DNA of 64,000 bases from Rhodothermus profundi (lineage in GTDB: Bacteria > Bacteroidota > Rhodothermia > Rhodothermales > Rhodothermaceae). Positions 1-64,000 of the stretch are shown here, piece after piece. The stretch covers positions 126,307 through 190,306 of the forward strand of contig NZ_FRAU01000003.1 of NCBI RefSeq assembly GCF_900142415.1. The letters run 5' to 3'. The position numbers were made by a program, and so were the translations under genes. The notes under the pieces were generated by a model that searched no databases, was not told where the DNA came from, and saw nothing but the letters and a program-made list of their open reading frames with translations. Position 1 is the stretch's first letter. The number at the start of each line of letters is the position of its first letter.

Positions 1-246
1 ATGCGATCAGATCGATTCGGTCGATCCAATGCGCTGCCCGTGCCAGGCGGAATGGCCTCCTGACGGAGGCTGCTCGGCTTATCATGTGGGGACGCATTGT
101 GGAAGCCTTCGCTATGGGTAAGCTTACCTGATAGCGAAATGAAAAAGCTGGAGCAGAAGCTTGAGATTGACCGTCAGCGCTCAGTCTCAGGAAGTCGCGG
201 ATCGTGCGCGACCGACCTGCTCCGCTCTCGACGTGATAGTAATTAA
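1..246. other. Non-coding stretch rich in inverted repeats
   Basis: No convincing gene is visible; open frames are short and unrecognised. It contains several perfect or near-perfect inverted repeats: arms at 10-15/21-26, 55-60/65-70 (GCCTCC/GGAGGC, 4-base loop), 108-115/131-138 (TTCGCTAT/ATAGCGAA) enclosing the palindrome GGTAAGCTTACC at 117-128, 162-170/181-189, and 194-199/207-212 (GTCGCG/CGCGAC). A longer-range pairing CAATGCG (27-33) with CGCATTG (93-99) encloses the second hairpin. It could be a structured RNA, the 3' region of rmuC, or the eroded end of a mobile element. No T-tract suggests a simple terminator. Confidence 0.4.
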
Positions 247-1635
247 CTAATCCTTATTTCGGCCAACTAGAACCGGACGTATCTGACGGTCGACTGGAAG
301 GAGTTCTTCCACCTCATCCGATCGCCCCTGGAGGGTGCGAAGCCGACGGACTGCCGGGAGGAGGCGGCTGCTAAATGAACCAACAGCTCTGTTGTATGTC
401 TCGACAGCCAGCCCAAGCCGATGACCAAGCTGTTGCAAATGCTCCGCAAACTTGTCCAGACGATGGAGTAATGTTTCGCTCTCACGAGCAATTTGACGAG
501 CATTTTCAGCCATCTGATGCTGTTGCCACCCGAAAGCAATGGCCTTCAGTAAGGCCAATAACGTAGTAGGAGTTGCCAGAGCAACACGCTGTTCATAGGC
601 ATACTCCAGCAAGTCTGGGTCTGCTTCAAATGCGGCATGCAAACAGGCATCGGTAGGTATGAACATTACCGTAAAATCAGGAGCGTTTTCAAACTGATGC
701 CAGTAGGCCCGTCCGGCCAGTTGCTGAATGTGCTGGCGAATGCTTCGGGCATGCTGGCGAAACAGTTTTTGACGTTTCGCTGCATCCTGGGAGTCCAGTG
801 CCTGGAAGTAATCGGTCATCGGTGCCTTGGCATCAACCACCACACAGCCTCCTCCTGGTAGATAGACAACCAGATCGGGCCGTCCCGTTTCGCCACGCAC
901 CTGCAGCTTGAAGTCTACATGCTGCTGCATGCCGGCCAGCTCAACCAGACGCTGCAACTGAAATTCCGCCCAGCGTCCCCGTTGCTGGGTGCCAGAGCGA
1001 AGCGCACTGGTAAGTTGCTGCGTTTGCTGCTGCAATGCCTGATGGGCCTCAAAGAGCTGCCGGAGGTGTTGCTCAAGGGCACCGTACGCCTTTTCGCGTT
1101 TCTGCTCCAGGAGCCGTATCTGCTCCCCCAGCGACTTTAGGGTTTCGTCCAGCGGTTGTACCAGTCCTTTGAATTCTGCTTTTTGAATATCCCAGTCACT
1201 CCGAACCTGGTTCAAGAGTACTTCAAGGGTTTCGCGCGTATGCCGAAGTAGCTCGCCGCTGTTTTCCCGGAGCATCTCCCCGGCCAGCGCCTGAAAGGCC
1301 TCGCGCAGACGCTGCTCGGCCTGCTCCAGCCAGACGATTTTTTCCGTGCCTGCCTTTAGCGCCTCTTCCAGTCGAGCTATCTGCGCGCGCAGCGCCGCAT
1401 TCTCCTGCACGAGCGCCTCGCAGCGTTGCTGAAGGGCGCGTGCCTGCTCCACATGTACGGCCGCTTCGGCCTGACAAGCCGCTGCCTCACGCAGCAGCTG
1501 TTCCTGTTCAGCAACCTGCCGTCGTAAAGCTACCGTTTGCTGGTGCAGCAACCACCAGGTCAGTAGAGCACCGGTCCCCAGACCTATCCCGGTAAAAATA
1601 AGCAGCTCCATAACTGACAATTGATAAACACTCAT
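247..1635 (-). CDS. rmuC: DNA recombination protein RmuC
   Basis: A 462-residue protein with an N-terminal membrane anchor (about residues 11-29), a long charged coiled coil (about 34-125) and a C-terminal RmuC domain. The domain includes a segment reading VVVDAKAPM, typical of the family's nuclease-like fold. RmuC limits inversions and rearrangements at short inverted repeats in Escherichia coli and is predicted to act on DNA ends; its biochemical activity is poorly defined. Length and architecture match the family. The start is the first in-frame ATG before the membrane segment. It is transcribed away from the cas genes, with a 142-base divergent gap to cas4-cas1. The family assignment is firm. 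Confidence 0.92.
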   Translation of the reverse strand: MSVYQLSVMELLIFTGIGLGTGALLTWWLLHQQTVALRRQVAEQEQLLREAAACQAEAAVHVEQARALQQRCEALVQENAALRAQIARLEEALKAGTEKIVWLEQAEQRLREAFQALAGEMLRENSGELLRHTRETLEVLLNQVRSDWDIQKAEFKGLVQPLDETLKSLGEQIRLLEQKREKAYGALEQHLRQLFEAHQALQQQTQQLTSALRSGTQQRGRWAEFQLQRLVELAGMQQHVDFKLQVRGETGRPDLVVYLPGGGCVVVDAKAPMTDYFQALDSQDAAKRQKLFRQHARSIRQHIQQLAGRAYWHQFENAPDFTVMFIPTDACLHAAFEADPDLLEYAYEQRVALATPTTLLALLKAIAFGWQQHQMAENARQIARESETLLHRLDKFAEHLQQLGHRLGLAVETYNRAVGSFSSRLLPAVRRLRTLQGRSDEVEELLPVDRQIRPVLVGRNKD

Positions 1636-1777
1636 TCTGCTTCAAAACATGTAAACATATAAGTTACCTCTTGCTGGAAGAAAGAGCCATTTTCCCTATC
1701 TGATTTACAGTAGAATACCTCATGCCACAAGCAGGTCTTCTCTATCATTTTTCAAACCTTAATAACATCAGGCTAAA

Positions 1778-3367
1778 ATGGCTTCTTCTGGAATACAGGA
1801 GACTGTTAGCTACTGGCCTCTCGGCTGGATATACGAGTTTGCCTGGTGCCTCCGGCGAGGCTACTATGCCTGGGCAGAGGGGCCAGAAACGGCCTCTGTG
1901 GTGCTATCTGCAGGCGGAGTCTGGTGCGTTCATCAGGGATGGGGAGGGCAGGTCATGGTACGGCGGGACCCTGTCGAAGGACCGGTAGTGGCACTGCTCC
2001 GGCCCGTTGAAGCCCACGTGGAAAAGGACGAAGAGATACTTCGCCTCGTGCTGGGAGCTCTGGCGGAGCTATACGAAAAAGCCCGGGGAGAGCCGGTTCG
2101 CTGGGGAGAGATCCAAGAGCAATCGCCAGGGCGAGCAGTCCGGATACGGATTGACGAAACCGTGCGACGCAGCTGGCAGCAACTGGAGCGGCAGATTCGG
2201 GCGGTCATTCAGGAGGGCCGGATTCCCGAACCACGTGCCGATGATCGTTGTCTGCGGTGTCCCCGACAGGCGGTGTGCGTCCCCTTCGACGCGTCCTCCG
2301 AAAAAGAAGCACAGGAGGCCTGCGTTCAGCCACCTGTGCGGACCGCTCGTACGTTGTATGTAGATGAAGTGGGTGCGGTGGTGCGACGGGAAGGTCGCCA
2401 ACTCCTGGTTACTGTCAGCACGAACGGCCAACGCGCGGAGCGCCTTCGGCTACCTGCGTTGCTGATCGATCAACTGGTGCTGGTGGGTCCCGTGCAGATC
2501 ACTACCCAGGCCCTTCGACTCCTGCTGCGAACCAACACCGACATTGTCTATCTATCGCGGAGCGGCCGCTTCGAGGGACGCCTGGCACCAGAATTCCATC
2601 CGCATGTCGCTTTGCGGCTAGCCCAGTATGCGGCATATGCCGACCCGGAAAAATCGCTTTCGCTTGCCCGCAGGTTCGTTCAGGCCAAGCTGCACGGCAT
2701 GGCCACGCTGCTTCGTCGCCGGCGACGTCACCATGCACGGCCGTTGCTTCAGCAGGTGGCTGGCCAGATCCTAGAAGATGCCCGCCGACTTTCGCGGGCC
2801 GCATCGATTGACGTGGTGATGGGCATTGAGGGCGTGGCCACCCGCCGCTATTTCAGTGTATTTGAAGCGCTACTCAGGCGGGCGAAGGAAGAGTGGCCTA
2901 CGTTCTCCGGTCGGAAGCGTCGTCCACCAACTGATCCGGTCAATGCCACACTGAGCTATGTGTACACGCTGTTGCTGAGCAACCTGGTAACAGCGTGTGC
3001 GGTCGCCGGATTGGATCCGTACATCGGTTTTCTACATGCGCCACGCTACGGACGTCCGGCGCTGGCACTGGATCTGATGGAAGGATTTCGTCCGGCAGTT
3101 GCCGATGCGCTGGTGTGCCAGCTTTTTCGACAGAGACGGCTACAGCCCACTCACTTCGAGAAGCGGCCCCCGGGAGTTTATCTAAACGAACGAGGGCGCG
3201 CCATTGTGTTGAGAGCCTGGCAACAGCATCGACAGCGAAGGGTCTACCATCCAGTACTGCACCAGAAGCTAAGCTGGGTACGCTACTTCGAGGCTGAGGC
3301 GCGCCTCCTGGCTCGTTCTCTACTGGACGAGCAGGTCGATTATGAGCCCTCCCTTTTGAAGCCATGA
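1778..3367 (+). CDS. cas1: Cas4-Cas1 fusion, CRISPR adaptation integrase
   Basis: A 529-residue fusion. Residues about 1-178 are a shortened Cas4-like part with Cys24 near the N terminus and Cys158, Cys161 and Cys167 in the pattern CLRCPRQAVC, the usual iron-sulphur ligands. I cannot find the RecB-type nuclease motifs (GxxD, ExK, QL) between them, so this half may not cut. Residues about 190-529 are Cas1, the metal-dependent integrase that with Cas2 inserts spacers into a CRISPR array; the expected catalytic residues are Glu351 (GIEGVATRRYF), His420 (GFLHAPRYG) and Glu435 (LDLMEGFRP). The stop overlaps the cas2 start in ATGA, indicating translational coupling. Fusions of this kind are known in several CRISPR subtypes. 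No array lies in the window. Confidence 0.93.
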   Translation: MASSGIQETVSYWPLGWIYEFAWCLRRGYYAWAEGPETASVVLSAGGVWCVHQGWGGQVMVRRDPVEGPVVALLRPVEAHVEKDEEILRLVLGALAELYEKARGEPVRWGEIQEQSPGRAVRIRIDETVRRSWQQLERQIRAVIQEGRIPEPRADDRCLRCPRQAVCVPFDASSEKEAQEACVQPPVRTARTLYVDEVGAVVRREGRQLLVTVSTNGQRAERLRLPALLIDQLVLVGPVQITTQALRLLLRTNTDIVYLSRSGRFEGRLAPEFHPHVALRLAQYAAYADPEKSLSLARRFVQAKLHGMATLLRRRRRHHARPLLQQVAGQILEDARRLSRAASIDVVMGIEGVATRRYFSVFEALLRRAKEEWPTFSGRKRRPPTDPVNATLSYVYTLLLSNLVTACAVAGLDPYIGFLHAPRYGRPALALDLMEGFRPAVADALVCQLFRQRRLQPTHFEKRPPGVYLNERGRAIVLRAWQQHRQRRVYHPVLHQKLSWVRYFEAEARLLARSLLDEQVDYEPSLLKP

Positions 3368-3645
3368 GATACTGGCTGGTTGGATACGACATCGCCGATA
3401 TGCGTCGACTGCAGCGTGTCGGCCGCTTTATGGAGGATTATGGCCAGCGTCTGCAGTACAGCGTGTTTCTGTGTCGGTTAGAACCCCAGGAAATGCAACG
3501 CATGCGGCGCCGCTTGCGTCGCCTGCTGAACCTGAAGGAAGACCGCGTCTTTTTACTTCCCCTGTGTCGGGAGTGCTTTCATCGTATGGAGCAGCTGGGA
3601 CGTCCGCTTTCGCTTCAGATTGACCAGGACTACTGGATTCTCTGA
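3364..3645 (+). CDS. cas2: CRISPR-associated protein Cas2
   Basis: A 93-residue protein of normal Cas2 length and ferredoxin-like pattern. It begins MRYWLVGYDIAD, with the conserved acidic residue Asp9 after the first strand, and ends in a hydrophobic strand. Cas2 forms the structural core of the Cas1-Cas2 integrase. The start overlaps the cas1 stop by four bases, so the two are almost certainly co-translated. A long imperfect hairpin lies 12 bases after the stop. Confidence 0.93.
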   Translation: MRYWLVGYDIADMRRLQRVGRFMEDYGQRLQYSVFLCRLEPQEMQRMRRRLRRLLNLKEDRVFLLPLCRECFHRMEQLGRPLSLQIDQDYWIL

Positions 3646-3656
3646 GTTTGGTTTAC

Positions 3657-3700
3657 CATGGGACAGCCTTCCTATCTGAAAGCCAGATAGCTGACCCATG
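3657..3700 (+). repeat. Long inverted repeat downstream of cas2
   Basis: A hairpin with three paired segments: CATGGG (3657-3662) with CCCATG (3695-3700), CAG with CTG, and CTATCTG (3672-3678) with CAGATAG (3684-3690), around a five-base loop AAAGC. The left arm carries a five-base bulge. No T-tract follows, so it is not a classical terminator. It may end or attenuate the cas1-cas2 transcript or be a binding site. Confidence 0.5.
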
Positions 3701-3771
3701 CGATCGGCACCAATGCTTACGATCTTCTACTGTTCAGATGCGATAACAACCCGGTTGAACATCTGCCGCCT

Positions 3772-4668
3772 ATGAAAAAAGACTTCAAATCGACCTTCGG
3801 GGAAATCGACGCTGCAGAAGCCGAAAACATCCGCAGCGTCTTCAGAGCCCTGGGAGAGCGGGTGGACCACGCTCTGAGCAAACTCCGGATATACAAGCAG
3901 GAAGACAAAAGAGCTCAGCTCTTCGGCAGTATCGCAGGAGCTGCGGCTGCATTGCTAACCGGCGGACTGGGCCTTGGAGATTTGATCATCTATCCAGTAG
4001 TCTCTTCAGCTACCCGTGCAGCTCTAGGACCTGAAGAAACAGACATGAAACGCATCTATCACAAACTTTCTGAGGCTCTGGAAAAGCGCGCAGCCATGAT
4101 TGTGCATTTTCCGGATGTAGTATTGTCTGGAGAAGAAAGAGATGTAATTTTTAGAGATTTATTATTGCTATATTATGTAAAAAAGAAGCCTCGCAGTAAA
4201 TTACTTGAACAGATAGATAATGAATTAGCTCCAAAGAATATGAAGCTTCATATTTTATTGGATAAACTTATCCATTATATTGGAAATCCTGACGCTCGCG
4301 AAATAGACGATCTGGTGTTTTTCTGTCTGTTCTACTACGGACTAGTAAACCACAAACTTTATCTTTCGCTTCGGGAGGGGCGAGAAGAACTGGAGCTCCA
4401 GCTTGCCTGGGTACTGGGCCAGATGGATACGATGGTTACTATCTTCGAGGCGGTTGAAAAACAACTCATAGCCCGGCACGCGGCTACGCTGGAACTGCGC
4501 GAACCTTTTACGCCAGAGCAGGTGCGTCAGAACTATCGGCGCTTGATGAAAGCATGCCATCCCGACCGTTTTCCAGAAGCCACTGCGGAGATGAAACGAC
4601 AGCTTGAAGAAAAAACACGCCAGCTTAACGAGGCCTATCAGTTCTTTCGGGAACGATTAGGCTTTTAG
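3772..4668 (+). CDS. J-domain protein with a hydrophobic segment, CRISPR-island member
   Basis: A 298-residue protein of unknown function. Residues about 52-80 are glycine/alanine-rich and hydrophobic, possibly membrane-associated. Residues about 110-240 are helical and unrecognised. The last 50 residues form a DnaJ-like J domain with the diagnostic His-Pro-Asp at 263-265 (KACHPDRFPE) followed by the expected helix. J domains stimulate the ATPase of Hsp70 (DnaK) partners. The gene lies between cas2 and cas6 in the same orientation, with gaps of 126 and 70 bases. Bases about 4130-4310 are clearly AT-rich against their surroundings, hinting at a different origin for the middle. J-domain proteins are not standard cas products; the link to CRISPR is by position only. 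Confidence 0.7.
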   Translation: MKKDFKSTFGEIDAAEAENIRSVFRALGERVDHALSKLRIYKQEDKRAQLFGSIAGAAAALLTGGLGLGDLIIYPVVSSATRAALGPEETDMKRIYHKLSEALEKRAAMIVHFPDVVLSGEERDVIFRDLLLLYYVKKKPRSKLLEQIDNELAPKNMKLHILLDKLIHYIGNPDAREIDDLVFFCLFYYGLVNHKLYLSLREGREELELQLAWVLGQMDTMVTIFEAVEKQLIARHAATLELREPFTPEQVRQNYRRLMKACHPDRFPEATAEMKRQLEEKTRQLNEAYQFFRERLGF

Positions 4669-4738
4669 GACTTGTCTATTTGCAACCGCAGGCGCTACTT
4701 TACTAGTTATCCAGAAGTCCCTGCAATCCTTCCCAACC

Positions 4739-5725
4739 GTGACGCCTGCTATCCCTTCTGGGCTAGATCAGTTGTGCTGGTCGGTGATACAGTTCGACCT
4801 AGACGTATGCGCTCCCATTGATCTGGGCAGTATGCCGGCTGCCACGATACGCGGTGCACTGGGCGCTTCACTCCGCCGCCTGGTATGCATCACGCGGCTC
4901 TCTGACTGCACGGACTGTCCCTTTCGCTGGCCATGCATCTATGGATATCTGTTTGAAACGCCACCCCCTCCCGGTGGGCAGCAGTTACGCAAGCTTCAGA
5001 ATGTGCCTCGCCCCTATGTAGTGCGGCGCCCCAAACTCCATGAACGCCAGTTCGTCCCTGGGACGACACTTCAGATCGAGCTTCTATTGATTGGTCGAGC
5101 CCGCATGTATCTGCCCTATCTTATGCTGGCCCTGCAGCGGCTGGAGACGCAGGGAATCGGACGCGGGCGCCGCGAGGGCACCGGGCGTTTTCGTCTGGTT
5201 TTGGCGCGGGCGCTGCGTCCAGATGGAACGTATGATGTCGTCTATGACCGCACATGCCGACAGGTGCTGGCCGAGGTGCCAGCGTGGCGGCCGGCTGATC
5301 TGCTTTCCTCCGGATACCCCGGAGAGGTTATGCGTTTGCGTACCAATACACCGCTCCGCTTAAAGGCAGCAGGACACCTGGTGCGGAAGCTTACGTTCCG
5401 TATTCTGCTTCGCTCTATTCTCAGTCGGCTGTCCAGCCTGGCCGCCTTTCATGCAGAGACAACGCTGCAGCTTGACTTTGCCAGTCTGTTGCGGCAGGCC
5501 GAAGCGGTCCGCACCCGAGAAGACCGACTGCAATGGTTCGATGGCCTGCAGCGCTACTCCAAGCGACAGCGCACCACGATGCGGCTGGGTGGACTGGTTG
5601 GTGAGATCATCTTCGAAGGCATCTCTCCAGAGCTCTGGGCCTGGCTGACGCTGGGCGCTGCGCTGCACGTGGGGCATGGAGCTGTAATGGGGCTAGGGCA
5701 CTACGATATCGAACCCGTATCATAG
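4739..5725 (+). CDS. cas6: CRISPR pre-crRNA endoribonuclease Cas6
   Basis: A 328-residue RAMP protein. Near residues 50-66 it has the cysteine pattern C-x6-C-x2-C-x5-C found in a subset of Cas6 proteins (the PF10040-type family). The C terminus carries the glycine-rich Cas6 signature (HVGHGAVMGLGHYDI). Cas6 cuts the repeats of pre-crRNA to give mature guides, mainly for type I and type III systems. The start is GTG at 4739, because no better ATG lies upstream of the conserved N-terminal strand. The last six bases overlap the convergent CARF-HEPN gene. Its presence implies a transcribed CRISPR array elsewhere. Confidence 0.85.
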   Translation: MTPAIPSGLDQLCWSVIQFDLDVCAPIDLGSMPAATIRGALGASLRRLVCITRLSDCTDCPFRWPCIYGYLFETPPPPGGQQLRKLQNVPRPYVVRRPKLHERQFVPGTTLQIELLLIGRARMYLPYLMLALQRLETQGIGRGRREGTGRFRLVLARALRPDGTYDVVYDRTCRQVLAEVPAWRPADLLSSGYPGEVMRLRTNTPLRLKAAGHLVRKLTFRILLRSILSRLSSLAAFHAETTLQLDFASLLRQAEAVRTREDRLQWFDGLQRYSKRQRTTMRLGGLVGEIIFEGISPELWAWLTLGAALHVGHGAVMGLGHYDIEPVS

Positions 5726-7054
5726 GGGACGTATCTGGGGAAGACGCTTCAGCGCTGGATCGCCCAGATGCTGTTCGAGAACGGCCAGCACGGCAGAAAG
5801 TTGGTCTCGCAGCTCTTCCGGACGAAGTGGCGGTTCGTTTTTTCCAGTCCTTGCATGCGCTATGCGATTCCGTAACTGACGTAGTGAACGAACGCACGCC
5901 ACCAAGTCGTGCAAATCGGGTAACAACTGTTTCTTTACTGAGGGATGGAGCAAAGCGTCTACGAGTCGTTGCTGGTTGCGGAGCCCTCCTTTGTTAGCTA
6001 CTCTGCTACTTGGGTCTACCTGATAGATCTCGCCGAGGCGAGAGACGACCGCCTCATAAGCCGCAAGGACGGCTAGTCCAAGCCGATCGTGGCGTAGATG
6101 ACTGCGGGCAATTTGCAACATGGCCTCCCAGTCGCTCCGAGCATTGGCCAGTTGGTCCGGCGTGTACCTCAAGGTGGGGAGGATCATTCGGAAGGGGAGG
6201 GGAAGAGCTTCAGCCTGTTGTTCAAGATGTGCTAATCTTTGCGATAACCGTCTGCTTCGATGACGGACGTCTGACAGCAGGTTAAACTGCAGCTGATAAG
6301 CATAATCCCGTAATTCCTGGGCCAGACCAGGATTAATCTGATTTTTCATTAAACGAAGCAATTCAGAGATTTCCTGATTCTCGGCAAACGTGCGAGCAGC
6401 CAGACTCCACTGCATGAGCTCCAGCAGAGGGGACAGATCGAAAATTGGAGCACGGTCTGCGAAGTAGCCTCGCAGTTCATGTGCTCCATAGAAGAGCGAT
6501 CCAAGGCGGATGCCTGGGCGGGTTATACTCAGAAAAAACATGGCCAGTAGTAGAAAGAACGGCTGATAGCGCAGGCCATGCGTGATGTCGAGAGAAAGGA
6601 GACCCTCGGGAATAGAAAGCTCGGTCAATGCCCGAAAGGTCTGCCACAGCTCTTCATGAGAACGACCCACAGGGATGAGGTGCAACGAACAGGGATGTTC
6701 GAGAAATGCTTCAACCCGATGTTGCACCTGAGGGAGCAGGTTACGTACTGCCTCTTCGTCACGCTGTTCGATGTATTCGTATAGCTTACAGTAAAGTTCA
6801 TCGTCCCCGTCTGTGGGGGCTGGTGTGGCGTGTAGAAACAGGGTATCCCACATAGCATCGACGGTCCCCAGAATAAAAACCTTCCGGAAGCGCCTGGGAT
6901 GGAGTTTCAGGATAGCTTCGCCCACAAAAGGTGTCTCGACGGTTTTCTCAGGGCGGTTGGCCATAAAGTACACGGTGCGACGATAGTTGCGCGCCTGTGC
7001 GTCTGTCCGATAGCGATCACCTGAGCCCAGAAGTAAAAACAGCGTTTCTTTCAT
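5720..7054 (-). CDS. CARF-HEPN ribonuclease (Csx1/Csx2-type, DxTHG), copy 1
   Basis: A 444-residue protein. The N-terminal CARF region starts with a Rossmann-like strand and GSGDRYR, and carries the DxTHG signature as DITHG at 156-160. The C-terminal HEPN domain has the R-x4-H ribonuclease motif RNRIAH at 395-400. In type III CRISPR systems such proteins are activated when cyclic oligoadenylate, made by Cas10 on target recognition, binds the CARF domain; the HEPN domain then degrades RNA nonspecifically. It is the last gene of the minus-strand accessory run, 61 bases after the ring-nuclease-like gene. No Cas10 is in the window, so the source of its activator is unknown. Confidence 0.88.
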   Translation of the reverse strand: MKETLFLLLGSGDRYRTDAQARNYRRTVYFMANRPEKTVETPFVGEAILKLHPRRFRKVFILGTVDAMWDTLFLHATPAPTDGDDELYCKLYEYIEQRDEEAVRNLLPQVQHRVEAFLEHPCSLHLIPVGRSHEELWQTFRALTELSIPEGLLSLDITHGLRYQPFFLLLAMFFLSITRPGIRLGSLFYGAHELRGYFADRAPIFDLSPLLELMQWSLAARTFAENQEISELLRLMKNQINPGLAQELRDYAYQLQFNLLSDVRHRSRRLSQRLAHLEQQAEALPLPFRMILPTLRYTPDQLANARSDWEAMLQIARSHLRHDRLGLAVLAAYEAVVSRLGEIYQVDPSSRVANKGGLRNQQRLVDALLHPSVKKQLLPDLHDLVACVRSLRQLRNRIAHARTGKNEPPLRPEELRDQLSAVLAVLEQHLGDPALKRLPQIRPL

Positions 7055-7115
7055 TTTTCCGTGATGGAAATGTACTGAAAGGGCCAGTCCATATATTCAA
7101 GGGACTGTGTTGTCG

Positions 7116-7766
7116 TCACCTGCAGGGCAGGCGGCGATGAAGACGGGCGAGCTCTTCCAGTTGCTGCCGAAATCGAACCAAGTGTAAATCGACTCGCTCG
7201 ATCCGCACTTCCTGCCGGCCTCCCGAACGTGGATAGAAAAACGTGAGGTCTTCAAGCACGGACTGCTCTGGATGGACCAATACGTGGATACTCTCGTCCT
7301 GCGGGCGGGCATACAGGGAAAATGCAGTGAGCAGGTGTGCACTCATGGTCTTACGGCCGCCTGCAATAGAGGCCACCACACGAGGCGCCTCGGGATCGGC
7401 GCAGAGCCGGGCTACCACCTGGTAACACAGCTCGGCATAACGCCGATCGTCGTCCCAGGTGCGGATGTCGTCCAGCTTGAGCCCATTCCCGCGCAGTGGG
7501 ACATGAATAAACCAGGTGGGCGCCTCCGGGCTCTCTGGTTCCAACTGAAGCACCTCTCGGCAGAAACGCTGCCATACCGAAAAGCCTTCCTCATCAGGTG
7601 TTTCAAAGAGCCGGTGGCGCAAAATCCGCTCACCGGTAAGGGTTGTGACCACGTGAATCTCGTCTGGAATAGCCGGTTGGGGGTGTTCGATGGCCAGCGT
7701 CCAGATGGTTTCGGTGAGGACGGCCGGCGACACACCCAGCGCAATTAACAGGTTGTAGCGTTCCAT
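7116..7766 (-). CDS. CRISPR ring-nuclease-like protein, NE0113 family
   Basis: A 216-residue protein with the two hallmarks of the Cas_NE0113 family: an N-terminal GVSPAVLTETIWTL (11-24) and SIAGGRKTMS (133-142). This CARF-type fold occurs at the N terminus of some Csm6 proteins and as stand-alone proteins in type III loci, where members bind or cleave cyclic oligoadenylates and so switch off the signal. Here there is no HEPN domain, which fits an off-switch rather than an effector. It lies between two unrecognised small genes and CARF-HEPN copy 1, all on the same strand. Family membership is fairly sure; the enzymatic role is inference. Confidence 0.8.
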   Translation of the reverse strand: MERYNLLIALGVSPAVLTETIWTLAIEHPQPAIPDEIHVVTTLTGERILRHRLFETPDEEGFSVWQRFCREVLQLEPESPEAPTWFIHVPLRGNGLKLDDIRTWDDDRRYAELCYQVVARLCADPEAPRVVASIAGGRKTMSAHLLTAFSLYARPQDESIHVLVHPEQSVLEDLTFFYPRSGGRQEVRIERVDLHLVRFRQQLEELARLHRRLPCR

Positions 7767-7780
7767 CGACCTTCAGCCGT

Positions 7781-8173
7781 TCAGTTTCGTTGCAGGGATA
7801 GCAGCTTCTGAACCACTTCTTCGGGCGAGAGCCCGGTCGACGTCAGCGTGCCCTGTAGCTCATACGGAAAGGCTGGCGCCCAGCGCAGCGTTCCCTGCCG
7901 CACGCCCAGACGCAGCAGGCGCGCTTCTAGAGCGTCCAGCCACCGCGCCAGCCGCCCTCGCTGCAGCGACACCGAGTTGAACTGCCGCACAAAGCAAGCC
8001 TTCACCTGTCCGGTACGCTCATTGCGCCAGATCTGGTCAGCCTGGCGTTGCAGGAAAGCACGCACAGTTGGAGTCATCTGATGTTCCAGGATCTCCACCT
8101 GAATCTCCACCGCAACTGACAGAGGCCCCTGGTAACTGGCCTCGTACATGTGCACAAAAACTTTGTTATTCAT
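7781..8173 (-). CDS. Uncharacterised protein in the CRISPR accessory operon
   Basis: A 130-residue protein I do not recognise. It begins MNNKVFVHMYEAS, has alternating strand-like and helical segments and a basic middle, and contains no obvious membrane segment, signal peptide or metal motif. It lies 14 bases from the ring-nuclease-like gene and 23 bases from the 121-residue gene upstream, so the three are probably co-transcribed. Codon use looks like that of the neighbours. It may be a subunit or regulator linked to cyclic-oligoadenylate signalling, by position only. Confidence 0.6.
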   Translation of the reverse strand: MNNKVFVHMYEASYQGPLSVAVEIQVEILEHQMTPTVRAFLQRQADQIWRNERTGQVKACFVRQFNSVSLQRGRLARWLDALEARLLRLGVRQGTLRWAPAFPYELQGTLTSTGLSPEEVVQKLLSLQRN

Positions 8174-8196
8174 GGCATCTGTGGTTGAATTTTTAT

Positions 8197-8562
8197 TCAG
8201 GTAAGGTCAGAAGCAAACTGATCAATCAATGGATTCAGGGGTGATTTTTCCAGCAGCCTTCCAATGGGGCGGCTTCCGGCCCGCGGCATTACAGACTGAA
8301 TATGGAGGCCTATCCGATAATCCGACAGATGACGCATAACTGTCTGGTGCAGCAGACAGATGAGCCCGCGCAGCGCCCCGCGGCTTTCTTCGGCCGGGTC
8401 GACCTCAACCTGGAGTCCGACCATCAGAGCAGGCTCCTCTGGAAGCAACATCACATCCGCTACCAGCGTGTCGTTCAGCGCCTGGGCCAGCGTTTCCAAG
8501 TCGGCCCGAGGGGTAGCGGGTGCAGCCTGGATCAGGGCGGTCATCAGGAAGCTGGTGCGCAT
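8197..8562 (-). CDS. Uncharacterised protein at the head of a CRISPR accessory sub-operon
   Basis: A 121-residue protein without recognised domains. It begins MRTSFLMTALIQ, is alanine- and leucine-rich, mostly predicted soluble, and mildly acidic in the middle. It is the first gene after a probable promoter (8573-8639) that shares two sequence boxes with the promoter of the DUF4236/CARF-HEPN-2 unit. The next gene starts 23 bases after its stop. No function can be assigned; position suggests a role with the CARF proteins. Confidence 0.55.
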   Translation of the reverse strand: MRTSFLMTALIQAAPATPRADLETLAQALNDTLVADVMLLPEEPALMVGLQVEVDPAEESRGALRGLICLLHQTVMRHLSDYRIGLHIQSVMPRAGSRPIGRLLEKSPLNPLIDQFASDLT

Positions 8563-8572
8563 GGAACCTGTA

Positions 8573-8639
8573 CCGGTTTGAGGGTGTGTCGGTCAGGATA
8601 CGTCCCAACTTCCCGAAAAGACTCCTTTCGGAAATTCCG
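8573..8639 (-). promoter_or_regulatory. Putative promoter/operator A of the CRISPR accessory genes
   Basis: On the minus strand, the palindrome CGGAATTTCCG (arms CGGAA/TTCCG; plus-strand 8629-8639, 14-base identity from 8626) lies 63 bases before the ATG at 8562. The box TCAAACCGG (8573-8581) lies just before the start codon. The same two elements occur in the same order before the DUF4236 gene. The segment is inside or just beyond the 3' end of the 132-residue gene upstream, so it would be an internal promoter. Conserved layout is direct observation; promoter activity is inference. Confidence 0.5.
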
Positions 8640-8645
8640 GTCATC

Positions 8646-9044
8646 TTATGAAGATTGGAGACAGACAGGATACTTCCGAAAGCGTACAAATCGAAAATAG
8701 GCAATTTTTCTGCCACGTGTGGGATCTTCTTCAACGATGCGGTGCGAGGTGGCTGCCAGGCAGAGGATCCCCTTCTGCTGCAGTAACCGCACCAGCGTGC
8801 AGGTGAAGGTCTGCTCGCCCATGACGTGCACCGCGTGAGGGCCCGGGCCCGCTTCCCGAAGCCGGTCTGTGATTCGACGGGCATAGCGCTGCGCCAGCGC
8901 TGCCACCTGCCGATCGTCCCATTCTGGCGGGATCGCCGGAAAGGGCCAGTCTTCAATCGGACCATAGGGCGCCGCAGCGGCGCGCTGCGGCGCTCCCCAG
9001 GAGGTCGCAGGATGATTACTCAGATTGATCAACATCGCGTTCAA
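8646..9044 (-). CDS. Small CRISPR-associated protein (LINLSNHP / VHVMGE family)
   Basis: A 132-residue protein with an N-terminal strand MLINLSNHP, a central VHVMGEQTFTCTLV and a C-terminal FRFVRFRKY. I recall this pattern from small proteins beside type III CRISPR loci in Bacteroidota, but cannot name the family with certainty. The size and Rossmann-like strand pattern would suit a minimal CARF or ring-nuclease fold. Its first 29 bases overlap the end of CARF-HEPN copy 2, so translation is probably coupled; a second in-frame ATG at 9035 gives a start closer to the conserved strand. The 3' end abuts the internal promoter A. Confidence 0.65.
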   Translation of the reverse strand: MNAMLINLSNHPATSWGAPQRAAAAPYGPIEDWPFPAIPPEWDDRQVAALAQRYARRITDRLREAGPGPHAVHVMGEQTFTCTLVRLLQQKGILCLAATSHRIVEEDPTRGRKIAYFRFVRFRKYPVCLQSS

Positions 9045-10206
9045 TCCATTCCGCTGCCGATTCTGCCAGCTCGCATGCTCTTCTAAAAAGAGCGTCAGTT
9101 TGCAGCGGCTGGGCTCTCATGCCAGCATGGTTGATATCGTTGCGCACGTTGGTCAGCTCGTTCCAGAGCTTGGCCAGCGCGTGGCGAGCGCCCGTGTACG
9201 CACGACGCGTTTCCGGGTCTTGCAGGCCCTTGGCCAGCTGGTTAAGCGCTTCTTCTGCTTTTTCTCGCTCATGCAGCGGGTCATATCCTGCATCCAGCGC
9301 CTGCCGGGTCACCATGGCTTCGCGGGCTACGGTGATGGCCTGCTGCACCAGGCCGAAATTCAGGAGGAGCCGGATTAAAGCCGCCTGCGCCTGAAGCCCT
9401 TCGTACGAATAGGGGTGGGGGTGCTGAAGCGGCTGCACCCGCCGGGCTGTCTGGTCCAGTAATAACCCGAACGGTCGCAATCTCGGGATATTCAGAATAT
9501 CTTCCCGGACCTGCTGCAGCGCCTGGGGCAGCTGACGGGCATGCTGCTGAAGGACTTCTGTCAGTCGCACCAGACTCATTCCCCTTGAAAATCCTTCCAG
9601 CCATCCGGCCGTGCGCTGCGCATGCCGGGCCTTTGTGTCGGTAGACTCCACATAGGTCAGGCGGTGGATCTCCCGTAGCAGCTGCGCCAGCTCGCCTGCC
9701 TGGCCATAACGAATGAACAGATGCGCTGCAACGCTCCATTCGATCAGCCTCAGAAAGGGGGTCAGGTCAAAGACCGGTGCTTCATCTGCATGATTTCTGG
9801 CGTCATATGCTCCATAAACAATGCGCTCAATTTCTACGTTTCGTGTGACGCGTAGATAATACAGCGCCGCCAGAGACAGCATAGGCTGCGTTCGAAGACC
9901 ATGGGTAACATCAACAATCAATATATCCTCATCTGCAATGTGATGCGTCAGCACATTGAAAATTTCCCAGAGCTCTTCTTCATTTTTACCTTCAGGAATA
10001 TAAACAGGTTCATATTCAATAATCTGTTTTATCCAACATCCATGTTTTTCTTCTGCTTCTCTGGTCATAAAAATAAGGCATCGTTCTGGACGAAAGAAGC
10101 GATAGACGGCTTCCTGGAAGTAGCGTGTCGTGTGGCGCTGATCCTCCCAGCAGTAGGTGCAGCATTGATAGTTTCCGATCCCCAGAAATGAAATCTGCAC
10201 GCGCAT
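9016..10206 (-). CDS. CARF-HEPN ribonuclease (Csx1/Csx2-type, DxTHG), copy 2
   Basis: A 396-residue protein when started at the ATG at 10206; the frame is open further upstream, but the extension is low-complexity and overlaps the DUF4236 gene, so I reject it. The start MRVQISFLGIGNY matches the first strand of Csx2-type CARF domains. DVTHG (99-103) is the DxTHG signature, and RNDINH (355-360) is the HEPN R-x4-H motif. The role is the same as for copy 1: RNA degradation on binding cyclic oligoadenylate. The two copies share architecture but differ greatly in sequence, so they may sense different ring sizes. The 5' third (about 9900-10200) is AT-rich compared with the rest. Confidence 0.88.
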   Translation of the reverse strand: MRVQISFLGIGNYQCCTYCWEDQRHTTRYFQEAVYRFFRPERCLIFMTREAEEKHGCWIKQIIEYEPVYIPEGKNEEELWEIFNVLTHHIADEDILIVDVTHGLRTQPMLSLAALYYLRVTRNVEIERIVYGAYDARNHADEAPVFDLTPFLRLIEWSVAAHLFIRYGQAGELAQLLREIHRLTYVESTDTKARHAQRTAGWLEGFSRGMSLVRLTEVLQQHARQLPQALQQVREDILNIPRLRPFGLLLDQTARRVQPLQHPHPYSYEGLQAQAALIRLLLNFGLVQQAITVAREAMVTRQALDAGYDPLHEREKAEEALNQLAKGLQDPETRRAYTGARHALAKLWNELTNVRNDINHAGMRAQPLQTDALFRRACELAESAAEWIERDVDQSE

Positions 10207-10255
10207 GGCAGTAGATGAACTCGTGAGCAATTTTACCTTAGTAATAATCCGCAGC

Positions 10256-10450
10256 TTATGCGTTTTTACGTCGTCTGGGCGAGCGGCGCTCCAGACGCCA
10301 GCGGCCACGACCCAGCCGAATATAGGGGCGGCCGCCGGGGGTGCGGCCGATGCGCAGGCCCCGAGCACCAATGCTAATGCCAAGACCCCGATGGCTGATT
10401 GTCAGACGAATCGGGCCCAGACAAAATGTCTTATAAAGCTGGAACGGCAT
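10256..10450 (-). CDS. DUF4236 family small protein
   Basis: A 64-residue protein with the DUF4236 pattern: an N-terminal LGPIRLTIS, then GLGISIGARGLRIGR and a glycine-rich GRPYIRLGRGR segment with a basic tail. Members are common in bacteria and phages and have no established function. It lies 49 bases before CARF-HEPN copy 2 on the same strand and is preceded by promoter B. It therefore probably heads that transcript, which is an unusual place for this family. Confidence 0.7.
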   Translation of the reverse strand: MPFQLYKTFCLGPIRLTISHRGLGISIGARGLRIGRTPGGRPYIRLGRGRWRLERRSPRRRKNA

Positions 10451-10457
10451 GGCAGAT

Positions 10458-10528
10458 CCGGTTTGACAACTAAAGACGGTGCGTTATAACTCTGGGCGTT
10501 GTCGCAAAGATGCTTTTCGGAAATTCCG
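10458..10528 (-). promoter_or_regulatory. Putative promoter/operator B of the CRISPR accessory genes
   Basis: On the minus strand, CGGAATTTCCG (plus-strand 10518-10528; 14-base identity with site A from 10515) lies 64 bases before the ATG at 10450, and TCAAACCGG (10458-10466) lies just before the start codon. Between them a TATAAC sequence could serve as a -10 element. Site A has the same arrangement with TATCCT at nearly the same offset. This suggests one regulator controls both units. Confidence 0.5.
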
Positions 10529-10648
10529 AGAGGAAGTAAGCATTGTGGCAGTCTGTTCTAAGCAGGCGTTTAGAATGCTTTTTAGGCCTATTTTCTACTT
10601 GCGATAATTCCACTTATCATAAATAAGATCCTTTCAGACCACTTCTGG

Positions 10649-12271
10649 CTATCGAGTCCCGGCGTAGATAACCGGCAATACCTTCGTGAACTGGCGGTTG
10701 CCAAGGAGACTGGCTCGAAAATGGACAAAGTATACGCCCGCCGGAACGTCAGGCAGCGAAAATGAAAGACCATGCCAGCCGCCTGAGGCATATTCGCGCA
10801 TTAGCAGACGCACCCGACGTCCCAGCACATCGTACAAATCAGCCTCCACCCAGGCCGTCGTGCGCACATAGTAGCGCAATTGCACGCGCTCGGTAAAAGG
10901 CGACGGAAAAGCAACCACCCGCAGCCAGTCGGTATAGTACGGCAGTCGAACTGTATCCTCCTGCAAAACAAATGGATATCCAGTATCCGAAACCACTACA
11001 AACTGATAAACCAACTGTGCTGCTGACGGAGCCATCCCATCTGCAAATTCTCCAGATTCCAGCTCCGTGGTTTGATAGACAGTATCTGCCCGCGATCCCG
11101 CCAGCCGCACAATCGCCAGCCGCTGCGCGTTGTAAACCGCCACAAACTGCCAGCGAAGACGCACAACCCCATCTGCATCAACTGTTATCTCCGTTATAAC
11201 GTCTGCCGGACGCCGGGTACCCCGCTCAAGCAAGGCAGCTACCTCCTGACGAATAGCAGGCAACAGGGCCATATTATTATCGCCTGGACAGGCAGTTGAG
11301 GCCGAAGGCCACTCGCGGTGTCCCAGAATGTGCGCCGGATCAATGCCATAGGTATCAATCAGATAGGCCAATAGCAAGACCAACGAATCGCGGGCGGCAG
11401 GCGTTAGCTGATCGAGGCAATGCCCTCCTTCTGGAGGGTGAAAGCATCCCATAATGGCTACCCCGATATTGCCCGTATTGTGCCCCCCCACATGCGCCCC
11501 GATCACGAGCGGGGGGCCCTGGTCAAAAGGGATGCGTTCATCAGCAAACGGGCGTCCCTGGTAAATTCGTCCCTCCAGATCTAAGAGAAAATGGTAGCCA
11601 ATGTCGCTCCATCCACGGACGTCCTGATGAAACCGCTGGATGTTGCGCACTTCTTGAATGCCCTCGCTGTAAGTGCGGGGCGCAAAACCAGCCGTATGAT
11701 GAAAGGTCTCATACTCGTAATAGGGTTGCGGCGAGGGCGCACCTATAAAAGGGCGCGCGCCCCACTCACTACGACGGATCAAATGCGGGGCGCGAATGTG
11801 TCCGGTAGGTCGCCCCGGCAGCACGCGCCACTTATAAGCACCACGCAATGTATCGTCGAGGTGATTGAACGTCCCGGCCTCGATGATTTGCAGCTCCCCT
11901 ACTCCTTCTCCTTCAAATCGCACGCGGAAAAACGGGGCGTGCAGCAGGCTGTCGCTTCGATAGCCTGCCCAGAAGATAGTAGCCTGTTGCTGACGGATAA
12001 TGGTCAGCGCATGCCATGCATCTTGTCCTGCCAGTTGAATCCACCCCTGCAAGGACGCCCCGGGTGAGGTTGTGCCTCTCAGCAGAACCCCGGTAAAGGG
12101 CGCGCGCAGCGTATCGCTACGCGCTTCCCAGACGGTTTGCCCCGCTATCGTTTTGAGGGTGGGAGCCACCAGGGTAACCGGCTGTTCAACCACATCGGAG
12201 CGATGCTGCGCCTGCGCAGCCAGAGCGCCAGCCAGCAGCGCCCAACACACGAGCCATCGTTGCATCTGCAT
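10649..12271 (-). CDS. Secreted N-acetylmuramoyl-L-alanine amidase with C-terminal sorting domain
   Basis: A 540-residue protein. It has a signal peptide (residues 1-21, ending AAQAQ), a beta-rich region to about 165, and an amidase-2/PGRP domain at about 165-350. Expected zinc and catalytic features are visible: ETFHHTAGF, GYHFLLDLEGRIYQGR, GHREWPSASTACPGDN. After a linker domain, the C terminus (about 455-540) is a T9SS type A-like sorting domain with FPSPFTERVQLRYYV and GVYFVHF. The enzyme cleaves the amide between muramic acid and the stem peptide. The start is only six bases beyond the PorV-like stop, so it is the last gene of the envelope run. A role in wall remodelling is inference. 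Confidence 0.88.
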   Translation of the reverse strand: MQMQRWLVCWALLAGALAAQAQHRSDVVEQPVTLVAPTLKTIAGQTVWEARSDTLRAPFTGVLLRGTTSPGASLQGWIQLAGQDAWHALTIIRQQQATIFWAGYRSDSLLHAPFFRVRFEGEGVGELQIIEAGTFNHLDDTLRGAYKWRVLPGRPTGHIRAPHLIRRSEWGARPFIGAPSPQPYYEYETFHHTAGFAPRTYSEGIQEVRNIQRFHQDVRGWSDIGYHFLLDLEGRIYQGRPFADERIPFDQGPPLVIGAHVGGHNTGNIGVAIMGCFHPPEGGHCLDQLTPAARDSLVLLLAYLIDTYGIDPAHILGHREWPSASTACPGDNNMALLPAIRQEVAALLERGTRRPADVITEITVDADGVVRLRWQFVAVYNAQRLAIVRLAGSRADTVYQTTELESGEFADGMAPSAAQLVYQFVVVSDTGYPFVLQEDTVRLPYYTDWLRVVAFPSPFTERVQLRYYVRTTAWVEADLYDVLGRRVRLLMREYASGGWHGLSFSLPDVPAGVYFVHFRASLLGNRQFTKVLPVIYAGTR

Positions 12272-12277
12272 GAAGCG

Positions 12278-13348
12278 TCAGAAAGCAATGCCCACACTGA
12301 TCCACTGCGTTGACCCCAGCCGGCCAAAGCTGGCATGGGCAAAGTCAAAGTGAGCGCGCAGCCCGGCAGATACCAGCGTTAGCCCACCGCCCAGGGTCAA
12401 CCCCTGCTCGCCATCGCGTTCAAAGGCATTTTTATATCCAATGCGGAAGGCCAGCAGGTCGCGTAGATTGATTTCGGCTCCAACGTTCACATACTCTGTA
12501 TTGTCGTTCGGGTGAGCAGCGTCTGTCATCAACAGGAGCCGGACATCCTGGTTTTCAAAAGCTGTAAAGGCCACGCCGAAACGAAACAGCAGCGGTAGAT
12601 CATAGGCATCCAGCAGATAGGCTGCGTTGACCACCTCCACGTTCCCCTGGTTCTGTGGGTCCGGATCCACGCTAAAGTAGATATCCCGGCCATCCATGCG
12701 CATCTTGGGACCAAAGTTCGCAATGCTGGCCCCGATAACCAACCGCTCAAACGGCGTAATGAAGCGAACCCCGATGTCTACCGCTACGGCTGAAGCGCTG
12801 CTGTGCCAGATCGTCTCCCGGATGTATTTAATGGATCCTCCCAGAGAAAAGCGATCGGTCAGGCGCCGGGCGTAGGAGAGCTGGAGCGCCAGACTCTGGA
12901 CCGAGAAGCGTTCGCCTGTTCCCTCCGGTTCTTCCACGGTGCGCACCAGCATTTCGCCGGAGTTCAGGTAATACAGTCCGGCGCCAATCGAGCCAGCAGC
13001 GCCCAGCGAAATAGCCACGAGCGCTACGTCATACGAGATGCCCGCCAGGTAATTGGTATGTGTAAACTGGGCAGCTCCTCCGCGAAACCACGCCAGTCCG
13101 GCTACATTCCAGTAGAGTGCAGGCAGGTCGGTCCCCATGGCCACATAGGCGCCTCCCAGGGCCAGCGGACGCGCCCCCACCCCCAGCTTCAGAAACTGCG
13201 CACTGGTGGTTCCCACCTTGGTAATGGTAGCCCGCGCTGGCCCTTCGTTGGACAACTGGGCCCATGCAGCCACTGGCCCCCCCAGCATTCCAACAAGTAC
13301 AAACAGTTGCAACAGTCTGTTACTTGATGACCGCAAACTTTCCAACAT
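12278..13348 (-). CDS. PorV/PorQ-family outer-membrane beta-barrel protein
   Basis: A 356-residue protein starting at the ATG at 13348, giving a signal peptide that ends VAAWAQ. The frame is open further upstream, but that stretch runs antiparallel inside the preceding gene and is rejected. The mature N terminus has the PorV/UPF0164 pattern (FLKLGVGARPLALGGAYVA, ALYWNVAGLA), followed by alternating barrel strands ending in Phe. PorV proteins of type IX secretion carry cargo from the translocon to the surface-attachment machinery. The gene overlaps the 3' end of the large sorting-domain protein by 29 bases, which suggests a dedicated cargo relationship with that protein or the FG-GAP protein of the same operon. 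Confidence 0.85.
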   Translation of the reverse strand: MLESLRSSSNRLLQLFVLVGMLGGPVAAWAQLSNEGPARATITKVGTTSAQFLKLGVGARPLALGGAYVAMGTDLPALYWNVAGLAWFRGGAAQFTHTNYLAGISYDVALVAISLGAAGSIGAGLYYLNSGEMLVRTVEEPEGTGERFSVQSLALQLSYARRLTDRFSLGGSIKYIRETIWHSSASAVAVDIGVRFITPFERLVIGASIANFGPKMRMDGRDIYFSVDPDPQNQGNVEVVNAAYLLDAYDLPLLFRFGVAFTAFENQDVRLLLMTDAAHPNDNTEYVNVGAEINLRDLLAFRIGYKNAFERDGEQGLTLGGGLTLVSAGLRAHFDFAHASFGRLGSTQWISVGIAF

Positions 13349-16300
13349 AGGTCCCCTCTTCCGACTCAACATGGAAGATGTAGAGCCCGTAGGCAATGTC
13401 CATATTATCCCGCGTGCGCAGATCCCAGTAGGCAATCCCATTATCAATGGGACTATCGTGCTCAATGACATCAACCAGCTCCCCTGCCAGCGTATAGATG
13501 CGGATGGTGCACCGTGGCGGCAGGTTGGCAAAGTACAGACGCCGGTCGCCCCGCCGGGTCCGGGAAACAGGATTGCGTGGTTCGAGGATGTTCGTAGCGA
13601 CGTACGGGTTGGGTACCACGTAAATTTCCCGCATTTCCCGTCGCACCTTCTCTGGCTCCGTGCGCGCTGCACGCGTGCGGAAGGTAAAGACATCCTCGGG
13701 CGTGAAGGGTTTGCGCGTTATCACCTGAAACACATCACCTTCTCCTGGCATGACGCCCCGATTTTCAGGGTCAAAGAAGCGCACCTCCCAGGTAGCAATG
13801 GGCGAACTGTCCGGGTATTCCAGGATAATGATCCGCTCGTGGAGATCCCAGCGCCCATTACGGTTTACATCCGGTACAAAGACATCAACGGGTTCATTAG
13901 CGCGGGTTCGATTGTAAACCCGGAATGGCAGCGGCAACCGGGTGGCAAAGCTGGTATCCACAATGGTATCCGCAAAGCGTATTTCGTAATCATAGGGCAC
14001 GCCCACGCGGCCCGGACCAGCGGTGGCCACGCGCACCTGGTAGGTAATTCCGGATCCTCCCTGCACCCATCCCGTGTGCACCGTATCAATGGCCAGCGAA
14101 TCATTCTGCACAAACAGGTGCAGCCCGTCGAAGATGGGATTGGCCTCCTCGAAGTTCAGGAGATTGCTGCGATAGATAGGCCGGTACTGAAAACGGGCCA
14201 GCAGTTTCATGCCGGGCACAATCGCTCCCCCATCCAGATAGATGACCCGGCCTGCCCGGGGGTTGAGCATGTAGTCAACGCCTTCTTGCAAGGGCTGTCC
14301 GTTATGGAGCAACTCAAAAGTTTCCGGGATGATATTGCGGTGGCCTAGCCCCGCCGACTTCCCTACGCGTCCCACCTCAATGGTTACTTCCACCGGCTTT
14401 TCGTCGATCACGGAGTAGACAAGCTGTCCGTCTACCTCTTCAAAAATCAAGCGATAAGGATTGTCATCTTCCACAGCCATCGGATCAATGATGTCGATGC
14501 GAATGGTACCGGTTCCGTGTCCGGACACATGCGCTACCGGCCCGGTTGCTGAAGGCAGATCAGGTATGATCTTGGGCGGCACGTAGCCAGCAGCCGGCGG
14601 ACGGGGCACCACGGAGACGGTATTGACATCGAAGATGTACGTGTCCGTTTCCGGGTTGTAGGTGATGGTTTTGCTGGTTTCGCTGGGAGGAATGCCCAGG
14701 TCTGGAGCGCCATGGTCATAGGCGACCACGGCATAGAAATAGCGCTGGCCATTAATGACGTTATTCGAGTCCACAAACGTGTGCCGCAGTCCAGTGTCAT
14801 TACCCAGGAAATAGGCGACGCCGCGGCGCGGATAGGGCACGGGTGAAAGTCCTTTGATCCCGTTGATCCGGTCAAAGCGGGCAGGCACGCCGGTAACCAT
14901 TTTGAGCGGTTCGTAAAGAAACGGCGTTCCGTTGATGTCGGTAATGGTTTGCAGGTCGGCAAATTCGGGGTCGGTGGATCGGTAAATCACGTAACCCTCA
15001 AAATCATTTCGCCCGCTGAGCGGGTCGATGGAGTACTCAGCGCGGTTGTCCCAGTAGAGCGTTACCTTGCGATCTCCGGGCACGGCCACGACGTGAGGTT
15101 TTTCAGGTGGCTTGGCAAACCGGTAGCCGGCGTTATAAATCTCTTGCACGATCTCGGCATTGAGCATCAAGTCCTCCAGGTTTTCGCCCATTAGCAGGGC
15201 GATGGAGAACCGCTTGGTTTCGCCGGCCCGTAGCCGGAACGGCCCCGATCCGTAGATAAACACATAGTCGCCCGGTTCTGGGGGCACCTCGTCAAAACGG
15301 CCGGGCCGCACAAAGCCCCACACCCGCTCGTCGTTGCTGATGCGGTTGCCTGCAAACGGCGGCGAGGCGAAGCTCGTCAGCCCGATCATGTCGCTTTCGT
15401 CGATGTCCGTAAAGTCGATGTTTGGTTCGCCCGGGCGCCGGATGTCGTAGGGATCGCCAGGTGTAGGCAGGCCATCTCCCTCGCCTTCATCGCCAGTGCC
15501 CGGTATGCCATCGATGCCTACGTCATCGCGCTCCGGATCCCAGTCGCCGTCGTTATCGATGCCATCGTACCATGACTCGTCGACCATACCGTCGCCGTCG
15601 TTGTCGATGCCATCATAGTCAATGCCCGGGCTTTCCAGAAATTTGAAGCCGAAGTATCCGGGTTTGCGGCCGGGGATGTCCGATCGGCCGTCGGCGTCCC
15701 AGGCATAAACCATGTTCAGGCGACGGTCGAAGTAGGCCAGATCATCATGCCAGTCGCCGGGTCCTCCCACATGCGGATCGCCCCACATGCCGAAGATGAC
15801 CTTTTCCAGATCCTTTGGACTCTTATTGGTAATCTTGTACACAAAGAAGATGGCATCCTCGGCGAGCGGATTGGCCCATTGATAGACGCGCACCTCGACT
15901 TCCAAGCCCAGCCCCCGTTTGGTAGAGTCATCCGGGAAGGGATAGTAGTGGAATTCCTTATTAGCGTAATCGTTCATAAAGTAGAGCGCTTCTTTATCCG
16001 CGTTAGAAGCGCCCTGTCGCAGCGCGCCCGGCCATACATACTGGCGCAGATTAGGGTTGTACCAGCTCTCTGGCCAGGAATCGGGACGACCGTCAAGATC
16101 GCGATCCGGGGCATCGCTGGTAGGAATCTCGTCGGATTCCGGGTGCACCACTTCCAGTCCCTCAAAAGACCCTACGGGCTGCGCACAGGGAATAGGCTGC
16201 CAGCCCCACCACTCTTTGCCATCTGGTGAGCGCTCTCCGCCGTTTGAGACCAGTCCGTCGGAAACAATATGCATGACCCAGATGGTGTCCCCATTGGCGT

Positions 16301-16712
16301 CATAGACAATGTTGCCCTGCTCATCGCGCATGGGCACGCTCTGGGGATCTTTATGCCCCTCGTCAATGATTTCAGCGGCGACGAATGGCCCGAACTCATA
16401 GCCATAGCCGAGGCCATTCCAGACAATGTCAGTAATTGTATTGCCCGGACTGGAAATAGAGCCGAAGTTGGTGATTTGCGTGGTGATCTTGTTGCCATTC
16501 ATCACCACGTCACGACGGGTGGTGTAGTCCGGGCAGTCCAGTTGATTCTGGAGCGGTTGTTGCTCCAGGTAGGTGTACCAGCGGTACACCTGCTTGAGCG
16601 TCCATCCGCGGCGGCGTCCCTCGCGCCATTCCTCAGGCGACTGCGCCCATGCGGCATGCATGCCAACCAGATAGCTCAGCAGCAGCGCGCCCAGAACAGC
16701 CGTCGTACGCAT
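13320..16712 (-). CDS. Large secreted protein with calcium-type aspartate repeats and C-terminal sorting domain
   Basis: A 1130-residue protein. It has a signal peptide (ending HAAWAQ) and a long unrecognised N-terminal region. Residues about 365-430 form an Asp/Gly-rich block (DYDGIDNDGDGMVDESW, YDGIDNDGDWD) like thrombospondin type 3 calcium repeats. Fibronectin-like segments follow (RKVTLYWDNRAEYSIDP, YFYAVVAYDHG). The C-terminal about 90 residues begin VVPNPYVA and end YGLYIFHVESEEGTYVGKF, a T9SS type A-style sorting domain. It is probably exported and surface-attached. It starts 16 bases after the TonB receptor stop and overlaps the PorV-like gene. In this phylum such proteins travel with TonB receptors in uptake loci; the ligand is unknown. 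Confidence 0.8.
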   Translation of the reverse strand: MRTTAVLGALLLSYLVGMHAAWAQSPEEWREGRRRGWTLKQVYRWYTYLEQQPLQNQLDCPDYTTRRDVVMNGNKITTQITNFGSISSPGNTITDIVWNGLGYGYEFGPFVAAEIIDEGHKDPQSVPMRDEQGNIVYDANGDTIWVMHIVSDGLVSNGGERSPDGKEWWGWQPIPCAQPVGSFEGLEVVHPESDEIPTSDAPDRDLDGRPDSWPESWYNPNLRQYVWPGALRQGASNADKEALYFMNDYANKEFHYYPFPDDSTKRGLGLEVEVRVYQWANPLAEDAIFFVYKITNKSPKDLEKVIFGMWGDPHVGGPGDWHDDLAYFDRRLNMVYAWDADGRSDIPGRKPGYFGFKFLESPGIDYDGIDNDGDGMVDESWYDGIDNDGDWDPERDDVGIDGIPGTGDEGEGDGLPTPGDPYDIRRPGEPNIDFTDIDESDMIGLTSFASPPFAGNRISNDERVWGFVRPGRFDEVPPEPGDYVFIYGSGPFRLRAGETKRFSIALLMGENLEDLMLNAEIVQEIYNAGYRFAKPPEKPHVVAVPGDRKVTLYWDNRAEYSIDPLSGRNDFEGYVIYRSTDPEFADLQTITDINGTPFLYEPLKMVTGVPARFDRINGIKGLSPVPYPRRGVAYFLGNDTGLRHTFVDSNNVINGQRYFYAVVAYDHGAPDLGIPPSETSKTITYNPETDTYIFDVNTVSVVPRPPAAGYVPPKIIPDLPSATGPVAHVSGHGTGTIRIDIIDPMAVEDDNPYRLIFEEVDGQLVYSVIDEKPVEVTIEVGRVGKSAGLGHRNIIPETFELLHNGQPLQEGVDYMLNPRAGRVIYLDGGAIVPGMKLLARFQYRPIYRSNLLNFEEANPIFDGLHLFVQNDSLAIDTVHTGWVQGGSGITYQVRVATAGPGRVGVPYDYEIRFADTIVDTSFATRLPLPFRVYNRTRANEPVDVFVPDVNRNGRWDLHERIIILEYPDSSPIATWEVRFFDPENRGVMPGEGDVFQVITRKPFTPEDVFTFRTRAARTEPEKVRREMREIYVVPNPYVATNILEPRNPVSRTRRGDRRLYFANLPPRCTIRIYTLAGELVDVIEHDSPIDNGIAYWDLRTRDNMDIAYGLYIFHVESEEGTYVGKFAVIK

Positions 16713-16728
16713 CGTTCTTTCTCTGCTT

Positions 16729-19419
16729 TTAGAAGGCCAGGGACATTCCTACGCGCACTTCGCGCGGTGGTCCAAACCAGTGAGGGCGGGTCAGGTACTC
16801 CTCAAGCGTATGGATGCCCGGTTTGCCGTAGTGCGGCTCCCAGGTAGCGTGCAGGTTACGGTAGCGCGCCAGCGAGTAGGTAGCGCGTCCTGTATCGTTG
16901 AAGACAAATCGTTCGTTGAGTCGGTCAAACAGGTTGTAGACGCGCGTAAAAAGCTGTAATGAAACCGGCCCCAGCTTGAAGGTCCGGTAAGCGTACAGGT
17001 CCACGGTAAGCTGTGACGGTTTACGCGCGCTGTTTGGTTTGAGGTCAACCTTTTGGTTGATGAGCTCAGGCGTGTACGGGTAGCCGGTCGAGAACTGTCC
17101 CTTGAGGCTGACGCCCCAGTTTGCGGCTCCATAGGTTACGGAGCCAGAGACCACGTGGCGCTGGTCAAAATCCAGCGGTACCAGTTCCAGGGGTGTTTCA
17201 CGTCCGGACAGGAAGTTGAAGTAGAAGGCATTGGCATCGTCCCGGTTACCCTCAGCGATCTGGAACGTGTAGTCGAGCGAGACGGCCAGTGGGTCCCGGG
17301 GGCCACGTCGTTTGGTCAGCGAGAATGTCAGCCCCTTGACGTTTGCGTAGTCTTTGTTCAGATAGATGCGATAAAGCGGGTCGCTGGCTGTTCGGAACTG
17401 GACGGTCTGCAGCGTAAGGTAATCCCGGATGTCCTTGTAGTAGACGGTAACGTCGATGGCCACCCGCGCTCCCAACTGTTGCTGCAGGCCGATCTCGTAC
17501 ATTACCGTACGCTCAGGCCGCAGGTTGGCGTTGCCAAACGTCGGGGTGGTGCCTACGCCGAATTCAAACTCCGGGTTGATGTAAATATTGCGCAGCGGCG
17601 GCATCTGGTAAAAATGCCCGTAGGACAGGTGGATAAAGCCCGTCTCCGTGATCGGAAACGAGATGCCCAGCCGTGGGCTGAACCGATACCGGGGCCGCGA
17701 GCGCCGGCGCGGTCCCAGTGGATCCAGCAAATTGGGGATGTATTCGCCTTCAGGCCAGAAGTAGTCGAAGCGAATGCCGGCGTTCACAATAAACTGCTCA
17801 AATTCCATTTTGTCCTGGACATAGGCGCTCCAGATAAGCACGCGGCGGTTCCGATAGCGATCATGGGCCGGCGACTCAAGAGGGGGTACGGTGGGCTGGC
17901 GATACTGGTTGCCATCGTAGAGCACCACGAAGTTTTCGCGTGAGAGGAAGTGGACGTTCCAGTCGATGCCTGCTTTAGCCTGATGGATACGTCCGAACTG
18001 ATGGGTGATGTCTACTTTGGCGCGCCAGGAACGGCTATCCTCATACACATGATCTTTCTGATCTCCTCCAAAGAGAAACTGATTGCCGGGAAAACCAATG
18101 ATCCGTCCGTCTGACACGTAGCGGGGGTCGGTGGGATCTTTATACAGATACGACCGGAAAGAGTGCGTGGCATAGGAGAGCCGAATGGTATAGAACGTGC
18201 GCGATGAGAGCGTATGCGTGATGTGGAGGGCATGATTGCGGCTCCAGTCCCGGTAGGTAACGACGCCATCCGGGTTGAAGCGATAGACAAAGACGAAGGG
18301 TTTGCGCCGGGCCCAGTCTCGCAGGTGGGTGTACTCGACCTTCACAGTCTGGAAGGGGCGGGCTGTAAGTTTGAGGAGTAGGTTTGAGCTGGTGCGGGGA
18401 TTCATGGGCACGCGTTCACGAGGCACGGGTAGCGAGTCTCCATAGGCAGTCCAGGGGCGTCCCTGAATTTCGTAGTACCAGGGGTTGACGTTGAAGTTGG
18501 CCGAGTCGGATGGTAGATGCTCCCGGATGCCCCAGAGGTGGCCTAACGAATGGTCGCGTCTGGCCGAGAAAAAGAAGCGCAGTTTTTTTCGAGTCAGCGG
18601 CACAGGGCCACCCAGCGTGCCTTCAATAGTGGTAGTGTTTCGTTGAATGCCCGGAGGTATATAGAAGATGTCGCCATGTCGCGTGAGATAGTCGCCGGCA
18701 TAGAGGCTAAAGGTCCCCTCCAGTTTTTCACCGCCCTCCTTGGTTACCACGTTGACGATTCCCGACATGGCTTGTCCGTACTCCGCATTGAACGTGCCGG
18801 AGATGACGGTCAATTCCTGAATAGCATTGGTGGCCACTTCCGTGGCGAGTCCGTTGGCATTGAAGGGGTTGCCTACTGACAGCCCATCGACGAGGTACGC
18901 AATTTCGGTGCTTCGTCCGCCGCGGATATGGAGTTCGCCAGAGGGGCCGCGGTTTACCCCGGCCTGCAGGGCCAGCACGTCCAGAAAGCTTTCGACCGGC
19001 AGGGCCTGAATTTCTTCGGCCACGACGGTTTTACGAAAGGACGTGAGATCGCGCTGGACCAGAGGACGCTCTGCCGTAACTACGACCTCTTCCCCTGTGA
19101 CGGCGGCGGGTTTGAGGCGCACTTCAAGCGTTCGGGTTTGATCCGAGATGATGCGCACGTTTGTGTAGCGTACGGTTTCATACCCTACGTAGGAGAAACG
19201 TACGGTATAGACGCCGGGCCGCAGATTAAGCACCACATAATAGCCCTGGATGTCAGTAACAGCGCCCTGGCCCGTCTCTTCAATATAGACGGTTGCGCCG
19301 ATAAGCGGCGCGCCGGTTTCGGCGTCCCACACGTAGCCCGCCAGTTTTCCGGTCTGGGCCCATCCCGGAAATGCCAGTACAACCAGCAGTCCCAGTAGCA
19401 ACCCGTGCTTTCCTGTCAT
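16729..19419 (-). CDS. TonB-dependent outer-membrane receptor with carboxypeptidase-regulatory-like domain
   Basis: An 896-residue protein starting at the ATG at 19419, preceded by a strong Shine-Dalgarno (GAGGAGGG); an upstream in-frame start at 19488 would pass through the intercistronic hairpin and is rejected. After the signal peptide (ending FPGWAQ) come a carboxypeptidase-regulatory-like domain (KLAGYVWDAETGAPLIGATV), a TonB-box-like EEVVVTAERP, a plug domain (LHIRGGRSTEIAYLVDGL) and a 22-strand-type barrel ending in Phe (VGMSLAF). It takes up a large substrate across the outer membrane using TonB energy. No SusD partner is present; the neighbours are an FG-GAP surface protein and a large sorting-domain protein, so the complex differs from a classic SusCD pair. 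Confidence 0.92.
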   Translation of the reverse strand: MTGKHGLLLGLLVVLAFPGWAQTGKLAGYVWDAETGAPLIGATVYIEETGQGAVTDIQGYYVVLNLRPGVYTVRFSYVGYETVRYTNVRIISDQTRTLEVRLKPAAVTGEEVVVTAERPLVQRDLTSFRKTVVAEEIQALPVESFLDVLALQAGVNRGPSGELHIRGGRSTEIAYLVDGLSVGNPFNANGLATEVATNAIQELTVISGTFNAEYGQAMSGIVNVVTKEGGEKLEGTFSLYAGDYLTRHGDIFYIPPGIQRNTTTIEGTLGGPVPLTRKKLRFFFSARRDHSLGHLWGIREHLPSDSANFNVNPWYYEIQGRPWTAYGDSLPVPRERVPMNPRTSSNLLLKLTARPFQTVKVEYTHLRDWARRKPFVFVYRFNPDGVVTYRDWSRNHALHITHTLSSRTFYTIRLSYATHSFRSYLYKDPTDPRYVSDGRIIGFPGNQFLFGGDQKDHVYEDSRSWRAKVDITHQFGRIHQAKAGIDWNVHFLSRENFVVLYDGNQYRQPTVPPLESPAHDRYRNRRVLIWSAYVQDKMEFEQFIVNAGIRFDYFWPEGEYIPNLLDPLGPRRRSRPRYRFSPRLGISFPITETGFIHLSYGHFYQMPPLRNIYINPEFEFGVGTTPTFGNANLRPERTVMYEIGLQQQLGARVAIDVTVYYKDIRDYLTLQTVQFRTASDPLYRIYLNKDYANVKGLTFSLTKRRGPRDPLAVSLDYTFQIAEGNRDDANAFYFNFLSGRETPLELVPLDFDQRHVVSGSVTYGAANWGVSLKGQFSTGYPYTPELINQKVDLKPNSARKPSQLTVDLYAYRTFKLGPVSLQLFTRVYNLFDRLNERFVFNDTGRATYSLARYRNLHATWEPHYGKPGIHTLEEYLTRPHWFGPPREVRVGMSLAF

Positions 19420-19440
19420 CGTCCCTCCTCTCGGTAACCG

Positions 19441-19481
19441 GGGGCCGTCCTGGCCGCAGGAGTGCTTGCCAGGACGGCCCC
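19441..19481 (-). other. Perfect 14-bp intercistronic hairpin
   Basis: GGGGCCGTCCTGGC (19441-19454) pairs perfectly with GCCAGGACGGCCCC (19468-19481) around a 13-base loop. It lies between the stop of the FG-GAP protein and the start of the TonB receptor. No T-tract follows on the minus strand. It probably protects the upstream mRNA or reduces read-through, setting different levels of the two products. Confidence 0.75.
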
Positions 19482-19489
19482 GCAGCAAT

Positions 19490-22234
19490 TCACCGTACCA
19501 GCATCACCCGACCAACCTTGCGGAAGTGACCAAACTCCAGGGTGTAGAAGTAGAGCCCGCTGGCAACGCGATTGCCTGCTGCGTCGGTGCCGTCCCAGCT
19601 AAAGGTGTGCGTGCCGGGGCCATAGAGCGCATCTTGGGCCAGCGTCCGCACCGTCCGTCCCAGCATATCGTAGATGCGCACCGTAATGCGCTTGGCCAGC
19701 GGTAGCGTAACGGTAAACTGCATCTGTTCGCGGAAGGGATTGGGATAGGCCGCCGACAGTTTGTAGTCGGAGGGCAGAATGACCCGTTCCTGATCAATAT
19801 CCACGGTCAGGCCGTCCGAAGCAATGATGCGCATGAAGGCGCGGGCGGGCGCAGCCTTCCGTTCCCGCAGCGTGCGCACGTAGCCGTACGTGAACGGATA
19901 GGCGGTGACCGACGCATTGGGGACCAGTCCCACAATCTGCCGCTGCCGGGTGTCCATCGTTACGGCTCCGCCTACCCCACTGATTGAGGCCCCACTGCCC
20001 GCGCTGGTCGTTCCGACCAGGCGTGGATTCTGCGGATCGGTTACATCGACCAGGTAGAAGGTTCCGGCATTATCCGGGCCAACGGCCAGCAGGTCTACGG
20101 TAAATTCGGCAAAATCTGGCGTGAACCGATAGTGGGCTACGCTGGCCGCATCCAGGGGCACCACGCTGGCATCGATCGTAGCCAGCACCTGTCCAGCATC
20201 ATCAATCAGGCGCACCGGTTGGCCTGCTCCGTTAATCCAGAGCTGCGTAGCACTGACGGCCGCAATACCGCCAGAGGCTGCCCCCTGGGCGGGCAGGTTG
20301 ATGAGAAAGAGCTGGCCGTCGCTTCCGGTGCGCAGGATCTGCGTATCGCCCCCGACAAAGACAACGGTGTCGCCCCCGACGATCAGACCGAGCGTGTTGC
20401 CAAAGCGGCCGCCGGAGGCAAGCGTGGTGTCCAAGATAACCCGCGGCGCGCCGGTAAATGCGCCGGTCCACAGATAGAGACGCAGCGCTGTGGTGCTGAT
20501 GTCGTTAACCAAGTTGGTGGCCGCGAGGACTGCTCCGCTGGCAGCCAGCGCATTGAGTGGTTCATCTCCCCCACTTACGCCCGTCAGATCCAGGGTATCC
20601 ACCTCCGATCCATCATCTGGATCCAGCGCCAGCAGCAGCGGAGGATCCTGTTTAGCGGCGGCTGCGGTTGTCAGAAAGAGTACCAGGTTGTTGCTGGAGG
20701 AGTAGGCAACGTCCCGTCCACTCCGCGCCAGGGTCCACTGTTGCGCCTGCACCGATTCGGTCCACACCTCATCGTAGGTATCCAGGCTATCATCTACGCC
20801 CTGGAACGAGACCACAACCTCTCGCTTGCCGTCCCCATCGGGATCGCCCAGATAGGCCAGCTTAGCCGGGAAGTATGGGTCATTGCCGCCGCTGGGTTCA
20901 TAGTAGCGGCTGCGCACCCCGGCCGAGTCGCGAAAGATCACATTGAAGGTAGTGCTGTCAATGGGCAGCGCCGTGTTAACGTCCAGCAACGTGTAGGCGT
21001 TGGGATCCTCTGGGTCCGTACCGGTGAATTCGGCTATACGGATGAAGTAAGAGGGTTCCCCGGCCGTAAAGGCTTTTCCGGAGTAGGAGTAGCCGGCACC
21101 GATCAGTTCCATGTGTCCATCGCCATCTAGATCCCCTGCGGTGATTCCCAGATTGGTTGGCCCTTCCAGCAGGGGAAAGATGAGCTGTTCGGTTGTGATT
21201 TCCAGGGGATTTTCTCCGCTTTCGTAGTTGAGTATGGCGATTTGTCCGGTATAAAAGTTGGGATAGAAGACCTCATCGTCTCCGTCGCCGTTAATATCCA
21301 CCACGACACCGCCAAAGAGGGCTACGTGATCGCGATTGGAAGCCCGCACGTACACGTTCTGCGCATTGGCATCCGGGAACTGATACTGGTTCGGGCCAAT
21401 GACATCGCCATTGGTGAAGTTAAAATTGTTCCAGGAGTGCATGGACAGCTCGTAGGAGCCGTCCCCATCGAGGTCAGCGGGCAGGATGGCGTAGGGGCTT
21501 CCACCGCCGCGGTTGACCGGGTCAAAATCTTCAGAAGCGCGGCTGCTAATCCGGACCTCTTCCACCCAGACTTCAAAGCCACTCCCAATGTCTCCGGTTA
21601 CTGAGAGGATATACCAGTTGTCGTAGCGGTTATTGCGTCCATTGTTGGGAAAGAGCAATTCCTGTTGTCCGTCCCCGTCTACATCCAGAACCGTCATTTG
21701 CTCGCTGACCCAGCGATCCGGTAGGTCGTCCGGAAAGTCATAGATGGAGGCGGGTCCGGTACCGTAATCGTCATCGGTTCCTGTAAACTCATAGACAAAC
21801 AGGCCGGGGCGTAGATTCAGTTGGCCAACCAGCGGGTTGGTTGCGCTGTAGTTTCGCCCGGACAAAAACATAAACTCTCCTTTGCCATCCCCATCCAGGT
21901 CGCCACACACCGCAAACCGGCTGTTGTAGGAGGTGCTGGTTGAGTCAACCCACGGGGTTGCATAGACCAGTTCCCAGGTGTCCACGCCTTTATTTTCGAT
22001 GACGTAGACGCGGCCGCCTCCTGAGTAGTCGGTTACCAGCACCTCTACCAGGCCGTCGCCGTCCATGTCGCAGGGGCCGTAGGCGCCGCGTGCGCCAGAA
22101 TGGTAGCCTACCGTGTAGGGGTCTTGAAAGTTGTCACTGACCGGTACGTTGAATACATAGTCGGTTTTCTGGGCCTGCAGGGGCCAGGCCAGCCATAACA
22201 TGGCCAGGATACAGAGTGGGGTAGCTTTGGGCAT
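19490..22234 (-). CDS. Secreted FG-GAP/VCBS-repeat protein with C-terminal sorting domain
   Basis: A 914-residue protein. It has a signal peptide (ending WPLQAQ) and at least six FG-GAP/VCBS-like motifs with aspartate loops (CDMDGDGLVEVLVTDY, GDLDGDGKGEFMF, LDVDGDGQQELLF, GDLDGDGHMELIG). These form a calcium-binding beta-propeller over residues 40-500. A second beta-rich region follows. The C-terminal 90 residues (SAAYPNPFREQMQFTV and ASGLYFYTLEFG) form a T9SS type A-like sorting domain. The start is supported by GGAGGAAG upstream. It heads the operon, with the LacI regulator divergent across a 545-base gap. It is likely a surface adhesin or ligand-capture protein working with the TonB receptor; the ligand is not predictable from sequence. 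Confidence 0.85.
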   Translation of the reverse strand: MPKATPLCILAMLWLAWPLQAQKTDYVFNVPVSDNFQDPYTVGYHSGARGAYGPCDMDGDGLVEVLVTDYSGGGRVYVIENKGVDTWELVYATPWVDSTSTSYNSRFAVCGDLDGDGKGEFMFLSGRNYSATNPLVGQLNLRPGLFVYEFTGTDDDYGTGPASIYDFPDDLPDRWVSEQMTVLDVDGDGQQELLFPNNGRNNRYDNWYILSVTGDIGSGFEVWVEEVRISSRASEDFDPVNRGGGSPYAILPADLDGDGSYELSMHSWNNFNFTNGDVIGPNQYQFPDANAQNVYVRASNRDHVALFGGVVVDINGDGDDEVFYPNFYTGQIAILNYESGENPLEITTEQLIFPLLEGPTNLGITAGDLDGDGHMELIGAGYSYSGKAFTAGEPSYFIRIAEFTGTDPEDPNAYTLLDVNTALPIDSTTFNVIFRDSAGVRSRYYEPSGGNDPYFPAKLAYLGDPDGDGKREVVVSFQGVDDSLDTYDEVWTESVQAQQWTLARSGRDVAYSSSNNLVLFLTTAAAAKQDPPLLLALDPDDGSEVDTLDLTGVSGGDEPLNALAASGAVLAATNLVNDISTTALRLYLWTGAFTGAPRVILDTTLASGGRFGNTLGLIVGGDTVVFVGGDTQILRTGSDGQLFLINLPAQGAASGGIAAVSATQLWINGAGQPVRLIDDAGQVLATIDASVVPLDAASVAHYRFTPDFAEFTVDLLAVGPDNAGTFYLVDVTDPQNPRLVGTTSAGSGASISGVGGAVTMDTRQRQIVGLVPNASVTAYPFTYGYVRTLRERKAAPARAFMRIIASDGLTVDIDQERVILPSDYKLSAAYPNPFREQMQFTVTLPLAKRITVRIYDMLGRTVRTLAQDALYGPGTHTFSWDGTDAAGNRVASGLYFYTLEFGHFRKVGRVMLVR

Positions 22235-22779
22235 GGCGCTTCCTCCGATGGTGGTGGGGATGTAACTCAGTTTTATTTTTAATTAAAAACCCAAAAATAG
22301 AAAATCAACATAATCGCCTGCGTCGCTTCGGGTTGGAAGCGGTCCCAATCGACACCGTACCGCCATAGCTCGGTCAAATTTCAGGCGTCAGCACCTTGCC
22401 TATGAGTCCGGGCCCTGAACTGCCTGGCAGCCAGGAGTGCAGGCAAGAGATGGGGTGCGGGCTACCCGGATTGTGCCCCCTCCTTTTTCCGGGTCAGGTG
22501 TCGTTTTGTCCCGTGAAGCTCCTCTTTGCGTATCTCCTGAATCATCAGAGCCTTCTGCAGGAATTCGAGGATTTGTTCTATTTCCTTTATCTTTTAAGAT
22601 AGATTCGGCATTTTTCAAAGATATGAAAAAAATATTGATCAATTGCTGAAATAAATGAGCGAGCGTTTCCTGTTTGCAGAAACAAAGTTATATTACCCGG
22701 GAACATTACGCTCTGTCGTGAAGAAACAACCTCAACCCTGTTAGCTGACCGTTTAAGCATAACCTGGAGGCCCCGCATT
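22235..22779. promoter_or_regulatory. Divergent regulatory region between envelope operon and lacI-family gene
   Basis: A 545-base gap with no supported gene. Notable elements are the perfect AT palindrome TTTTTAATTAAAAA at 22276-22289, about 42 bases before the operon start codon, and an inverted repeat TTTTCA/TGAAAA around 22613-22630 in an AT-rich stretch before the regulator gene. The minus strand also shows TATTTTTG (22292-22299), matching the Bacteroidota -7 consensus TAnnTTTG, but no clear -33 box at the right distance. Either repeat could be the LacI-family operator; neither is a typical LacI/GalR CG-centred site. Confidence 0.4.
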
Positions 22780-23823
22780 ATGGCGCAGCGCATCCGTTCT
22801 CGGAAGAAAGACAAGGTGACCATCTACGACGTTGCTCGCGAAGCGGGCGTTGCCATCTCAACCGTTTCTCGCGTGCTCAATAACTCCAGCGACGTCTCCG
22901 AGGAAACTCGGCAACGCGTCCTTCGGGCAATCGAGAAATTGCAGTTCCGCCCCGATCGGACGGCCAAAACCCTGGCGCAAAAGAAAACGCGCGTGCTGGC
23001 CGTGGCCGTTACGTCGTTTACCACGCCATTTCATAATGAACTGCTGAAAGGCGTTCGCACGGCCCTGGAAAATGTAGACGCCGACCTGCTGCTGAGTGAC
23101 CTGGGATCTAGATATCCCCAGCAGAAGTTAATGAACTTTCTACGGCGCGGAGCAGTTGATGGGCTGCTCCTGATCGGGCTCCCAGTCGATGAAAAACTTA
23201 CGCTAGAGCTGCGCGCCCTGCATGCTCCTGTTGTAATGGTGGGCTATCATCATACTGACTTTGATTGCTTTTACTGGGATGACCGGGCCGGTGCCCGAGC
23301 GGCCGTGGAACATCTGATCGCCTGCGGTCACCGTCGCATCGGCATGATCCGCTCCCACACAGAAGGAAGCTTGCAGCTTGACCGCATCGCCGGGTATCGG
23401 GAAGCATTGGAAGCGGCCGGCATCCCGTTTGACCCAGAACTGATCCGCGCCGGCAAAACCGAAAAGCATGCCGGGTTTAGTGAAGAAGCGGGCTACGAAG
23501 CCATGCAGGACCTGCTAAAGATCGAGCCGCGGGTAACTGCTGTCTTCGCCAGTAGCGACGTCCAGGCCATCGGGGCCTGGAAGGCGCTGCGTGAGGCTGG
23601 CCTGCGAGTGCCCGAAGATGTAGCTCTGGTGGGTTATGACGACATTAAGGTGAGCGAATATATCGGGTTGTCCAGCGTGTCGCAAAACATGCATACGGTT
23701 GGACGCGAAGCAACCCGGCTGCTTGTGGAACGCGTTAAAGGAGTCCGGCAAGACCCTCCGCAGGAAGTGCTGGTTGTTCCTCAGCTAAACATCCGATATT
23801 CAAGTAATTGCGGACGCACCTGA
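22780..23823 (+). CDS. LacI-family transcriptional regulator
   Basis: A 347-residue protein. It has an N-terminal LacI helix-turn-helix and hinge (TIYDVAREAGVAISTVSRVL at about 14-33, then RPDRTAKTLA) and a periplasmic-binding-protein-like effector domain (RTRVLAVAV-type first strand, later GYDDIKVSEYIGLSSVSQ). A good Shine-Dalgarno (GGAGG) precedes the ATG. It is divergent from the envelope operon starting at 22234, so it most likely represses that operon until a sugar-like effector is bound. purC follows by four bases, so the regulator transcript probably runs into a housekeeping gene. Confidence 0.92.
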   Translation: MAQRIRSRKKDKVTIYDVAREAGVAISTVSRVLNNSSDVSEETRQRVLRAIEKLQFRPDRTAKTLAQKKTRVLAVAVTSFTTPFHNELLKGVRTALENVDADLLLSDLGSRYPQQKLMNFLRRGAVDGLLLIGLPVDEKLTLELRALHAPVVMVGYHHTDFDCFYWDDRAGARAAVEHLIACGHRRIGMIRSHTEGSLQLDRIAGYREALEAAGIPFDPELIRAGKTEKHAGFSEEAGYEAMQDLLKIEPRVTAVFASSDVQAIGAWKALREAGLRVPEDVALVGYDDIKVSEYIGLSSVSQNMHTVGREATRLLVERVKGVRQDPPQEVLVVPQLNIRYSSNCGRT

Positions 23824-23827
23824 GCCC

Positions 23828-24814
23828 ATGATTACAGAGACCCTCCTACAGGCCCAACTGGAGCGAACCCTTCGGGAGACCAATCTTCGGGAACTGGGCC
23901 CGCCTTACCGAGGGAAAGTGCGTGATGTCTATACGGTGGACGAACATCTGGTAATCGTCACGACCGACCGCATTTCTGCGTTCGATCATATTTTGCGTCA
24001 GACCATTCCCTTTAAAGGACAGGTGCTAAACCAACTGGCTGCCTACTTCTTTCGCCATACCGCCGACCTGGTCCCCAATCACGTGGAGGCCGTGCCCGAC
24101 CCGAACGTAACCGTAGCACGGCGGTGCCGCCCGATCCCTATCGAATTTGTTGTGCGGGGCTATCTGGCGGGACATGCCTGGAGGGTCTACCAAAGTGGCC
24201 AGCGCGAGCTGTGCGGCAAGCGTCTCCCCGAGGGCCTGGTGCAAAACGCCCGGCTTCCTGAACCCATCCTGACGCCAGCCACCAAGGCCACAGAAGGTCA
24301 TGATGAGGACATCAGCCGGGAAGAAATTCTGGCGCGCGGCCTGCTGGATGCCGATACCTTTGACCGCATCGAAGCAATGGCCCTGGCGCTCTACCGACGC
24401 GGCGCAGAGATGGCTGCCCAACGGGGACTAATCCTGGTGGACACAAAGTATGAGTTCGGAATCGATGAAGAAGGAACGATTCGATTAATTGACGAAGTCC
24501 ATACCCCGGACTCTTCCCGTTACTTCTATGCCGATGAGTACGAGGAGCGGCTGCGCAAAGGGCTGCCGCAGCGCCAGCTCTCCAAAGAGTTTGTGCGGGA
24601 ATGGCTGATGGCCCGTGGATTCATGGGACAGCCCGGTCAGCAGCTCCCTGACCTTCCAGACGAGGTGCGCGTAGAAATTGCCCGGCGGTACATTGAGGTC
24701 TATGAGCAACTGACCGGTGAACCGTTTCAGCCTGATACCCATCCCGATCCAGAGCAGCGAATCCGGGAAAATCTGGCAACGCTGCCGCTGCTGCAGCCTC
24801 AGCTCAGTCGGTAA
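23828..24814 (+). CDS. purC: Phosphoribosylaminoimidazole-succinocarboxamide synthase
   Basis: A 328-residue SAICAR synthetase, slightly longer than the roughly 240-residue short form and like the long bacterial/yeast form. Signatures are visible: YRGKVRDVYTVD, TTDRISAFDH, RRCRPIPIEFVVRGYLAG, and LILVDTKYEFGID. It joins CAIR with aspartate using ATP in purine synthesis. It starts four bases after the lacI-family stop and its last 16 bases overlap the convergent nitrilase gene. No PurR-type control is visible. Confidence 0.95.
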   Translation: MITETLLQAQLERTLRETNLRELGPPYRGKVRDVYTVDEHLVIVTTDRISAFDHILRQTIPFKGQVLNQLAAYFFRHTADLVPNHVEAVPDPNVTVARRCRPIPIEFVVRGYLAGHAWRVYQSGQRELCGKRLPEGLVQNARLPEPILTPATKATEGHDEDISREEILARGLLDADTFDRIEAMALALYRRGAEMAAQRGLILVDTKYEFGIDEEGTIRLIDEVHTPDSSRYFYADEYEERLRKGLPQRQLSKEFVREWLMARGFMGQPGQQLPDLPDEVRVEIARRYIEVYEQLTGEPFQPDTHPDPEQRIRENLATLPLLQPQLSR

Positions 24815-25605
24815 AACGCTGGCCGCCGATCCGCAAACAGATCGTTGTGCGGAGTAATGCGACGGGTACGAGCCTCTCGGGGGTCAATCGTAGCAAGGCC
24901 TACCTGGTCTCCTTCCGCCGGCGCCTCCTGAAGTACCCGGCCTGCAGGGTCGCAGATCAGACTGCGCCCGATAAAACGGAGCGTCTCCCGTCCATTGGAC
25001 TCCATGCCATAGCGGTTGGCTGTAATAGTAAACACATGGTTTTCAAGGGCACGGATGGGCATAGCCCGGGGACAATCCGGGCGCACCAGGTTGGCCGGGT
25101 GCGCAATCACATCAGCTCCTTGCAATGCCAGCGTACGGGCCGCCTCCGGAAAGTACCAGTCATAGCAGATCATAACTCCCAGCCGATAAGTCTGACCGCT
25201 TCGGTCGGCTACGTCAAAAACCGGAAATCCCAGATCCCCGGGACTGAAATGCAGCTTCTCCTCGTAAAAAAGGTGTATCTTACGATAGCGCCCGATTAGA
25301 CCGTCGGGACCTACAACAACGGCACTGTTGAAAAGCTGCGTGCCGCTGCGTTCCGGAAGGCCACCCACGAGTACCGCTCCCGTCTTTCGGCTCCACGCAA
25401 ACATCCACTGCGTGGTAGGTCCGTCCGGTACAGGTTCAGCAATTGCTTCCAGGTCTGCAATGGATTTGAAGAAGTAACCACTGGCAAAGAGCTCAGGTAG
25501 TACAATCAGATCCGCCTCCACACCTTCAAGAAGCGCTTCAACCCGCTTCAGGTTGCGCGTTCGCTCAAGGTAGGCTGGATTGTACTGCAGGTAAGCGACC
25601 TGCAT
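24799..25605 (-). CDS. Carbon-nitrogen hydrolase (nitrilase superfamily)
   Basis: A 268-residue protein with the nitrilase-superfamily Glu-Lys-Cys triad: Glu in VLPELFASGY, Lys in GRYRKIHLF, Cys in GVMICYDWYFPE. The family hydrolyses amides, carbamoyl groups or nitriles; this branch resembles omega-amidase and carbamoylputrescine-amidase-type enzymes, but the substrate cannot be set from sequence. It overlaps the end of purC by 16 bases tail to tail and lies just beyond moaE on the same strand (six-base gap), so it is probably in the same transcript as moaD-moaE. Confidence 0.88.
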   Translation of the reverse strand: MQVAYLQYNPAYLERTRNLKRVEALLEGVEADLIVLPELFASGYFFKSIADLEAIAEPVPDGPTTQWMFAWSRKTGAVLVGGLPERSGTQLFNSAVVVGPDGLIGRYRKIHLFYEEKLHFSPGDLGFPVFDVADRSGQTYRLGVMICYDWYFPEAARTLALQGADVIAHPANLVRPDCPRAMPIRALENHVFTITANRYGMESNGRETLRFIGRSLICDPAGRVLQEAPAEGDQVGLATIDPREARTRRITPHNDLFADRRPAFYRLS

Positions 25606-25611
25606 GAGGCG

Positions 25612-26067
25612 TTACCGACGTTTAGCTTCGGGAATGCCTTCCTCAACCCAGATGTTCTGTCCATCCGAAAGGGTCTCACGTTTCCAGATAGGCACCTGGC
25701 GCTTAAGCGTGTCAATCAGAAAGCGGCAGGCGGCGAAGGCTTCGGCGCGGTGCGGGGTGGCCACGCCAACCAGTACGCTGATCTCGCAGACCGGCACTTC
25801 GTCCAGGCGGTGCCAGAGGCAGAGCCGACAAACAGGCCACTGGCGGCAGGCTTCGTCTGCCAGTCGCCTCATTTCGCCTAAGGCCATCGCTTCGTAGGCC
25901 TCATAGAAGAGCGAAAGCGTCTCGCGCTGATCGGTCCATCGGCGCGTCGTGCCCAGAAACAGAGACAGACCACCTGCCTCTGGTACTTGCAGAAACGATA
26001 CCGCTTCCGCTATAGGAAGCGGCTCATGAAGCAGACGAAGCCATACGGTGGATGACCGGTATTCCAT
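25612..26067 (-). CDS. moaE: Molybdopterin synthase catalytic subunit MoaE
   Basis: A 151-residue MoaE. The family core is clear: LFLGTTRRWTD near the N terminus, HRLDEVPVCEISVLVGV and PHRAEAFAACRFLIDTLKRQ, then VPIWKRE. It transfers two sulphurs from MoaD thiocarboxylate onto precursor Z to make molybdopterin. moaD is immediately upstream on the same strand. The usual HRxG is HRLD here, a small deviation seen in other members. No other moa gene is in the window. Confidence 0.92.
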   Translation of the reverse strand: MEYRSSTVWLRLLHEPLPIAEAVSFLQVPEAGGLSLFLGTTRRWTDQRETLSLFYEAYEAMALGEMRRLADEACRQWPVCRLCLWHRLDEVPVCEISVLVGVATPHRAEAFAACRFLIDTLKRQVPIWKRETLSDGQNIWVEEGIPEAKRR

Positions 26068-26093
26068 AGGAACGGGTTGTGTTCAGTTGCAGG

Positions 26094-26357
26094 TTAGCCA
26101 CCACTCACGGGCGTGATCAGTGCAATTTCGTCTCCTTCATGCAGTTCGACCGACTCAGGCACGTACTCCCGATTGACAGCCAGCCGCAGAACCGACCGGT
26201 AGGTAGCAATTTCCGGGTATTGCTCGGCCAGGTAGTCCAGCAATCGGGTGCCAGTAGCGGGCAGGGGGATGGATACGCACAGCTCATGTTGCCCCAGACG
26301 CTCGCGGAGCACGCTGAAAAGTAACACCCGAAGCTGAATGTGAGCCCCCTGCTGCAT
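26094..26357 (-). CDS. moaD: Molybdopterin synthase sulphur carrier subunit MoaD
   Basis: An 87-residue ubiquitin-like protein starting at the ATG at 26357, ending in the required Gly-Gly (LITPVSGG). The longer frame upstream lies within the permease gene and is rejected. The core pattern (LRVLLFSVLRERLG, LAVNREYVPESVELHEGDEIAL) matches MoaD/ThiS proteins. The C-terminal glycine is adenylated and thiocarboxylated, then donates sulphur with MoaE. It starts 14 bases after the permease stop, an unusual junction between envelope and cofactor genes. Confidence 0.88.
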   Translation of the reverse strand: MQQGAHIQLRVLLFSVLRERLGQHELCVSIPLPATGTRLLDYLAEQYPEIATYRSVLRLAVNREYVPESVELHEGDEIALITPVSGG

Positions 26358-26371
26358 AAGCCCTGTATGTA

Positions 26372-27616
26372 TCAATGAAAGCGGATAACCTGGATTGGAT
26401 TCATGCGGGCAGCAATGCGGGCGGGCACAAAGGAAGCTAGCCCACATAATAAAATAGTAACGAAAGCAACCAGGATGAAGTCAACTGCATGGAGAGCAAC
26501 AGGCGCTGTGCGCATGTAGTAGGCCTCAGCCGGCAATGGGATAATCCCCAACTGTTGTTGCAGCAGCGCTAGGCCCAGGGCTAGTAGCTCACCGAGCAGG
26601 GTACCGATCGTTCCGGTCAGCAGCCCCAGTATCAGGTATAGCCGTTGCAGCCGCTGCTGAGAAGCACCCATGCTTGCTAAAATGCCGATCTCTCGGGTTT
26701 TTTCGAGAACCACCATCAAGAGCATGGCTAACATGTTAAAGGCGGCTACAATCACGATAATACTGATAACCAGCGGAATGATGCTTTCCTGAAGCCGCAC
26801 CCAGGCAAACAGATTGCGAAAGACCTCATAGATGGTGCGGGCAATGACCGGAAGTCCAAAATACTCTTCAATCTGGCGCGCAATGTGCGATGCCTCCTGA
26901 ACATCCTGAAGCGTGAGATCAAAGCGTGTGACTTCATCTGGTCCGTACGCCAGCAGGGCGCGCGCCGCCTCAAGGGAGGTAAAGACGTAAAGGTGGTCAA
27001 AATCGGCCAGCAGCGTTTCATACAAACCTGCAATATAGAACTGTCTGACGCGCACGCGAGGCCGCGTGCCGGTTGGAAGATGGCGCATAGAGAAAAGGGT
27101 GACCAGGTGGCCCGGACGCAGACCAAGTTGTTCTGCAAGCTGGCGTCCAATGATGAGCCCGGGGCGTCCAAGACTGTCCGGGGCAAAGGAGGCTGTCCCG
27201 GCCACCAGATGCTGCTGCAGGTAGGCAGGAAGAGTGGGACTTCCCCAGAGGGCTACACCGTCTACTTCCCGACGACTACGCCGAATCAGGACAAATTCTT
27301 GAATGACTGGCCGAACGGTGCGCACCCCCGGCATGCGCTGCAGAACAGCTTCCATCCAGGAAGCTTCTGCCAGCGGGGCGTCGCGTAAGTTCTCAACCTG
27401 AACATGTGCGCCGAACCCTGTAAGTTTGGCTTCAATCTCCTGGCTAAAACCATGTACAATGGAAAGCGCTAGCAGCAACGCTGCTACGCCAACGGTTACT
27501 CCGCCAATGGCAATGTATGTGATAAAGCGGAGGAACCGACGTCCTTCTTCCCGGCCCTGGGCGCCTCGAAGGTAGCGAAGCGCGATAAAAAGTTCGAAGT
27601 ACAGATGGCGGAGCAC
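26372..27616 (-). CDS. LolC/LolE-type ABC transporter permease
   Basis: A 414-residue MacB/FtsX-type permease. It has an N-terminal helix (GGVTVGVAALLLALSIVHGF), a large extracytoplasmic domain (about 50-270) and three C-terminal helices with the typical MLLMVVLEKTREIGILASMG motif. This architecture is shared by lipoprotein-releasing LolC/E and related export permeases; a LolD ATPase is not in the window. Many lipoproteins are encoded nearby, so lipoprotein sorting is plausible. It is divergent from the cytidine deaminase gene with a 57-base gap. Confidence 0.85.
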   Translation of the reverse strand: MLRHLYFELFIALRYLRGAQGREEGRRFLRFITYIAIGGVTVGVAALLLALSIVHGFSQEIEAKLTGFGAHVQVENLRDAPLAEASWMEAVLQRMPGVRTVRPVIQEFVLIRRSRREVDGVALWGSPTLPAYLQQHLVAGTASFAPDSLGRPGLIIGRQLAEQLGLRPGHLVTLFSMRHLPTGTRPRVRVRQFYIAGLYETLLADFDHLYVFTSLEAARALLAYGPDEVTRFDLTLQDVQEASHIARQIEEYFGLPVIARTIYEVFRNLFAWVRLQESIIPLVISIIVIVAAFNMLAMLLMVVLEKTREIGILASMGASQQRLQRLYLILGLLTGTIGTLLGELLALGLALLQQQLGIIPLPAEAYYMRTAPVALHAVDFILVAFVTILLCGLASFVPARIAARMNPIQVIRFH

Positions 27617-27673
27617 AGCTTTTTCTAGACGATAGACGGACCTCCGTTCGAAACTTATGCACGCGCTTGGGAT

Positions 27674-28483
27674 ATGTCCCGTGCTTTACAAATGATCCAT
27701 GAGGGTCCTGTGGCTGTCTCGGCTATACTACAGCAACTGCGGACGCTGGTTCGCGAAGTAAAAAGCCGCGCCTATGTTCCCTACTCGGGGCGTCCCGCCG
27801 CGGTGGTCCTGTTGCTTTCGGACGGTGCCTGGATCCCAGGTGTTCGCGTTGAGAGCGCCTCGTTTTCCCTGACAATCCCGCCGTTGCAGAATGCGTGGAC
27901 GACAGCGGTTGCACTGGGACGCCGGGACATAGTGGCGGCTGCATTTTCGGAGCCTGTGGACGTGTCCTCTCGTGCCTTTTTAGAGGAATTGGGAATCCTG
28001 CCAGAAGTGGAATGTGCAGATCTCCTTACAGCTTCGCCTGAAGCATTGCCAGGATTGCGCGAACCATTGACGCCTTTCTGGAACGGACAATTGACCCTGC
28101 AGCAGGGTATTCCGGTTGCGCGTCAGGTGGCCAGGCGCGCCTGGGCGCCGCATTCTGATTTTCCGGTAGGTTGCCTGCTGCAGTTGAAAGATGGGCGGTG
28201 CATCCCTGGAGTTAATGTCGAGCATCCTGACTGGACGCGGACGCTCTGTGCCGAGCGTAACGCGCTTGGGACGGCATTAAGCTATGGAATTACTCCGGCT
28301 GCATGGCAGGCGCTTTTTCTATCCTGCCTAAAGGATACGCAGGGAACACCCTGTGGAGCCTGTCGGCAGCTACTGGCTGAGCACCGGCCGGATTTGCCTG
28401 TGTGGATGGATCGTGGTCTGGAGAATCCTCCGCAGATCTTGAGGGTTGATGCTATGTTGCCGGGTTTTTTTGTGTTGCAATAA
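27674..28483 (+). CDS. cdd: Tandem-domain cytidine deaminase with degenerate N-terminal half
   Basis: A 269-residue protein made of two cytidine-deaminase folds. The C-terminal half is catalytic: Cys192-Ala-Glu194 in LCAERNALGTAL and PCGAC at 226-230 give the zinc ligands and proton-shuttling Glu. The N-terminal half (about 15-90) keeps the YVPYSG start and strand pattern, but the equivalent site reads IPPLQNAW, so zinc ligands are lost. It deaminates cytidine or deoxycytidine to uridine in pyrimidine salvage. In the dimeric Escherichia coli enzyme the catalytic domain is N-terminal and the broken copy C-terminal; the order here is the reverse. Confidence 0.85.
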   Translation: MSRALQMIHEGPVAVSAILQQLRTLVREVKSRAYVPYSGRPAAVVLLLSDGAWIPGVRVESASFSLTIPPLQNAWTTAVALGRRDIVAAAFSEPVDVSSRAFLEELGILPEVECADLLTASPEALPGLREPLTPFWNGQLTLQQGIPVARQVARRAWAPHSDFPVGCLLQLKDGRCIPGVNVEHPDWTRTLCAERNALGTALSYGITPAAWQALFLSCLKDTQGTPCGACRQLLAEHRPDLPVWMDRGLENPPQILRVDAMLPGFFVLQ

Positions 28484-28495
28484 CAGAAATTGCCC

Positions 28496-30643
28496 ATGCT
28501 CCAGCTCGCCTGGCCCCTCTTTGTCTATGTACTTCTGCTCGGCCTGACAGGGGCTTTTGCTGCCTGGATCTATCGGCGCACATCGCATCTCAACCGGAAC
28601 CAGCGCCTGATACTGACCCTGCTCCGCAGCAGCGCGCTGGGCCTGCTGCTTACCCTGATGGCTGACCCGTTACTGATCCGTACCATTTACCGGCAGATCC
28701 GTCCCGAAATAGTCGTGTTGATTGATGACAGCGCCAGTCTACCGCTGGCCGCGCGCGATAGCAGCCGCCACCTGGCGCAGCGTCTGCAACGCGCCCTCCC
28801 CTGGCACGCTTTGCAAACAGCCCAACTGCATCTCTATGGCTTCGGTGCAACACTGCGCCCACTACCTGACGATCCACAACAACTGGCCGATTCGCTTCGG
28901 TTTCGCCAGACGCGCACCAATGTACATCAGGCAATCCTGGAAGCTTACCAACGACACCCCCGGCTACAGGCTGTGGTGCTGATCTCAGATGGACAGTTCA
29001 ACACAGGTCCCTCCCCCCTTTATGAGGCAGAACAACTTGGAATCCCTGTTTTCACGATTGCTGTAGGCGATACGACGCGCCCCCGGGATGTCTGGATCGA
29101 CCGGATCGAGACCAATACCCTCGCGTATGTACGCACCCGTCTACCTGTTGCTGTGCACCTGCAAGCGCGTGGCTTCGCCCAGACAGAAATAACCCTGGTC
29201 CTTGAAGTGAACGGACAAGAAGTTGCGCGTCGAAAACATGTGCTTACTGCACCGGAAGAACAGGCGACCATTTCGTTTACCTATGAACCTGACCAGCCAG
29301 GTTTGCATCATATAGCGGTTCGTGTTGATCCTGTTGAGGGAGAATTTTCAGAGAGCAATAACGGAGAAAGCGTCATTGTACGCGTTCTAGAACGGCGCCG
29401 ACGTCTCTTACTGCTCGGCGCCGCACCAGAACCTGACCTTGCCAATCTGCAACGATTACTTACCCAGAATGCCGACCTGGAGGTAACCACCCGGGTGCAA
29501 CGCGACGCCCGACGCTTTTACGGCGGGCCCTTGCCCGACACATTGGACACTTTTGATCTGATCATCCTCGCAGGTTATCCTGGACGCGAAGCCGATGCGT
29601 CCACGCTAAGGCGTCTTGCAACAGCGCTCAAGCACGTGCCCGTTCTATTTCTGCTAAGCCCTCGCACAGATCTGCGTCGCCTGTCTGTCTTATCCGACGC
29701 GCTACCAGCACGCCCAGAGCAGATCCTGCCTGGATACATGACCGTTGTCTTTCAACTACAGCCAGCAGCACGGACCCACGCGATCTTTGACCTGCCTAAC
29801 GGAATTCCTGCGACCCTTGGCCAACTTCCCCCCTTGCGAACCACCCCATCCAGGTGGATGGTAGCGCCAGACGCCCGTCTGCTGGCTACCGGGCATTCTT
29901 TGGAATCAGTAGATGGTGTCCCACCTGTTCCCCTCCTCCTTGTACAGGAACGCAGCGGGCATCGCCGCGCTATGCTGCTGGGAAGCGGAACCTGGCGCTG
30001 GAGTAACCTGCCGGCATCCTTTGATGAGCTGCGCATCTTCTGGGAAACCCTCCTGGATCATTTAATTCAGTGGCTGACAGCACCTACCGAAAAGCAGTAC
30101 GTACGCGTCCGGCCAGCACGCGAAGCATTTGGCGAAGATGAGCCCGTGCGCCTCATGGGCGAGGTCTACGATGAGCGGCTGGCTCCTGTTGACAACGCAA
30201 CGGTGACCGTCGACGTATGGGATGCTGACAGCACGCGCTATCCGTTTCGGATGGAGCCGGTCGGAAACGGTCGCTACCGCCTGGAAATCGATAACCTGGG
30301 ACAGGGACTGTATCGATACCGTGCCGAAGCCTATCGAAATGCAGAACGCATTGGGGCTGACAGCGGATTTTTTTCCATTGGTGCTGCCACCCAGGAATTC
30401 AAAATGCCATGGGCTGACTGGAATCTGTTGCACCAGCTCTCCCAGCGCACGGGCGGCCAGTTTTTTACGCTGGCAGAAGCCACTGAGCTGACGGCTGCGC
30501 TACAACGCACCGGCCTGCTTACGCCAGCGAAAAAGCCTGTGCGGGCAGAATGGCGCCTGCGGTTGACCTGGCCTCCTTTGCTTTTGCTGATTGTACTCCT
30601 GACGGCTGAGTGGATTTTACGCAAGCGATTTGGACTGGTGTAA
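28496..30643 (+). CDS. Membrane-anchored VWA-domain protein
   Basis: About 715 residues. Two N-terminal transmembrane helices (about 5-28 and 42-60) are followed by a von Willebrand A domain with the MIDAS signature DDSAS near residue 77 and VVLISDGQFN. Then come a CARDB-like adhesion segment, a glutamine-amidotransferase-like region (about 300-500), an Ig-like domain and a C-terminal helix (LLLLIVLLTAEWIL). This layout occurs in Bacteroidota membrane proteins related to Bat proteins; function is unproved. An in-frame TTG lies six bases upstream, but I prefer this ATG. It starts shortly after the deaminase stop. Confidence 0.78.
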   Translation: MLQLAWPLFVYVLLLGLTGAFAAWIYRRTSHLNRNQRLILTLLRSSALGLLLTLMADPLLIRTIYRQIRPEIVVLIDDSASLPLAARDSSRHLAQRLQRALPWHALQTAQLHLYGFGATLRPLPDDPQQLADSLRFRQTRTNVHQAILEAYQRHPRLQAVVLISDGQFNTGPSPLYEAEQLGIPVFTIAVGDTTRPRDVWIDRIETNTLAYVRTRLPVAVHLQARGFAQTEITLVLEVNGQEVARRKHVLTAPEEQATISFTYEPDQPGLHHIAVRVDPVEGEFSESNNGESVIVRVLERRRRLLLLGAAPEPDLANLQRLLTQNADLEVTTRVQRDARRFYGGPLPDTLDTFDLIILAGYPGREADASTLRRLATALKHVPVLFLLSPRTDLRRLSVLSDALPARPEQILPGYMTVVFQLQPAARTHAIFDLPNGIPATLGQLPPLRTTPSRWMVAPDARLLATGHSLESVDGVPPVPLLLVQERSGHRRAMLLGSGTWRWSNLPASFDELRIFWETLLDHLIQWLTAPTEKQYVRVRPAREAFGEDEPVRLMGEVYDERLAPVDNATVTVDVWDADSTRYPFRMEPVGNGRYRLEIDNLGQGLYRYRAEAYRNAERIGADSGFFSIGAATQEFKMPWADWNLLHQLSQRTGGQFFTLAEATELTAALQRTGLLTPAKKPVRAEWRLRLTWPPLLLLIVLLTAEWILRKRFGLV

Positions 30644-30743
30644 ACTGATGCCGTTGCGCTCGCACGCCCGCGCCAACTGCCTGGTGTTCATGACATATCC
30701 CGTTGTTATCTAAAGCGCAAATTGCAATAACGGACTTATCACC

Positions 30744-33647
30744 ATGTACCGCTTCCTCTGGATCCTGCTCCTTCCTCTTCCCGTACAGGCCCAGTTTTTT
30801 GAAGCGTTCAGCGACGGTAACTTCACCGAAAACCCTCCCTGGTACGGGACCCTCGCCCATTGGACCATCGACACGCTTAATGGGAATCCCCGACTCCGCA
30901 CCAATGGCCGTCCCCGACCTGACACGCTCTTCCTGACCACTCCTTCTGCGGTCTCCTGGGGCCTCTGGCAACTCACGCTCAGCTATGAGCAGGTCAACCT
31001 GAGCAACTTCAACGGCGTGCGCATCTACCTGCTGGCTGACACAGCCGATCTGCGCGCTCCGGTCCATGGCTATTTCCTCCAGCTTGGAACCAATAACCGC
31101 GACGAGGTACGCCTTTATCGCCAGGATGGAAATCCGGCTACCCGACGCATTCTGCTCGGACGTAGTGCTCCTGTGCTGACTGCGCCCACCCAGACGTTGA
31201 CGTTAAAAGTTTTACGCACCGAAACCGGCCACTGGAGCGTCTTTTTGAACGGTCGCCTCCTGTTTGAAGCTACTGACGCGACGTACTGGCGCAGCCGCTA
31301 CTTCGGGCTCTGGGTAAAACACACGGCTGCCACTGCCCGCAGCTATGCGTTTGACAACCTGATGGCTGCCGGTGAAACCGAGCGCATCGATCTTATTCGC
31401 CCTCGGGTTACCCGTGCTTTCTATCGCCAACAACTGCGCGCTTTCGTTGTAGCTTTCTCTGAACCTATCGACACGACGCGAATCCCCTCCAATGCCTTCT
31501 ACGTAACCGCCTCCTCGTTTGCTGGATTCCCCCAACGAATCCAGTGGACCGCGTCCGGCCAGACCGTCCACCTGCACTACCACCGCGTGCCTCCTTCTGA
31601 TACGTATCAGCTTTCCGTTCAGGGGCTGCAAGACCTGGCCGGTAATGCCCTGCGCGACACGGTCGTGACGCTCGCTGTCACAACAGACACCCTGCCTCCT
31701 CGGCTGCTTGATCTGTATCCCGTGGATAGCCGTCGGATCGGCCTGCGTTTCAACGAACCGGTGAATGGCTGCAATTCGACTGCCTATAGCCTCCTGGAAG
31801 GTCCTGCCGTGCTGCAGGTACTGGACTGCCCCGCTCCTCCCCGCCCTGACTTTACGCTGCTGCTGACGGCGCCCATGATTCCTCAGACTACTTACGTCCT
31901 TCGCGTCGAGGCCTTGACCGACACGGTAGGCAACCCTATGCAACCGGTGCAGCGTGCGCTGGCATTTCCCGGCGATCCCGGCCCCATTAGCGCCGGCGAC
32001 CTTATTATCAATGAAGTACTCTATGCCCCTGCGCAGCCAGGCCTCGAATTTGTAGAACTGTATAACCGAGCTCCTTATGCACTGGACCTGCAGAAGGTTT
32101 TCTGGCACGACGCCCGTGGCCGCGCGCAACCCCTGGCCGATCGGGCCTTTCTTATCGCGCCCGGTGCTTATGCCGTGCTCGCCGAAGACACCACCGCCCT
32201 GCGAACCGTCTTCAGCGTAGCGGCAGTGCTCCTGCAACCTGTTTCCTGGCCTTCGCTCAACAATGACAGCGACGCTATCGTATTAAAGCGAGGCGATGGG
32301 CTGCTTCTCGATTCGCTCTGGTACCACGCAGCCATGGGTGAACCGGGACGCTCCCTGGAGCGCCGGGATCCCGACCTTCCCACCCTGCTGCTCGCCAACT
32401 GGGCGGTCAGTGCAGCTCCCCGCGGAGCTACGCCCGGACGCCAGAACAGCCGCTACGAACCTGACCAATCGCCACCGGCTGTTCGCTTTGTGGCCGTGCG
32501 CGACAGCTTAACGGTCACTGTCCTGGTTAACGAAATGCTGGATCCAACCTCTGTTCAGCCCGCTGCTTTTGAACTGGACGACGGTACCCGTCCCCTGACG
32601 GCTACCTGGATACCTGAGGTCCGGCACGTCCGTCTGCGCTTTGCGCGTCCTTTGCAGCAACAACGCCGGTTGGTTGTCCACGGGCTGCGTGACCTCAAGG
32701 GCAATCGGCTGACGGCAACCGTGCACCCGCTGGCCTATCCACCCGCCCCGGCAACCCTCCGCGTCAATGAGATACTTTACGCTCCATTGGCCGATCCGTA
32801 CGACGGCCGCCCCGATCAACCCGAGTACGTTGAGCTGATCAACACGTCATCCCGCCATCTCAACCTTGAAGGACTCTTCTGGACGGACGTGCCGAACGAA
32901 CACGGCCAGGCAGACACAGTACATCTGCCGATCCGCTGGCAGGCGCTTGCGCCAGGCAGTCTGGCCGTTGTTTTCAACGTCCCTCCTGGACGGGATCCTC
33001 AGGCATTTATGGCGGCAGCCTTCCCGAACGCACTTCGTCATCCCGGTACCATCTGGATTGCGATACCCGGACGTGGACTGGGCTTGCGCAATGACGGCGA
33101 CCTCATCCACCTGCAATACGGTTCCTTGACCCTCGACTCCGTGTACTATCGCCCTTCCTGGCATCAGGCAGGCATTCGGGAAACCACAGGGCTGGCCCTG
33201 GAGCGGTTGCTTCCAGAGGGACCTTCGAACGATTCCGCCAACTGGACCAGTAGCCCCCATCCTTCTGGGGGCACGCCGGGCCAGCCCAATGCCGCTCGCC
33301 TCCAGGACCGTCCCTCGCTTCCTGAGCGTCCAGCCTTAGAGGTTGCGCCTTCTCCTTTTTCGCCAGATGGCGACGGGATCGATGATGTCGTCACCTTTCG
33401 CTACAGGTTGCCCGCGCCCAGCGCACTGGTGCGCGTCCGCATCTTTGACAGTCAGGGCCGTCTGGTACGAACGCTGGGCCCCATGCATAGCGGTGCGCAG
33501 GGCATGTTGCTCTGGGACGGCCGCGACGATGCAGGAGCAGCGCTCCCAATCGGAATTTACGTTGTCTTGTTGGAGGCCATGGATGCCCCGAACGGCCGCA
33601 TACTGAAAAGCAAAGCTCCGGTCGTCCTGGCGCGCCCGCTTCGGTAG
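30744..33647 (+). CDS. Secreted lamin-tail-domain protein with FlgD-like C-terminal domain
   Basis: A 967-residue protein. It has a signal peptide (ending LPVQAQ), a laminin-G-like N-terminal domain (about 20-215), Ig-like BIG_5-type repeats (about 225-420 and 575-670), and two lamin tail domains marked by IINEVLYAPAQPGLEFVELY and RVNEILYAPLADPYDG. The C-terminal FlgD/FlgD-Ig-like domain has PFSPDGDGIDD and ALPIGIYVVLLEA and resembles sorting regions of exported proteins in this phylum. Lamin tail domains in bacteria are found on extracellular nucleases and adhesins; no nuclease motif is visible here. A 100-base gap separates it from the VWA gene in the same direction. Confidence 0.82.
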   Translation: MYRFLWILLLPLPVQAQFFEAFSDGNFTENPPWYGTLAHWTIDTLNGNPRLRTNGRPRPDTLFLTTPSAVSWGLWQLTLSYEQVNLSNFNGVRIYLLADTADLRAPVHGYFLQLGTNNRDEVRLYRQDGNPATRRILLGRSAPVLTAPTQTLTLKVLRTETGHWSVFLNGRLLFEATDATYWRSRYFGLWVKHTAATARSYAFDNLMAAGETERIDLIRPRVTRAFYRQQLRAFVVAFSEPIDTTRIPSNAFYVTASSFAGFPQRIQWTASGQTVHLHYHRVPPSDTYQLSVQGLQDLAGNALRDTVVTLAVTTDTLPPRLLDLYPVDSRRIGLRFNEPVNGCNSTAYSLLEGPAVLQVLDCPAPPRPDFTLLLTAPMIPQTTYVLRVEALTDTVGNPMQPVQRALAFPGDPGPISAGDLIINEVLYAPAQPGLEFVELYNRAPYALDLQKVFWHDARGRAQPLADRAFLIAPGAYAVLAEDTTALRTVFSVAAVLLQPVSWPSLNNDSDAIVLKRGDGLLLDSLWYHAAMGEPGRSLERRDPDLPTLLLANWAVSAAPRGATPGRQNSRYEPDQSPPAVRFVAVRDSLTVTVLVNEMLDPTSVQPAAFELDDGTRPLTATWIPEVRHVRLRFARPLQQQRRLVVHGLRDLKGNRLTATVHPLAYPPAPATLRVNEILYAPLADPYDGRPDQPEYVELINTSSRHLNLEGLFWTDVPNEHGQADTVHLPIRWQALAPGSLAVVFNVPPGRDPQAFMAAAFPNALRHPGTIWIAIPGRGLGLRNDGDLIHLQYGSLTLDSVYYRPSWHQAGIRETTGLALERLLPEGPSNDSANWTSSPHPSGGTPGQPNAARLQDRPSLPERPALEVAPSPFSPDGDGIDDVVTFRYRLPAPSALVRVRIFDSQGRLVRTLGPMHSGAQGMLLWDGRDDAGAALPIGIYVVLLEAMDAPNGRILKSKAPVVLARPLR

Positions 33648-33716
33648 CATGCGGAACAGCCACGCCAACGACACGTTCTCTGGGATGCATTCAGCAACCA
33701 GTGATGGCGCCAACCG

Positions 33717-34064
33717 ATGAGCAGCACGACCTTGCAAACTCCGATCCGGCTGACGCCCCGCGCTGCCCAAGAAATTCGGAAGATCATGCAGACCAAGCAG
33801 ATTCCGGAGGGGTATGCCCTGCGCGTGGGCGTTCGCGGCGGTGGTTGTTCCGGCATGAGCTATCTGCTGGGCTTTGATCGGAAGCGTGAGTACGACTTGG
33901 AATTTGAGGTTGAAGGCATTCCCATTTACATGGATCGCCGGCACGGTCTATATTTAATGGGCACAACCATCGACTATCACGACGGGCTGAACGCCCGGGG
34001 ATTTGTTTTCAATAATCCCAATGCAACCCAGACCTGCGGCTGCGGCTCAAGTTTTGCAGTTTAA
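33717..34064 (+). CDS. Iron-sulphur cluster assembly protein, IscA/ErpA family
   Basis: A 115-residue HesB/IscA-type protein with the three conserved cysteines: one in RGGGCSGMSY and two in the C-terminal CGCGSSF. The start region (PIRLTPRAAQEIRKIM) is also typical. It carries or delivers Fe-S clusters to target proteins. ErpA, IscA and SufA cannot be told apart here, and no isc or suf genes are adjacent. A strong terminator follows 26 bases after the stop. Confidence 0.93.
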   Translation: MSSTTLQTPIRLTPRAAQEIRKIMQTKQIPEGYALRVGVRGGGCSGMSYLLGFDRKREYDLEFEVEGIPIYMDRRHGLYLMGTTIDYHDGLNARGFVFNNPNATQTCGCGSSFAV

Positions 34065-34089
34065 CGCTCCTGTGCGAACTGGCTGCAGA

Positions 34090-34122
34090 CGCGGGGTAAG
34101 CCTTAGCAGCCCCGCGTTTTTT
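34090..34122 (+). terminator. Rho-independent terminator after the IscA/ErpA gene
   Basis: A perfect stem CGCGGGG (34090-34096) with CCCCGCG (34110-34116), a 13-base loop, then six T residues. It separates the Fe-S gene from clpC. Confidence 0.9.
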
Positions 34123-34174
34123 GTTAGGAACAGCAATCCACGGGTTCGGTTAACAACACAGGGTCAGCGTTGCC

Positions 34175-34243
34175 GGTTACAAGCGGCACGCTGATCGCGG
34201 TAACCAACAGCCTTGAACATGCCGAACGGCACGCAGGGCTGTT
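34175..34243 (+). promoter_or_regulatory. Structured leader upstream of clpC
   Basis: Two abutting hairpins precede clpC. The first pairs GGTTAC (34175-34180) with GTAACC (34200-34205). The second pairs AACAGCC (34206-34212) with GGCTGTT (34237-34243) and contains an inner TGCCG/CGGCA hairpin (34220-34231). The second ends 19 bases before the start codon. No CIRCE or CtsR-type operator is visible. It could be a transcript-level control element or chance folding. Confidence 0.45.
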
Positions 34244-34262
34244 TTAAAGCAATCCAGTAGTT

Positions 34263-36815
34263 ATGGAAGGAAACTTCTCCAACAGAGTCCGGGACGTTAT
34301 TTCCTACAGTCGGGAAGAAGCAATCCGACTGGGACACGATTACATCGGAACGGAACATCTGTTGCTCGGCATCATCCGGGAAGGCGAAGGCATCGCTGTA
34401 CAGATCCTTCGCAACCTTGGATGTGACCTGTTGAAACTGAAAAAAGCCATTGAAGATGCAGTCCGGAGCACCAGCGGCCCAACTACAGTTGTAGGGAATC
34501 TTCCCCTGACGAAGCAGGCCGAGAAGGTGTTGAAGATAACATACCTCGAAGCCAAACTATACAAGAGCGATGTAATCGGCACCGAACACTTGCTGCTAAG
34601 CCTGCTGCGCGATGAGGAAAACATTGCCGCCCAGATTCTGCAGCAGGGTTTCTCTATTACCTATGATGCTGTCCGCGCCGAGCTGGATGCGATTTTGAGT
34701 GGGAAGGCGTCGGCCCGGAGCAGCAGTGGGAGCGGAAGCGGCAGTCGCTTTTCATCCAGATACGGTAGAGAGTACACAAAGATGGAAAAGAGCAAAACAC
34801 CCGTGCTGGACAATTTCGGCCGCGACCTGACCAAGCTGGCCGAAGAGGGGAAGCTGGATCCTGTCATCGGACGGGATCGGGAGATTGAGCGGGTTGCCCA
34901 GGTGCTCAGCCGCCGGAAGAAAAACAATCCGGTGCTGATTGGAGACCCGGGCGTAGGAAAGACCGCCATCGTGGAGGGCCTGGCTATGCGGATTGTGCAA
35001 CGCAAGGTCAGCCGGGTGCTCTACGACAAACGAATCGTCTCTCTCGACCTGGCGGCGCTTGTAGCAGGTACAAAGTACCGCGGCCAGTTCGAGGAGCGCA
35101 TGAAGGCGGTTATGAATGAGCTCGAAAAGAATCCCGACGTTATTCTTTTCATCGACGAGCTGCACACCATCGTCGGAGCCGGTGGCGCTTCGGGCTCGCT
35201 TGACGCCTCCAACATGTTCAAACCGGCGCTGGCGCGCGGTGAAATTCAGTGCATCGGCGCGACCACCCTGGACGAATACCGTCAGTACATTGAAAAAGAC
35301 GGCGCGCTGGATCGCCGCTTCCAGAAGATTATGGTCGACCCCTCCACTCCGGAGGAGACCATCGAAATTCTGCAGAAGATTAAAGATCGCTACGAGGAAC
35401 ACCATAACGTCCGGTACACGGACGAGGCGATTGAGCTGTGCGTCAAACTGTCGGAGCGGTACATCACCGATCGCTTCCTTCCAGATAAGGCCATTGATGT
35501 TATGGATGAAGCCGGCGCCCGGGTGCACTTGAAAAACATCCGGGTTCCGAAAGAAATCGTCGAGCTGGAAGAAGAAATTGAGCGGGTACGTGAGGAAAAG
35601 AACCGCGTCGTTAAAAGCCAACGCTTCGAAGAGGCAGCGCGGCTGCGCGACCGGGAAAAGAAGTTGCTCGAAGAGCTGGAAGAGGCCAAGCGCGCCTGGG
35701 AAGAGCGTATTCAGCATGAAGTCCATGAGGTCACGGCCCAGGATATCGCAGAGGTCGTGGCGATGATGACGGGAATCCCCGTCGACAAAATCACCGAACC
35801 TGAGCAGAAAAAGCTCCTCCGCATGGAGGAGGCGCTCAAAGGACGCGTCATCGGTCAGGACGAAGCGATCTCCAAGCTGGCCCGGGCGATCCGGCGGACG
35901 CGCGCCGGCCTCAAAGATCCGAAACGCCCCATTGGTTCTTTCATTTTCCTGGGACCGACCGGCGTCGGCAAAACTGAGCTGGCCAAAGCCCTGACGGAGT
36001 ACCTGTTCGATTCCGAGGATGCCCTCATCCGCATTGACATGAGCGAGTACATGGAGAAATTCTCCGTCAGTCGCCTGATCGGTGCTCCGCCAGGCTATGT
36101 GGGCTACGAAGAGGGCGGCCAGCTTACCGAGAAGGTGCGGCGCAAGCCTTATTCGGTCGTGCTGCTGGATGAAATTGAGAAGGCCCATCCGGATGTGTTC
36201 AACATCCTACTGCAGGTGCTGGACGACGGAATCCTGACTGATGGACTGGGCCGCCGCGTCGACTTCCGGAATACAATCATCATTATGACCTCTAACATCG
36301 GCGCCCGCGAAATTAAGAACCTGGGGAAGGGCATCGGCTTTACGCAGAGCGAACAGCCCTTTAACTATCAGGCGATGAAGTCTACGGTTGAAGATGCGCT
36401 CAAGCGCGTCTTCAACCCCGAGTTTTTGAACCGAATCGACGATGTGATCGTCTTCCAACCGCTGGAGAAACAGCATATTTACCAGATCATCGACCTGATG
36501 GTCTCCGACCTGCTCAAGCGGGCAGGAGACCTTGGCATCCAGGTTGAGTTCACCCAGGCTGCCAAGGACTTCCTGGTCGAAAAAGGCTATGATCCGCAGT
36601 ACGGTGCCCGGCCGTTGCGGCGAGCTATCCAGAAGTACGTAGAAGATCCACTGGCCGAGGCTATCCTGAGCAACGAAGTCAAAGAAGGCGATCTGGTTGT
36701 AATCCACTATGACGAGTCCGTCAAACCAGGCGAACTGATTTTTGAGGCGCGGCCAGCCGCCGAAGCAACACCCCCTGAAAAACCCGAAACGGCTGAAGAA
36801 GGGGCCTCGGAATAG
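34263..36815 (+). CDS. clpC: ATP-dependent Clp protease ATP-binding subunit ClpC
   Basis: An 850-residue HSP100 protein. It has an N-terminal Clp-N repeat domain (about 4-140), a first AAA+ domain with Walker [10 protein letters not shown] near residue 227, a UVR-type coiled coil (around 445-470, [15 protein letters not shown]), and a second AAA+ domain with GPTGVGKTE near residue 564 and a C-terminal D2-small domain. The UVR segment identifies ClpC rather than ClpA or ClpB. It unfolds substrates for ClpP and in many bacteria acts with adaptors in protein quality control; clpP is not nearby. It is flanked by terminators on both sides, so it is monocistronic. Confidence 0.96.
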
Positions 36816-36838
36816 CATACAGTGGCTCGGCAATAAAC

Positions 36839-36873
36839 AAAGCGCCGGCTCGAGAAGAGCCGGCGCTTTGTTT
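36839..36873. terminator. Bidirectional terminator between clpC and the glycosylasparaginase gene
   Basis: AAAGCGCCGGCTC (36839-36851) pairs perfectly with GAGCCGGCGCTTT (36857-36869) around loop GAGAA, followed by GTTTT. The A-rich left flank and T-rich right flank let it serve both converging genes. Confidence 0.9.
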
Positions 36874-36880
36874 TGAGGAT

Positions 36881-37870
36881 TCAGCGCAGGAGACTGGGGG
36901 CCTGTAGCAATTGCACTTTCTGATCTCGGGTTTTTACCGCATAGGTGAAACCAGGACGCAGGCTGTAGGCGCCTACCGCTCCATCACGTCGCAGCGCCAG
37001 GAAACCCACCTGTAACGTTTCGCTGCCCGGACTTTTGGCCTGGTAGCGTTGCACAGCCTTGCGGCAAGCTACTTCAGGATCGTCGCCCTGCCGCATAAGC
37101 TCGACGACCAGATGAGAACCTGCAATGCGAATGACCCCTTCTCCCCAACCCGTGGCGCAGGCGGCCCCCACCTCGTCATCCACAAACAGCCCGGCGCCGA
37201 TAATGGGCGAGTCGCCCACTCGTCCGCGCAACTTGAAGGCTGCACCACTGGTGGAGCAGGCGCCTGCCAACCGTCCTTCCTCATCCACCATCAACAGCCC
37301 GACGGTATCATGATTGGTCGCATCAATACGATTGGTATTTTCCAGGTTGGGTGGCGGAGGGGTTTGCCGAGCTTGCCGGGCTTTCCAGCGCTGCCAATCC
37401 TGCGCGGCGGCTGGCGTCAACAGGTTTGTCTCTTCAAATCCTTCGGCCCGAGCAAAATCCTGCGCTCCCTCTCCCACCAGAAAGACGTGCGGGGTCTTTT
37501 CCATCACGCGCCGGGCTATCGAGACCGGGTGCACAAATCCCTCTAAAAACGCAACCGCTCCACACCGCCCCGTTCCTTCCATAATGGAAGCGTCCAGCGT
37601 CACCCGTCCCGTTGCGTCTGGATAGCCTCCCAGTCCTACCGTACGGACGCTCGGGTCTGCTTCTACTACTCGCACCCCTGCCTCCACCGCATCCAGCAGA
37701 CTGCCGCCCTGCTGAAGCCTCCGCCAGGCTGCCTCAACAGCCTGCTGGCCATGATTCCAGGTAGCCACCGCAACAGGCCGCCGAAACCCGACCGAAGACG
37801 TACATCGAAGTCCAAACGCTCCTAGTAGACCAGAGATCAGTCCTAGCTGAATTACTTCTCTTCGTCGCAT
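36881..37870 (-). CDS. N4-(beta-N-acetylglucosaminyl)-L-asparaginase (glycosylasparaginase family)
   Basis: A 329-residue Ntn-hydrolase starting at the ATG at 37870. An N-terminal twin-arginine-like segment (MRRREVIQLGLISG) suggests export. The autocleavage site is in NHDTVGLLMVD; the Thr becomes the new N-terminal nucleophile. Further family motifs are GACSTSG and GRVGDSPIIGAG. It cleaves GlcNAc-Asn linkages or related beta-aspartyl bonds. The frame extends upstream to 37921, but the 37870 start overlaps the GH18 gene by 19 bases and gives a better signal peptide. Next to a GH18 enzyme, it may take part in glycoprotein or chitin-like glycan breakdown. Confidence 0.9.
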   Translation of the reverse strand: MRRREVIQLGLISGLLGAFGLRCTSSVGFRRPVAVATWNHGQQAVEAAWRRLQQGGSLLDAVEAGVRVVEADPSVRTVGLGGYPDATGRVTLDASIMEGTGRCGAVAFLEGFVHPVSIARRVMEKTPHVFLVGEGAQDFARAEGFEETNLLTPAAAQDWQRWKARQARQTPPPPNLENTNRIDATNHDTVGLLMVDEEGRLAGACSTSGAAFKLRGRVGDSPIIGAGLFVDDEVGAACATGWGEGVIRIAGSHLVVELMRQGDDPEVACRKAVQRYQAKSPGSETLQVGFLALRRDGAVGAYSLRPGFTYAVKTRDQKVQLLQAPSLLR

Positions 37871-39000
37871 TGCAATAACGGATTTATTGAAGCAACAACA
37901 CACCGTAGCCGCCCCTCCCAATCTCCACTGTACTCCCAGAACATTATCCCGCCCAGTTGCTGCATCCGCACGTACGCTATTTTTGCTTCCAGCGATTGTT
38001 CGTCTTCATAGGAAATAAAGATACGTTGCTCGGGATGCCATAAATAAGGCGCCTGCGCTTCGGCATCCCAGTACCGCGTAACCCCCTCCCGCCCCACGTA
38101 GTACCGCTGCAATACGGCAAAGGAAAGCTCCTTTTCCACCGGCATCCCGTAGGGCTGATACCGCCCCTGATGCTCTGGCCGCACTTCCTGCCACCCTCGC
38201 CCGTAGAACGGCACCCCGATCACCAGTTTTGCTCCCGGCACCCCGGCCGCCAGATAACGCCGCACGGCCCCATCCACCGACATCTTTTCTGGATCCAGAG
38301 AGGACGGATACAGATTGGCATGATGCCCCGTATGGTCCGTCCAGCTCCCGTGAAAATCATACGTCATCAGGTTGATAAAATCCACCAGGGGGTACACCCG
38401 CTCAATCTCGACGTGCGCCAGATACGCCGGACCGGCTGCTGCCGCAATGGTCAGTAGATACGGACGCCCCTGCACCTGCGTCAGGGAGTCCAGCAGCGTC
38501 CGCACCGTTGCCAGCAACCGGGTAAAATTCTCGCGATCTGCTGCGCGATAGACGTTCCCCTCACCCGGCTGCCCCGGATACTCCCAGTCGATGTCCAGCC
38601 CGTCCAGTCCGAACCCAACCAGCAGCGACCCCGCACTTGCCGCAAAACGACGCCGCGAAGCCGGCGTCAGCGCTGCGTCTGAAAAATAGTCGGACCACGC
38701 CCAGCCCCCTATCGAAAGGAGTATCTGCGGACCATCGGAGCCCCGCAGCTCCGTCAGGCGACGCAACCGCACGCTGTCGGCGGCTGTCTCCAACACAACC
38801 CGCCCATCAGGGCGCACATTGGCGAAGGCATAGTTCACATGCGTGAGTCCCGATAAATCCAATACAGCCAGACTGTCCATACGGGGACCATAGAGATAGC
38901 CTACCACCCGATAGCCTGGCGCCGCCTGCTCCAGCGCACACCCCCAGCTTATCCAGAAGCTCAGCAAGCATAGCCAGCTCGTGCGCATAGATCCTTTCAC
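37852..39000 (-). CDS. GH18 family glycoside hydrolase lipoprotein (chitinase-like)
   Basis: A 382-residue protein with a lipoprotein signal (SFWISWGC, Cys about residue 21) and a GH18 barrel. The catalytic motif DGLDIDWE at 133-140 has the acid Glu140; SIGGW and MTYDFHGSWTDHTG are further family marks, and a late FWEYSGDW supplies the conserved Trp. GH18 enzymes hydrolyse chitin or GlcNAc-linked glycans by substrate-assisted catalysis. It overlaps the glycosylasparaginase gene by 19 bases, and the pair would make sense in release and breakdown of N-linked glycan material. An alternative start at the fifth codon (MRTSW) also keeps the signal. Confidence 0.9.
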   Translation of the reverse strand: MKGSMRTSWLCLLSFWISWGCALEQAAPGYRVVGYLYGPRMDSLAVLDLSGLTHVNYAFANVRPDGRVVLETAADSVRLRRLTELRGSDGPQILLSIGGWAWSDYFSDAALTPASRRRFAASAGSLLVGFGLDGLDIDWEYPGQPGEGNVYRAADRENFTRLLATVRTLLDSLTQVQGRPYLLTIAAAAGPAYLAHVEIERVYPLVDFINLMTYDFHGSWTDHTGHHANLYPSSLDPEKMSVDGAVRRYLAAGVPGAKLVIGVPFYGRGWQEVRPEHQGRYQPYGMPVEKELSFAVLQRYYVGREGVTRYWDAEAQAPYLWHPEQRIFISYEDEQSLEAKIAYVRMQQLGGIMFWEYSGDWEGRLRCVVASINPLLQCDEEK

Positions 39001-39217
39001 TTAGCGAAACCGACAGTTGGCTCCTAAAGTAGGCTGAACGTAACTGCCAAAGCAAAGTGTATATTCATTTTGGGAGCGCTTCCCGTCACCTTCATTTTTC
39101 TTCCATTGAACTATTGAATGTAGCAAGTTTTATACATAAATTTAGGTGCTGTCCCACCACGATGCACGGCGCCGCTCTCGGCATGGATTTGTTTTTTCAC
39201 CAGCGGCCAGGGGAATC

Positions 39218-39763
39218 ATGTCCTTAAAAAAGCGTGCTTTCGCGCGAAAGGAGCGCAATGTTTTCCGCATTGATGTGCATGCCACCCATGGTTGGCAGGT
39301 GCGCGTTCAGCGGCAGAATCGGTCCTATACGCAGTTTTTCTCGGATAAAAAGTATGGCTCCCCGGAGAAAGCATTTGAAGCAGCACTGGCTTACCGAGAT
39401 CAGTTGCTGAAGGAGCTGCCGCCTCCGATTAATCCCACGGCTCGCCTACGCACGCCAGAGGTCCGGCGTAAAGCGGCTGAATCGATTAACCGATCAGGCG
39501 TCATTGGCATTGGCTTCAGCGTCAAGGTAACGCGCCAGGGAGTTCGCCGCCCCTACGTGCAGGGGTACTGGACCGATGCCGACGGCCGCCGTCGCGCCAC
39601 CAGCCGCAGCATCGAAGCGCACGGTCTGAAAGGAGCCCTTGAGCTGGTTTGCCGCAAGTTATACGAAGTGCAGGGTAACCGCGGCCTGAGCGTGGAGGAA
39701 ATGGTTCGCCGCGCGCTTCCTGCGCTGGAAAAACTCTACCAACAGGCCCGGGCTACCCGGTAA
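39218..39763 (+). CDS. Protein with two AP2-like DNA-binding domains
   Basis: A 181-residue protein; the ATG at 39218 has a good Shine-Dalgarno (AGGGGA), unlike the upstream in-frame ATG at 39146. Two AP2/ERF-like repeats are visible, one at GWQVRVQRQNRSYTQFF and one at GIGFSVKVTRQGVRRPY followed by GYWTDADGRRR. Each has the three-strand plus helix pattern (KAFEAALAYRDQLL). Bacterial AP2 domains are best known in phage or homing endonucleases, but this one has no nuclease part and could be a regulator. The protein is strongly basic. It stands alone, with no mobile-element hallmarks around it. Confidence 0.7.
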   Translation: MSLKKRAFARKERNVFRIDVHATHGWQVRVQRQNRSYTQFFSDKKYGSPEKAFEAALAYRDQLLKELPPPINPTARLRTPEVRRKAAESINRSGVIGIGFSVKVTRQGVRRPYVQGYWTDADGRRRATSRSIEAHGLKGALELVCRKLYEVQGNRGLSVEEMVRRALPALEKLYQQARATR

Positions 39764-40224
39764 TTGAGGACAACACGTTTAAGTTTTTCGGCTTCCAGCC
39801 GATATTAGCAGCAGAACACGCAAGGCCCGTGTTCTCGTGGATGGGGACGCAGCAGGTCCGCTCTCGCAAGGGGGCGGGCCTGCTGCGTTTTTGTACACAC
39901 GCGCTCGCCTCTGGAAAAGGCACGTAAGAAAGGAACTTGAAGCGGCTGGCGGACAACCTGATCTGAACCTGCCTGGGATGCGCGCAGCCGGCGGACTTCA
40001 GGAAAGAAGGCTAGAGCCCCCGTATATGAACGCCGGCATTGCTATCACCGGAAGGTTGCTCCCGCGCACCTGACCACGAACCAGGGCTTCCCCTGCCCGA
40101 TCCGACCGAAAGACGCCACGCCGGAAAACGGAATCCGTCAGCCCACGCAGCCAACCCGTCGCCCCCCTGTCTGCCGGCATGCTGTTGCTGCGCCGCGCGG
40201 CCAAGAGGCACCTCTCCATGCGTT
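39764..40224. terminator. Intergenic gap with hairpins and a terminator after the AP2 gene
   Basis: A 461-base gap between converging genes. It holds a perfect hairpin AGAACACG/CGTGTTCT (39813-39820/39828-39835) and then a rho-independent terminator: CGCAGCAGGTCCGC (39848-39861) with GCGGGCCTGCTGCG (39874-39887), one G-T pair, followed by TTTTT. A small CGGCT/AGCCG hairpin lies upstream near 39789-39801. The rest (about 39900-40224) has open frames on both strands with no recognisable product; I see no gene there. Confidence 0.75.
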
Positions 40225-41352
40225 TCAGGGATACGCCGGCGCCAGAGAAGCATCCCCTTGTTGCAGATCAATTCGGAAAAAATCACAGTACGGACGATCG
40301 TGCTCATCCATTTCACACTCAACAAAGCGATTTTGCCATACATAAAAATTGTTTCCCCCTATCAAATAGACTGTCTCGTCATTTTTCCGATTATATACAA
40401 CAGAAACAACCATTTTAACATTCACATTTTCCCCCATAAGATAATTATATATTTTATACCCTTCATAAGGATACATACCAATAAATATACAAGGAGACTG
40501 CCTATTTACAAGATCACGTATTCTAAAAAATTGCTCTTCATAAGCAGCAGCATCAGCGTTAATCTCGCGTATTTCTGGCCATCGCCATGCCTCGCAACGA
40601 GGCGGCATAATAAGTGGTTCCGCATAGAGACTATCCAGGTCGTAACTGAAGTAAAAAACTTTTTTATGAATCGCATGCGCCAGCGCAATCTTTTGTTGTA
40701 TCTCCAGAAGGTAAACATAAAAAAATCCTGTATAAAAATAAGCATGGTACTTATCAGACATATACATCGCTGCTTTCACAACATTCCCTGTGGTATCGAT
40801 CTTTAAGAGATGGTAGGGCCATTCCGGCGTGAATCCTCGAATAGAAATATAGAGGTATTGATCACGACAGATGGGATCATTAAAAAGCGTTCCTGCTGCG
40901 TAAAATGTAAAGTCGTATACATACTCCAGATCTCTATAGAAGATAAATTTCTTTAACATGGAATCATACACCCCGATCATATCGTGGCATTTGAAAATCT
41001 GAGTAGCAAATTGATACTCACCGGGGCCCTCTCCACGGTCTCCCAACGTTTTGATAAAATGCCCCTGCCGGTCAAAAACTTTGATCGAGGTCTTTCCATC
41101 CGATAGATAGATCAGGGAATCATCGACCAGAAAATCCAGGGGAGCATCCATGTAATGCTCCGCGTGGCTCTGCTCCAACAAAACGCGACGGTATTCATAC
41201 TGCACCGAATCGAAAAACGCGATACGATCCCGCTCGCCGATCTCTCCGAGATCATAGGGTCCCTGGAGCAGGCTTGTACCGGTCTTTTTATGACACCCGG
41301 CCAGCGCCAGCACGCAGAGCCCCCCTCCTACCATTAAAAGAACGAAACGCAT
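40225..41352 (-). CDS. Six-bladed beta-propeller lipoprotein
   Basis: A 375-residue protein with a lipoprotein signal (VLALAGC) and a beta-propeller of the 6-bladed (NHL-like) family common in Bacteroidota. The repeat motif FDRQGHFIKTLGDRGEGPGEY around residues 94-114 is diagnostic. Many Tyr/Phe residues and several cysteines follow. It is clearly more AT-rich than neighbouring genes, with codons such as ATA and AAA, suggesting recent acquisition. Ligand and role are unknown; relatives are usually near sugar or peptide uptake genes, but none is adjacent here. The end lies at the edge of the long non-coding gap. Confidence 0.78.
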   Translation of the reverse strand: MRFVLLMVGGGLCVLALAGCHKKTGTSLLQGPYDLGEIGERDRIAFFDSVQYEYRRVLLEQSHAEHYMDAPLDFLVDDSLIYLSDGKTSIKVFDRQGHFIKTLGDRGEGPGEYQFATQIFKCHDMIGVYDSMLKKFIFYRDLEYVYDFTFYAAGTLFNDPICRDQYLYISIRGFTPEWPYHLLKIDTTGNVVKAAMYMSDKYHAYFYTGFFYVYLLEIQQKIALAHAIHKKVFYFSYDLDSLYAEPLIMPPRCEAWRWPEIREINADAAAYEEQFFRIRDLVNRQSPCIFIGMYPYEGYKIYNYLMGENVNVKMVVSVVYNRKNDETVYLIGGNNFYVWQNRFVECEMDEHDRPYCDFFRIDLQQGDASLAPAYP

Positions 41353-41416
41353 AACGATGTGCGACTTGCGCTCTAATTGCGAACCGGCTCACATGCTGTA
41401 ACAGGTCTTAAATATT

Positions 41417-42691
41417 CTAATGAATCTCTGTCATCACACTGCCGGCCACCACGGTATGCAGGGCCGCCGGGTTCAGATAGCGCTGCACGGCTTCGTTGAC
41501 CTGCTGCCGGGTAACGGCGCGGATTTCCTCCGGGTAGCGATCCAGATAGCCGGGCCCAAAACCGCGTTCGATGTTAATCAGGAGCGCAGTCGCCAGGCCC
41601 GAGGTTGTGCTTAACCCGGTCTGGAACAGTCCGGTCAGCATATCTTTTTTTTCGGCCAGTTCTTCCTCGGTGACGCCTTCGTCCACAAAGCGCTGCACCT
41701 GTTCCAGCGTGGCCGCGATCCCCTGCTCCAGGCGATCCTGGCTGAGCGTCACCTCAATTTCAAAGTGGCCTTCGTGCTCTGTTGAAATGCCTTCCAAGGC
41801 GGCATGGATGCCGTAGGTCAGGCCCTGTTCGTCGCGCACGGTAGCCATCAGGCGGGCTGAAAAGTTGCCCCCCAGGATATAGGTGCCCACGTAGAGCGGG
41901 ACGTAGTCGGGATGCTGCCGTCGCAGCGCCACGGCATGGCCCATCAGCACATCCAGATTCTGCCGGTCCGGCACGTGAATCAGCACCCGGTCGGGCGGCT
42001 GCGGCGCCGCCTCGGCCGCAAAGCGTGGCGTGGCCTGGTGCGCCGGCCAGTCGGCAAACGCTGCACGCACCAGCGGTTCGGCCGCTTCGGGCTGCACGTT
42101 GCCTACCAGCACCAGGATCAGCTCGTTCGCCCCGAAATGGGCCGCATGGTAGGCCTGCACCTCCTCCAGTGTCAGCGTGGCCAGGCGCTCCAGTTCCGCT
42201 TCCGGATCGCGCCGGTAGTTCGGGTGTGCCGGCGGGTAGAGTCGCTGGCTCAGGGCAATGCGGGCGCGGGTACTTGTCTGTTCCAGTTGCTGTTGCAGTT
42301 GCGCCTGCACATGCAACCGGGCCTTTTCAAATTCATCCGGATCGAAGCGCGGCTCGCGAAGCTGCTCGGCCAGCAACGGCAACACGTCTGAAAGATGCCG
42401 CCGTAGCATGCGTCCTGCGAACTCAACCCGCGTTCCTTTGCTGGCAAAACTCAAATGCGCCCCCCGGTCTTCCAGCAGCCGCGCCAGCTCAAACCGATCG
42501 CGGCGCCGCGTGCCCCGGTCCAGCATGGCCACGGTCAGCCGTTGCAGCAACGTTTCGCCGGCGGCAACGTCGGGCCACGTGCGCAGTGAGCCTCGGAGCG
42601 TGACCACCTGTTCCACCGGAACCGGCAGCACGTAAAGCCGGCAGGGCCCCGCTTCGATTTCCGTTACCCGTTCGGCAAACGTTCGCGTCAT
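41417..42691 (-). CDS. M16 family peptidase, non-catalytic subunit
   Basis: A 424-residue M16-type protein without the zinc-binding HxxEH motif; the equivalent stretch reads VAMLDRGTRRRDRFELARL. It retains the C-terminal substrate-binding R/Y segment (ARLMATVRDEQGLTYGIHA). In bacterial heterodimeric M16 peptidases one subunit holds the zinc and the other the R/Y pair, forming an enclosed chamber that degrades peptides. The neighbouring gene, six bases upstream, provides the zinc subunit, so the two probably act together. Confidence 0.88.
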   Translation of the reverse strand: MTRTFAERVTEIEAGPCRLYVLPVPVEQVVTLRGSLRTWPDVAAGETLLQRLTVAMLDRGTRRRDRFELARLLEDRGAHLSFASKGTRVEFAGRMLRRHLSDVLPLLAEQLREPRFDPDEFEKARLHVQAQLQQQLEQTSTRARIALSQRLYPPAHPNYRRDPEAELERLATLTLEEVQAYHAAHFGANELILVLVGNVQPEAAEPLVRAAFADWPAHQATPRFAAEAAPQPPDRVLIHVPDRQNLDVLMGHAVALRRQHPDYVPLYVGTYILGGNFSARLMATVRDEQGLTYGIHAALEGISTEHEGHFEIEVTLSQDRLEQGIAATLEQVQRFVDEGVTEEELAEKKDMLTGLFQTGLSTTSGLATALLINIERGFGPGYLDRYPEEIRAVTRQQVNEAVQRYLNPAALHTVVAGSVMTEIH

Positions 42692-42697
42692 TGTGCT

Positions 42698-44017
42698 CTA
42701 GCCGTTTTCTGGTACATACCAGCCCACGGTACGGGTTGCCTCCTGCAGGTAGGTCTGCGCCACCCGCTGCACATCGGCCGGCGAGACGCGACCGATTCGA
42801 TCCAGATACGTGGCGTAGAGTTTCCAGTCGCCCAGCGCAATTGCTTCGTTCAGTTGCGCGGCGATCGCGAAGGGCCCATCCCGACCGTAGGCTTCCAGGG
42901 CGGTCAGTTGTTCCCGGGCCCGCGCGACTTCCTGTTCGCTGACGCCCTCGCGGGCTACCCGCTCCAGCTCTTCCAGCAGCACCGCTTCCACCTCGTCATG
43001 ACGTTTGCCGGGGGTCAGACGGGCCACCACGTAGAAAAGCCCGGGATCGCGATGCCGCTCGTTGGCTGCCACGACCAGGGTGGTGAGGCCGGCGTCTGTC
43101 AGGCGGCGATACAGGCGGCTGTTGCGTCCCTGCGAGAGCAGCGTTGCCAGCACATCGAGCGCATCGGCGTCCGGCTCCAGGCCGGCCGGGGCTTTAAAAG
43201 CGACCATGACCAGGCCGAGCTGGCCGGCCTGGCGGACGGTTACGCGCCGCTCGCCCCGCTGCTCCGGCTCGCGCGTCCAGACCCGTGGAATTGGCTGCGG
43301 GGCCCGGGGAATGCGTCCAAAGTGCTCCCGAACCAGCCTCAGAGCATCCTCCGGGTCAAAGTCGCCAATAATGGAGACAGTCGCATTGTCAGGCCAGTAG
43401 TACGTGTCATAGAAATGGCGGAGCGCTTCGGCGGTCATGTGTTCCACATCGCTGCGCCAGCCAATGGTTGGGTGACGGTAGGGATGTGCGACAAAGGCCA
43501 CACTCCAGACGGCATGGTAGAGGTTGCGCAGCGGATCGTTTTCGCCCCGGTCCATTTCGTTGAGAATCACGGTGCGCTCTGCCTCCACATCTTCCGGGCG
43601 AATCAGCGCCCCCCGCATACGGTCCGCTTCGATTTCGACAGCTAGCGCCAGATGCTCCCGTGGTAGCAGCGCATAGTAGTTCGTGCGGTCCAGCCAGGTG
43701 CTTGCGTTCACCTGCGCTCCTACGCGCTGCAGCACCTGAAAGACCGAGGTGCCCCGGGTTTTGTTAAACCGCTCTGTGCCTTTGAACATCAGATGCTCCA
43801 GCATATGCGTGGCACCGGTCAGGCCGGTTGGTTCATTCCGGCTGCCGACGTGGTAGGTGATCATGAAAGCAACCACCGGCACCACATTCTGGGGCATCAG
43901 CAGGACTTGAAGCCCGTTATCGTCCAGGCGATAGGCCTCAATGCCACCCGCGGCTTCTTCAAACGTAAAGCCGGCTATAGGGCGGCGCGAGGTTGCGTAG
44001 ACTTCGGGAACAGCCAT
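42698..44017 (-). CDS. M16 family zinc peptidase, catalytic subunit
   Basis: A 439-residue protein starting at the ATG at 44017; the open frame upstream overlaps polA and is rejected. It has the inverted zinc motif HMLEHLMFKGT (HxxEH) and the distal ligand in ERTVILNEMDRGEN, typical of pitrilysin/insulinase peptidases. It lacks the R/Y substrate-binding segment that the partner gene carries. It starts 25 bases after the polA stop and may be co-transcribed with it. No signal peptide is obvious, so cytoplasmic or periplasmic location is uncertain. Confidence 0.9.
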   Translation of the reverse strand: MAVPEVYATSRRPIAGFTFEEAAGGIEAYRLDDNGLQVLLMPQNVVPVVAFMITYHVGSRNEPTGLTGATHMLEHLMFKGTERFNKTRGTSVFQVLQRVGAQVNASTWLDRTNYYALLPREHLALAVEIEADRMRGALIRPEDVEAERTVILNEMDRGENDPLRNLYHAVWSVAFVAHPYRHPTIGWRSDVEHMTAEALRHFYDTYYWPDNATVSIIGDFDPEDALRLVREHFGRIPRAPQPIPRVWTREPEQRGERRVTVRQAGQLGLVMVAFKAPAGLEPDADALDVLATLLSQGRNSRLYRRLTDAGLTTLVVAANERHRDPGLFYVVARLTPGKRHDEVEAVLLEELERVAREGVSEQEVARAREQLTALEAYGRDGPFAIAAQLNEAIALGDWKLYATYLDRIGRVSPADVQRVAQTYLQEATRTVGWYVPENG

Positions 44018-44042
44018 GCGAGCTACTTCTAGGTTACTTCGT

Positions 44043-46886
44043 TCAATGGGCGTCCAGCCAGTTGTCGCCCACGCCAATATCCACTTCGATCGGTACGCCT
44101 TCTAGAGGCAGAGCTTGCTTCATTTCCTCCTCAACCAGCCGGCGCACCGGCTCCACCTCCTCAGGTGGCACCTCAAATACCAACTCATCGTGCACCTGCA
44201 GCAGCATCTTAGCCTGCCGTCTTTCTTGCTGCAATCGGTGGTAGATATGCACCATGGCCAGCTTGATCATGTCGGCCTGCGTGCCCTGGATAGGCATGTT
44301 TACGGCAATCCGCTCGGCCATAGATCGCTCGGCCCGATTGCGCGCGTTAATGTTCGGGACGTAGCGGCGACGCCCCAGCAGGGTTTCAACATAGCCCTGC
44401 TGTCGCGCGGTTTCGATCAGGCGGTGTAGAAAACGGGTTACGCCAGGAAAGGCCCGTTGATACTCTTCGATAAGCTGTTGCGCCTCGCGCGTAGAGCACC
44501 GCAGTCGCTGGGCCAGACCCCACGCTGAAATACCGTAGGGAATCCCATAATTGACCATCTTAGCGCGGCGGCGCTGCTCAGGCGTCACCTTTTCAGGAGG
44601 TACCTTGAAAACCCGTGCTGCCGTTGCCGTATGAATATCCTGACCTTCTAAGAAGGCCTGGCGGAGCGCTTCGTCCCCACTGAGCGCTGCCAGAATACGC
44701 AGCTCAATCTGCACATAATCGGCCGACAGGAGCTTCCAGCCGGGCCGCGGCACAAAAGCCCGCCGGATTTCCCGCCCCATCTCGGTGCGCACCGGAATGT
44801 TTTGCAAGTTCGGATTGCTGGACGAGAGTCGTCCGGTCGCCGTTACCGTCTGGTTGAAGGTGGTATGAATGCGCCCGGTCTCCGGATGGACGAGGGATTC
44901 CAGACCATCAACGTACGTGCTTTTCAGCTTGGCCAGATGTCGCCAGTCGAGCACCAGTCCGGGCAGTGGATGCTGCGTAGCCAGCTCCTGAAGCACACTT
45001 TCCCGGGTGGACAGCTTGCCAGTGCTGGTGCGGCCCCGGGGTTTCAATCCCAGTCGGTTAAACAAGACGTCTGCCAGTTGCTGCGGCGATCCAATTTTGA
45101 ACGTGACGCCCGCTATTTCAAAAATCTTTGCTTCCAGCTTATGGAGTTCCGCTTCAAGCTGTGCTCCGATTTCTCGAAGCACGTTTCGGTCAATGCAGAC
45201 GCCTGTCCGCTCCATGTCGGCCAACACCTCAATGAGCGGGAACTCCATCGTTTCGGCAATATGCCGGAGCCCGAGTCGGTCTAGCTCTGCCGCCAGCACC
45301 TCGGCAAGCTGCAGTGCAATGTCCGTATCTTCACAGGCATAGGGCCCCACCTCCTCAATCGACACATCGCGCATGGATTTCTGGTCCCGGCCCGAGCCGA
45401 TTAGTTCAGCGATAGAGACCATCTGGTACCGAAGGTACTGCCGGGCCAGCACGTCCAGGTTATGGGGTTCTTCCGGAGCGATCAGGTAGTGCGCCACCAT
45501 GGTATCGAAGTACGGTGGCGGCACCTCAACACCATGCCGCGCCAACACCACCAGATCGTATTTCAGGTTTTGCCCGACTTTGCGCTGCGCGCGTTGGAGA
45601 ATGGGCGCCAGTCGCTTGACCACCACTTCGGTCGGGGTGCCGTCCGGCAGCGGCGTGGGCACATAGTAGCCCTGACCTTTGTCCCAGGAGAAGGCGATTC
45701 CGACCAGTGAGGCCCACATGGCCTCCGTCGACGTTGTTTCCGTGTCGATTGCCAGCCGCTCCAGTCCGTCCAACTGCGCGATTAATTCATCGAGCTGTTG
45801 CTGGTTGCGTACGATCCGATAGTCTGCCTTTTCCGGATCATACACCTCAAGAGGTTCATAGGGGCCAAAATCAAACGATGGCGCTGCTGCTTCTTCCAGC
45901 GCTTCGGCCAGCGCGGCCTCCCCGTTCGTGATGCGGGCCAGTCCGCCCTCCCGGATGCGTCGCACCAGCGAATCAAACTCTAACTCCTGAAAGAGTTGCA
46001 GCAAGCGAGGCAGGTCGGGGCGAGCGCGGTGGAACGTTTCCCAGCGGATTGATAAAGGCACGTCGGTTCGAATGGTTACCAGCCGTTTGGATAGCAGAGC
46101 GTCCTCGCGGTGATTTAGCAGTCCTTCACGGGCACGTTTTCCTTTTACCTCATTAGCATGGGCCAACAGGTTTTCTACAGAGCCGTACTGGCGAATGAGT
46201 TGCACGGCCGTTTTCTCCCCGATGCCTGGTACGCCCGGCACATTATCGCTTGGATCTCCCATGAGCGCCAGCACATCGATGAATTGCGGAGGTTCCAGGC
46301 CATACGTTTCACGAAAGGTTTCTATTGTAATGAGATCGAACGTCTCGCCACGCCGCGAGGGTTTATAAAGGGAAATGTGCGGGCTCAAGAGCTGCAAGAA
46401 GTCTTTGTCCGGCGAAACGATGAGGACGTCAACGCCGTAGGTTTCAGCTTTGCGGGCCAACGTGCCGATAACGTCATCCGCTTCAACACCGGGTTCCTCA
46501 ATGACCGGGATATCCAGCGCCCGAACAATTTCCTTGATCCAGGGCAGGTTGGCCAGCAGGTCTTCGGGAGGAGGCTCCCGGTGCGCCTTGTACTCCTCGT
46601 AAATGGCCTCGCGAAATGTCCCCTCCTCTCCACCGGCGTCAAAGACCACGGCCATGTAATCCATACCGTGGTCTTCAATAAGCTTGAGCAGCGAAATGGT
46701 GAAGCCATAAGTGGCCGACGTATTCTGTCCCTTTGTGTTGACAAGCGGGCGGCTGATAAACACATAATGCGCCCGGTATGCCAGCGCCATGGCATCAATC
46801 AAATACAGGCGCTGCATGTCAGCCGGTGGCCGATCGGCTTCAGGCGCGGGAAACAGACTGAGCTGGTCTTCTTTTTGCACGGGCAC
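44043..46886 (-). CDS. polA: DNA polymerase I
   Basis: A 947-residue family A polymerase with three parts: a 5' nuclease domain (to about 330), a 3'-5' exonuclease domain whose acidic residues look intact (LAIDTETTS, NLKYDLVV, YACEDTDIAL), and a polymerase domain. In the O-helix the sequence RRRAKMVNYGIPYG places Tyr780 where Escherichia coli and Thermus enzymes have Phe. In T7 and Mycobacterium polymerases a Tyr here reduces discrimination against dideoxynucleotides. It fills gaps in replication and repair. The start is placed before the 5' nuclease domain. It is divergent from rfbB with a 121-base gap. Confidence 0.96.
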   Translation of the reverse strand: MPVQKEDQLSLFPAPEADRPPADMQRLYLIDAMALAYRAHYVFISRPLVNTKGQNTSATYGFTISLLKLIEDHGMDYMAVVFDAGGEEGTFREAIYEEYKAHREPPPEDLLANLPWIKEIVRALDIPVIEEPGVEADDVIGTLARKAETYGVDVLIVSPDKDFLQLLSPHISLYKPSRRGETFDLITIETFRETYGLEPPQFIDVLALMGDPSDNVPGVPGIGEKTAVQLIRQYGSVENLLAHANEVKGKRAREGLLNHREDALLSKRLVTIRTDVPLSIRWETFHRARPDLPRLLQLFQELEFDSLVRRIREGGLARITNGEAALAEALEEAAAPSFDFGPYEPLEVYDPEKADYRIVRNQQQLDELIAQLDGLERLAIDTETTSTEAMWASLVGIAFSWDKGQGYYVPTPLPDGTPTEVVVKRLAPILQRAQRKVGQNLKYDLVVLARHGVEVPPPYFDTMVAHYLIAPEEPHNLDVLARQYLRYQMVSIAELIGSGRDQKSMRDVSIEEVGPYACEDTDIALQLAEVLAAELDRLGLRHIAETMEFPLIEVLADMERTGVCIDRNVLREIGAQLEAELHKLEAKIFEIAGVTFKIGSPQQLADVLFNRLGLKPRGRTSTGKLSTRESVLQELATQHPLPGLVLDWRHLAKLKSTYVDGLESLVHPETGRIHTTFNQTVTATGRLSSSNPNLQNIPVRTEMGREIRRAFVPRPGWKLLSADYVQIELRILAALSGDEALRQAFLEGQDIHTATAARVFKVPPEKVTPEQRRRAKMVNYGIPYGISAWGLAQRLRCSTREAQQLIEEYQRAFPGVTRFLHRLIETARQQGYVETLLGRRRYVPNINARNRAERSMAERIAVNMPIQGTQADMIKLAMVHIYHRLQQERRQAKMLLQVHDELVFEVPPEEVEPVRRLVEEEMKQALPLEGVPIEVDIGVGDNWLDAH

Positions 46887-47007
46887 TTTTGCGTCGATCT
46901 ATCAGGAAGACATTGCCTGAAGTTAAAAAGGTCGGGGAAAGTTAGTTCCTTCTGATGCGTTATATTGAAGCTGATTTTTCCGGAGCACATATTCAAGGCA
47001 AAACAGC

Positions 47008-48099
47008 ATGTCCGAGAAAACACCGCCTGTTGTTCATACGCCAGAGGTCATTCTGGTGACCGGCGGCGCAGGCTTTATTGGCTCGAACTTTTTGCTGCAC
47101 ATGGTTCCCCGCCATCCTTCGGTGCAATTTATCAACCTCGACAGCCTTACCTATGCGGGGAATCTGCTCAACCTCCGAGACATTGAAGGGGCCCCCAATT
47201 ACCGGTTTGTGCGAGGCGACGTAGCAGACGCGCCCCTGGTGGAGCGGTTGTTTCGGGAGTATGGCATCACCACTGTCGTGCACCTGGCCGCCGAAAGCCA
47301 CGTAGACCGCTCGATTATGACCCCCCTGTCCTTCGTGCTTACCAACACGGTGGGGACCGTTACCCTGCTGGAAGCAGCCCGCAAAGCCTGGGGCGATCAG
47401 GCTGACCCGAAGCGCTTTCGATTTTATCATATTTCTACAGATGAAGTGTTTGGAAGCCTGGGGCCAGAAGGCTACTTTACTGAAGAGACGCCCTACAATC
47501 CACGCTCGCCTTATGCTGCCTCCAAGGCTGCCAGTGACCACTTCGTGCGGGCCTACTGGCACACCTACGGATTACCTATCGTGATCTCAAACTGTTCGAA
47601 TAATTATGGACCGTACCAGTTTCCCGAAAAGCTCATTCCACTGGTCATTCTGAATGCCCTGGAGCAGCGTCCGATCCCTATCTATGGAAAGGGCGAAAAC
47701 GTTCGCGACTGGCTTTACGTGCGCGATCACTGCACGGCTATTGAGCGCATCTTGTTTTTCGGACAGACCGGGCAGACGTACCTGGTCAGCGCAGGCTGCG
47801 AGCGCAAAAACCTGGAACTGGTTGAACAATTGCTGGACCTGCTCGACGAGGAGCTGGGACGCCCTCCCGGCCAGTCTCGCCAACTTATCACTTTTGTCAA
47901 AGATCGGCCGGGCCACGACTTTCGCTATGCGCTTGATGCGTCTCGGCTACGTCAGGAGCTCGGGTGGTCCCCGGCCTACACCCTGGAAGAAGGCCTCCGC
48001 GAAACCGTCCGATGGTACCTGACGCATCGCGACTGGCTGGAGGCCGTCGCTGACGCCTCTTACCGTGCTTACTATGAAAAACAATACGCCCTGCGCTAA
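47008..48099 (+). CDS. rfbB: dTDP-glucose 4,6-dehydratase
   Basis: A 363-residue short-chain dehydrogenase-type enzyme with an NAD-binding GGAGFIGSN near residue 19, HISTDEVFGSLG, and the catalytic YxxxK in SPYAASKAAS. It converts dTDP-glucose to the 4-keto-6-deoxy intermediate on the way to dTDP-rhamnose and related sugars. The stop is directly followed by the nucleotidyltransferase start. With the next two genes it forms a compact dTDP-sugar operon. Confidence 0.95.
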   Translation: MSEKTPPVVHTPEVILVTGGAGFIGSNFLLHMVPRHPSVQFINLDSLTYAGNLLNLRDIEGAPNYRFVRGDVADAPLVERLFREYGITTVVHLAAESHVDRSIMTPLSFVLTNTVGTVTLLEAARKAWGDQADPKRFRFYHISTDEVFGSLGPEGYFTEETPYNPRSPYAASKAASDHFVRAYWHTYGLPIVISNCSNNYGPYQFPEKLIPLVILNALEQRPIPIYGKGENVRDWLYVRDHCTAIERILFFGQTGQTYLVSAGCERKNLELVEQLLDLLDEELGRPPGQSRQLITFVKDRPGHDFRYALDASRLRQELGWSPAYTLEEGLRETVRWYLTHRDWLEAVADASYRAYYEKQYALR

Positions 48100-48873
48100 A
48101 TGGAGCGTCCGCTCAAAGGCATCGTGCTGGCCGGCGGCACCGGAAGCCGCCTCTACCCGCTGACTAAAGTTACCAACAAGCACCTGCTGCCCGTTGGGCG
48201 CTACCCCATGATTTACCATCCGCTGATGCGGATGCGTCGCGTCGGCATCCGCGAGGTGGCGGTCGTTACCAGCCCCGAACACATGGGCGATGTGGTGAAC
48301 CTGCTGGGCAGCGGGCGCGACTTTGGCCTGGATCTAACTTACCGGGTGCAGGATGAGCCGGGCGGTATTGCTCAGGCTATCGGGCTGTGCGAACGTTTTG
48401 TAGATGGCGACCCATTCCTGGTCATTCTTGGCGACAACATTCTCTCCGAAGACCTGCATGACGAGGTAGCTGCCTACCAGGAACAATTGCGCCGTTACGG
48501 AGGCGGCGCGCGCGTGCTGCTGAAGGAAGTGCCCGATCCAGAACGCTATGGCGTCCCGCGTATTGAAGGAGACCGCATCGTGGAAATCATCGAAAAGCCT
48601 GCCCATCCCCCCAGCCGCTACGCAGTTACCGGCATCTACTTTTATGACGCCTATGCCTTTGAGGTCATTCGCCGGTTGAAACCCAGCGCCCGCGGCGAGC
48701 TGGAAGTGAGTGATGTCAGTAATGCCTACATTGCTCGTGGCCAGCTTTCGTATGGCATCCTGAAGGGCTGGTGGGGAGACGCAGGAACCCTTGAGGGCTG
48801 GCATGAAGCAAATCGGCTGGCCCGCGATCTGGTTTACGAAGAGCTGGAAAACCTGCGCAACAATCGGCCATGA
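48100..48873 (+). CDS. rfbA: Sugar-1-phosphate nucleotidyltransferase, RfbA-like
   Basis: A 257-residue enzyme with the nucleotidyltransferase signature GIVLAGGTGSRLYPLTK at the N terminus, LGDNILSEDL and the C-terminal GWWGDAGT. It would make dTDP-glucose from glucose-1-phosphate and dTTP. It is shorter than typical RfbA (about 290), lacking the C-terminal part, as seen in a subgroup of homologues. It begins on the base after the rfbB stop, and its stop region overlaps the next start by four bases. Confidence 0.88.
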   Translation: MERPLKGIVLAGGTGSRLYPLTKVTNKHLLPVGRYPMIYHPLMRMRRVGIREVAVVTSPEHMGDVVNLLGSGRDFGLDLTYRVQDEPGGIAQAIGLCERFVDGDPFLVILGDNILSEDLHDEVAAYQEQLRRYGGGARVLLKEVPDPERYGVPRIEGDRIVEIIEKPAHPPSRYAVTGIYFYDAYAFEVIRRLKPSARGELEVSDVSNAYIARGQLSYGILKGWWGDAGTLEGWHEANRLARDLVYEELENLRNNRP

Positions 48874-49343
48874 ACTGGAAAGAAGGTCCGATTGAAGGCG
48901 TTGTAATCCGCCCCCTCAAGCGCCATGAGGATACCCGCGGCTGGTTGGCTGAGTTTTTTCGTCAGGACGAGCTGGACCCTTCCGTCTATCCAGTCATGGG
49001 CTATATCTCACTCACGCATCCCGGCATCACCCGTGGGCCCCATGAACACCGGGAGCAGACCGACCTGTTTGTGTTCTTCCACGGTCGGCTGCGGCTGTAC
49101 CTGTGGGATGCCCGGCCCCATTCTCCCACCCATGGTCATCGACAGGTGCTTGACGTGGGCGAAGGGCATCCCGTCACCGCGCTGATTCCTCCGGGTGTAG
49201 TGCACGCCTACCGAAATATAGGCGACACCCCTGCGCTGCTAATCAACTGCCCTAACCGCCTCTATGCAGGCTGGGGGCGCCGAGAGCCCGTCGACGAGAT
49301 TCGGCATGAGAACCGTCCGAATCACCCCTTTTATATGGACTGA
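48870..49343 (+). CDS. rfbC: dTDP-4-dehydrorhamnose 3,5-epimerase family protein
   Basis: A 157-residue cupin-like protein. Its recognisable parts are the RPLKRHEDTRGWLAEFFR start, GPHEHREQTDLFVFF with the catalytic His region and PPGVVHAYRNIG. It is a little shorter than canonical RmlC (about 180). ATGA overlap with the nucleotidyltransferase shows translational coupling. RmlD, the final reductase for rhamnose, is not in the window, so the end product may be a different deoxysugar or the reductase lies elsewhere. Confidence 0.85.
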   Translation: MNWKEGPIEGVVIRPLKRHEDTRGWLAEFFRQDELDPSVYPVMGYISLTHPGITRGPHEHREQTDLFVFFHGRLRLYLWDARPHSPTHGHRQVLDVGEGHPVTALIPPGVVHAYRNIGDTPALLINCPNRLYAGWGRREPVDEIRHENRPNHPFYMD

Positions 49344-49454
49344 CGCATTCGGCACGTTTTTTTCTAGTTAAATCATGTATTCCCGCTGAACCCGGATAAA
49401 ACGCCTGCGTTGCCGACTGGGCAACCATGTACTTCACATAAGCCTTGCCGACCC

Positions 49455-50165
49455 GTGCATCTGCTGCTGTTCGATATTGATGGAACACTCATCCGCACGC
49501 GTGGCTTCGGACGCCAGACCATGGAAGCCGCCCTGTCGGAGTGGTTGGGGCGTCCGGTAACCACGAAGGGCGTTGATTTTGCCGGTCGCACAGATCCAGC
49601 CATTCTGCTGGATATTCTGAAAGCCAGCGGCCTGCCTGAGCACATGGCCCGCTACCTGCTTCCGGAAGCGCTTGAGGTCTACAGTCGCGCTATGCTCCAG
49701 CGGCTGCGCCCGGACCATCTTGAAGTGCTCCCCGGCGTCATCATGCTCCTGGAAGAGCTGAGCGAGTGGCCTGACGTCTATCTGGGCCTGGTAACGGGTA
49801 ACCTGCGGCCGGTTGCGTTCCATAAGTTAGCCCTGGCAGGACTGGCTGGCTATTTTGGCGAAGGAGCCTATGGATGTGACCATGCAAATCGCAACGAGCT
49901 CCCCCCGCTAGCCATCGCACGCGCTCGCGAAGCCACTGGCTATCCATTCACCGGAGCGCATGCCATCATTATCGGCGATACGCCGCACGACATAATCTGT
50001 GCTCGACATGCCGGGGCTGCTGTTGCTGCTGTTTGTACTGGCAGCTACCCACGCGAGGCGCTCGCAGCCTGTCAGCCTGACTTGCTGTTGGACGACCTGA
50101 GTGATCCAGAACCGTTTCTCGAATGGCTAAGCATGCAGCGAACCCTTTCAGGCAAAGCGTCGTAG
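49455..50165 (+). CDS. HAD family hydrolase
   Basis: A roughly 237-residue haloacid-dehalogenase-like phosphatase with motif I DIDGTL near the N terminus, a helical cap with DFAGRTDPAILLDILKASG, and the C-terminal GDTPHDIICARHAG. Likely substrates are small phosphate esters; phosphoglycolate phosphatase is a common neighbour but not shown. The start is placed at the GTG at 49455, giving VHLLLFDIDGTL; an in-frame TTG at 49410 adds an unconserved Cys-rich extension. The last 18 bases overlap the convergent kinase gene. Confidence 0.82.
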   Translation: MHLLLFDIDGTLIRTRGFGRQTMEAALSEWLGRPVTTKGVDFAGRTDPAILLDILKASGLPEHMARYLLPEALEVYSRAMLQRLRPDHLEVLPGVIMLLEELSEWPDVYLGLVTGNLRPVAFHKLALAGLAGYFGEGAYGCDHANRNELPPLAIARAREATGYPFTGAHAIIIGDTPHDIICARHAGAAVAAVCTGSYPREALAACQPDLLLDDLSDPEPFLEWLSMQRTLSGKAS

Positions 50166-51023
50166 CGTCCGCGCCACACCCGCAGCATAACTGTGGCCAA
50201 AAAGGTTCAGGTGATTAATCAGGTGGTACAGATTGTATAACTCCCGACGCTCCTCGTAACCGGGCTCCAGGGGCCAGGCGGCCCGATAGGCTGCGTAAAA
50301 ACGCGCATCAAACCCGCCAAACAGCTCGCTCATGGCAAGATCGGTCTCGCGATCCCCATAGTAAACAGCCGGGTCAATCAGCGCGGCGCGCCCATCGGCT
50401 GTCACCATAAAGTTGCCACTCCAGAGATCGCCGTGCAGTAGCGAAGCAGGCGGACGAGCCGGCAGCAGTTCGGGAAGTCGGGCTTCCAGACGCTCCAGCC
50501 AGCGATCCCAGGCGCGTTCCCAGCACCCTCGCTCTCGCGCCCATCGCACCTGCGGTTCAAGGCGATGCCGCCAGAAAAACGTCGGCCAGTCCTCCTCCCA
50601 GGTATTTTCCTGGGGCATGCGTCCAATAAAATTATCCTGGTCAAACCCATAGCGGGTGTTCTGGCAGCGATGTAACTGCGCCAGCCCCTCCCCAAAGTGC
50701 TCCCAGAAACGAGGACCGGGACGCCCCGGCTCGATCCATTCCATAAGCAAAAAGCCCGGGCAATCTGGCCGCGCTTCGGCAACCGCCACCACCTGAGGAA
50801 TTACCAGGGGGCTTTCGGCTGCGCGCAGCACACGCAGTCCTGCAGCTTCGGCCGGAAAGGTCTGCGCCACTTCCGACGGTCCCCACTTCAAAAAGTACGT
50901 GTTTCGAGCCGTCTCCACCCGGCACGCCCGGGCAATGCACCCTCCTCCAACGGGCGCCGCACAACGAACAGGTTCGCCTACCGTAGCGGCCAGCGCCTGG
51001 TGCAACGCTTCGGGCAACCTCAT
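50148..51023 (-). CDS. Fructosamine kinase family protein
   Basis: A 291-residue protein with the aminoglycoside/fructosamine-kinase fold: an N-terminal ATP-binding part with YFLKWGP, the catalytic loop LLHGDLWSGNF and IDPAVYYGDRETDLAM with the metal-binding Asp. It would phosphorylate protein-bound or free ketosamines so that they can be removed, a deglycation repair step. The gene overlaps the low-molecular-weight phosphatase stop in ATGA, so the two are coupled. That pairing with a phosphatase fits a role in carbonyl or glycation repair, though unproved. Confidence 0.85.
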   Translation of the reverse strand: MRLPEALHQALAATVGEPVRCAAPVGGGCIARACRVETARNTYFLKWGPSEVAQTFPAEAAGLRVLRAAESPLVIPQVVAVAEARPDCPGFLLMEWIEPGRPGPRFWEHFGEGLAQLHRCQNTRYGFDQDNFIGRMPQENTWEEDWPTFFWRHRLEPQVRWARERGCWERAWDRWLERLEARLPELLPARPPASLLHGDLWSGNFMVTADGRAALIDPAVYYGDRETDLAMSELFGGFDARFYAAYRAAWPLEPGYEERRELYNLYHLINHLNLFGHSYAAGVARTLRRFA

Positions 51024-51541
51024 CGCGACAGCCCGGCTATTTCCCGCAGTCGGTGCGTGGCCACCAGATGTTCCAACAGGCGGCGTGCGGTACGCGCTAC
51101 AATCTGGTAGACCTCTTCAAAGCCGCGCGCGCCTCCATAATAGGGATCGGGGACTTCGCCATTGCCTGGCTCCGGGTCAAACGTGCGAAAGAGTTGCACC
51201 TTGTCGCGAAACCGTCCCTCTCGGTCCATCCGAAGCACGTCCTCCAGATTTTCTCGGTCCATCACCAGGATATAGTCATAGCGGGCCAGATCTTCCTGGC
51301 TCAGCTGGCGGGCCACATGGCTGCTCAAATCCACTCCGTGTTGCCGGGCCGTGTGCTGCATGCGTCGATCAGCCGGCTCGCCCACGTGCCAGGGACCCGT
51401 TCCGGCTGAATCAATCTCAAAGTGCGCCGACAGGCCCGCCTCGTCGACCAACTTGCGAAAGACTCCTGCTGCCAGTGGACTCCGACAAATGTTACCCAGG
51501 CAGACAAACAACACGCGGATCGGTTGGTGCAGGTGTGTCAT
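51020..51541 (-). CDS. Low-molecular-weight protein-tyrosine phosphatase
   Basis: About 173 residues from the ATG at 51541. The catalytic P-loop is VCLGNICRSP, and the general acid lies in DPYYGG near the C terminus. This family dephosphorylates tyrosine or arginine in proteins; bacterial members often control polysaccharide export kinases, or act as arginine phosphatases with ClpC. An upstream ATG at 51556 adds five residues without conservation. It overlaps the fructosamine-kinase-like start by four bases. Confidence 0.88.
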   Translation of the reverse strand: MTHLHQPIRVLFVCLGNICRSPLAAGVFRKLVDEAGLSAHFEIDSAGTGPWHVGEPADRRMQHTARQHGVDLSSHVARQLSQEDLARYDYILVMDRENLEDVLRMDREGRFRDKVQLFRTFDPEPGNGEVPDPYYGGARGFEEVYQIVARTARRLLEHLVATHRLREIAGLSR

Positions 51542-51701
51542 CGGTCTTTTGACCATCGACTGACCAAGTTACGGGTGAGGGCTTCTAAACGTCCACTGTT
51601 TTACAAAAGTGCCGGGTATCCTTCAAAATTGGGATTTTCTTGCTTAGCGTTTCCGGCATGTTGTTTCTTAGGTCGGAAAACAGACCCCAGCACACGCCAC
51701 C

Positions 51702-52919
51702 ATGCAGCAGCCATTGTTTGCTTCTGAGCCGCGCGTCTGGCGCGTCCGAGAACTGACCGGTGCGCTTCGCGACACGATTGAGGCGCTCTACGACACACTG
51801 ACCGTCGAGGGAGAGCTGTCCAATTTCCGGCGACATCGCCAGAGTGGCCACTGCTACTTTACGCTGCAGGACGGCCAGGCGCAGCTTCGGTGCGTCATGT
51901 GGTCCCGCTGGGCGCAGCGTTTGTTCTTTCAGCCCGCAGACGGCCATCAGGTGCAGGTGCGCGGACGCCTTACCTTTTACGAGCCGCGGGGGGAATTGCA
52001 GCTTATCGTGGAGACCATGACCCTGGCAGGGGCCGGCGCCCGGCAACAGGCTTTTGAAGCCCTCAAGCGTCGGCTGGCTGCAGAAGGATTATTTGACCCT
52101 GCCCGTAAGCGTCCACTACCGCGCTTTCCGCGACGCATCGGCATGGTCACCTCCGACAGTGGAGCGGCGTTGCAGGACATGCTCAGCATCCTCCAGCGCC
52201 GCTTTCCGCTCGTTGAAGTGCTGCACTGTCCGGTCCGGGTTCAGGGATTACTGGCTGCCCCGAGCATCGCACAGGCGATCCGGATGCTGAATTGCCTGCC
52301 GGACGACCGTCGCCCTGACGTGCTGATCGTCGGCCGAGGAGGCGGTTCGGTCGAAGATCTCTGGGCCTTCAACGAAGAAGTAGTGGCCCGCGCCATTTTC
52401 GCTTCCCGCATCCCGGTCATCAGTGCCGTCGGGCACGAGACCGACGTCACAATCGCTGATCTGGTCGCCGATCGACGAGCTGCTACTCCCTCAATGGCTG
52501 CCGAAATTGCCGTACCCGATCGCACAGAACTGGAAGCAGAACTAACCCGGACAGCGCAGCGCATGCACCGGTACTTGCAGCAGGCTCTCCAGCGTCGTCG
52601 TCAGCACGTGCACACGTTGTTGCACCACTACGGCTTGCGTCGCGTTCCAGACCGACTGGCCTACCTGAAAGCCGACACGCTTCGCTTGCAAGAACGTCTG
52701 CATCAGCACATCCGACAGCTCCTGGACCGACGGCGCCACCTGCTGATGCTGCTTCAGAGCCGCCTGAGTGCTTTTGATCCCCAGCTTCCCTTGCGGCGCG
52801 GCTACGTGCGCGTGCGCTACCAGGGCCATCTGGCCACCCGATCCTATCAGGTACAACCCGGTGAGGTGGTTCTTCTCGAATTTTACGACGGTCAGCACAA
52901 CGCGCAAATTCTGCCTTAA
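51702..52919 (+). CDS. xseA: Exodeoxyribonuclease VII large subunit
   Basis: A 405-residue XseA with an N-terminal OB-fold (LYDTLTVEGELSNFRRHR, GHCYFTLQDG) and a central catalytic domain containing GRGGGSVEDLWAFNEE and PVISAVGHETDVT, followed by a long coiled coil. With XseB it degrades single-stranded DNA from both ends. XseB is not in the window. The start fits the OB-fold, and the last four bases overlap the convergent hydrolase gene. It is divergent from the phosphatase gene. Confidence 0.95.
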   Translation: MQQPLFASEPRVWRVRELTGALRDTIEALYDTLTVEGELSNFRRHRQSGHCYFTLQDGQAQLRCVMWSRWAQRLFFQPADGHQVQVRGRLTFYEPRGELQLIVETMTLAGAGARQQAFEALKRRLAAEGLFDPARKRPLPRFPRRIGMVTSDSGAALQDMLSILQRRFPLVEVLHCPVRVQGLLAAPSIAQAIRMLNCLPDDRRPDVLIVGRGGGSVEDLWAFNEEVVARAIFASRIPVISAVGHETDVTIADLVADRRAATPSMAAEIAVPDRTELEAELTRTAQRMHRYLQQALQRRRQHVHTLLHHYGLRRVPDRLAYLKADTLRLQERLHQHIRQLLDRRRHLLMLLQSRLSAFDPQLPLRRGYVRVRYQGHLATRSYQVQPGEVVLLEFYDGQHNAQILP

Positions 52920-54055
52920 TTCGGGGTGACTGCAGTTGTTTTTTCCACTACATGCCGGGCTACCTGATCGGCGATCCAGAAGCCCAGAGGCGCCAGCCGA
53001 ACGCCCTGCAGGTTGGCGATCAACGCCACGACCACCTGCTCTTCGGGCAGGAGCACCAGCACCGAACTTCCTCCTACAGCACCTCCGGTGTGCCATACAA
53101 AACGGCGTCCCCATTGCTCACCGGTCCGCCATCCCAGGCCATAGCCAGTTTCCTTGCCGTCGGCAGTGCGCTGCGACGTGAACAGGAGATGCACCGTTTC
53201 AGGCTTGAGCAGACGTCCGCTCAGGAGTCCGTTGCCAAAACGCACCAGGTCAGGTGCTGTTGACAGAAAACCTCCCCCCGCCCATTTGACGCTGTTGTCC
53301 ACGTACGGAGCATTCATCAGCAGGCTATCCCGGTACACATAGAACCGCGCGCGGTGAAAAATCAAGCTATCCACGTGCTCGGCCACGGTGTCGTGCATGC
53401 CCAGCGGATCGAATACGTAGCGACGCATGAAGGCCAGAAACGGCTCGCCGGCAGCTCCCTCAATCACTGCACTGATCAGGTTCCAGCCATAGCTGGAGTA
53501 GGCATAACGAGTGCCCGGCCGAAACAGCAGCGTGTCGTCCTTAAAAACTTCCAGCGCTTCCAGTACGGAGTTGTAGTGTTTTCGGCTGTAAAATTCTTGA
53601 TCCCGGTAATGCCGAATGCCAGCTAAATGGCCGGCCAACTGGCGGGTTGTAATTGGCCAGCGCTTCTCGGGGAAAGAAGGCACGTAGCGCTGCACCGGAG
53701 CGTCCAGATCCAGCTTCCCCTGCTCTACCAGCAATCCCAGCGCTGCGGACGTGAGCGACTTGGAAACACTGGCCACGCGCAGCTTGGTCTGGGGTAGCAT
53801 CGGAACGCGATTTTCTACATCGGCATAGCCAAAACCTTCCGCCCAGATCAACGCCCCCGAAGCGCCAATAGCCACCGAAAGGCCCGGTACGCCATAGCGG
53901 CGCATCAGCGCATCAATAGAATCCTGAATCTGAATGAGCAGGGATGCATGCGGTGGAGCAGGCGCCACGGCATACCGCAAAGCATGCTGCGCCTGAAGCT
54001 CCGGCGTCACGATCAAAAGCCCCAGCAAGAGCGCGTAAAATCCTCGGCGTTGCAT
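52916..54055 (-). CDS. Secreted serine hydrolase, class C beta-lactamase family
   Basis: A 379-residue protein with a signal peptide (ending ELQAQ) and the beta-lactamase/PBP fold: SxxK in SVSKSLTS, YSSYGW in place of YxN, and HTGG at the end of the core. Members include D-alanyl-D-alanine carboxypeptidases, esterases and true beta-lactamases; the substrate is unclear. Its tail overlaps xseA by four bases. It is divergent from the D-aminoacylase gene, with an 84-base gap, and both could process D-amino-acid-containing peptides. Confidence 0.86.
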   Translation of the reverse strand: MQRRGFYALLLGLLIVTPELQAQHALRYAVAPAPPHASLLIQIQDSIDALMRRYGVPGLSVAIGASGALIWAEGFGYADVENRVPMLPQTKLRVASVSKSLTSAALGLLVEQGKLDLDAPVQRYVPSFPEKRWPITTRQLAGHLAGIRHYRDQEFYSRKHYNSVLEALEVFKDDTLLFRPGTRYAYSSYGWNLISAVIEGAAGEPFLAFMRRYVFDPLGMHDTVAEHVDSLIFHRARFYVYRDSLLMNAPYVDNSVKWAGGGFLSTAPDLVRFGNGLLSGRLLKPETVHLLFTSQRTADGKETGYGLGWRTGEQWGRRFVWHTGGAVGGSSVLVLLPEEQVVVALIANLQGVRLAPLGFWIADQVARHVVEKTTAVTPN

Positions 54056-54139
54056 AGCACTTTTGTCTTCAGCAATTGGACTTCTATGTTCAAACTATTA
54101 AATTTTTCCTGCACGTTCTACCATCTTTTTGTCATCGCT

Positions 54140-55744
54140 ATGCGCGCATTGCTGCTGATCCTGTGTAGCTGGGCCATGGCTGGCACCGCCTGGCCCCCGC
54201 TCGATACGGTGTATACTGTCATCCTGGAGAGAGGCACCATCTACGACGGAACGGGCAGTGCTCCTTTTGTAGCCGATGTCGGACTGATCGGCGACCGCAT
54301 TGCAGCTATCGGCGATTTACAAGCCGCGCAGGCTGCGCTCCGGCTCAATGTCGAAGGCCTGGCCGTAGCGCCTGGTTTTATTGACATCCACAGCCATGCC
54401 GTGCGGGGCGGCCCGGAAACCAGTGGCATCTTTCGCCAACCACTGGCTGAAAACTACATTCGCCAGGGCGTTACCACGGTGTTTGCCGGGCAGGACGGCT
54501 CCTCTCCCCTTCCTATCGGCGAATTCCTGGCCCGGTTCGAACTCACTCCCGCAGCCATCAACCTGGGATTGTTTGTGGGACATGGGAGCGTTCGCCGTGC
54601 GGTGATGGGCAACGAAAACCGCGCGCCCACGGCTGAAGAGCTGGAGCAAATGAAGGCCCTGGTAGCCCAGGCTATGGAAGAAGGGGCCTGGGGTCTTTCC
54701 TCAGGCCTGAAGTACGTACCTGGCGCTTATGCCCGCACCGAGGAAGTCATTGCCCTGGCCCGGATAGCTGCTCGCTATGGCGGCATTTACATCACCCACA
54801 TGCGCGATGAGGGACTGCACGTGCTGGAAAGCGTAAGAGAAACTATCCGCATTGGACGCGAAGGGGGCCTGCCCGCACAGATTACCCACACCAAAGTAAT
54901 CGGTCCCCGCATGTGGGGCAAAAGCCGGGCGTTGCTTCACCTGGTTGACGAAGCCCTTGCGGCCGGGCTGGATATATCCATGGATCAATATCCTTACACG
55001 GCTTCGAGCACGGGCATCAGCGTGCTGTTTCCGGCCTGGGCATTAGAGGGAGACCGAGAAGCGCAGGTAGCCCGCCTGCAGGATCCAGACACCCGGCGTA
55101 AAATCAAGGAAGCCGTTCTTTTTAACCTGCGCGAAGACCGTGGAGGTGGCGATCCGTCTCGCGTGCAGTTGGCCTTTTGCCGATGGGACACAACGCTGAA
55201 CGGTAAAAATCTGGCCCAGGTCCTGGAAGAACAGGGACGTCCTGTAACCGTCGAGGAAGCAGCCGAACTGGTGCTGGAAATTCAAGAACGGGGCGGCTGC
55301 ATGGGCATCTTTCACGCCATGAGCGAGGAAGACGTCCAACGCATCATGCAGCATCCCCGCACCATGATCTGCTCCGACGGAGGCATTCCGGATCCTGGCG
55401 TGGGCGTCCCCCATCCCCGAAATTACGGGGCATTTGCCCGGGTACTGGCCCGTTACGTGCGCGAGCGCGGTCTGCTATCCCCCGAAGCAGCCATCCACAA
55501 AATGACCGGACTCCCTGCGTGGCGCCTGAACCTGAAAGACCGCGGCGTATTGCGCCCGGGGGCCTATGCCGACGTGGTGGTGCTTGATCTGGCGCGCGTG
55601 CAGGATCGCGCTACATTTACCCACCCGCATCAGTACGCAGAGGGCGTCGTGCACGTATTTGTGAATGGCCAGGCCGTGTTGCTCCACGGCCAACTCACCG
55701 GCGCACGCCCCGGACGAGCCCTTCGAAAAGGGCGAGATGGGTAA
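54140..55744 (+). CDS. N-acyl-D-amino-acid deacylase (D-aminoacylase), secreted
   Basis: A 534-residue amidohydrolase. The ATG at 54140 gives a signal peptide (MRALLLILCSWAMAG); the longer frame from 53948 runs inside the divergent gene and is rejected. Metal-ligand motifs are FIDIHSHAV, IYITHMRDEG, QITHTK and ICSDGGIPDPG. The C terminus has GAYADVVVLDL, typical of the superfamily. It removes acyl groups from N-acyl-D-amino acids or similar substrates and may recycle peptidoglycan-derived material. A bidirectional terminator follows. Confidence 0.9.
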   Translation: MRALLLILCSWAMAGTAWPPLDTVYTVILERGTIYDGTGSAPFVADVGLIGDRIAAIGDLQAAQAALRLNVEGLAVAPGFIDIHSHAVRGGPETSGIFRQPLAENYIRQGVTTVFAGQDGSSPLPIGEFLARFELTPAAINLGLFVGHGSVRRAVMGNENRAPTAEELEQMKALVAQAMEEGAWGLSSGLKYVPGAYARTEEVIALARIAARYGGIYITHMRDEGLHVLESVRETIRIGREGGLPAQITHTKVIGPRMWGKSRALLHLVDEALAAGLDISMDQYPYTASSTGISVLFPAWALEGDREAQVARLQDPDTRRKIKEAVLFNLREDRGGGDPSRVQLAFCRWDTTLNGKNLAQVLEEQGRPVTVEEAAELVLEIQERGGCMGIFHAMSEEDVQRIMQHPRTMICSDGGIPDPGVGVPHPRNYGAFARVLARYVRERGLLSPEAAIHKMTGLPAWRLNLKDRGVLRPGAYADVVVLDLARVQDRATFTHPHQYAEGVVHVFVNGQAVLLHGQLTGARPGRALRKGRDG

Positions 55745-55772
55745 AGCGCGCCCCTGTTTTCTTTCCCAAAAC

Positions 55773-55819
55773 AAAAGGCGACGGGTCGTAGCACATAGCT
55801 GCAGCCCGCCGCCTTTTCT
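55773..55819. terminator. Bidirectional terminator after the D-aminoacylase gene
   Basis: AAAAGGCGACGGG (55773-55785) pairs with CCCGCCGCCTTTT (55805-55817), with one mismatch, around a 19-base loop. A-tract and T-tract flanks allow it to end both the aminoacylase and the converging small lipoprotein transcripts. Confidence 0.88.
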
Positions 55820-55847
55820 GCCTTCAGCGACCGCGTCTCTGGAGGCA

Positions 55848-56045
55848 TTACATTTCTTCAGCAGCCGCCGTGTCCGGCGCTACCATAGTGGTGTCCTGCT
55901 GCAGCGTGTCGGCAGCAGGCGCCTCCTGTTGTTCCATGGCGGGCTGCTCGGCCTGCTCCGCCTGTTCGGCTGCGCGCTGTCCACAGGCACTCAATACCCC
56001 CGCCGTCAGGAACGCGGCAAAAAGAAGGCTCAACAAACGTCGCAT
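55848..56045 (-). CDS. Small lipoprotein
   Basis: A 65-residue protein with a lipoprotein signal (lipobox AGVLSAC) and a short Ala/Gln/Glu/Pro-rich acidic mature part (AEQAEQAEQPAMEQQ). Small acidic lipoproteins of this type are common in this phylum and usually uncharacterised. It has its own terminator downstream on the minus strand and no operon partner. Confidence 0.6.
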   Translation of the reverse strand: MRRLLSLLFAAFLTAGVLSACGQRAAEQAEQAEQPAMEQQEAPAADTLQQDTTMVAPDTAAAEEM

Positions 56046-56158
56046 AGCTGTGGGGTGTTGGTTGGTGGGTGAGGCTTGATGGCAGCATAATATAAAACTT
56101 CTGCTATCAAAAAAAGACCAGCATTACATTTTTTATAAACAATAGGCAGATATGTATT

Positions 56159-56851
56159 ATGTCAGTCCCCATTTTGATCTCCTGGAGCGGCGGCAAAGAT
56201 AGCGCCCTGGCACTTTACCGCATCCTCCAAAATCACTGCTGGCGCGTGGCTGGTTTCCTGTGCACGATCAGCCAGCCCTACAACCGCATTACCATGCACG
56301 GCGTGCGGCGCGCGCTGCTCGAGCAGCAGATTGCCGCCATGAGTCTGGCTCCCATGATTCCTATTTTGCTGCCTCCTGATGCCTCAAATGAAATCTACGA
56401 AGCAGCCTGGGCAGAAGCCCTCCGTCCTTTTATTGCCCAGGGCATTCGTCACGTAGCCTTTGGCGACATCTTTCTGGAAGACATCCGCGCCTATCGGGAA
56501 CAGCAACTGAAAAAGCTGGGATTGACGCCGGTTTTTCCCATCTGGACCGGCAGCCGCCGACGCACGGACAGCCTGGCCCTGCTCGATACCTTCTGGCGGG
56601 TGGGCTTCCGCACGCGCATCGTATGCGTTGATGGTCGCCAGCTCGCTCCCACATGGGCTGGCCGCGAACTGACGCCAGAAGCTCTGCAGGAACTTCCAGA
56701 AACTGTCGATCCTTGCGGCGAAAATGGAGAGTTCCACACGTTCGTCTTTGACGGTCCGGTATTTCAACACCCTGTCCGCCATCGACTCGGCCGGCGCGTC
56801 ACCCGCCGCGGATTCCACTTTCGGGACTTGTTTCCTTACACAACTCCGTGA
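56159..56851 (+). CDS. Dph6-like ATP-binding PP-loop protein
   Basis: A 230-residue PP-loop protein with the ATP-binding motif SGGKDS at 10-15 and the C-terminal CGENGEFHTFVFDGPVF. The bacterial homologues of diphthine-ammonia ligase share this layout, but bacteria do not make diphthamide, so the substrate must differ; a related branch acts in B12 or other amidation chemistry. The gene stands alone with an upstream AT-rich leader. Confidence 0.85.
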   Translation: MSVPILISWSGGKDSALALYRILQNHCWRVAGFLCTISQPYNRITMHGVRRALLEQQIAAMSLAPMIPILLPPDASNEIYEAAWAEALRPFIAQGIRHVAFGDIFLEDIRAYREQQLKKLGLTPVFPIWTGSRRRTDSLALLDTFWRVGFRTRIVCVDGRQLAPTWAGRELTPEALQELPETVDPCGENGEFHTFVFDGPVFQHPVRHRLGRRVTRRGFHFRDLFPYTTP

Positions 56852-57009
56852 AATATCGTTAGGTGTTGACAGTAAGAGGTAATACCCTGGGTAAACTTAT
56901 TAGTGCGGGCGACACCAACACTGGCGAGGTACCGGGTCCGGTGGCCGTGATGCACTGCCGGCTGGCGCTTTTCGCCCTGTGCCCGTATATTCCCGCGCAG
57001 TAGTGGAAA

Positions 57010-57453
57010 ATGCCTGCGACCATGGAAACAACAATTCAGGATCGGACCCGGGAAGCCCGCACGTTGCTGGCTACAGCCCTACAGGAGCTCCAGCAGGCCC
57101 GTCAGGCCCTCGAAGCACAGCCTCCTGACTACCGAAGCGCACTCGACCACACCTTGCAGGCGCTCAGCGCAGCCTTCCGGGGCTTTTTGACCTGGCACGA
57201 CGTGCCTGTTCCTGAAGACGCTTCGCTGCATCTCATGGCGCGCCCCTGCATGGATCTGGCCAGCAGCCTACGTCTTTACTTTGATCTACTGCTTCCGCTG
57301 GAAGCCGCGGCCCCTGCGCTACGCCAGAAGGAGACATTTTCAGTAACCGAGCGCGAACGCATTCGGAATGCTTATTTCACCGCCCGCAACGCCATCATGA
57401 CCGTGCTCGGTGAACTGCCCGCCGCGCTTCACCCTTCGCCGACGTCTTCCTGA
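57010..57453 (+). CDS. Helical protein, possibly HEPN-like
   Basis: A 147-residue, strongly helical protein I do not firmly recognise. A central segment (AAFRGFLTWHDVPVPEDASLH) followed by a helix with FTARNAIMTVLGEL resembles HEPN-type nucleotidyltransferase partner proteins, but the R-x4-H ribonuclease motif is absent. It is four bases from the convergent hemN end. The first ATG at 57010 is chosen; 57022 is an alternative. It could be a degenerate HEPN partner or an unrelated four-helix protein. Confidence 0.5.
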   Translation: MPATMETTIQDRTREARTLLATALQELQQARQALEAQPPDYRSALDHTLQALSAAFRGFLTWHDVPVPEDASLHLMARPCMDLASSLRLYFDLLLPLEAAAPALRQKETFSVTERERIRNAYFTARNAIMTVLGELPAALHPSPTSS

Positions 57454-57456
57454 CGG

Positions 57457-58833
57457 CTATACCGTCTGAGAGTAGAGCGGACGGTCAGCGGTTGTAGACA
57501 GGTAGGCATCGAACGCCATGGCCACGTTGCGCACAAAGAAGCGGCCCGTTTCGGTAACGGAAATGCTCTGGGTGGTGCATGCGACCAGTCCATCGTCCTC
57601 CATTTCCCGTAGTTGCGCCAGCGCATCGGCGAAATGTCTTTCGAAGTCAATGCCAAAGCGTTGCTCCACTTCAGGAATGCTCAGTCGGAAATGACACATC
57701 AGGGACATGATAACATATCGTCGAAGCTGGTCCTCAGGAGTCAAGACATATCCCTTTCCGACGGGGACCTGCCCGTTGTCCAGCGCGGCATAATATTCAG
57801 AAAGCTTAAGAACATTTTGCACGTAGGCGTGGCGCAGTTGACTGATGGCCGAGATGCCGAAAGCGTACAGCTCCGTGCCGCCATGGGTGGAATAGCCCTG
57901 AAAGTTGCGCTGCAACGTGCCTTCATCCAGGGCCCGGCTGAGAGGATCATCGGGCCGCGCAAAGTGATCCATACCGATGTACCGGTAACCGCCTTCCGTG
58001 GTGAGCAGTTCGACAGCTCGAAGAAAGAGCTGTAGCTTTTCAGCCGGACGGGGTAGCCATTCCTCACGGATGAGCCGCTGGTGTTTCTTCTTCCAGGGCA
58101 CGTGCGCATAGCTAAACAGGGAGATGCGGTCGGGCCCCAGCGCAATAACCTGCCGGATTGTCCGCTCAAATTGCGTCAGATGTTGATAGGGCAGGCCGTA
58201 TATCAGGTCATAGCTAATACTTTCAAAGCCCAGCTCCCGCGCCCACCGGGTAACCGTGGCTACCTGCTCATAGGGTTGCACGCGGTTAATGGCCTGCTGG
58301 ACAGCAGGATCCAGGTCCTGCACCCCAAAGCTAATGCGGTTAAAGCCAGCCTCTCGGGCTGCTTCCAGATGGGCGCGGGTAAGACGGCGCGGATCCGCTT
58401 CGATGCCTATTTCGGCGTCGGGTGCAAAATCGAAGTGCTGCCGGAGCGCCTTCATCAGGGCCACGATCTGATCGGGCGACAGATAGGTTGGCGTTCCGCC
58501 TCCCCAGTGAAGCTGCACAACTGGACGCCCTGGAGCCACCCACTGGCTAACCAGCGCAATCTCCCGCGTAAGATAGTCCAGATAGCGGGCAATCTTCTCG
58601 GGCCGGTGCGTCACGATCATGTGGCAGCCGCAGTAGTAGCAGAGCGTGTGGCAGAACGGCAGGTGCACGTAAAGCGAAAGAGGCTCCGGGTCAGGTCGTT
58701 GATTGTCGGCCTGCAACAGCGCGACAACCTGTTTCGGGGAGAAGCCAGCGCGAAAGTGAGGCGCAGGTGGATAGCTCGTATAGCGAGGACCCGGGCGGTT
58801 ATACTTCTGGACAAGTTCAGCAGGTATCTGCAT
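57457..58833 (-). CDS. hemN: Oxygen-independent coproporphyrinogen III oxidase
   Basis: A 458-residue radical SAM enzyme. The N terminus has YNRPGPRYTSYP. The cluster-binding motif is CHTLCYYCGC, with Cys61, Cys65 and Cys68, followed by HWGGGTPT and, near the C terminus, the HemN-specific domain. It decarboxylates coproporphyrinogen III to protoporphyrinogen IX in anaerobic haem synthesis. A gap of 215 bases separates it from the next gene. The length and the presence of YTSYP separate HemN from HemW. Confidence 0.93.
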   Translation of the reverse strand: MQIPAELVQKYNRPGPRYTSYPPAPHFRAGFSPKQVVALLQADNQRPDPEPLSLYVHLPFCHTLCYYCGCHMIVTHRPEKIARYLDYLTREIALVSQWVAPGRPVVQLHWGGGTPTYLSPDQIVALMKALRQHFDFAPDAEIGIEADPRRLTRAHLEAAREAGFNRISFGVQDLDPAVQQAINRVQPYEQVATVTRWARELGFESISYDLIYGLPYQHLTQFERTIRQVIALGPDRISLFSYAHVPWKKKHQRLIREEWLPRPAEKLQLFLRAVELLTTEGGYRYIGMDHFARPDDPLSRALDEGTLQRNFQGYSTHGGTELYAFGISAISQLRHAYVQNVLKLSEYYAALDNGQVPVGKGYVLTPEDQLRRYVIMSLMCHFRLSIPEVEQRFGIDFERHFADALAQLREMEDDGLVACTTQSISVTETGRFFVRNVAMAFDAYLSTTADRPLYSQTV

Positions 58834-58971
58834 GATATTTATTTCAAAATCCTCTTTTATCTCGGAAACGTTCCCTCCACCTTCAGGTGCCCATCTTGCT
58901 TGAAATTCATCAGGGTGCCAGCGTTCAGGAATGTTGTGGTAAGGGTGCTGCGCGCAGCGCCAGAAACCGCA

Positions 58972-58996
58972 AAGGCGCTGGTGAACAGCGCCTTTG
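58972..58996 (-). terminator. Hairpin downstream of the glycosyltransferase gene
   Basis: AAAGGCGCTG (58972-58981) pairs perfectly with CAGCGCCTTT (58987-58996) around a five-base loop. It lies 53 bases past the glycosyltransferase stop on the minus strand. The following T-run is poor, so termination would be weak; it may also block antisense read-through toward hemN. Confidence 0.5.
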
Positions 58997-59048
58997 ACAG
59001 ATGCAGCAATCGGCTACTGCTTCCGGCCGAGACGCGTGCGCTGCTGCG

Positions 59049-61376
59049 CTACACTTCTACCGAGCCGGCGGGAATTGCTGGCTGAAGCGACCGGGCTGTT
59101 TTAGGCTCCACGCCTTTCTGTTGCAGCGGCAGATACGCTTCGGCCAGCTTCATTTCCAGCAGAGACAGCAAGAAAGCCAGCGTGGACTCAGCGCCCTGAT
59201 TTTCGTTCACGCCATTGGGTTGCAACCCGTCGTAGCACCCACCTGTGGAGGGGTCATACAGCGGCAAGCCAAGCTGGTTGCGCCCCAGGAACCAGTCGAA
59301 AGCGCGTTGCGCCTCTCGATACCAGAAGGCATCGTTGGTGATGCGGTACGCCTCTAAGCAGGCAGAAACGGTAGCGTTGGCTTCTATGGGCTGCTGATCG
59401 AAGTACGGACGTTGCTGCCCCTGGACGTAAAAGCCGTCGTTTCCAATAGGAGCAAAATAGCCTTGTTCATCCAGTTGCACGTGCACCAGCCACCGCAGCG
59501 CCTCCAGGCCGGCCTCTACCCATTCGGAGCGGTCGGTCCATTTACCAGCCATCATGAGCGCCTGGGGAAGGCGAGCATTGGCATAGGTCAGGCGATCTTC
59601 GAACCAGCGCCAGTCATCGCGTCGATGTTTCTGGTAGAGCTTGAAGAGTCGGTCGGCCAGTTTTTTTCGCGCCTGCTGGGCGGTACGATCCCCATAGAAA
59701 CGCCGTAGATATTCCTGAATCCCCAGAATGGTAAAGGCCCAGGCGCGTGGATTGGCAAAGCGCAGCGCAGCGGGCAGCGCCTCTTCAAACAGCCGACCGG
59801 CTAGTTTCCAGAGGCCGGTCCGTCGAGATCGACCGACGACATAGCCCAGCCCCCAGAGTGCCCGAGCGTGGCTGTCTTCGGAGCCCACCGCTTCGAGCCA
59901 ATTGCGATTATAATCCAGAAAGTTGCGGAAACGCCCCGTTTCTGGATTAAATGCATGCCACAGGAAGGCCAGGTAGCGAGTGGCCAGCTCGGGTGCTTCG
60001 GTCGCGGTCTTGCCGCCCAGTTCCTCTACCAGGACGGCTACAATGAGGGCGCGGGCGTTGTCGTCGGTCGTATAGCCTTCGTTATAGTTGGGAACAGAAT
60101 AGGTAGCGTGTTGCAGAATTCCCGTATCGTCAGTCAGTCGCTTCAGATGGTCTAATTTGAGCATGGGGAGGTCCCCGGGTCGCTGGTTCAGGGCCGGGAT
60201 AGCCACGCGCGTGCGCGTCGTGCCGGTGGCCCGGGCTCGCTTAAAGCTTTCCAGGTAGCGCTGCGCCACGACTGGCCAGATCATCTGGCGGCCATACAGG
60301 TAGGCACGCTTTCGAATGGCGTGGCGTTCGGCCTCGTTGTCCAGCAGCCGGTTGATCGCCTTCGCGATAGCGTCTGCGTCCCGGAATGGTACCAGAATAC
60401 CGCGCCCATCCGCAAGTAGCTCTTCTGCGTGCCAGTAGGGCGTTGAAATGACCGCTTTGCCGCAACCTACGGTATAGGCCAGCGTGCCCGAGGTAATCTG
60501 CTCGCGGTTCAGGTAGGGTGTCAGGTAAATGTCTGCCGCCCCGATGAATTCGACCAGCTCCTCTAAACTGACAAATCGATTGTGAAAGATCACATGCTCC
60601 TCAATGCCCAGCTCCCGCACGCGACGTTGTAGAAAGAGCCGATAGCTCTCGCCCTCTACCTGGCGTACGTGGGGATGAGTAGCGCCCAGTACGATGTAAA
60701 CGACGTGGGGATGCCGTTCCAGTACAGCCGGCAGAGCTTCGATGACATACTCAATACCTTTGTTACGGGAAAGAAGTCCAAATGTTAGCAATACGATTTT
60801 GCCTTCAACCCCGAAGCGATCCTTGTAAAAGTTGGGGTCCACAAACGGCACATCCGGAATGCCATGGGGGATCAAATCAATTTTGCTTTCCGGCACCCCA
60901 TAGATTGATTGAAGAAACTCTTTTCCACGCTGCGTCATGACCACCACGCGGTCCGAGAGCGCCGCGAGTTCTTCCAGCACGGCCCGTTGCTCCGCATCGG
61001 GTTCCCGCAGAATAGTATGCAGCGTGGTGACAACCGGCATGCGCAGCTCGCGCACCAGCGTCAGCACATGGCTGCCGGCTGGTCCCCCGAAAATGCCATA
61101 TTCATGCTGTAAGCAGACAACGTCTACGTCGTTGATGTTGAGAAACTCGGCAGCGCGCCGATAGGCAGTCAGATCCTCTTCTGGAATTTCAAACCGAACC
61201 CGTGGGGGGTAAGCATATCCGTCGGTGCGGTCATTAATCGGCACCGCAAAACAGGTAAGCTCAGAAGCAGCCGCCGCTACGGCCTCGCACAGATCCGTCG
61301 TAAAGGTAGCAATGCCGCACTGACGCGGCAGATAATTGCCGACGAAGGCAACGCGCCGTATGCGAGCACCCTCCAT
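59049..61376 (-). CDS. Glycosyltransferase family 4 fused to an alpha/alpha-barrel-like domain
   Basis: A 775-residue protein. Residues about 5-385 form a GT-B glycosyltransferase (FVGNYLPRQCGIATFT at the N terminus, FGLLSRNKGIEYVIEALP, and a donor-binding segment ending AVISTPYWHAEELLA). Residues about 400-765 are helical with repeated aromatic motifs (ATYSVPNYNEGYTTDDNARA, WRWFEDRLTYANARLPQALM and NQGAESTLAFLLSLLEM), as in alpha/alpha-toroid glycosidases. It may synthesise and trim or sense the same glycan; the domain pair is known in some bacteria, but its reaction is uncertain. Upstream is the OsmC terminator. Confidence 0.83.
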   Translation of the reverse strand: MEGARIRRVAFVGNYLPRQCGIATFTTDLCEAVAAAASELTCFAVPINDRTDGYAYPPRVRFEIPEEDLTAYRRAAEFLNINDVDVVCLQHEYGIFGGPAGSHVLTLVRELRMPVVTTLHTILREPDAEQRAVLEELAALSDRVVVMTQRGKEFLQSIYGVPESKIDLIPHGIPDVPFVDPNFYKDRFGVEGKIVLLTFGLLSRNKGIEYVIEALPAVLERHPHVVYIVLGATHPHVRQVEGESYRLFLQRRVRELGIEEHVIFHNRFVSLEELVEFIGAADIYLTPYLNREQITSGTLAYTVGCGKAVISTPYWHAEELLADGRGILVPFRDADAIAKAINRLLDNEAERHAIRKRAYLYGRQMIWPVVAQRYLESFKRARATGTTRTRVAIPALNQRPGDLPMLKLDHLKRLTDDTGILQHATYSVPNYNEGYTTDDNARALIVAVLVEELGGKTATEAPELATRYLAFLWHAFNPETGRFRNFLDYNRNWLEAVGSEDSHARALWGLGYVVGRSRRTGLWKLAGRLFEEALPAALRFANPRAWAFTILGIQEYLRRFYGDRTAQQARKKLADRLFKLYQKHRRDDWRWFEDRLTYANARLPQALMMAGKWTDRSEWVEAGLEALRWLVHVQLDEQGYFAPIGNDGFYVQGQQRPYFDQQPIEANATVSACLEAYRITNDAFWYREAQRAFDWFLGRNQLGLPLYDPSTGGCYDGLQPNGVNENQGAESTLAFLLSLLEMKLAEAYLPLQQKGVEPKTARSLQPAIPAGSVEV

Positions 61377-61455
61377 AGAAACCGGATCCGGATGGTTGAT
61401 AGGACCCAGCGGTACGTTTGAAGAACTGATCGCCCGCTCTGCATAAACGTTCCTG

Positions 61456-61497
61456 AAAAAATGGCAAAACGGCCGACGTTAAGCCGGCCGTTGCCAT
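61456..61497 (-). terminator. Rho-independent terminator after the OsmC gene
   Basis: On the minus strand a stem made of AACGGCCG (61468-61475) with CGGCCGTT (61485-61492), extended by ATGGC/GCCAT, ends in TTTTTT (plus-strand AAAAAA at 61456-61461). It closes the OsmC transcript before the glycosyltransferase gene. Confidence 0.88.
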
Positions 61498-61518
61498 ATT
61501 GTAACGTTGTGGTGTTCC

Positions 61519-61941
61519 TCAAACAAGGCGGGCATGCAATTCAATGACCGGCACCGATGCCAGCGCCTTTGAAATGGGGCAGCCCTCCTTGGCCGCTTCT
61601 GCGTGCTCCAGGAAGGTCTGCTCATCCAGCCCTGGTGCTTCCACTTCCGTATGCAGCTCCACCTTGCTGACTCGCGGCCCGTCTCCCGTCATTTCCAGAT
61701 GCACACGCGCTTCTGTCTGCACACGGCGTGGCGTGTGGCCAGCCTGATCCAGCCGATGGGCCAGGGCCATCGAAAAGCAGCCCGCATGCGCCGCTGCAAG
61801 CAGTTCTTCTGGATTGGTGCCTTCCCCTTCTTCAAAGCGCGAAACAAATGTGTAGGCTCCTTCGAACGGACCAAAAGCGATGCTTCCCTTTCCTTCGCGC
61901 AGATTGCCGTTCCAGACGGCCTGTGCTTTACGTACCGGCAT
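61519..61941 (-). CDS. OsmC/Ohr family protein
   Basis: A 140-residue protein from the ATG at 61941; longer upstream frame is unconserved. It has the two family cysteines, one in AHAGCFSMAL and one in AAKEGCPISKAL. OsmC proteins reduce organic hydroperoxides and are often induced by osmotic or oxidative stress. The mature length (about 140) and the first Cys in an Ala-rich helix fit OsmC rather than Ohr. Terminator downstream. Confidence 0.92.
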   Translation of the reverse strand: MPVRKAQAVWNGNLREGKGSIAFGPFEGAYTFVSRFEEGEGTNPEELLAAAHAGCFSMALAHRLDQAGHTPRRVQTEARVHLEMTGDGPRVSKVELHTEVEAPGLDEQTFLEHAEAAKEGCPISKALASVPVIELHARLV

Positions 61942-62099
61942 AGGACAGACAGGTTTTGGTGATTGGCAGCAGATACAAATTGTAAGATAAGTCCTTTTTT
62001 CAGAGAAAAGGCAAAGCGTACGTGCAAATGTTATATTAAGGCCAGCAACCTTCCTCCCTTTGGAGAAGGGACGGGTCTTTCCCTGATAGCTCTGAGGTG

Positions 62100-62792
62100 A
62101 TGGTACAGATTGGCCTGACGACTGCCTTCGACGGCAACCGCCAGCAAATAGACTATGCCTACGTGCAGGCGCTGGAAAAAGCGGGCGCGCTCCCGGTATT
62201 GCTTCCGATAATTCGCTCCCAGGCTCCTGCTCGGCTGTTTGCCCGGCAGTTGGATGGGCTCGTTGTGCCCGGAGGTCCTGCCGTGACGGATGGCCTGATC
62301 GGAACGCTTCCCGATGACCTGGACCCGCCACAGCCGCTGCGCACTGAAAGCGACCGATACTATCTGGAGGCCTTCCTGGAAGCCGGTAAACCCATTCTGG
62401 GCATCTGCTATGGCATGCAGTTGCTCAATGCGGTCCTGGGCGGCACCCTGTATGCCGACGTGCAGCGACAACGCAAGGACGTACTGCCCCACAGCCCCAA
62501 ACGCGGAGGGCAGCAGCATGCCCTTGCCATAACCCCCGATACCCACCTTGCCCGCCTGGTAGGTCAGCTTACCTGGCAGGTCAACACGCGTCACCTCCAG
62601 GCTGTGGCCACGGTAGGCCAGGGACTCCGCATCAGCGCCCGCGCTCCTGACGGCGTAATTGAGGCCATCGAATCACCGGACGGCCGTCTCGTAGGCGTAC
62701 AGTTTCACCCTGAGCGGATGGGAACCGAAGGATTAATTTTGTTTCGCCACCTGGTCAGCCAGGCCGAAAAATTTGCTGCCCGCAGCGTCTGA
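62100..62792 (+). CDS. Class I glutamine amidotransferase-like hydrolase (PuuD family)
   Basis: About 230 residues. The nucleophile elbow is GICYGMQLLN with the Cys at about residue 101, and the His-Glu pair lies in GVQFHPERMG. This matches gamma-glutamyl-GABA hydrolase-like proteins, which cleave gamma-glutamyl bonds, though other amidase roles are possible. The ATG at 62100 is preferred over the GTG three bases before it. Confidence 0.85.
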   Translation: MVQIGLTTAFDGNRQQIDYAYVQALEKAGALPVLLPIIRSQAPARLFARQLDGLVVPGGPAVTDGLIGTLPDDLDPPQPLRTESDRYYLEAFLEAGKPILGICYGMQLLNAVLGGTLYADVQRQRKDVLPHSPKRGGQQHALAITPDTHLARLVGQLTWQVNTRHLQAVATVGQGLRISARAPDGVIEAIESPDGRLVGVQFHPERMGTEGLILFRHLVSQAEKFAARSV

Positions 62793-62868
62793 CACCCCAA
62801 TTGGTACGCATTTCGCCGCGATTATAGGGTGTAGTCTGATCGCAGGTTGGCAGCCTACGTAAGTTCCC

Positions 62869-64000
62869 ATGATGCGACCGCATGCCTGGCGCCTTTTATG
62901 GGTAGCCGTCCTGGGAGGCATCGTGTCAGTCAATCTGCCGCAACTTGCCGCAGCAATCCGAACATATCTCCTGCCTCCTGATTCGGCCAGTTTGCCCTCT
63001 GCTCCTGCCTCCCCGCCCCGTAACCATTCCGTTCTTTCCCTGGGCGCCTTGGCTTTTGACCTGCATCCTGATGTTCGCTACGGGCCGTACTTTACCGGCG
63101 TGCTGACTCCCTCAGACCGCTCCCTTGCTGCGGCTTCTCTGTTGCCTGCGTTTCAGCATTTGCTCACGCAGTACACGTTGCGCCAGGCCGTTGACGACAA
63201 CTTTACCCTCCGCATTTATGACGGCCGCAGCGGAACGCTGCTGGTTCGGTATGAGCTAACCGACATACGGCAACGCTACCAGGCAACCGGCCACGCCGAC
63301 TGGGATCAAGTAGATCGCCTGCGTCGAGACATAACCCGTTCCCTTCTGGATCGTCTGGTTGCCCGCGGCTTCCCACGCCGCGATCTCGTTGTGCGCTGGG
63401 GACGCGCTAACCAGGTGCAAGAAGCCTTTATGCGGGCAGTCCCCTACCTTGAGTATGAAATCCGGCTGGCTCGAACGCTCAATCTAAGCCTGCTCAGCAC
63501 AGCGGTCAGCATCGTAGAGACGTTTAGCGATGACCGGCGGGTCTCACCAGCCGGTGCACGCAGTCGCTATCAGCTTATGCCCTACCTGTTGCGCCAATAT
63601 GATCTTCACCATTACACGCTACGCACAGCGGCTGGCACCCGAGTGCGCATACGCGAAGCATGGCATCCCCTGCTGACCATGGAACCGGCCTTTCTGGTCA
63701 TGCGCAGTTATGCCAATGCAGTAGGCCACGAAGTGCCCGGCCTTTCTGCTTACCATACCGGACCAGCCAATCTCTTTCGTCTCTACCGCCTGTTTCTCAC
63801 CCGGGGTCTTGATTACCTGCAGCCTGGAACCACCGTGCTGGATGCCTATCTCTGGGCGATAACCGAAGGGTTTAACGAACTGGCCCGCCGCACAACCTTC
63901 CGGGAATATTCACGAGGTTACATCCCGTCTCTCTACGGTACGCTCCGCGCGCTGGAACACCTGCCGCTCGACACCAGCCGTACCATACGCGCCGAGCTGG
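62869..64000 (+). CDS. Lytic-transglycosylase-like protein, cut by the window end
   Basis: The first 377 codons of a gene that runs off the window. An N-terminal membrane or signal segment (LLWVAVLGGIVSV) is followed by a long region with a possible SLT-type motif: a glutamate in VSIVETFSDD and then SPAGARSRYQLMP, resembling the E...S.GA.GLMQ layout of lytic transglycosylases. Cell-wall cleavage is plausible but weakly supported. The C-terminal part is missing. Start at 62869; a second ATG follows immediately. Confidence 0.6.
   Translation, partial: MMRPHAWRLLWVAVLGGIVSVNLPQLAAAIRTYLLPPDSASLPSAPASPPRNHSVLSLGALAFDLHPDVRYGPYFTGVLTPSDRSLAAASLLPAFQHLLTQYTLRQAVDDNFTLRIYDGRSGTLLVRYELTDIRQRYQATGHADWDQVDRLRRDITRSLLDRLVARGFPRRDLVVRWGRANQVQEAFMRAVPYLEYEIRLARTLNLSLLSTAVSIVETFSDDRRVSPAGARSRYQLMPYLLRQYDLHHYTLRTAAGTRVRIREAWHPLLTMEPAFLVMRSYANAVGHEVPGLSAYHTGPANLFRLYRLFLTRGLDYLQPGTTVLDAYLWAITEGFNELARRTTFREYSRGYIPSLYGTLRALEHLPLDTSRTIRAEL

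Follow-up and report, generated by a model that had tools for sequence, protein, structure and literature searches.

A J-domain protein gene between cas2 and cas6 in Rhodothermus CRISPR loci and its possible role as a DnaK co-chaperone

In Rhodothermus, a gene for a protein with a C-terminal J domain was found between cas2 and cas6 in five of five loci, including a second R. marinus plasmid (from SG0.5JP17-172), an arrangement that suggests a built-in role for a chaperone in the CRISPR immune system of this genus. We started from a stretch of 64,000 nucleotides of Rhodothermus profundi (contig NZ_FRAU01000003.1, positions 126,307 to 190,306), here called the window. The reading that we favour, to which we give a probability of roughly 0.38, is that the gene encodes a CRISPR-dedicated DnaK co-chaperone belonging to the cas1-cas2 module, with Cas1-Cas2 as its most likely client. 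The protein consists of an N-terminal domain, X (residues 1–225), followed by the J domain, and the features of the window to which we refer are the following.

1778..3367, plus strand: Cas4-like/Cas1 fusion, its Cas4 part just below the Pfam cut-off
3364..3645, plus strand: Cas2, overlapping cas1
3646..3771, plus strand: 126-nt spacer separating cas2 from the J gene; contains an imperfect inverted repeat
3772..4668, plus strand: J-domain protein gene, 298 aa, ATG start, X (helical, with a hairpin) and then J (Pfam DnaJ and model)
3919..4035, plus strand: glycine-rich hydrophobic helical hairpin, residues 50–88 (model, hydropathy and family alignment)
4036..4446, plus strand: fast-diverging AT-rich helical region, residues 89–225 (GC content and lowest identity between two plasmid alleles)
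4447..4668, plus strand: C-terminal J domain, residues 226–298, and stop codon (Pfam DnaJ, VIA and HPD)
4739..5725, plus strand: Cas6, 70 nt after the J gene
5720..7054, minus strand: Csx1-type CARF-HEPN protein, converging on cas6
7116..7766, minus strand: Csm6/NE0113-type CARF protein, 216 aa (family match)

An earlier note on this DNA, made from the sequence alone, had described a complete HPD J domain inside the cas gene run, and the profile search agreed: the Pfam DnaJ model matched residues 239–292 of the window protein above its cut-off (E = 1.2e-7; 32.1 bits against 27.8). The HPD tripeptide (residues 263–265, codons at 4558–4566) lies between model helices 248–262 and 272–296, which places the protein among the J-domain (Hsp40) proteins, and each of the five Rhodothermus proteins has HPD in its J domain. 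Structure prediction, which the same note had proposed, recovered the J domain at the C-terminus. The full-length model (mean pLDDT 82.4, pTM 0.68, from a 6-row alignment) is all-helical, with a helix at 14–62, a TGGLGLG turn, a helix at 69–85, further helices up to residue 239, and the J domain at approximately 227–298, for which the best VIA row was 6rzy_A (Z 8.0, rmsd 2.6, 65 residues aligned). No Foldseek match with E <0.001 was obtained for the full-length model. X modelled alone (8 rows, mean pLDDT 82.4) had none with E <0.001 in PDB or BFVD either, a result that does not make the fold new. The best VIA row for X, 6mbw_B (‘Transcription Factor’; 158 residues aligned with Z 7.5 and rmsd 5.1), came ahead of rows for STAT5a; we set this likeness aside, as the score is within the range common for helical bundles.

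The hydrophobic segment that had been proposed next to the J domain is real, with a Kyte–Doolittle 19-residue window maximum of 1.67 at residue 50, but it was modelled as two helices joined by the TGGLGLG turn and not as a single transmembrane helix. The hairpin has the family motif TGG-G-ED, which reads TGGLGLGD in the window (3958–3981), and the E-D pair lies within the hairpin in most members. Across seven proteins, the hydropathy maximum ranged from 1.46 to 2.09, and its peak was not always in the hairpin. The AT-rich middle was confirmed as well: GC content is 39% at residues 89–225, 54% at residues 1–88 and 53% in the J part, while cas1, cas2 and cas6 are at 55–61%, and the J gene has a lower GC content than its cas neighbours in four of the four loci with both measured. 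The separate origin that had been read from this composition seems to hold for the gene as a whole and not for its middle. The whole J gene looks gained from outside, given that the X profile matched in only 4 of the 114 genomes of the order, all of them Rhodothermus. Relatives from another family already combine all four parts, from the N-terminal region and the hairpin to the middle and the J domain; the middle was therefore not inserted on its own but is the fast-diverging part of one old architecture. Residues 89–225 are possibly the part that faces a client or partner.

The layout resembles that of DjlA, in which a hydrophobic segment is followed by a helical region and a C-terminal J domain. 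The window protein has the same order, but its hairpin carries TGG-G-ED and its gene lies in a cas operon, and the NCBIfam DjlA model matched the J part only (25 bits against a cut-off of 162). J proteins of the DjlA/TerB type have a TerB-like central domain. In the window protein Pfam recognized DnaJ alone (E up to 0.01), three X domains searched at E up to 5 had no Pfam match, and the fold searches with X gave no clear one. Class A and class B DnaJ proteins have an N-terminal J domain, a G/F linker and C-terminal substrate domains; the window protein has its J domain at the C-terminus, with no other Pfam match at this threshold (E up to 0.01). Among known CRISPR accessory families, PADLOC gave 0 families at E up to 0.01, and the eight NCBIfam families detected, all below their cut-offs, were J-protein models and one adenylosuccinate lyase model. 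No CRISPR-linked J protein was found in the text of the open-access literature searched.

The contig carries csm1, csm3, csm4 and csm5 upstream of the window, and the R. marinus plasmids are annotated as type III-A; we therefore take the window locus to be of this type. Beyond cas6, the minus strand encodes, in order, Csx1, the Csm6-type CARF protein, two small proteins without a match, Csx20 and a second Csx1. A 26-nt direct repeat (8614–8639 and 10503–10528, 85% identical, core TTTCGGAAATTCCG) is located upstream of two minus-strand CRISPR accessory genes and may be a shared regulatory site. Within the spacer after cas2, the inverted repeat is at 3657–3700, and the spacer as a whole folds with a z of -2.16 (reached by 8 of 200 shuffles). 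In genome G005 the spacer is 108 nt long and its folding is less marked (z -1.39, reached by 19 of 200 shuffles), and in genome G003 and the two R. marinus plasmids it is 14–23 nt long. Other genes were seen upstream of cas1: locus L041 has, between the csm genes and cas1 (8775–12356), two genes with TOTE conflict system domains, and locus L008 (11171–12962) has two DUF488 genes and a hypothetical gene, present in pRMAR01 and G003 and without a homologue in the searched 100 of 105 kb of plasmid pRHOM17201.

Over the five loci, the J gene begins 14–126 nt after cas2 and ends 70–81 nt before cas6. These loci come from one genus, are few and related, and two are on plasmids; they have nevertheless diverged, and a gene that recurs inside the cas operon of all five qualifies as CRISPR-linked. 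The earlier note had expected its idea to fall if homologues never neighboured cas genes, and they do. Full-length relatives were detected in four of seven Rhodothermus genomes (G000, G002, G003 and G005), a count that leaves out a J-only match in G001 (E 9e-4) and becomes five of seven with it. The presence or absence of the J gene agrees with that of the same cas6 in seven of seven genomes. Nine other cas1 or cas6 loci were searched, namely six cas1 loci in other genera of the order, the second cas1 that pRMAR01 carries, and two cas6 loci on plasmids; no X-J relative was found at them, several of the stretches ending soon after cas2. The last locus search for X-J and cas genes left out matches with the window’s own protein as query. 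Given this absence, Cas1-Cas2 in general does not need an X-J protein.

The J proteins fall into two groups, the window and G005 on one side and G003, DSM 4252 and SG0.5JP17-172 on the other, with 53% identity within the first pair and 36–41% across the split. The same split is seen in cas1 (76% against 57–60%), cas2 (84% against 54–58%) and csx2 (71% against 46–48%) and is absent from cas6 (65% against 66–71%). Since csx2 shares it, the split does not single out cas1-cas2. Across it, the J protein is more diverged than Cas1 or Cas2; between DSM 4252 and G003, the J protein is 77% identical, Cas1 74% and Cas2 84%. For this last pair the J gene is under purifying selection (dN 0.16, dS 0.88; J part dN 0.07, dS 0.50); many other dS values were saturated, so that closer pairs alone are informative.

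The R. marinus plasmids pRMAR01 (of DSM 4252) and pRHOM17201 gave a different picture of the gene. Their Cas1, Cas2 and Cas6 are 98–99% identical and their J proteins 58.6%. We compared 84 of the 103 annotated features of pRMAR01 with bases 1–100,000 of the 105,449 of pRHOM17201; 52 of the 84 genes matched over >70% of their length, 45 of these 52 at 90% identity or more. After removal of two paralogue matches (the second cas1 and a VapC), the J protein had the lowest identity of the 50 shared genes, the next lowest being 74.4%. Nucleotide identity drops 3 nt past the cas2 stop codon, and the last mismatch is 30 nt before the end of the J gene. The middle is the most different region (47% identity) and the J domain the least (81%). 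Considering the divergence of the two alleles (dS 0.87, dN 0.30), a distinct older allele was probably imported, replacing the J gene. Positive selection on the plasmid alleles was considered and rejected, as dN/dS is approximately 0.34 and not >1.

Different alleles beside almost unchanged Cas proteins favour a variable region that faces outward, and they argue against tight co-evolution with the Cas proteins at this plasmid pair. They favour an alternative in which the protein acts as an infection sensor, or guard: the variable middle of X would bind phage or stress-induced proteins and, with DnaK, would switch the locus on or license acquisition, the alleles being exchanged because the detected targets change. 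The clean replacement of nearly the whole gene in an otherwise near-identical cas operon, and the concentration of differences in the middle, fit this well, and so does the X-only paralogue near Avs2 on pRMAR01. There is also a precedent for a J protein and DnaK in antiphage defence, as DnaJ and DnaK mediate phage sensing by bNACHT25 (PMC12169576); there, however, the J protein is the housekeeping DnaJ and the system is of the NACHT type and not CRISPR. On the other side, the dN/dS between the alleles is not that of a gene driven to change, and the replacement is a single one from one strain pair. We consider a sensor unlikely.

Recruitment of DnaK by the window protein is plausible from its sequence. 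The genome of the window encodes one full DnaK, one partial Hsp70-family match and three J-domain proteins, and the partner of the J domain, if the domain is active, is probably this single full DnaK. The reading as a co-chaperone of Cas1-Cas2 is favoured because of what has been described in Escherichia coli, where, according to PMC10359635, Cas1 is a binding partner of DnaK, which inhibits both the DNA binding and the integration activity of Cas1 and keeps self-targeting naive adaptation in check; a phage lambda protein reverses this effect. The Cas1-DnaK contact is reported again in PMC13244154. Rhodothermus would share with E. coli the tie between a DnaK system and spacer acquisition; the difference is that in E. 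coli the host DnaK acts, with DnaJ named in PMC10359635 as a general co-chaperone, while in Rhodothermus a J gene is in the cas operon itself. We infer DnaK stimulation, Cas1-Cas2 as the client and the direction of the effect. The C-terminal J domain would recruit the single full DnaK of the cell and trigger its ATPase, and domain X, with its helical scaffold, hydrophobic hairpin and variable helical region, would bring the J protein to the client. J-driven loading of DnaK on Cas1 would then hold the integrase off DNA or, alternatively, the integrase would be released when infection occupies DnaK; in either case, spacer capture would be restrained until foreign DNA arrives. The fixed place between cas2 and cas6, the split common to cas1, cas2 and csx2, the purifying selection and the intact HPD speak for a dedicated co-chaperone, and the differing J alleles beside near-identical cas1, cas2 and cas6 speak against it. 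A variant in which the CRISPR-encoded J protein is an exchangeable infection switch, with DnaK checking Cas1-Cas2 and phage or plasmid proteins engaging X or DnaK to release acquisition, seems to us quite improbable.

The X-J architecture is not confined to CRISPR loci. Among 80 genomes of the family of G304, 12 also have it, and 19 cas queries gave no match at E up to 1e-3 at these 12 loci, two of which are only about 5 kb long and in which strongly diverged cas genes could escape. Given this result, X is not a Cas binder by ancestry. Two proteins of this group depart from the pattern: that of G419, one of the four X-J proteins in the GTPase runs described below, is without HPD and ends early, and that of G455 is without the hairpin motif. 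More widely, J proteins of 325–346 aa in other genomes of the class of G304 gave weak matches to the X profile; they share an N-terminal helical region, an X-profile middle (E 4e-13 to 8e-6 in the nine read) and a C-terminal HPD J domain, but the nine ORFs read are without the TGG-G-ED hairpin. On pRMAR01 (115283–116717; locus L034, 15284–16718), the X-only gene, without J, lies beside a gene for a small glycine-rich protein with a weak match to the YdjM membrane protein, and the two are possibly a separate defence pair. The window protein as a single query found no relatives in genome contigs, viral contigs or phage records. A viral scan with A4 as query returned five loci with matches over query residues 169–301, mainly the J part, and in PHROGs the first of six proteins had five matches, all in the J part and to families of unknown function. 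These findings are most simply explained if Rhodothermus drew a pre-existing family of J proteins into its CRISPR locus.

In the family of G304, the genes of four of the 12 relatives are found within runs of dynamin-like GTPases (loci L092, L093, L094 and L095), and these GTPases, some with Sel1 repeats, enclose or adjoin the X-J protein; Pfam Dynamin_N was present on four of four GTPases tested, from two of the four loci. This neighbourhood, together with the conserved hydrophobic hairpin and a dynamin-like protein with a C-terminal DnaJ-like domain described beside BDLP1 (PMC6104087), would fit a membrane-anchored co-chaperone or effector whose hairpin inserts in the membrane and whose J domain recruits DnaK there, as in the GTPase clusters. 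The hydrophobicity is borderline, however, most hairpins contain the E-D pair, and a hairpin of this kind might as well serve for dimerization or for client binding; we regard membrane anchoring as rather doubtful. A similarly low probability falls to a helper that folds or recycles Cas proteins in general (Cas6, the Csm complex or Csx1) at high temperature. The intact J domain within the cas run and the lineage split shared with csx2 are compatible with it; against it, the split is absent from cas6, and the genome already has two other J-domain proteins. Assembly or recycling of CRISPR complexes at high temperature, as put forward in the earlier note, gained no specific support, as nothing ties the gene to temperature. 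That note’s other suggestion, a passenger that rides in the operon without acting on CRISPR, draws on the non-cas relatives, the low GC and the two plasmid loci of five, and was weakened to the same low level, since the gene was kept in place at all five loci while cas1 diverged to 57%, follows cas6 even in its absence from the three of seven genomes without this cas6, and is under purifying selection.

The window copy itself may be partly idle, given that no array was found near the locus and that its Csm6 is shortened. The Csm6/NE0113 protein has 216 aa in the window and 398 aa in R. marinus; the match covers residues 5–215 at 88% identity, and the C-terminal part is missing. A repeat search of the window and of a further 74 kb or so of its contig detected no CRISPR array. 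Nor did a search of the whole genome, made with the repeat of pRMAR01 alone and allowing 3 mismatches, or one of the window and L041 with the 16-nt core of the repeats of relatives. In G005, G003 and pRMAR01 the cassette has arrays nearby, and in G005 (L036) CRISPR repeats are at both ends of the 9.3-kb contig that carries it. R. marinus DSM 4252, with arrays near its cassette, is thus a better experimental subject than the window strain.

These data point to a J-protein family used more than once: at CRISPR loci, close to Avs2 (as X only) and in dynamin-like GTPase clusters. The question bears on how naive spacer capture avoids the DNA of the host. If the exchangeable switch were true, it would amount to a chaperone-based gate that tells self from non-self in spacer capture, derived from a family of J proteins also found with dynamin-like GTPases. 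With a cas operon that has its own probable DnaK co-chaperone beside cas2, the link between DnaK and adaptation becomes testable.

Follow-up and report, generated by a model that had tools for sequence, protein, structure and literature searches.

Transcriptional control of type III ancillary effectors is poorly known in bacteria, and regulation by CARF-HTH proteins has been studied mainly in Sulfolobales. The 18-base CRISPR-associated promoter palindrome (CAPPa) of these archaea, with the consensus TCCCN8GGGA, is putatively bound by Csa3a; specific binding to the predicted palindrome was, however, not reproduced in vitro, where Csa3a bound CAPPa nonspecifically and independently of cA4 (PMC8699464). 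Csa3b activates the cmr genes in Sulfolobus islandicus and gives footprints on promoters (PMC7480081). A bacterial type III system, CalpL/CalpT/CalpS, has been described as converting cA4 into a transcriptional response via a SAVED-Lon protease, an anti-sigma factor and a sigma factor (PMC11229360). The bacterial protein RtcR, a transcriptional activator that controls RNA repair genes, has a CARF-like ligand domain (PMC7790460).

Here we describe a palindromic element at two promoters, P1 and P2, of a single ancillary effector cluster in the thermophilic genus Rhodothermus. As judged from its sequence conservation, the element probably represents a conserved operator common to both promoters (probability roughly 0.85). 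No bacterial operator of such a kind was found in the literature searched, reviews included, which is not proof of novelty. The analysis started from a 64-kb stretch of DNA (the window, to which coordinates refer unless a contig or locus is named), and the comparison set comprised seven genomes, namely this genome (G000) and those of six congeneric Rhodothermus (G001-G006). The relevant features of the window, in the direction of transcription, are as follows.

10509-10529, minus strand: P1 element TCGGAATTTCCGAAAAGCATC, the palindrome plus the directional AAAAGCATC flank, 5' of the DUF4236 gene; orthologous sites in G002, G004 and G003
10483-10488, minus strand: candidate -10 hexamer of P1, TATAAC, predicted from sequence; no recognisable -35, and no match in the promoter scan
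10458-10466, minus strand: second box TCAAACCGG at P1, not conserved in relatives
10256-10450, minus strand: DUF4236 gene, 64 aa (Pfam PF14020, E 1.3e-8); orthologues in G002 and G004
9016-10206, minus strand: CARF-HEPN effector of the Csx1/TM1812 family, 396 aa (TIGR02221, 108.8 bits, cut-off 76.25; PADLOC CARF_HEPN, 4e-110)
8646-9044, minus strand: csx20-like ring nuclease candidate, 132 aa (PADLOC Csx20, 9e-49; NCBIfam Csx20 family NF040559, 30 bits, below the cut-off of 70)
8620-8640, minus strand: P2 element CCGGAATTTCCGAAAGGAGTC, between csx20 and the 121-aa gene (profile built from P1 sites only, E 0.0007 in the intergenic region)
8595-8600, minus strand: candidate -10 hexamer of P2, TATCCT, predicted from sequence
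8573-8581, minus strand: second box TCAAACCGG at P2; in G002 and G004 only a relative with 2 mismatches
8197-8562, minus strand: g121, 121 aa, first gene after P2; orthologues with 31-33% identity at the same place in G002 and G004, no match in Pfam, NCBIfam or PADLOC
7781-8173, minus strand: g130, 130 aa, family unassigned (sequence comparison)
7116-7766, minus strand: NE0113-family CARF gene, 216 aa, shorter than in congeners (TIGR02584, 139.7 bits, cut-off 80.65)
5720-7054, minus strand: second CARF-HEPN effector of the Csx1/TM1812 family, 444 aa (TIGR02221, 96 bits, cut-off 76.25)

Both CARF-HEPN effectors thus score above the TIGR02221 cut-off for Csx1/TM1812 proteins, and degradation of cA4 by Csx20 proteins has been demonstrated (PMC12409355). 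The original prediction had two sub-operons, each with a CARF-HEPN gene at its end or its beginning; this is roughly right, P1 being followed by DUF4236-CARF/HEPN-csx20 and P2 by g121-g130-NE0113-CARF/HEPN. The ancillary cluster is also present in G002 and G004.

Several further observations concern the gene content of the cluster. In three species, the genes g121 and g130 (7781-8562) stay adjacent in the effector operon although their identity is only 31-43%. The NE0113 gene (7055-7766) encodes 216 aa here vs 431 aa in G002; since the sequence past its stop codon can still be matched to the final codons of the longer genes in G002 and G006, a middle portion of the C-terminal part was apparently deleted. 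In G002, genes of 355, 595 and 272 aa lie between the DUF4236 and CARF-HEPN genes (locus L029, 3122-6822). The gap at this position in the window (10206-10256) is too short for any of them, and the 355-aa gene was not found by a search of this genome. The CARF-HEPN gene of G002 is interrupted by a 382-aa open reading frame resembling TnpB/OrfB-type transposon proteins (L029, 7725-8873). Between cas2 and cas6, the window encodes a 298-aa protein with a C-terminal DnaJ domain (3772-4668) that is kept in G002, G004 and G006.

The 14-base palindrome TTTCGGAAATTCCG is found in the window at 8626-8639 and 10515-10528, starting 63 and 64 bases before the ATG codons at 8562 and 10450, as had been predicted. 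With up to 2 mismatches, the only further match in 64 kb was the reverse reading of the site at 10515-10528. A second box, CCGGTTTGA (TCAAACCGG on the minus strand), lies near each ATG at 8573-8581 and 10458-10466, and a third exact copy is present at 35218-35226. On the minus strand, the order at both sites is palindrome, -10-like hexamer (TATCCT or TATAAC), TCAAACCGG and ATG, again in line with the prediction; the equal spacing it had claimed does not hold, since the gap between the boxes is 44 bases in one copy vs 48 in the other and hence similar but unequal. Among random pairs of 100-mers from this window, at least 14 identical bases in common occur with a frequency of 7e-5, and a common collinear 9-mer (offset ≤4) with a frequency of 0.004. 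The product of about 3e-7 per pair, multiplied by about 1,500 pairs of gene starts (our own estimate), gives an expectation of about 4e-4. The assertion that the box pair is hard to obtain by chance is thus borne out.

The exact two-box pattern, which was to be looked for upstream of orthologues, occurs twice in this genome and in none of the six congeners. The palindrome itself is part of a longer element, TCGGAAWTTCCGAAAAGCATC, located upstream of DUF4236 in three species (G000, G002 and G004). The P1 sequences are TCGGAAATTCGGAAAAGCATC in G002, TCGGAAATTCTGGAAAGCATC in G004 and TCGGAATTTCCGAAAAGCATC in this genome, with the dyad centre 73, 72 and 73 bases, respectively, from the DUF4236 ATG. 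The conserved partner of the palindrome is the AAAAGCATC flank, which had been overlooked. A search of the seven genomes with the P1 21-mer (≤3 mismatches) gave six matches, the reversed control three. The six matches comprise the three known P1 sites, one site in G003 with 2 mismatches, and two sites with 3 mismatches in coding sequence. The G003 site, TTTTTGGAAATTCCAAAAAGCATC, precedes a gene orthologous to the one immediately after DUF4236 in G002. Its two differences, C-to-T and G-to-A, fall in opposite arms and restore the symmetry, yielding a perfect 19-base dyad; the spacing of 19-20 bases to a -10-like hexamer is not retained in G003. No recognisable element was found on the G006 contigs examined; this genome is no clean counter-example because DUF4236, g121 and the 355-aa gene are missing there too.

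That the repeat is a functionless product of chance might be argued from the palindrome core alone, which with 2 mismatches occurs at background level in the seven genomes. Such a reading would have to accommodate the fixed position, the conservation in four species, the recovery of the G003 site by search, and the statistics from random pairs and profiles; it is highly improbable and already largely refuted by conservation.

For P2, a weight matrix was built from the four P1 sites only and scanned over the intergenic region between csx20 and g121. It retrieved CCGGAATTTCCGAAAGGAGTC in this genome (E 0.0007) and GTCGAAATTCCGATTTGCATC in both G002 and G004 (E 0.003 each), located 57, 53 and 54 bases, respectively, from the ATG. 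A diverged copy was thereby detected in every genome that has the P2 promoter. In G002 and G004, one base of the dyad has been lost so that it is kept in part only, and the two sites count as one observation because the genomes are closely related. A gapped-alignment test of P2 in G002 and G004 gave a weak result, the ungapped intergenic profile a stronger one. The seven promoters align on GAAWTTC plus a downstream G..TC. The second box TCAAACCGG is absent from the orthologous promoters, where the best match has 3 mismatches at P1 and 2 at P2, and was therefore rejected as a conserved element. Absence of the boxes in close relatives had been named in advance as evidence against the proposal, and for the second box this is what was found. 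Of the common regulator proposed for the two promoters, the part that rests on the palindrome is well supported, since congeners retain it at a constant distance from the start codons; the part that rests on the second box is not.

The near-identity of P1 and P2 in this genome could also reflect a promoter segment that was copied by duplication or gene conversion instead of independent selection of the two sites. Here P2 resembles P1, with which it has 14 identical bases and the 9-mer in common, more closely than it resembles its own orthologues, and the absence of the exact pair from the six congeners points in the same direction. Against this, the P2 orthologues in G002 and G004 carry a recognisable version of the element at nearly equal distance, and the boxes are separated by largely dissimilar sequence, so that there is no long copied tract. 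We consider copying improbable; moreover, it would preserve and not exclude a functional site.

The specificity of the element was assessed by a pattern search of the whole genome. The 11-base core has eight genomic copies, comprising the two promoters, five copies in open reading frames and one intergenic copy upstream of a plsY-like gene that is without the AAAAGCATC flank. The bare 17-base dyad with 2 mismatches gave counts close to the control, i.e. near background. The flank is therefore needed for specificity. Much of the information resides in it, and it gives the element a direction, which is what one expects of a site placed with respect to a promoter. Strong intergenic matches occur nowhere in the seven genomes but in this CRISPR cluster; the remaining matches examined are coding or flankless. 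The P1 element adjoins a CRISPR array leader in G002 and G004; it was rejected as a leader motif, as other leaders are without it.

At both promoters, the dyad centre is located 34-35 bases upstream of the -10-like hexamer, around -46 from the predicted transcription starts near 10476 and 8588, which precede the ATG codons by about 26 bases. A sigma-70 promoter with -35 and -10 boxes at a spacing of 16-18 bases was found at neither site; the promoter scan revealed no TTGACA-like -35 at P1 or P2, leaving the -10-like hexamer only. The CRISPR leaders of G002 and G004, inspected by eye, have a clear TTGACA-N17-TATGCT directed toward the array. A weak -35 with a dyad just upstream suits an activator, although the factor at the dyad may instead act as a repressor. 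If the repeat acted instead in the RNA, as terminator, attenuator or structured leader, the short hairpin that the dyad could form and the position of P2 after the csx20 stop codon would find an explanation. Folding of five promoters was, however, unremarkable (z -0.4 to -2.0), with no structure common to them and no terminator-like site found at the boxes, and the CRISPR leader adjoining P1 in G002 and G004 reads away from DUF4236. A DNA site is preferred in view of the folding results, and a role at the RNA level appears very unlikely.

All CRISPR leaders of the genus that were examined contain a different inverted repeat, TGTGACA-N6-TGTCAC(A), about 100-135 bases from the last repeat (13 copies in five of the seven genomes, zero in the reversed control; loci L029 at about 2650-2720, L034, L047-L053, L055 and L056, and C3:124970-124988 in this genome). 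It is possibly an integration or regulator site. From C3:125071, downstream of this genome's own leader motif at C3:124970, a stretch of N, either masked sequence or an assembly gap, extends to the window edge (L004, 8765-10000) and probably corresponds to the CRISPR array.

About 20 kb from the sites, the same genome encodes a CARF-HTH protein, Cas10 and Csm2-Csm5. The cas10 reading frame contains YAGGDD (GGDD cyclase motif), and together with Csm2 (1.4e-28), RAMP proteins and Csm4_C this identifies a type III-A system. The CARF-HTH gene (contig C3:113600-114520) lies directly upstream of cas10 and ahead of csm2-csm5. Its product in this genome combines an N-terminal NE0113-like CARF domain (PF09623, E 4e-29) with a C-terminal HTH_38 domain (PF13936, 30.2 bits, cut-off 27), the broad architecture of CARF-HTH regulators. 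The G002 orthologue scored 24 bits against the Csa3 family TIGR01884 (cut-off 60.2). In G004, an apparent interruption of the regulator by a stop codon was dismissed as merely an earlier natural end. A wider contig scan for distant CARF-HTH relatives retrieved one Rhodothermus MAG only. A second CRISPR locus of this genome, with an array, cas1/cas2 and a CARF-HEPN paralogue (~34-37% identity), is located on contig C6 (1-15000, L035) and has a counterpart in G006.

The CARF-HTH protein is the sole CRISPR-encoded DNA-binding candidate recognised in the loci examined, and in G002 and G004 its gene adjoins the array next to P1. All four genomes that have the element encode it, as does G006, and G001 and G005 have neither the protein nor the element; this co-occurrence over seven genomes is suggestive only. 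We give about even odds that this protein is the regulator acting at the P1/P2 operator.

The site could equally be recognised by a host regulator whose gene lies elsewhere; the operator would then be shared but serve a host-wide factor (stress or global) with no relation to cyclic oligoadenylate signalling. The link between the CARF-HTH protein and the site is putative, the regions upstream of the CARF-HTH gene and of the csm operon yielded no copy of the element, and the core copy upstream of the plsY-like gene is intergenic. A host-wide factor fits less well with strong intergenic matches restricted, across the genus, to the CRISPR cluster, and with an element that occurs solely in genomes with the CARF-HTH regulator. 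On balance, we regard it as unlikely, though less so than copying of a promoter segment.

In the explanation we prefer, P1 and P2 belong to a single type III-A ancillary cluster and would both be controlled by one transcription factor that binds the dyad GGAAWTTCC with its AAAAGCATC flank; the element, its conservation and its fixed position are observed. P1 would drive DUF4236, the CARF-HEPN RNase and csx20, and P2 would drive g121, g130, the NE0113 CARF protein and the second CARF-HEPN RNase. As the most likely factor we regard the CARF-HTH protein whose gene immediately precedes cas10. Its gene and domains are likewise observed; binding of this protein to the site, its ligand and activation over repression are what we infer. 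Expression of the effectors and of the csx20 ring-nuclease candidate would then be coupled to the cyclic oligoadenylate formed by Cas10. The resulting feed-forward circuit, in which Cas10-derived cyclic oligoadenylate would act through the CARF-HTH protein of the same operon on the two promoters for the CARF-HEPN RNases and the ring-nuclease candidate, is a tentative proposal from sequence data to which we assign somewhat less than even odds. If true, the alarm molecule would set how active its effectors are as well as how much of them is made. The question lends itself to a direct test, as the putative operator is conserved and precisely placed and there is a single candidate for the regulator, encoded directly upstream of cas10.

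As compared with known systems, the CalpL/CalpT/CalpS route resembles the proposed one in that a bacterial type III system turns cA4 into a transcriptional response; it differs in proceeding via a protease and a sigma factor, with no palindromic operator described in the part of the account considered (PMC11229360). RtcR is likewise a bacterial activator with a CARF-like ligand domain, but controls RNA repair genes and not CRISPR effectors. Csa3b shares with the candidate the role of a CARF-HTH regulator of type III genes; it is, however, archaeal, belongs to the Csa3 family, for which the candidate is under the cut-off, and targets the interference complex and adaptation genes. The closest precedent for the element itself is, by analogy, CAPPa. 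Both are palindromes that lie just ahead of a basal promoter, are kept within an order or genus, and have been associated with a CARF-HTH protein. CAPPa is archaeal and located at adaptation genes and array leaders, whereas the element described here is found at ancillary effector operons; the sites TCGGAATTTCCGA and CCGGAATTTCCGA do not conform to TCCCN8GGGA and instead follow GGAAWTTCC plus AAAAGCATC. A further property of CAPPa, that it is largely confined to CRISPR-associated promoters, is shared by the Rhodothermus element.
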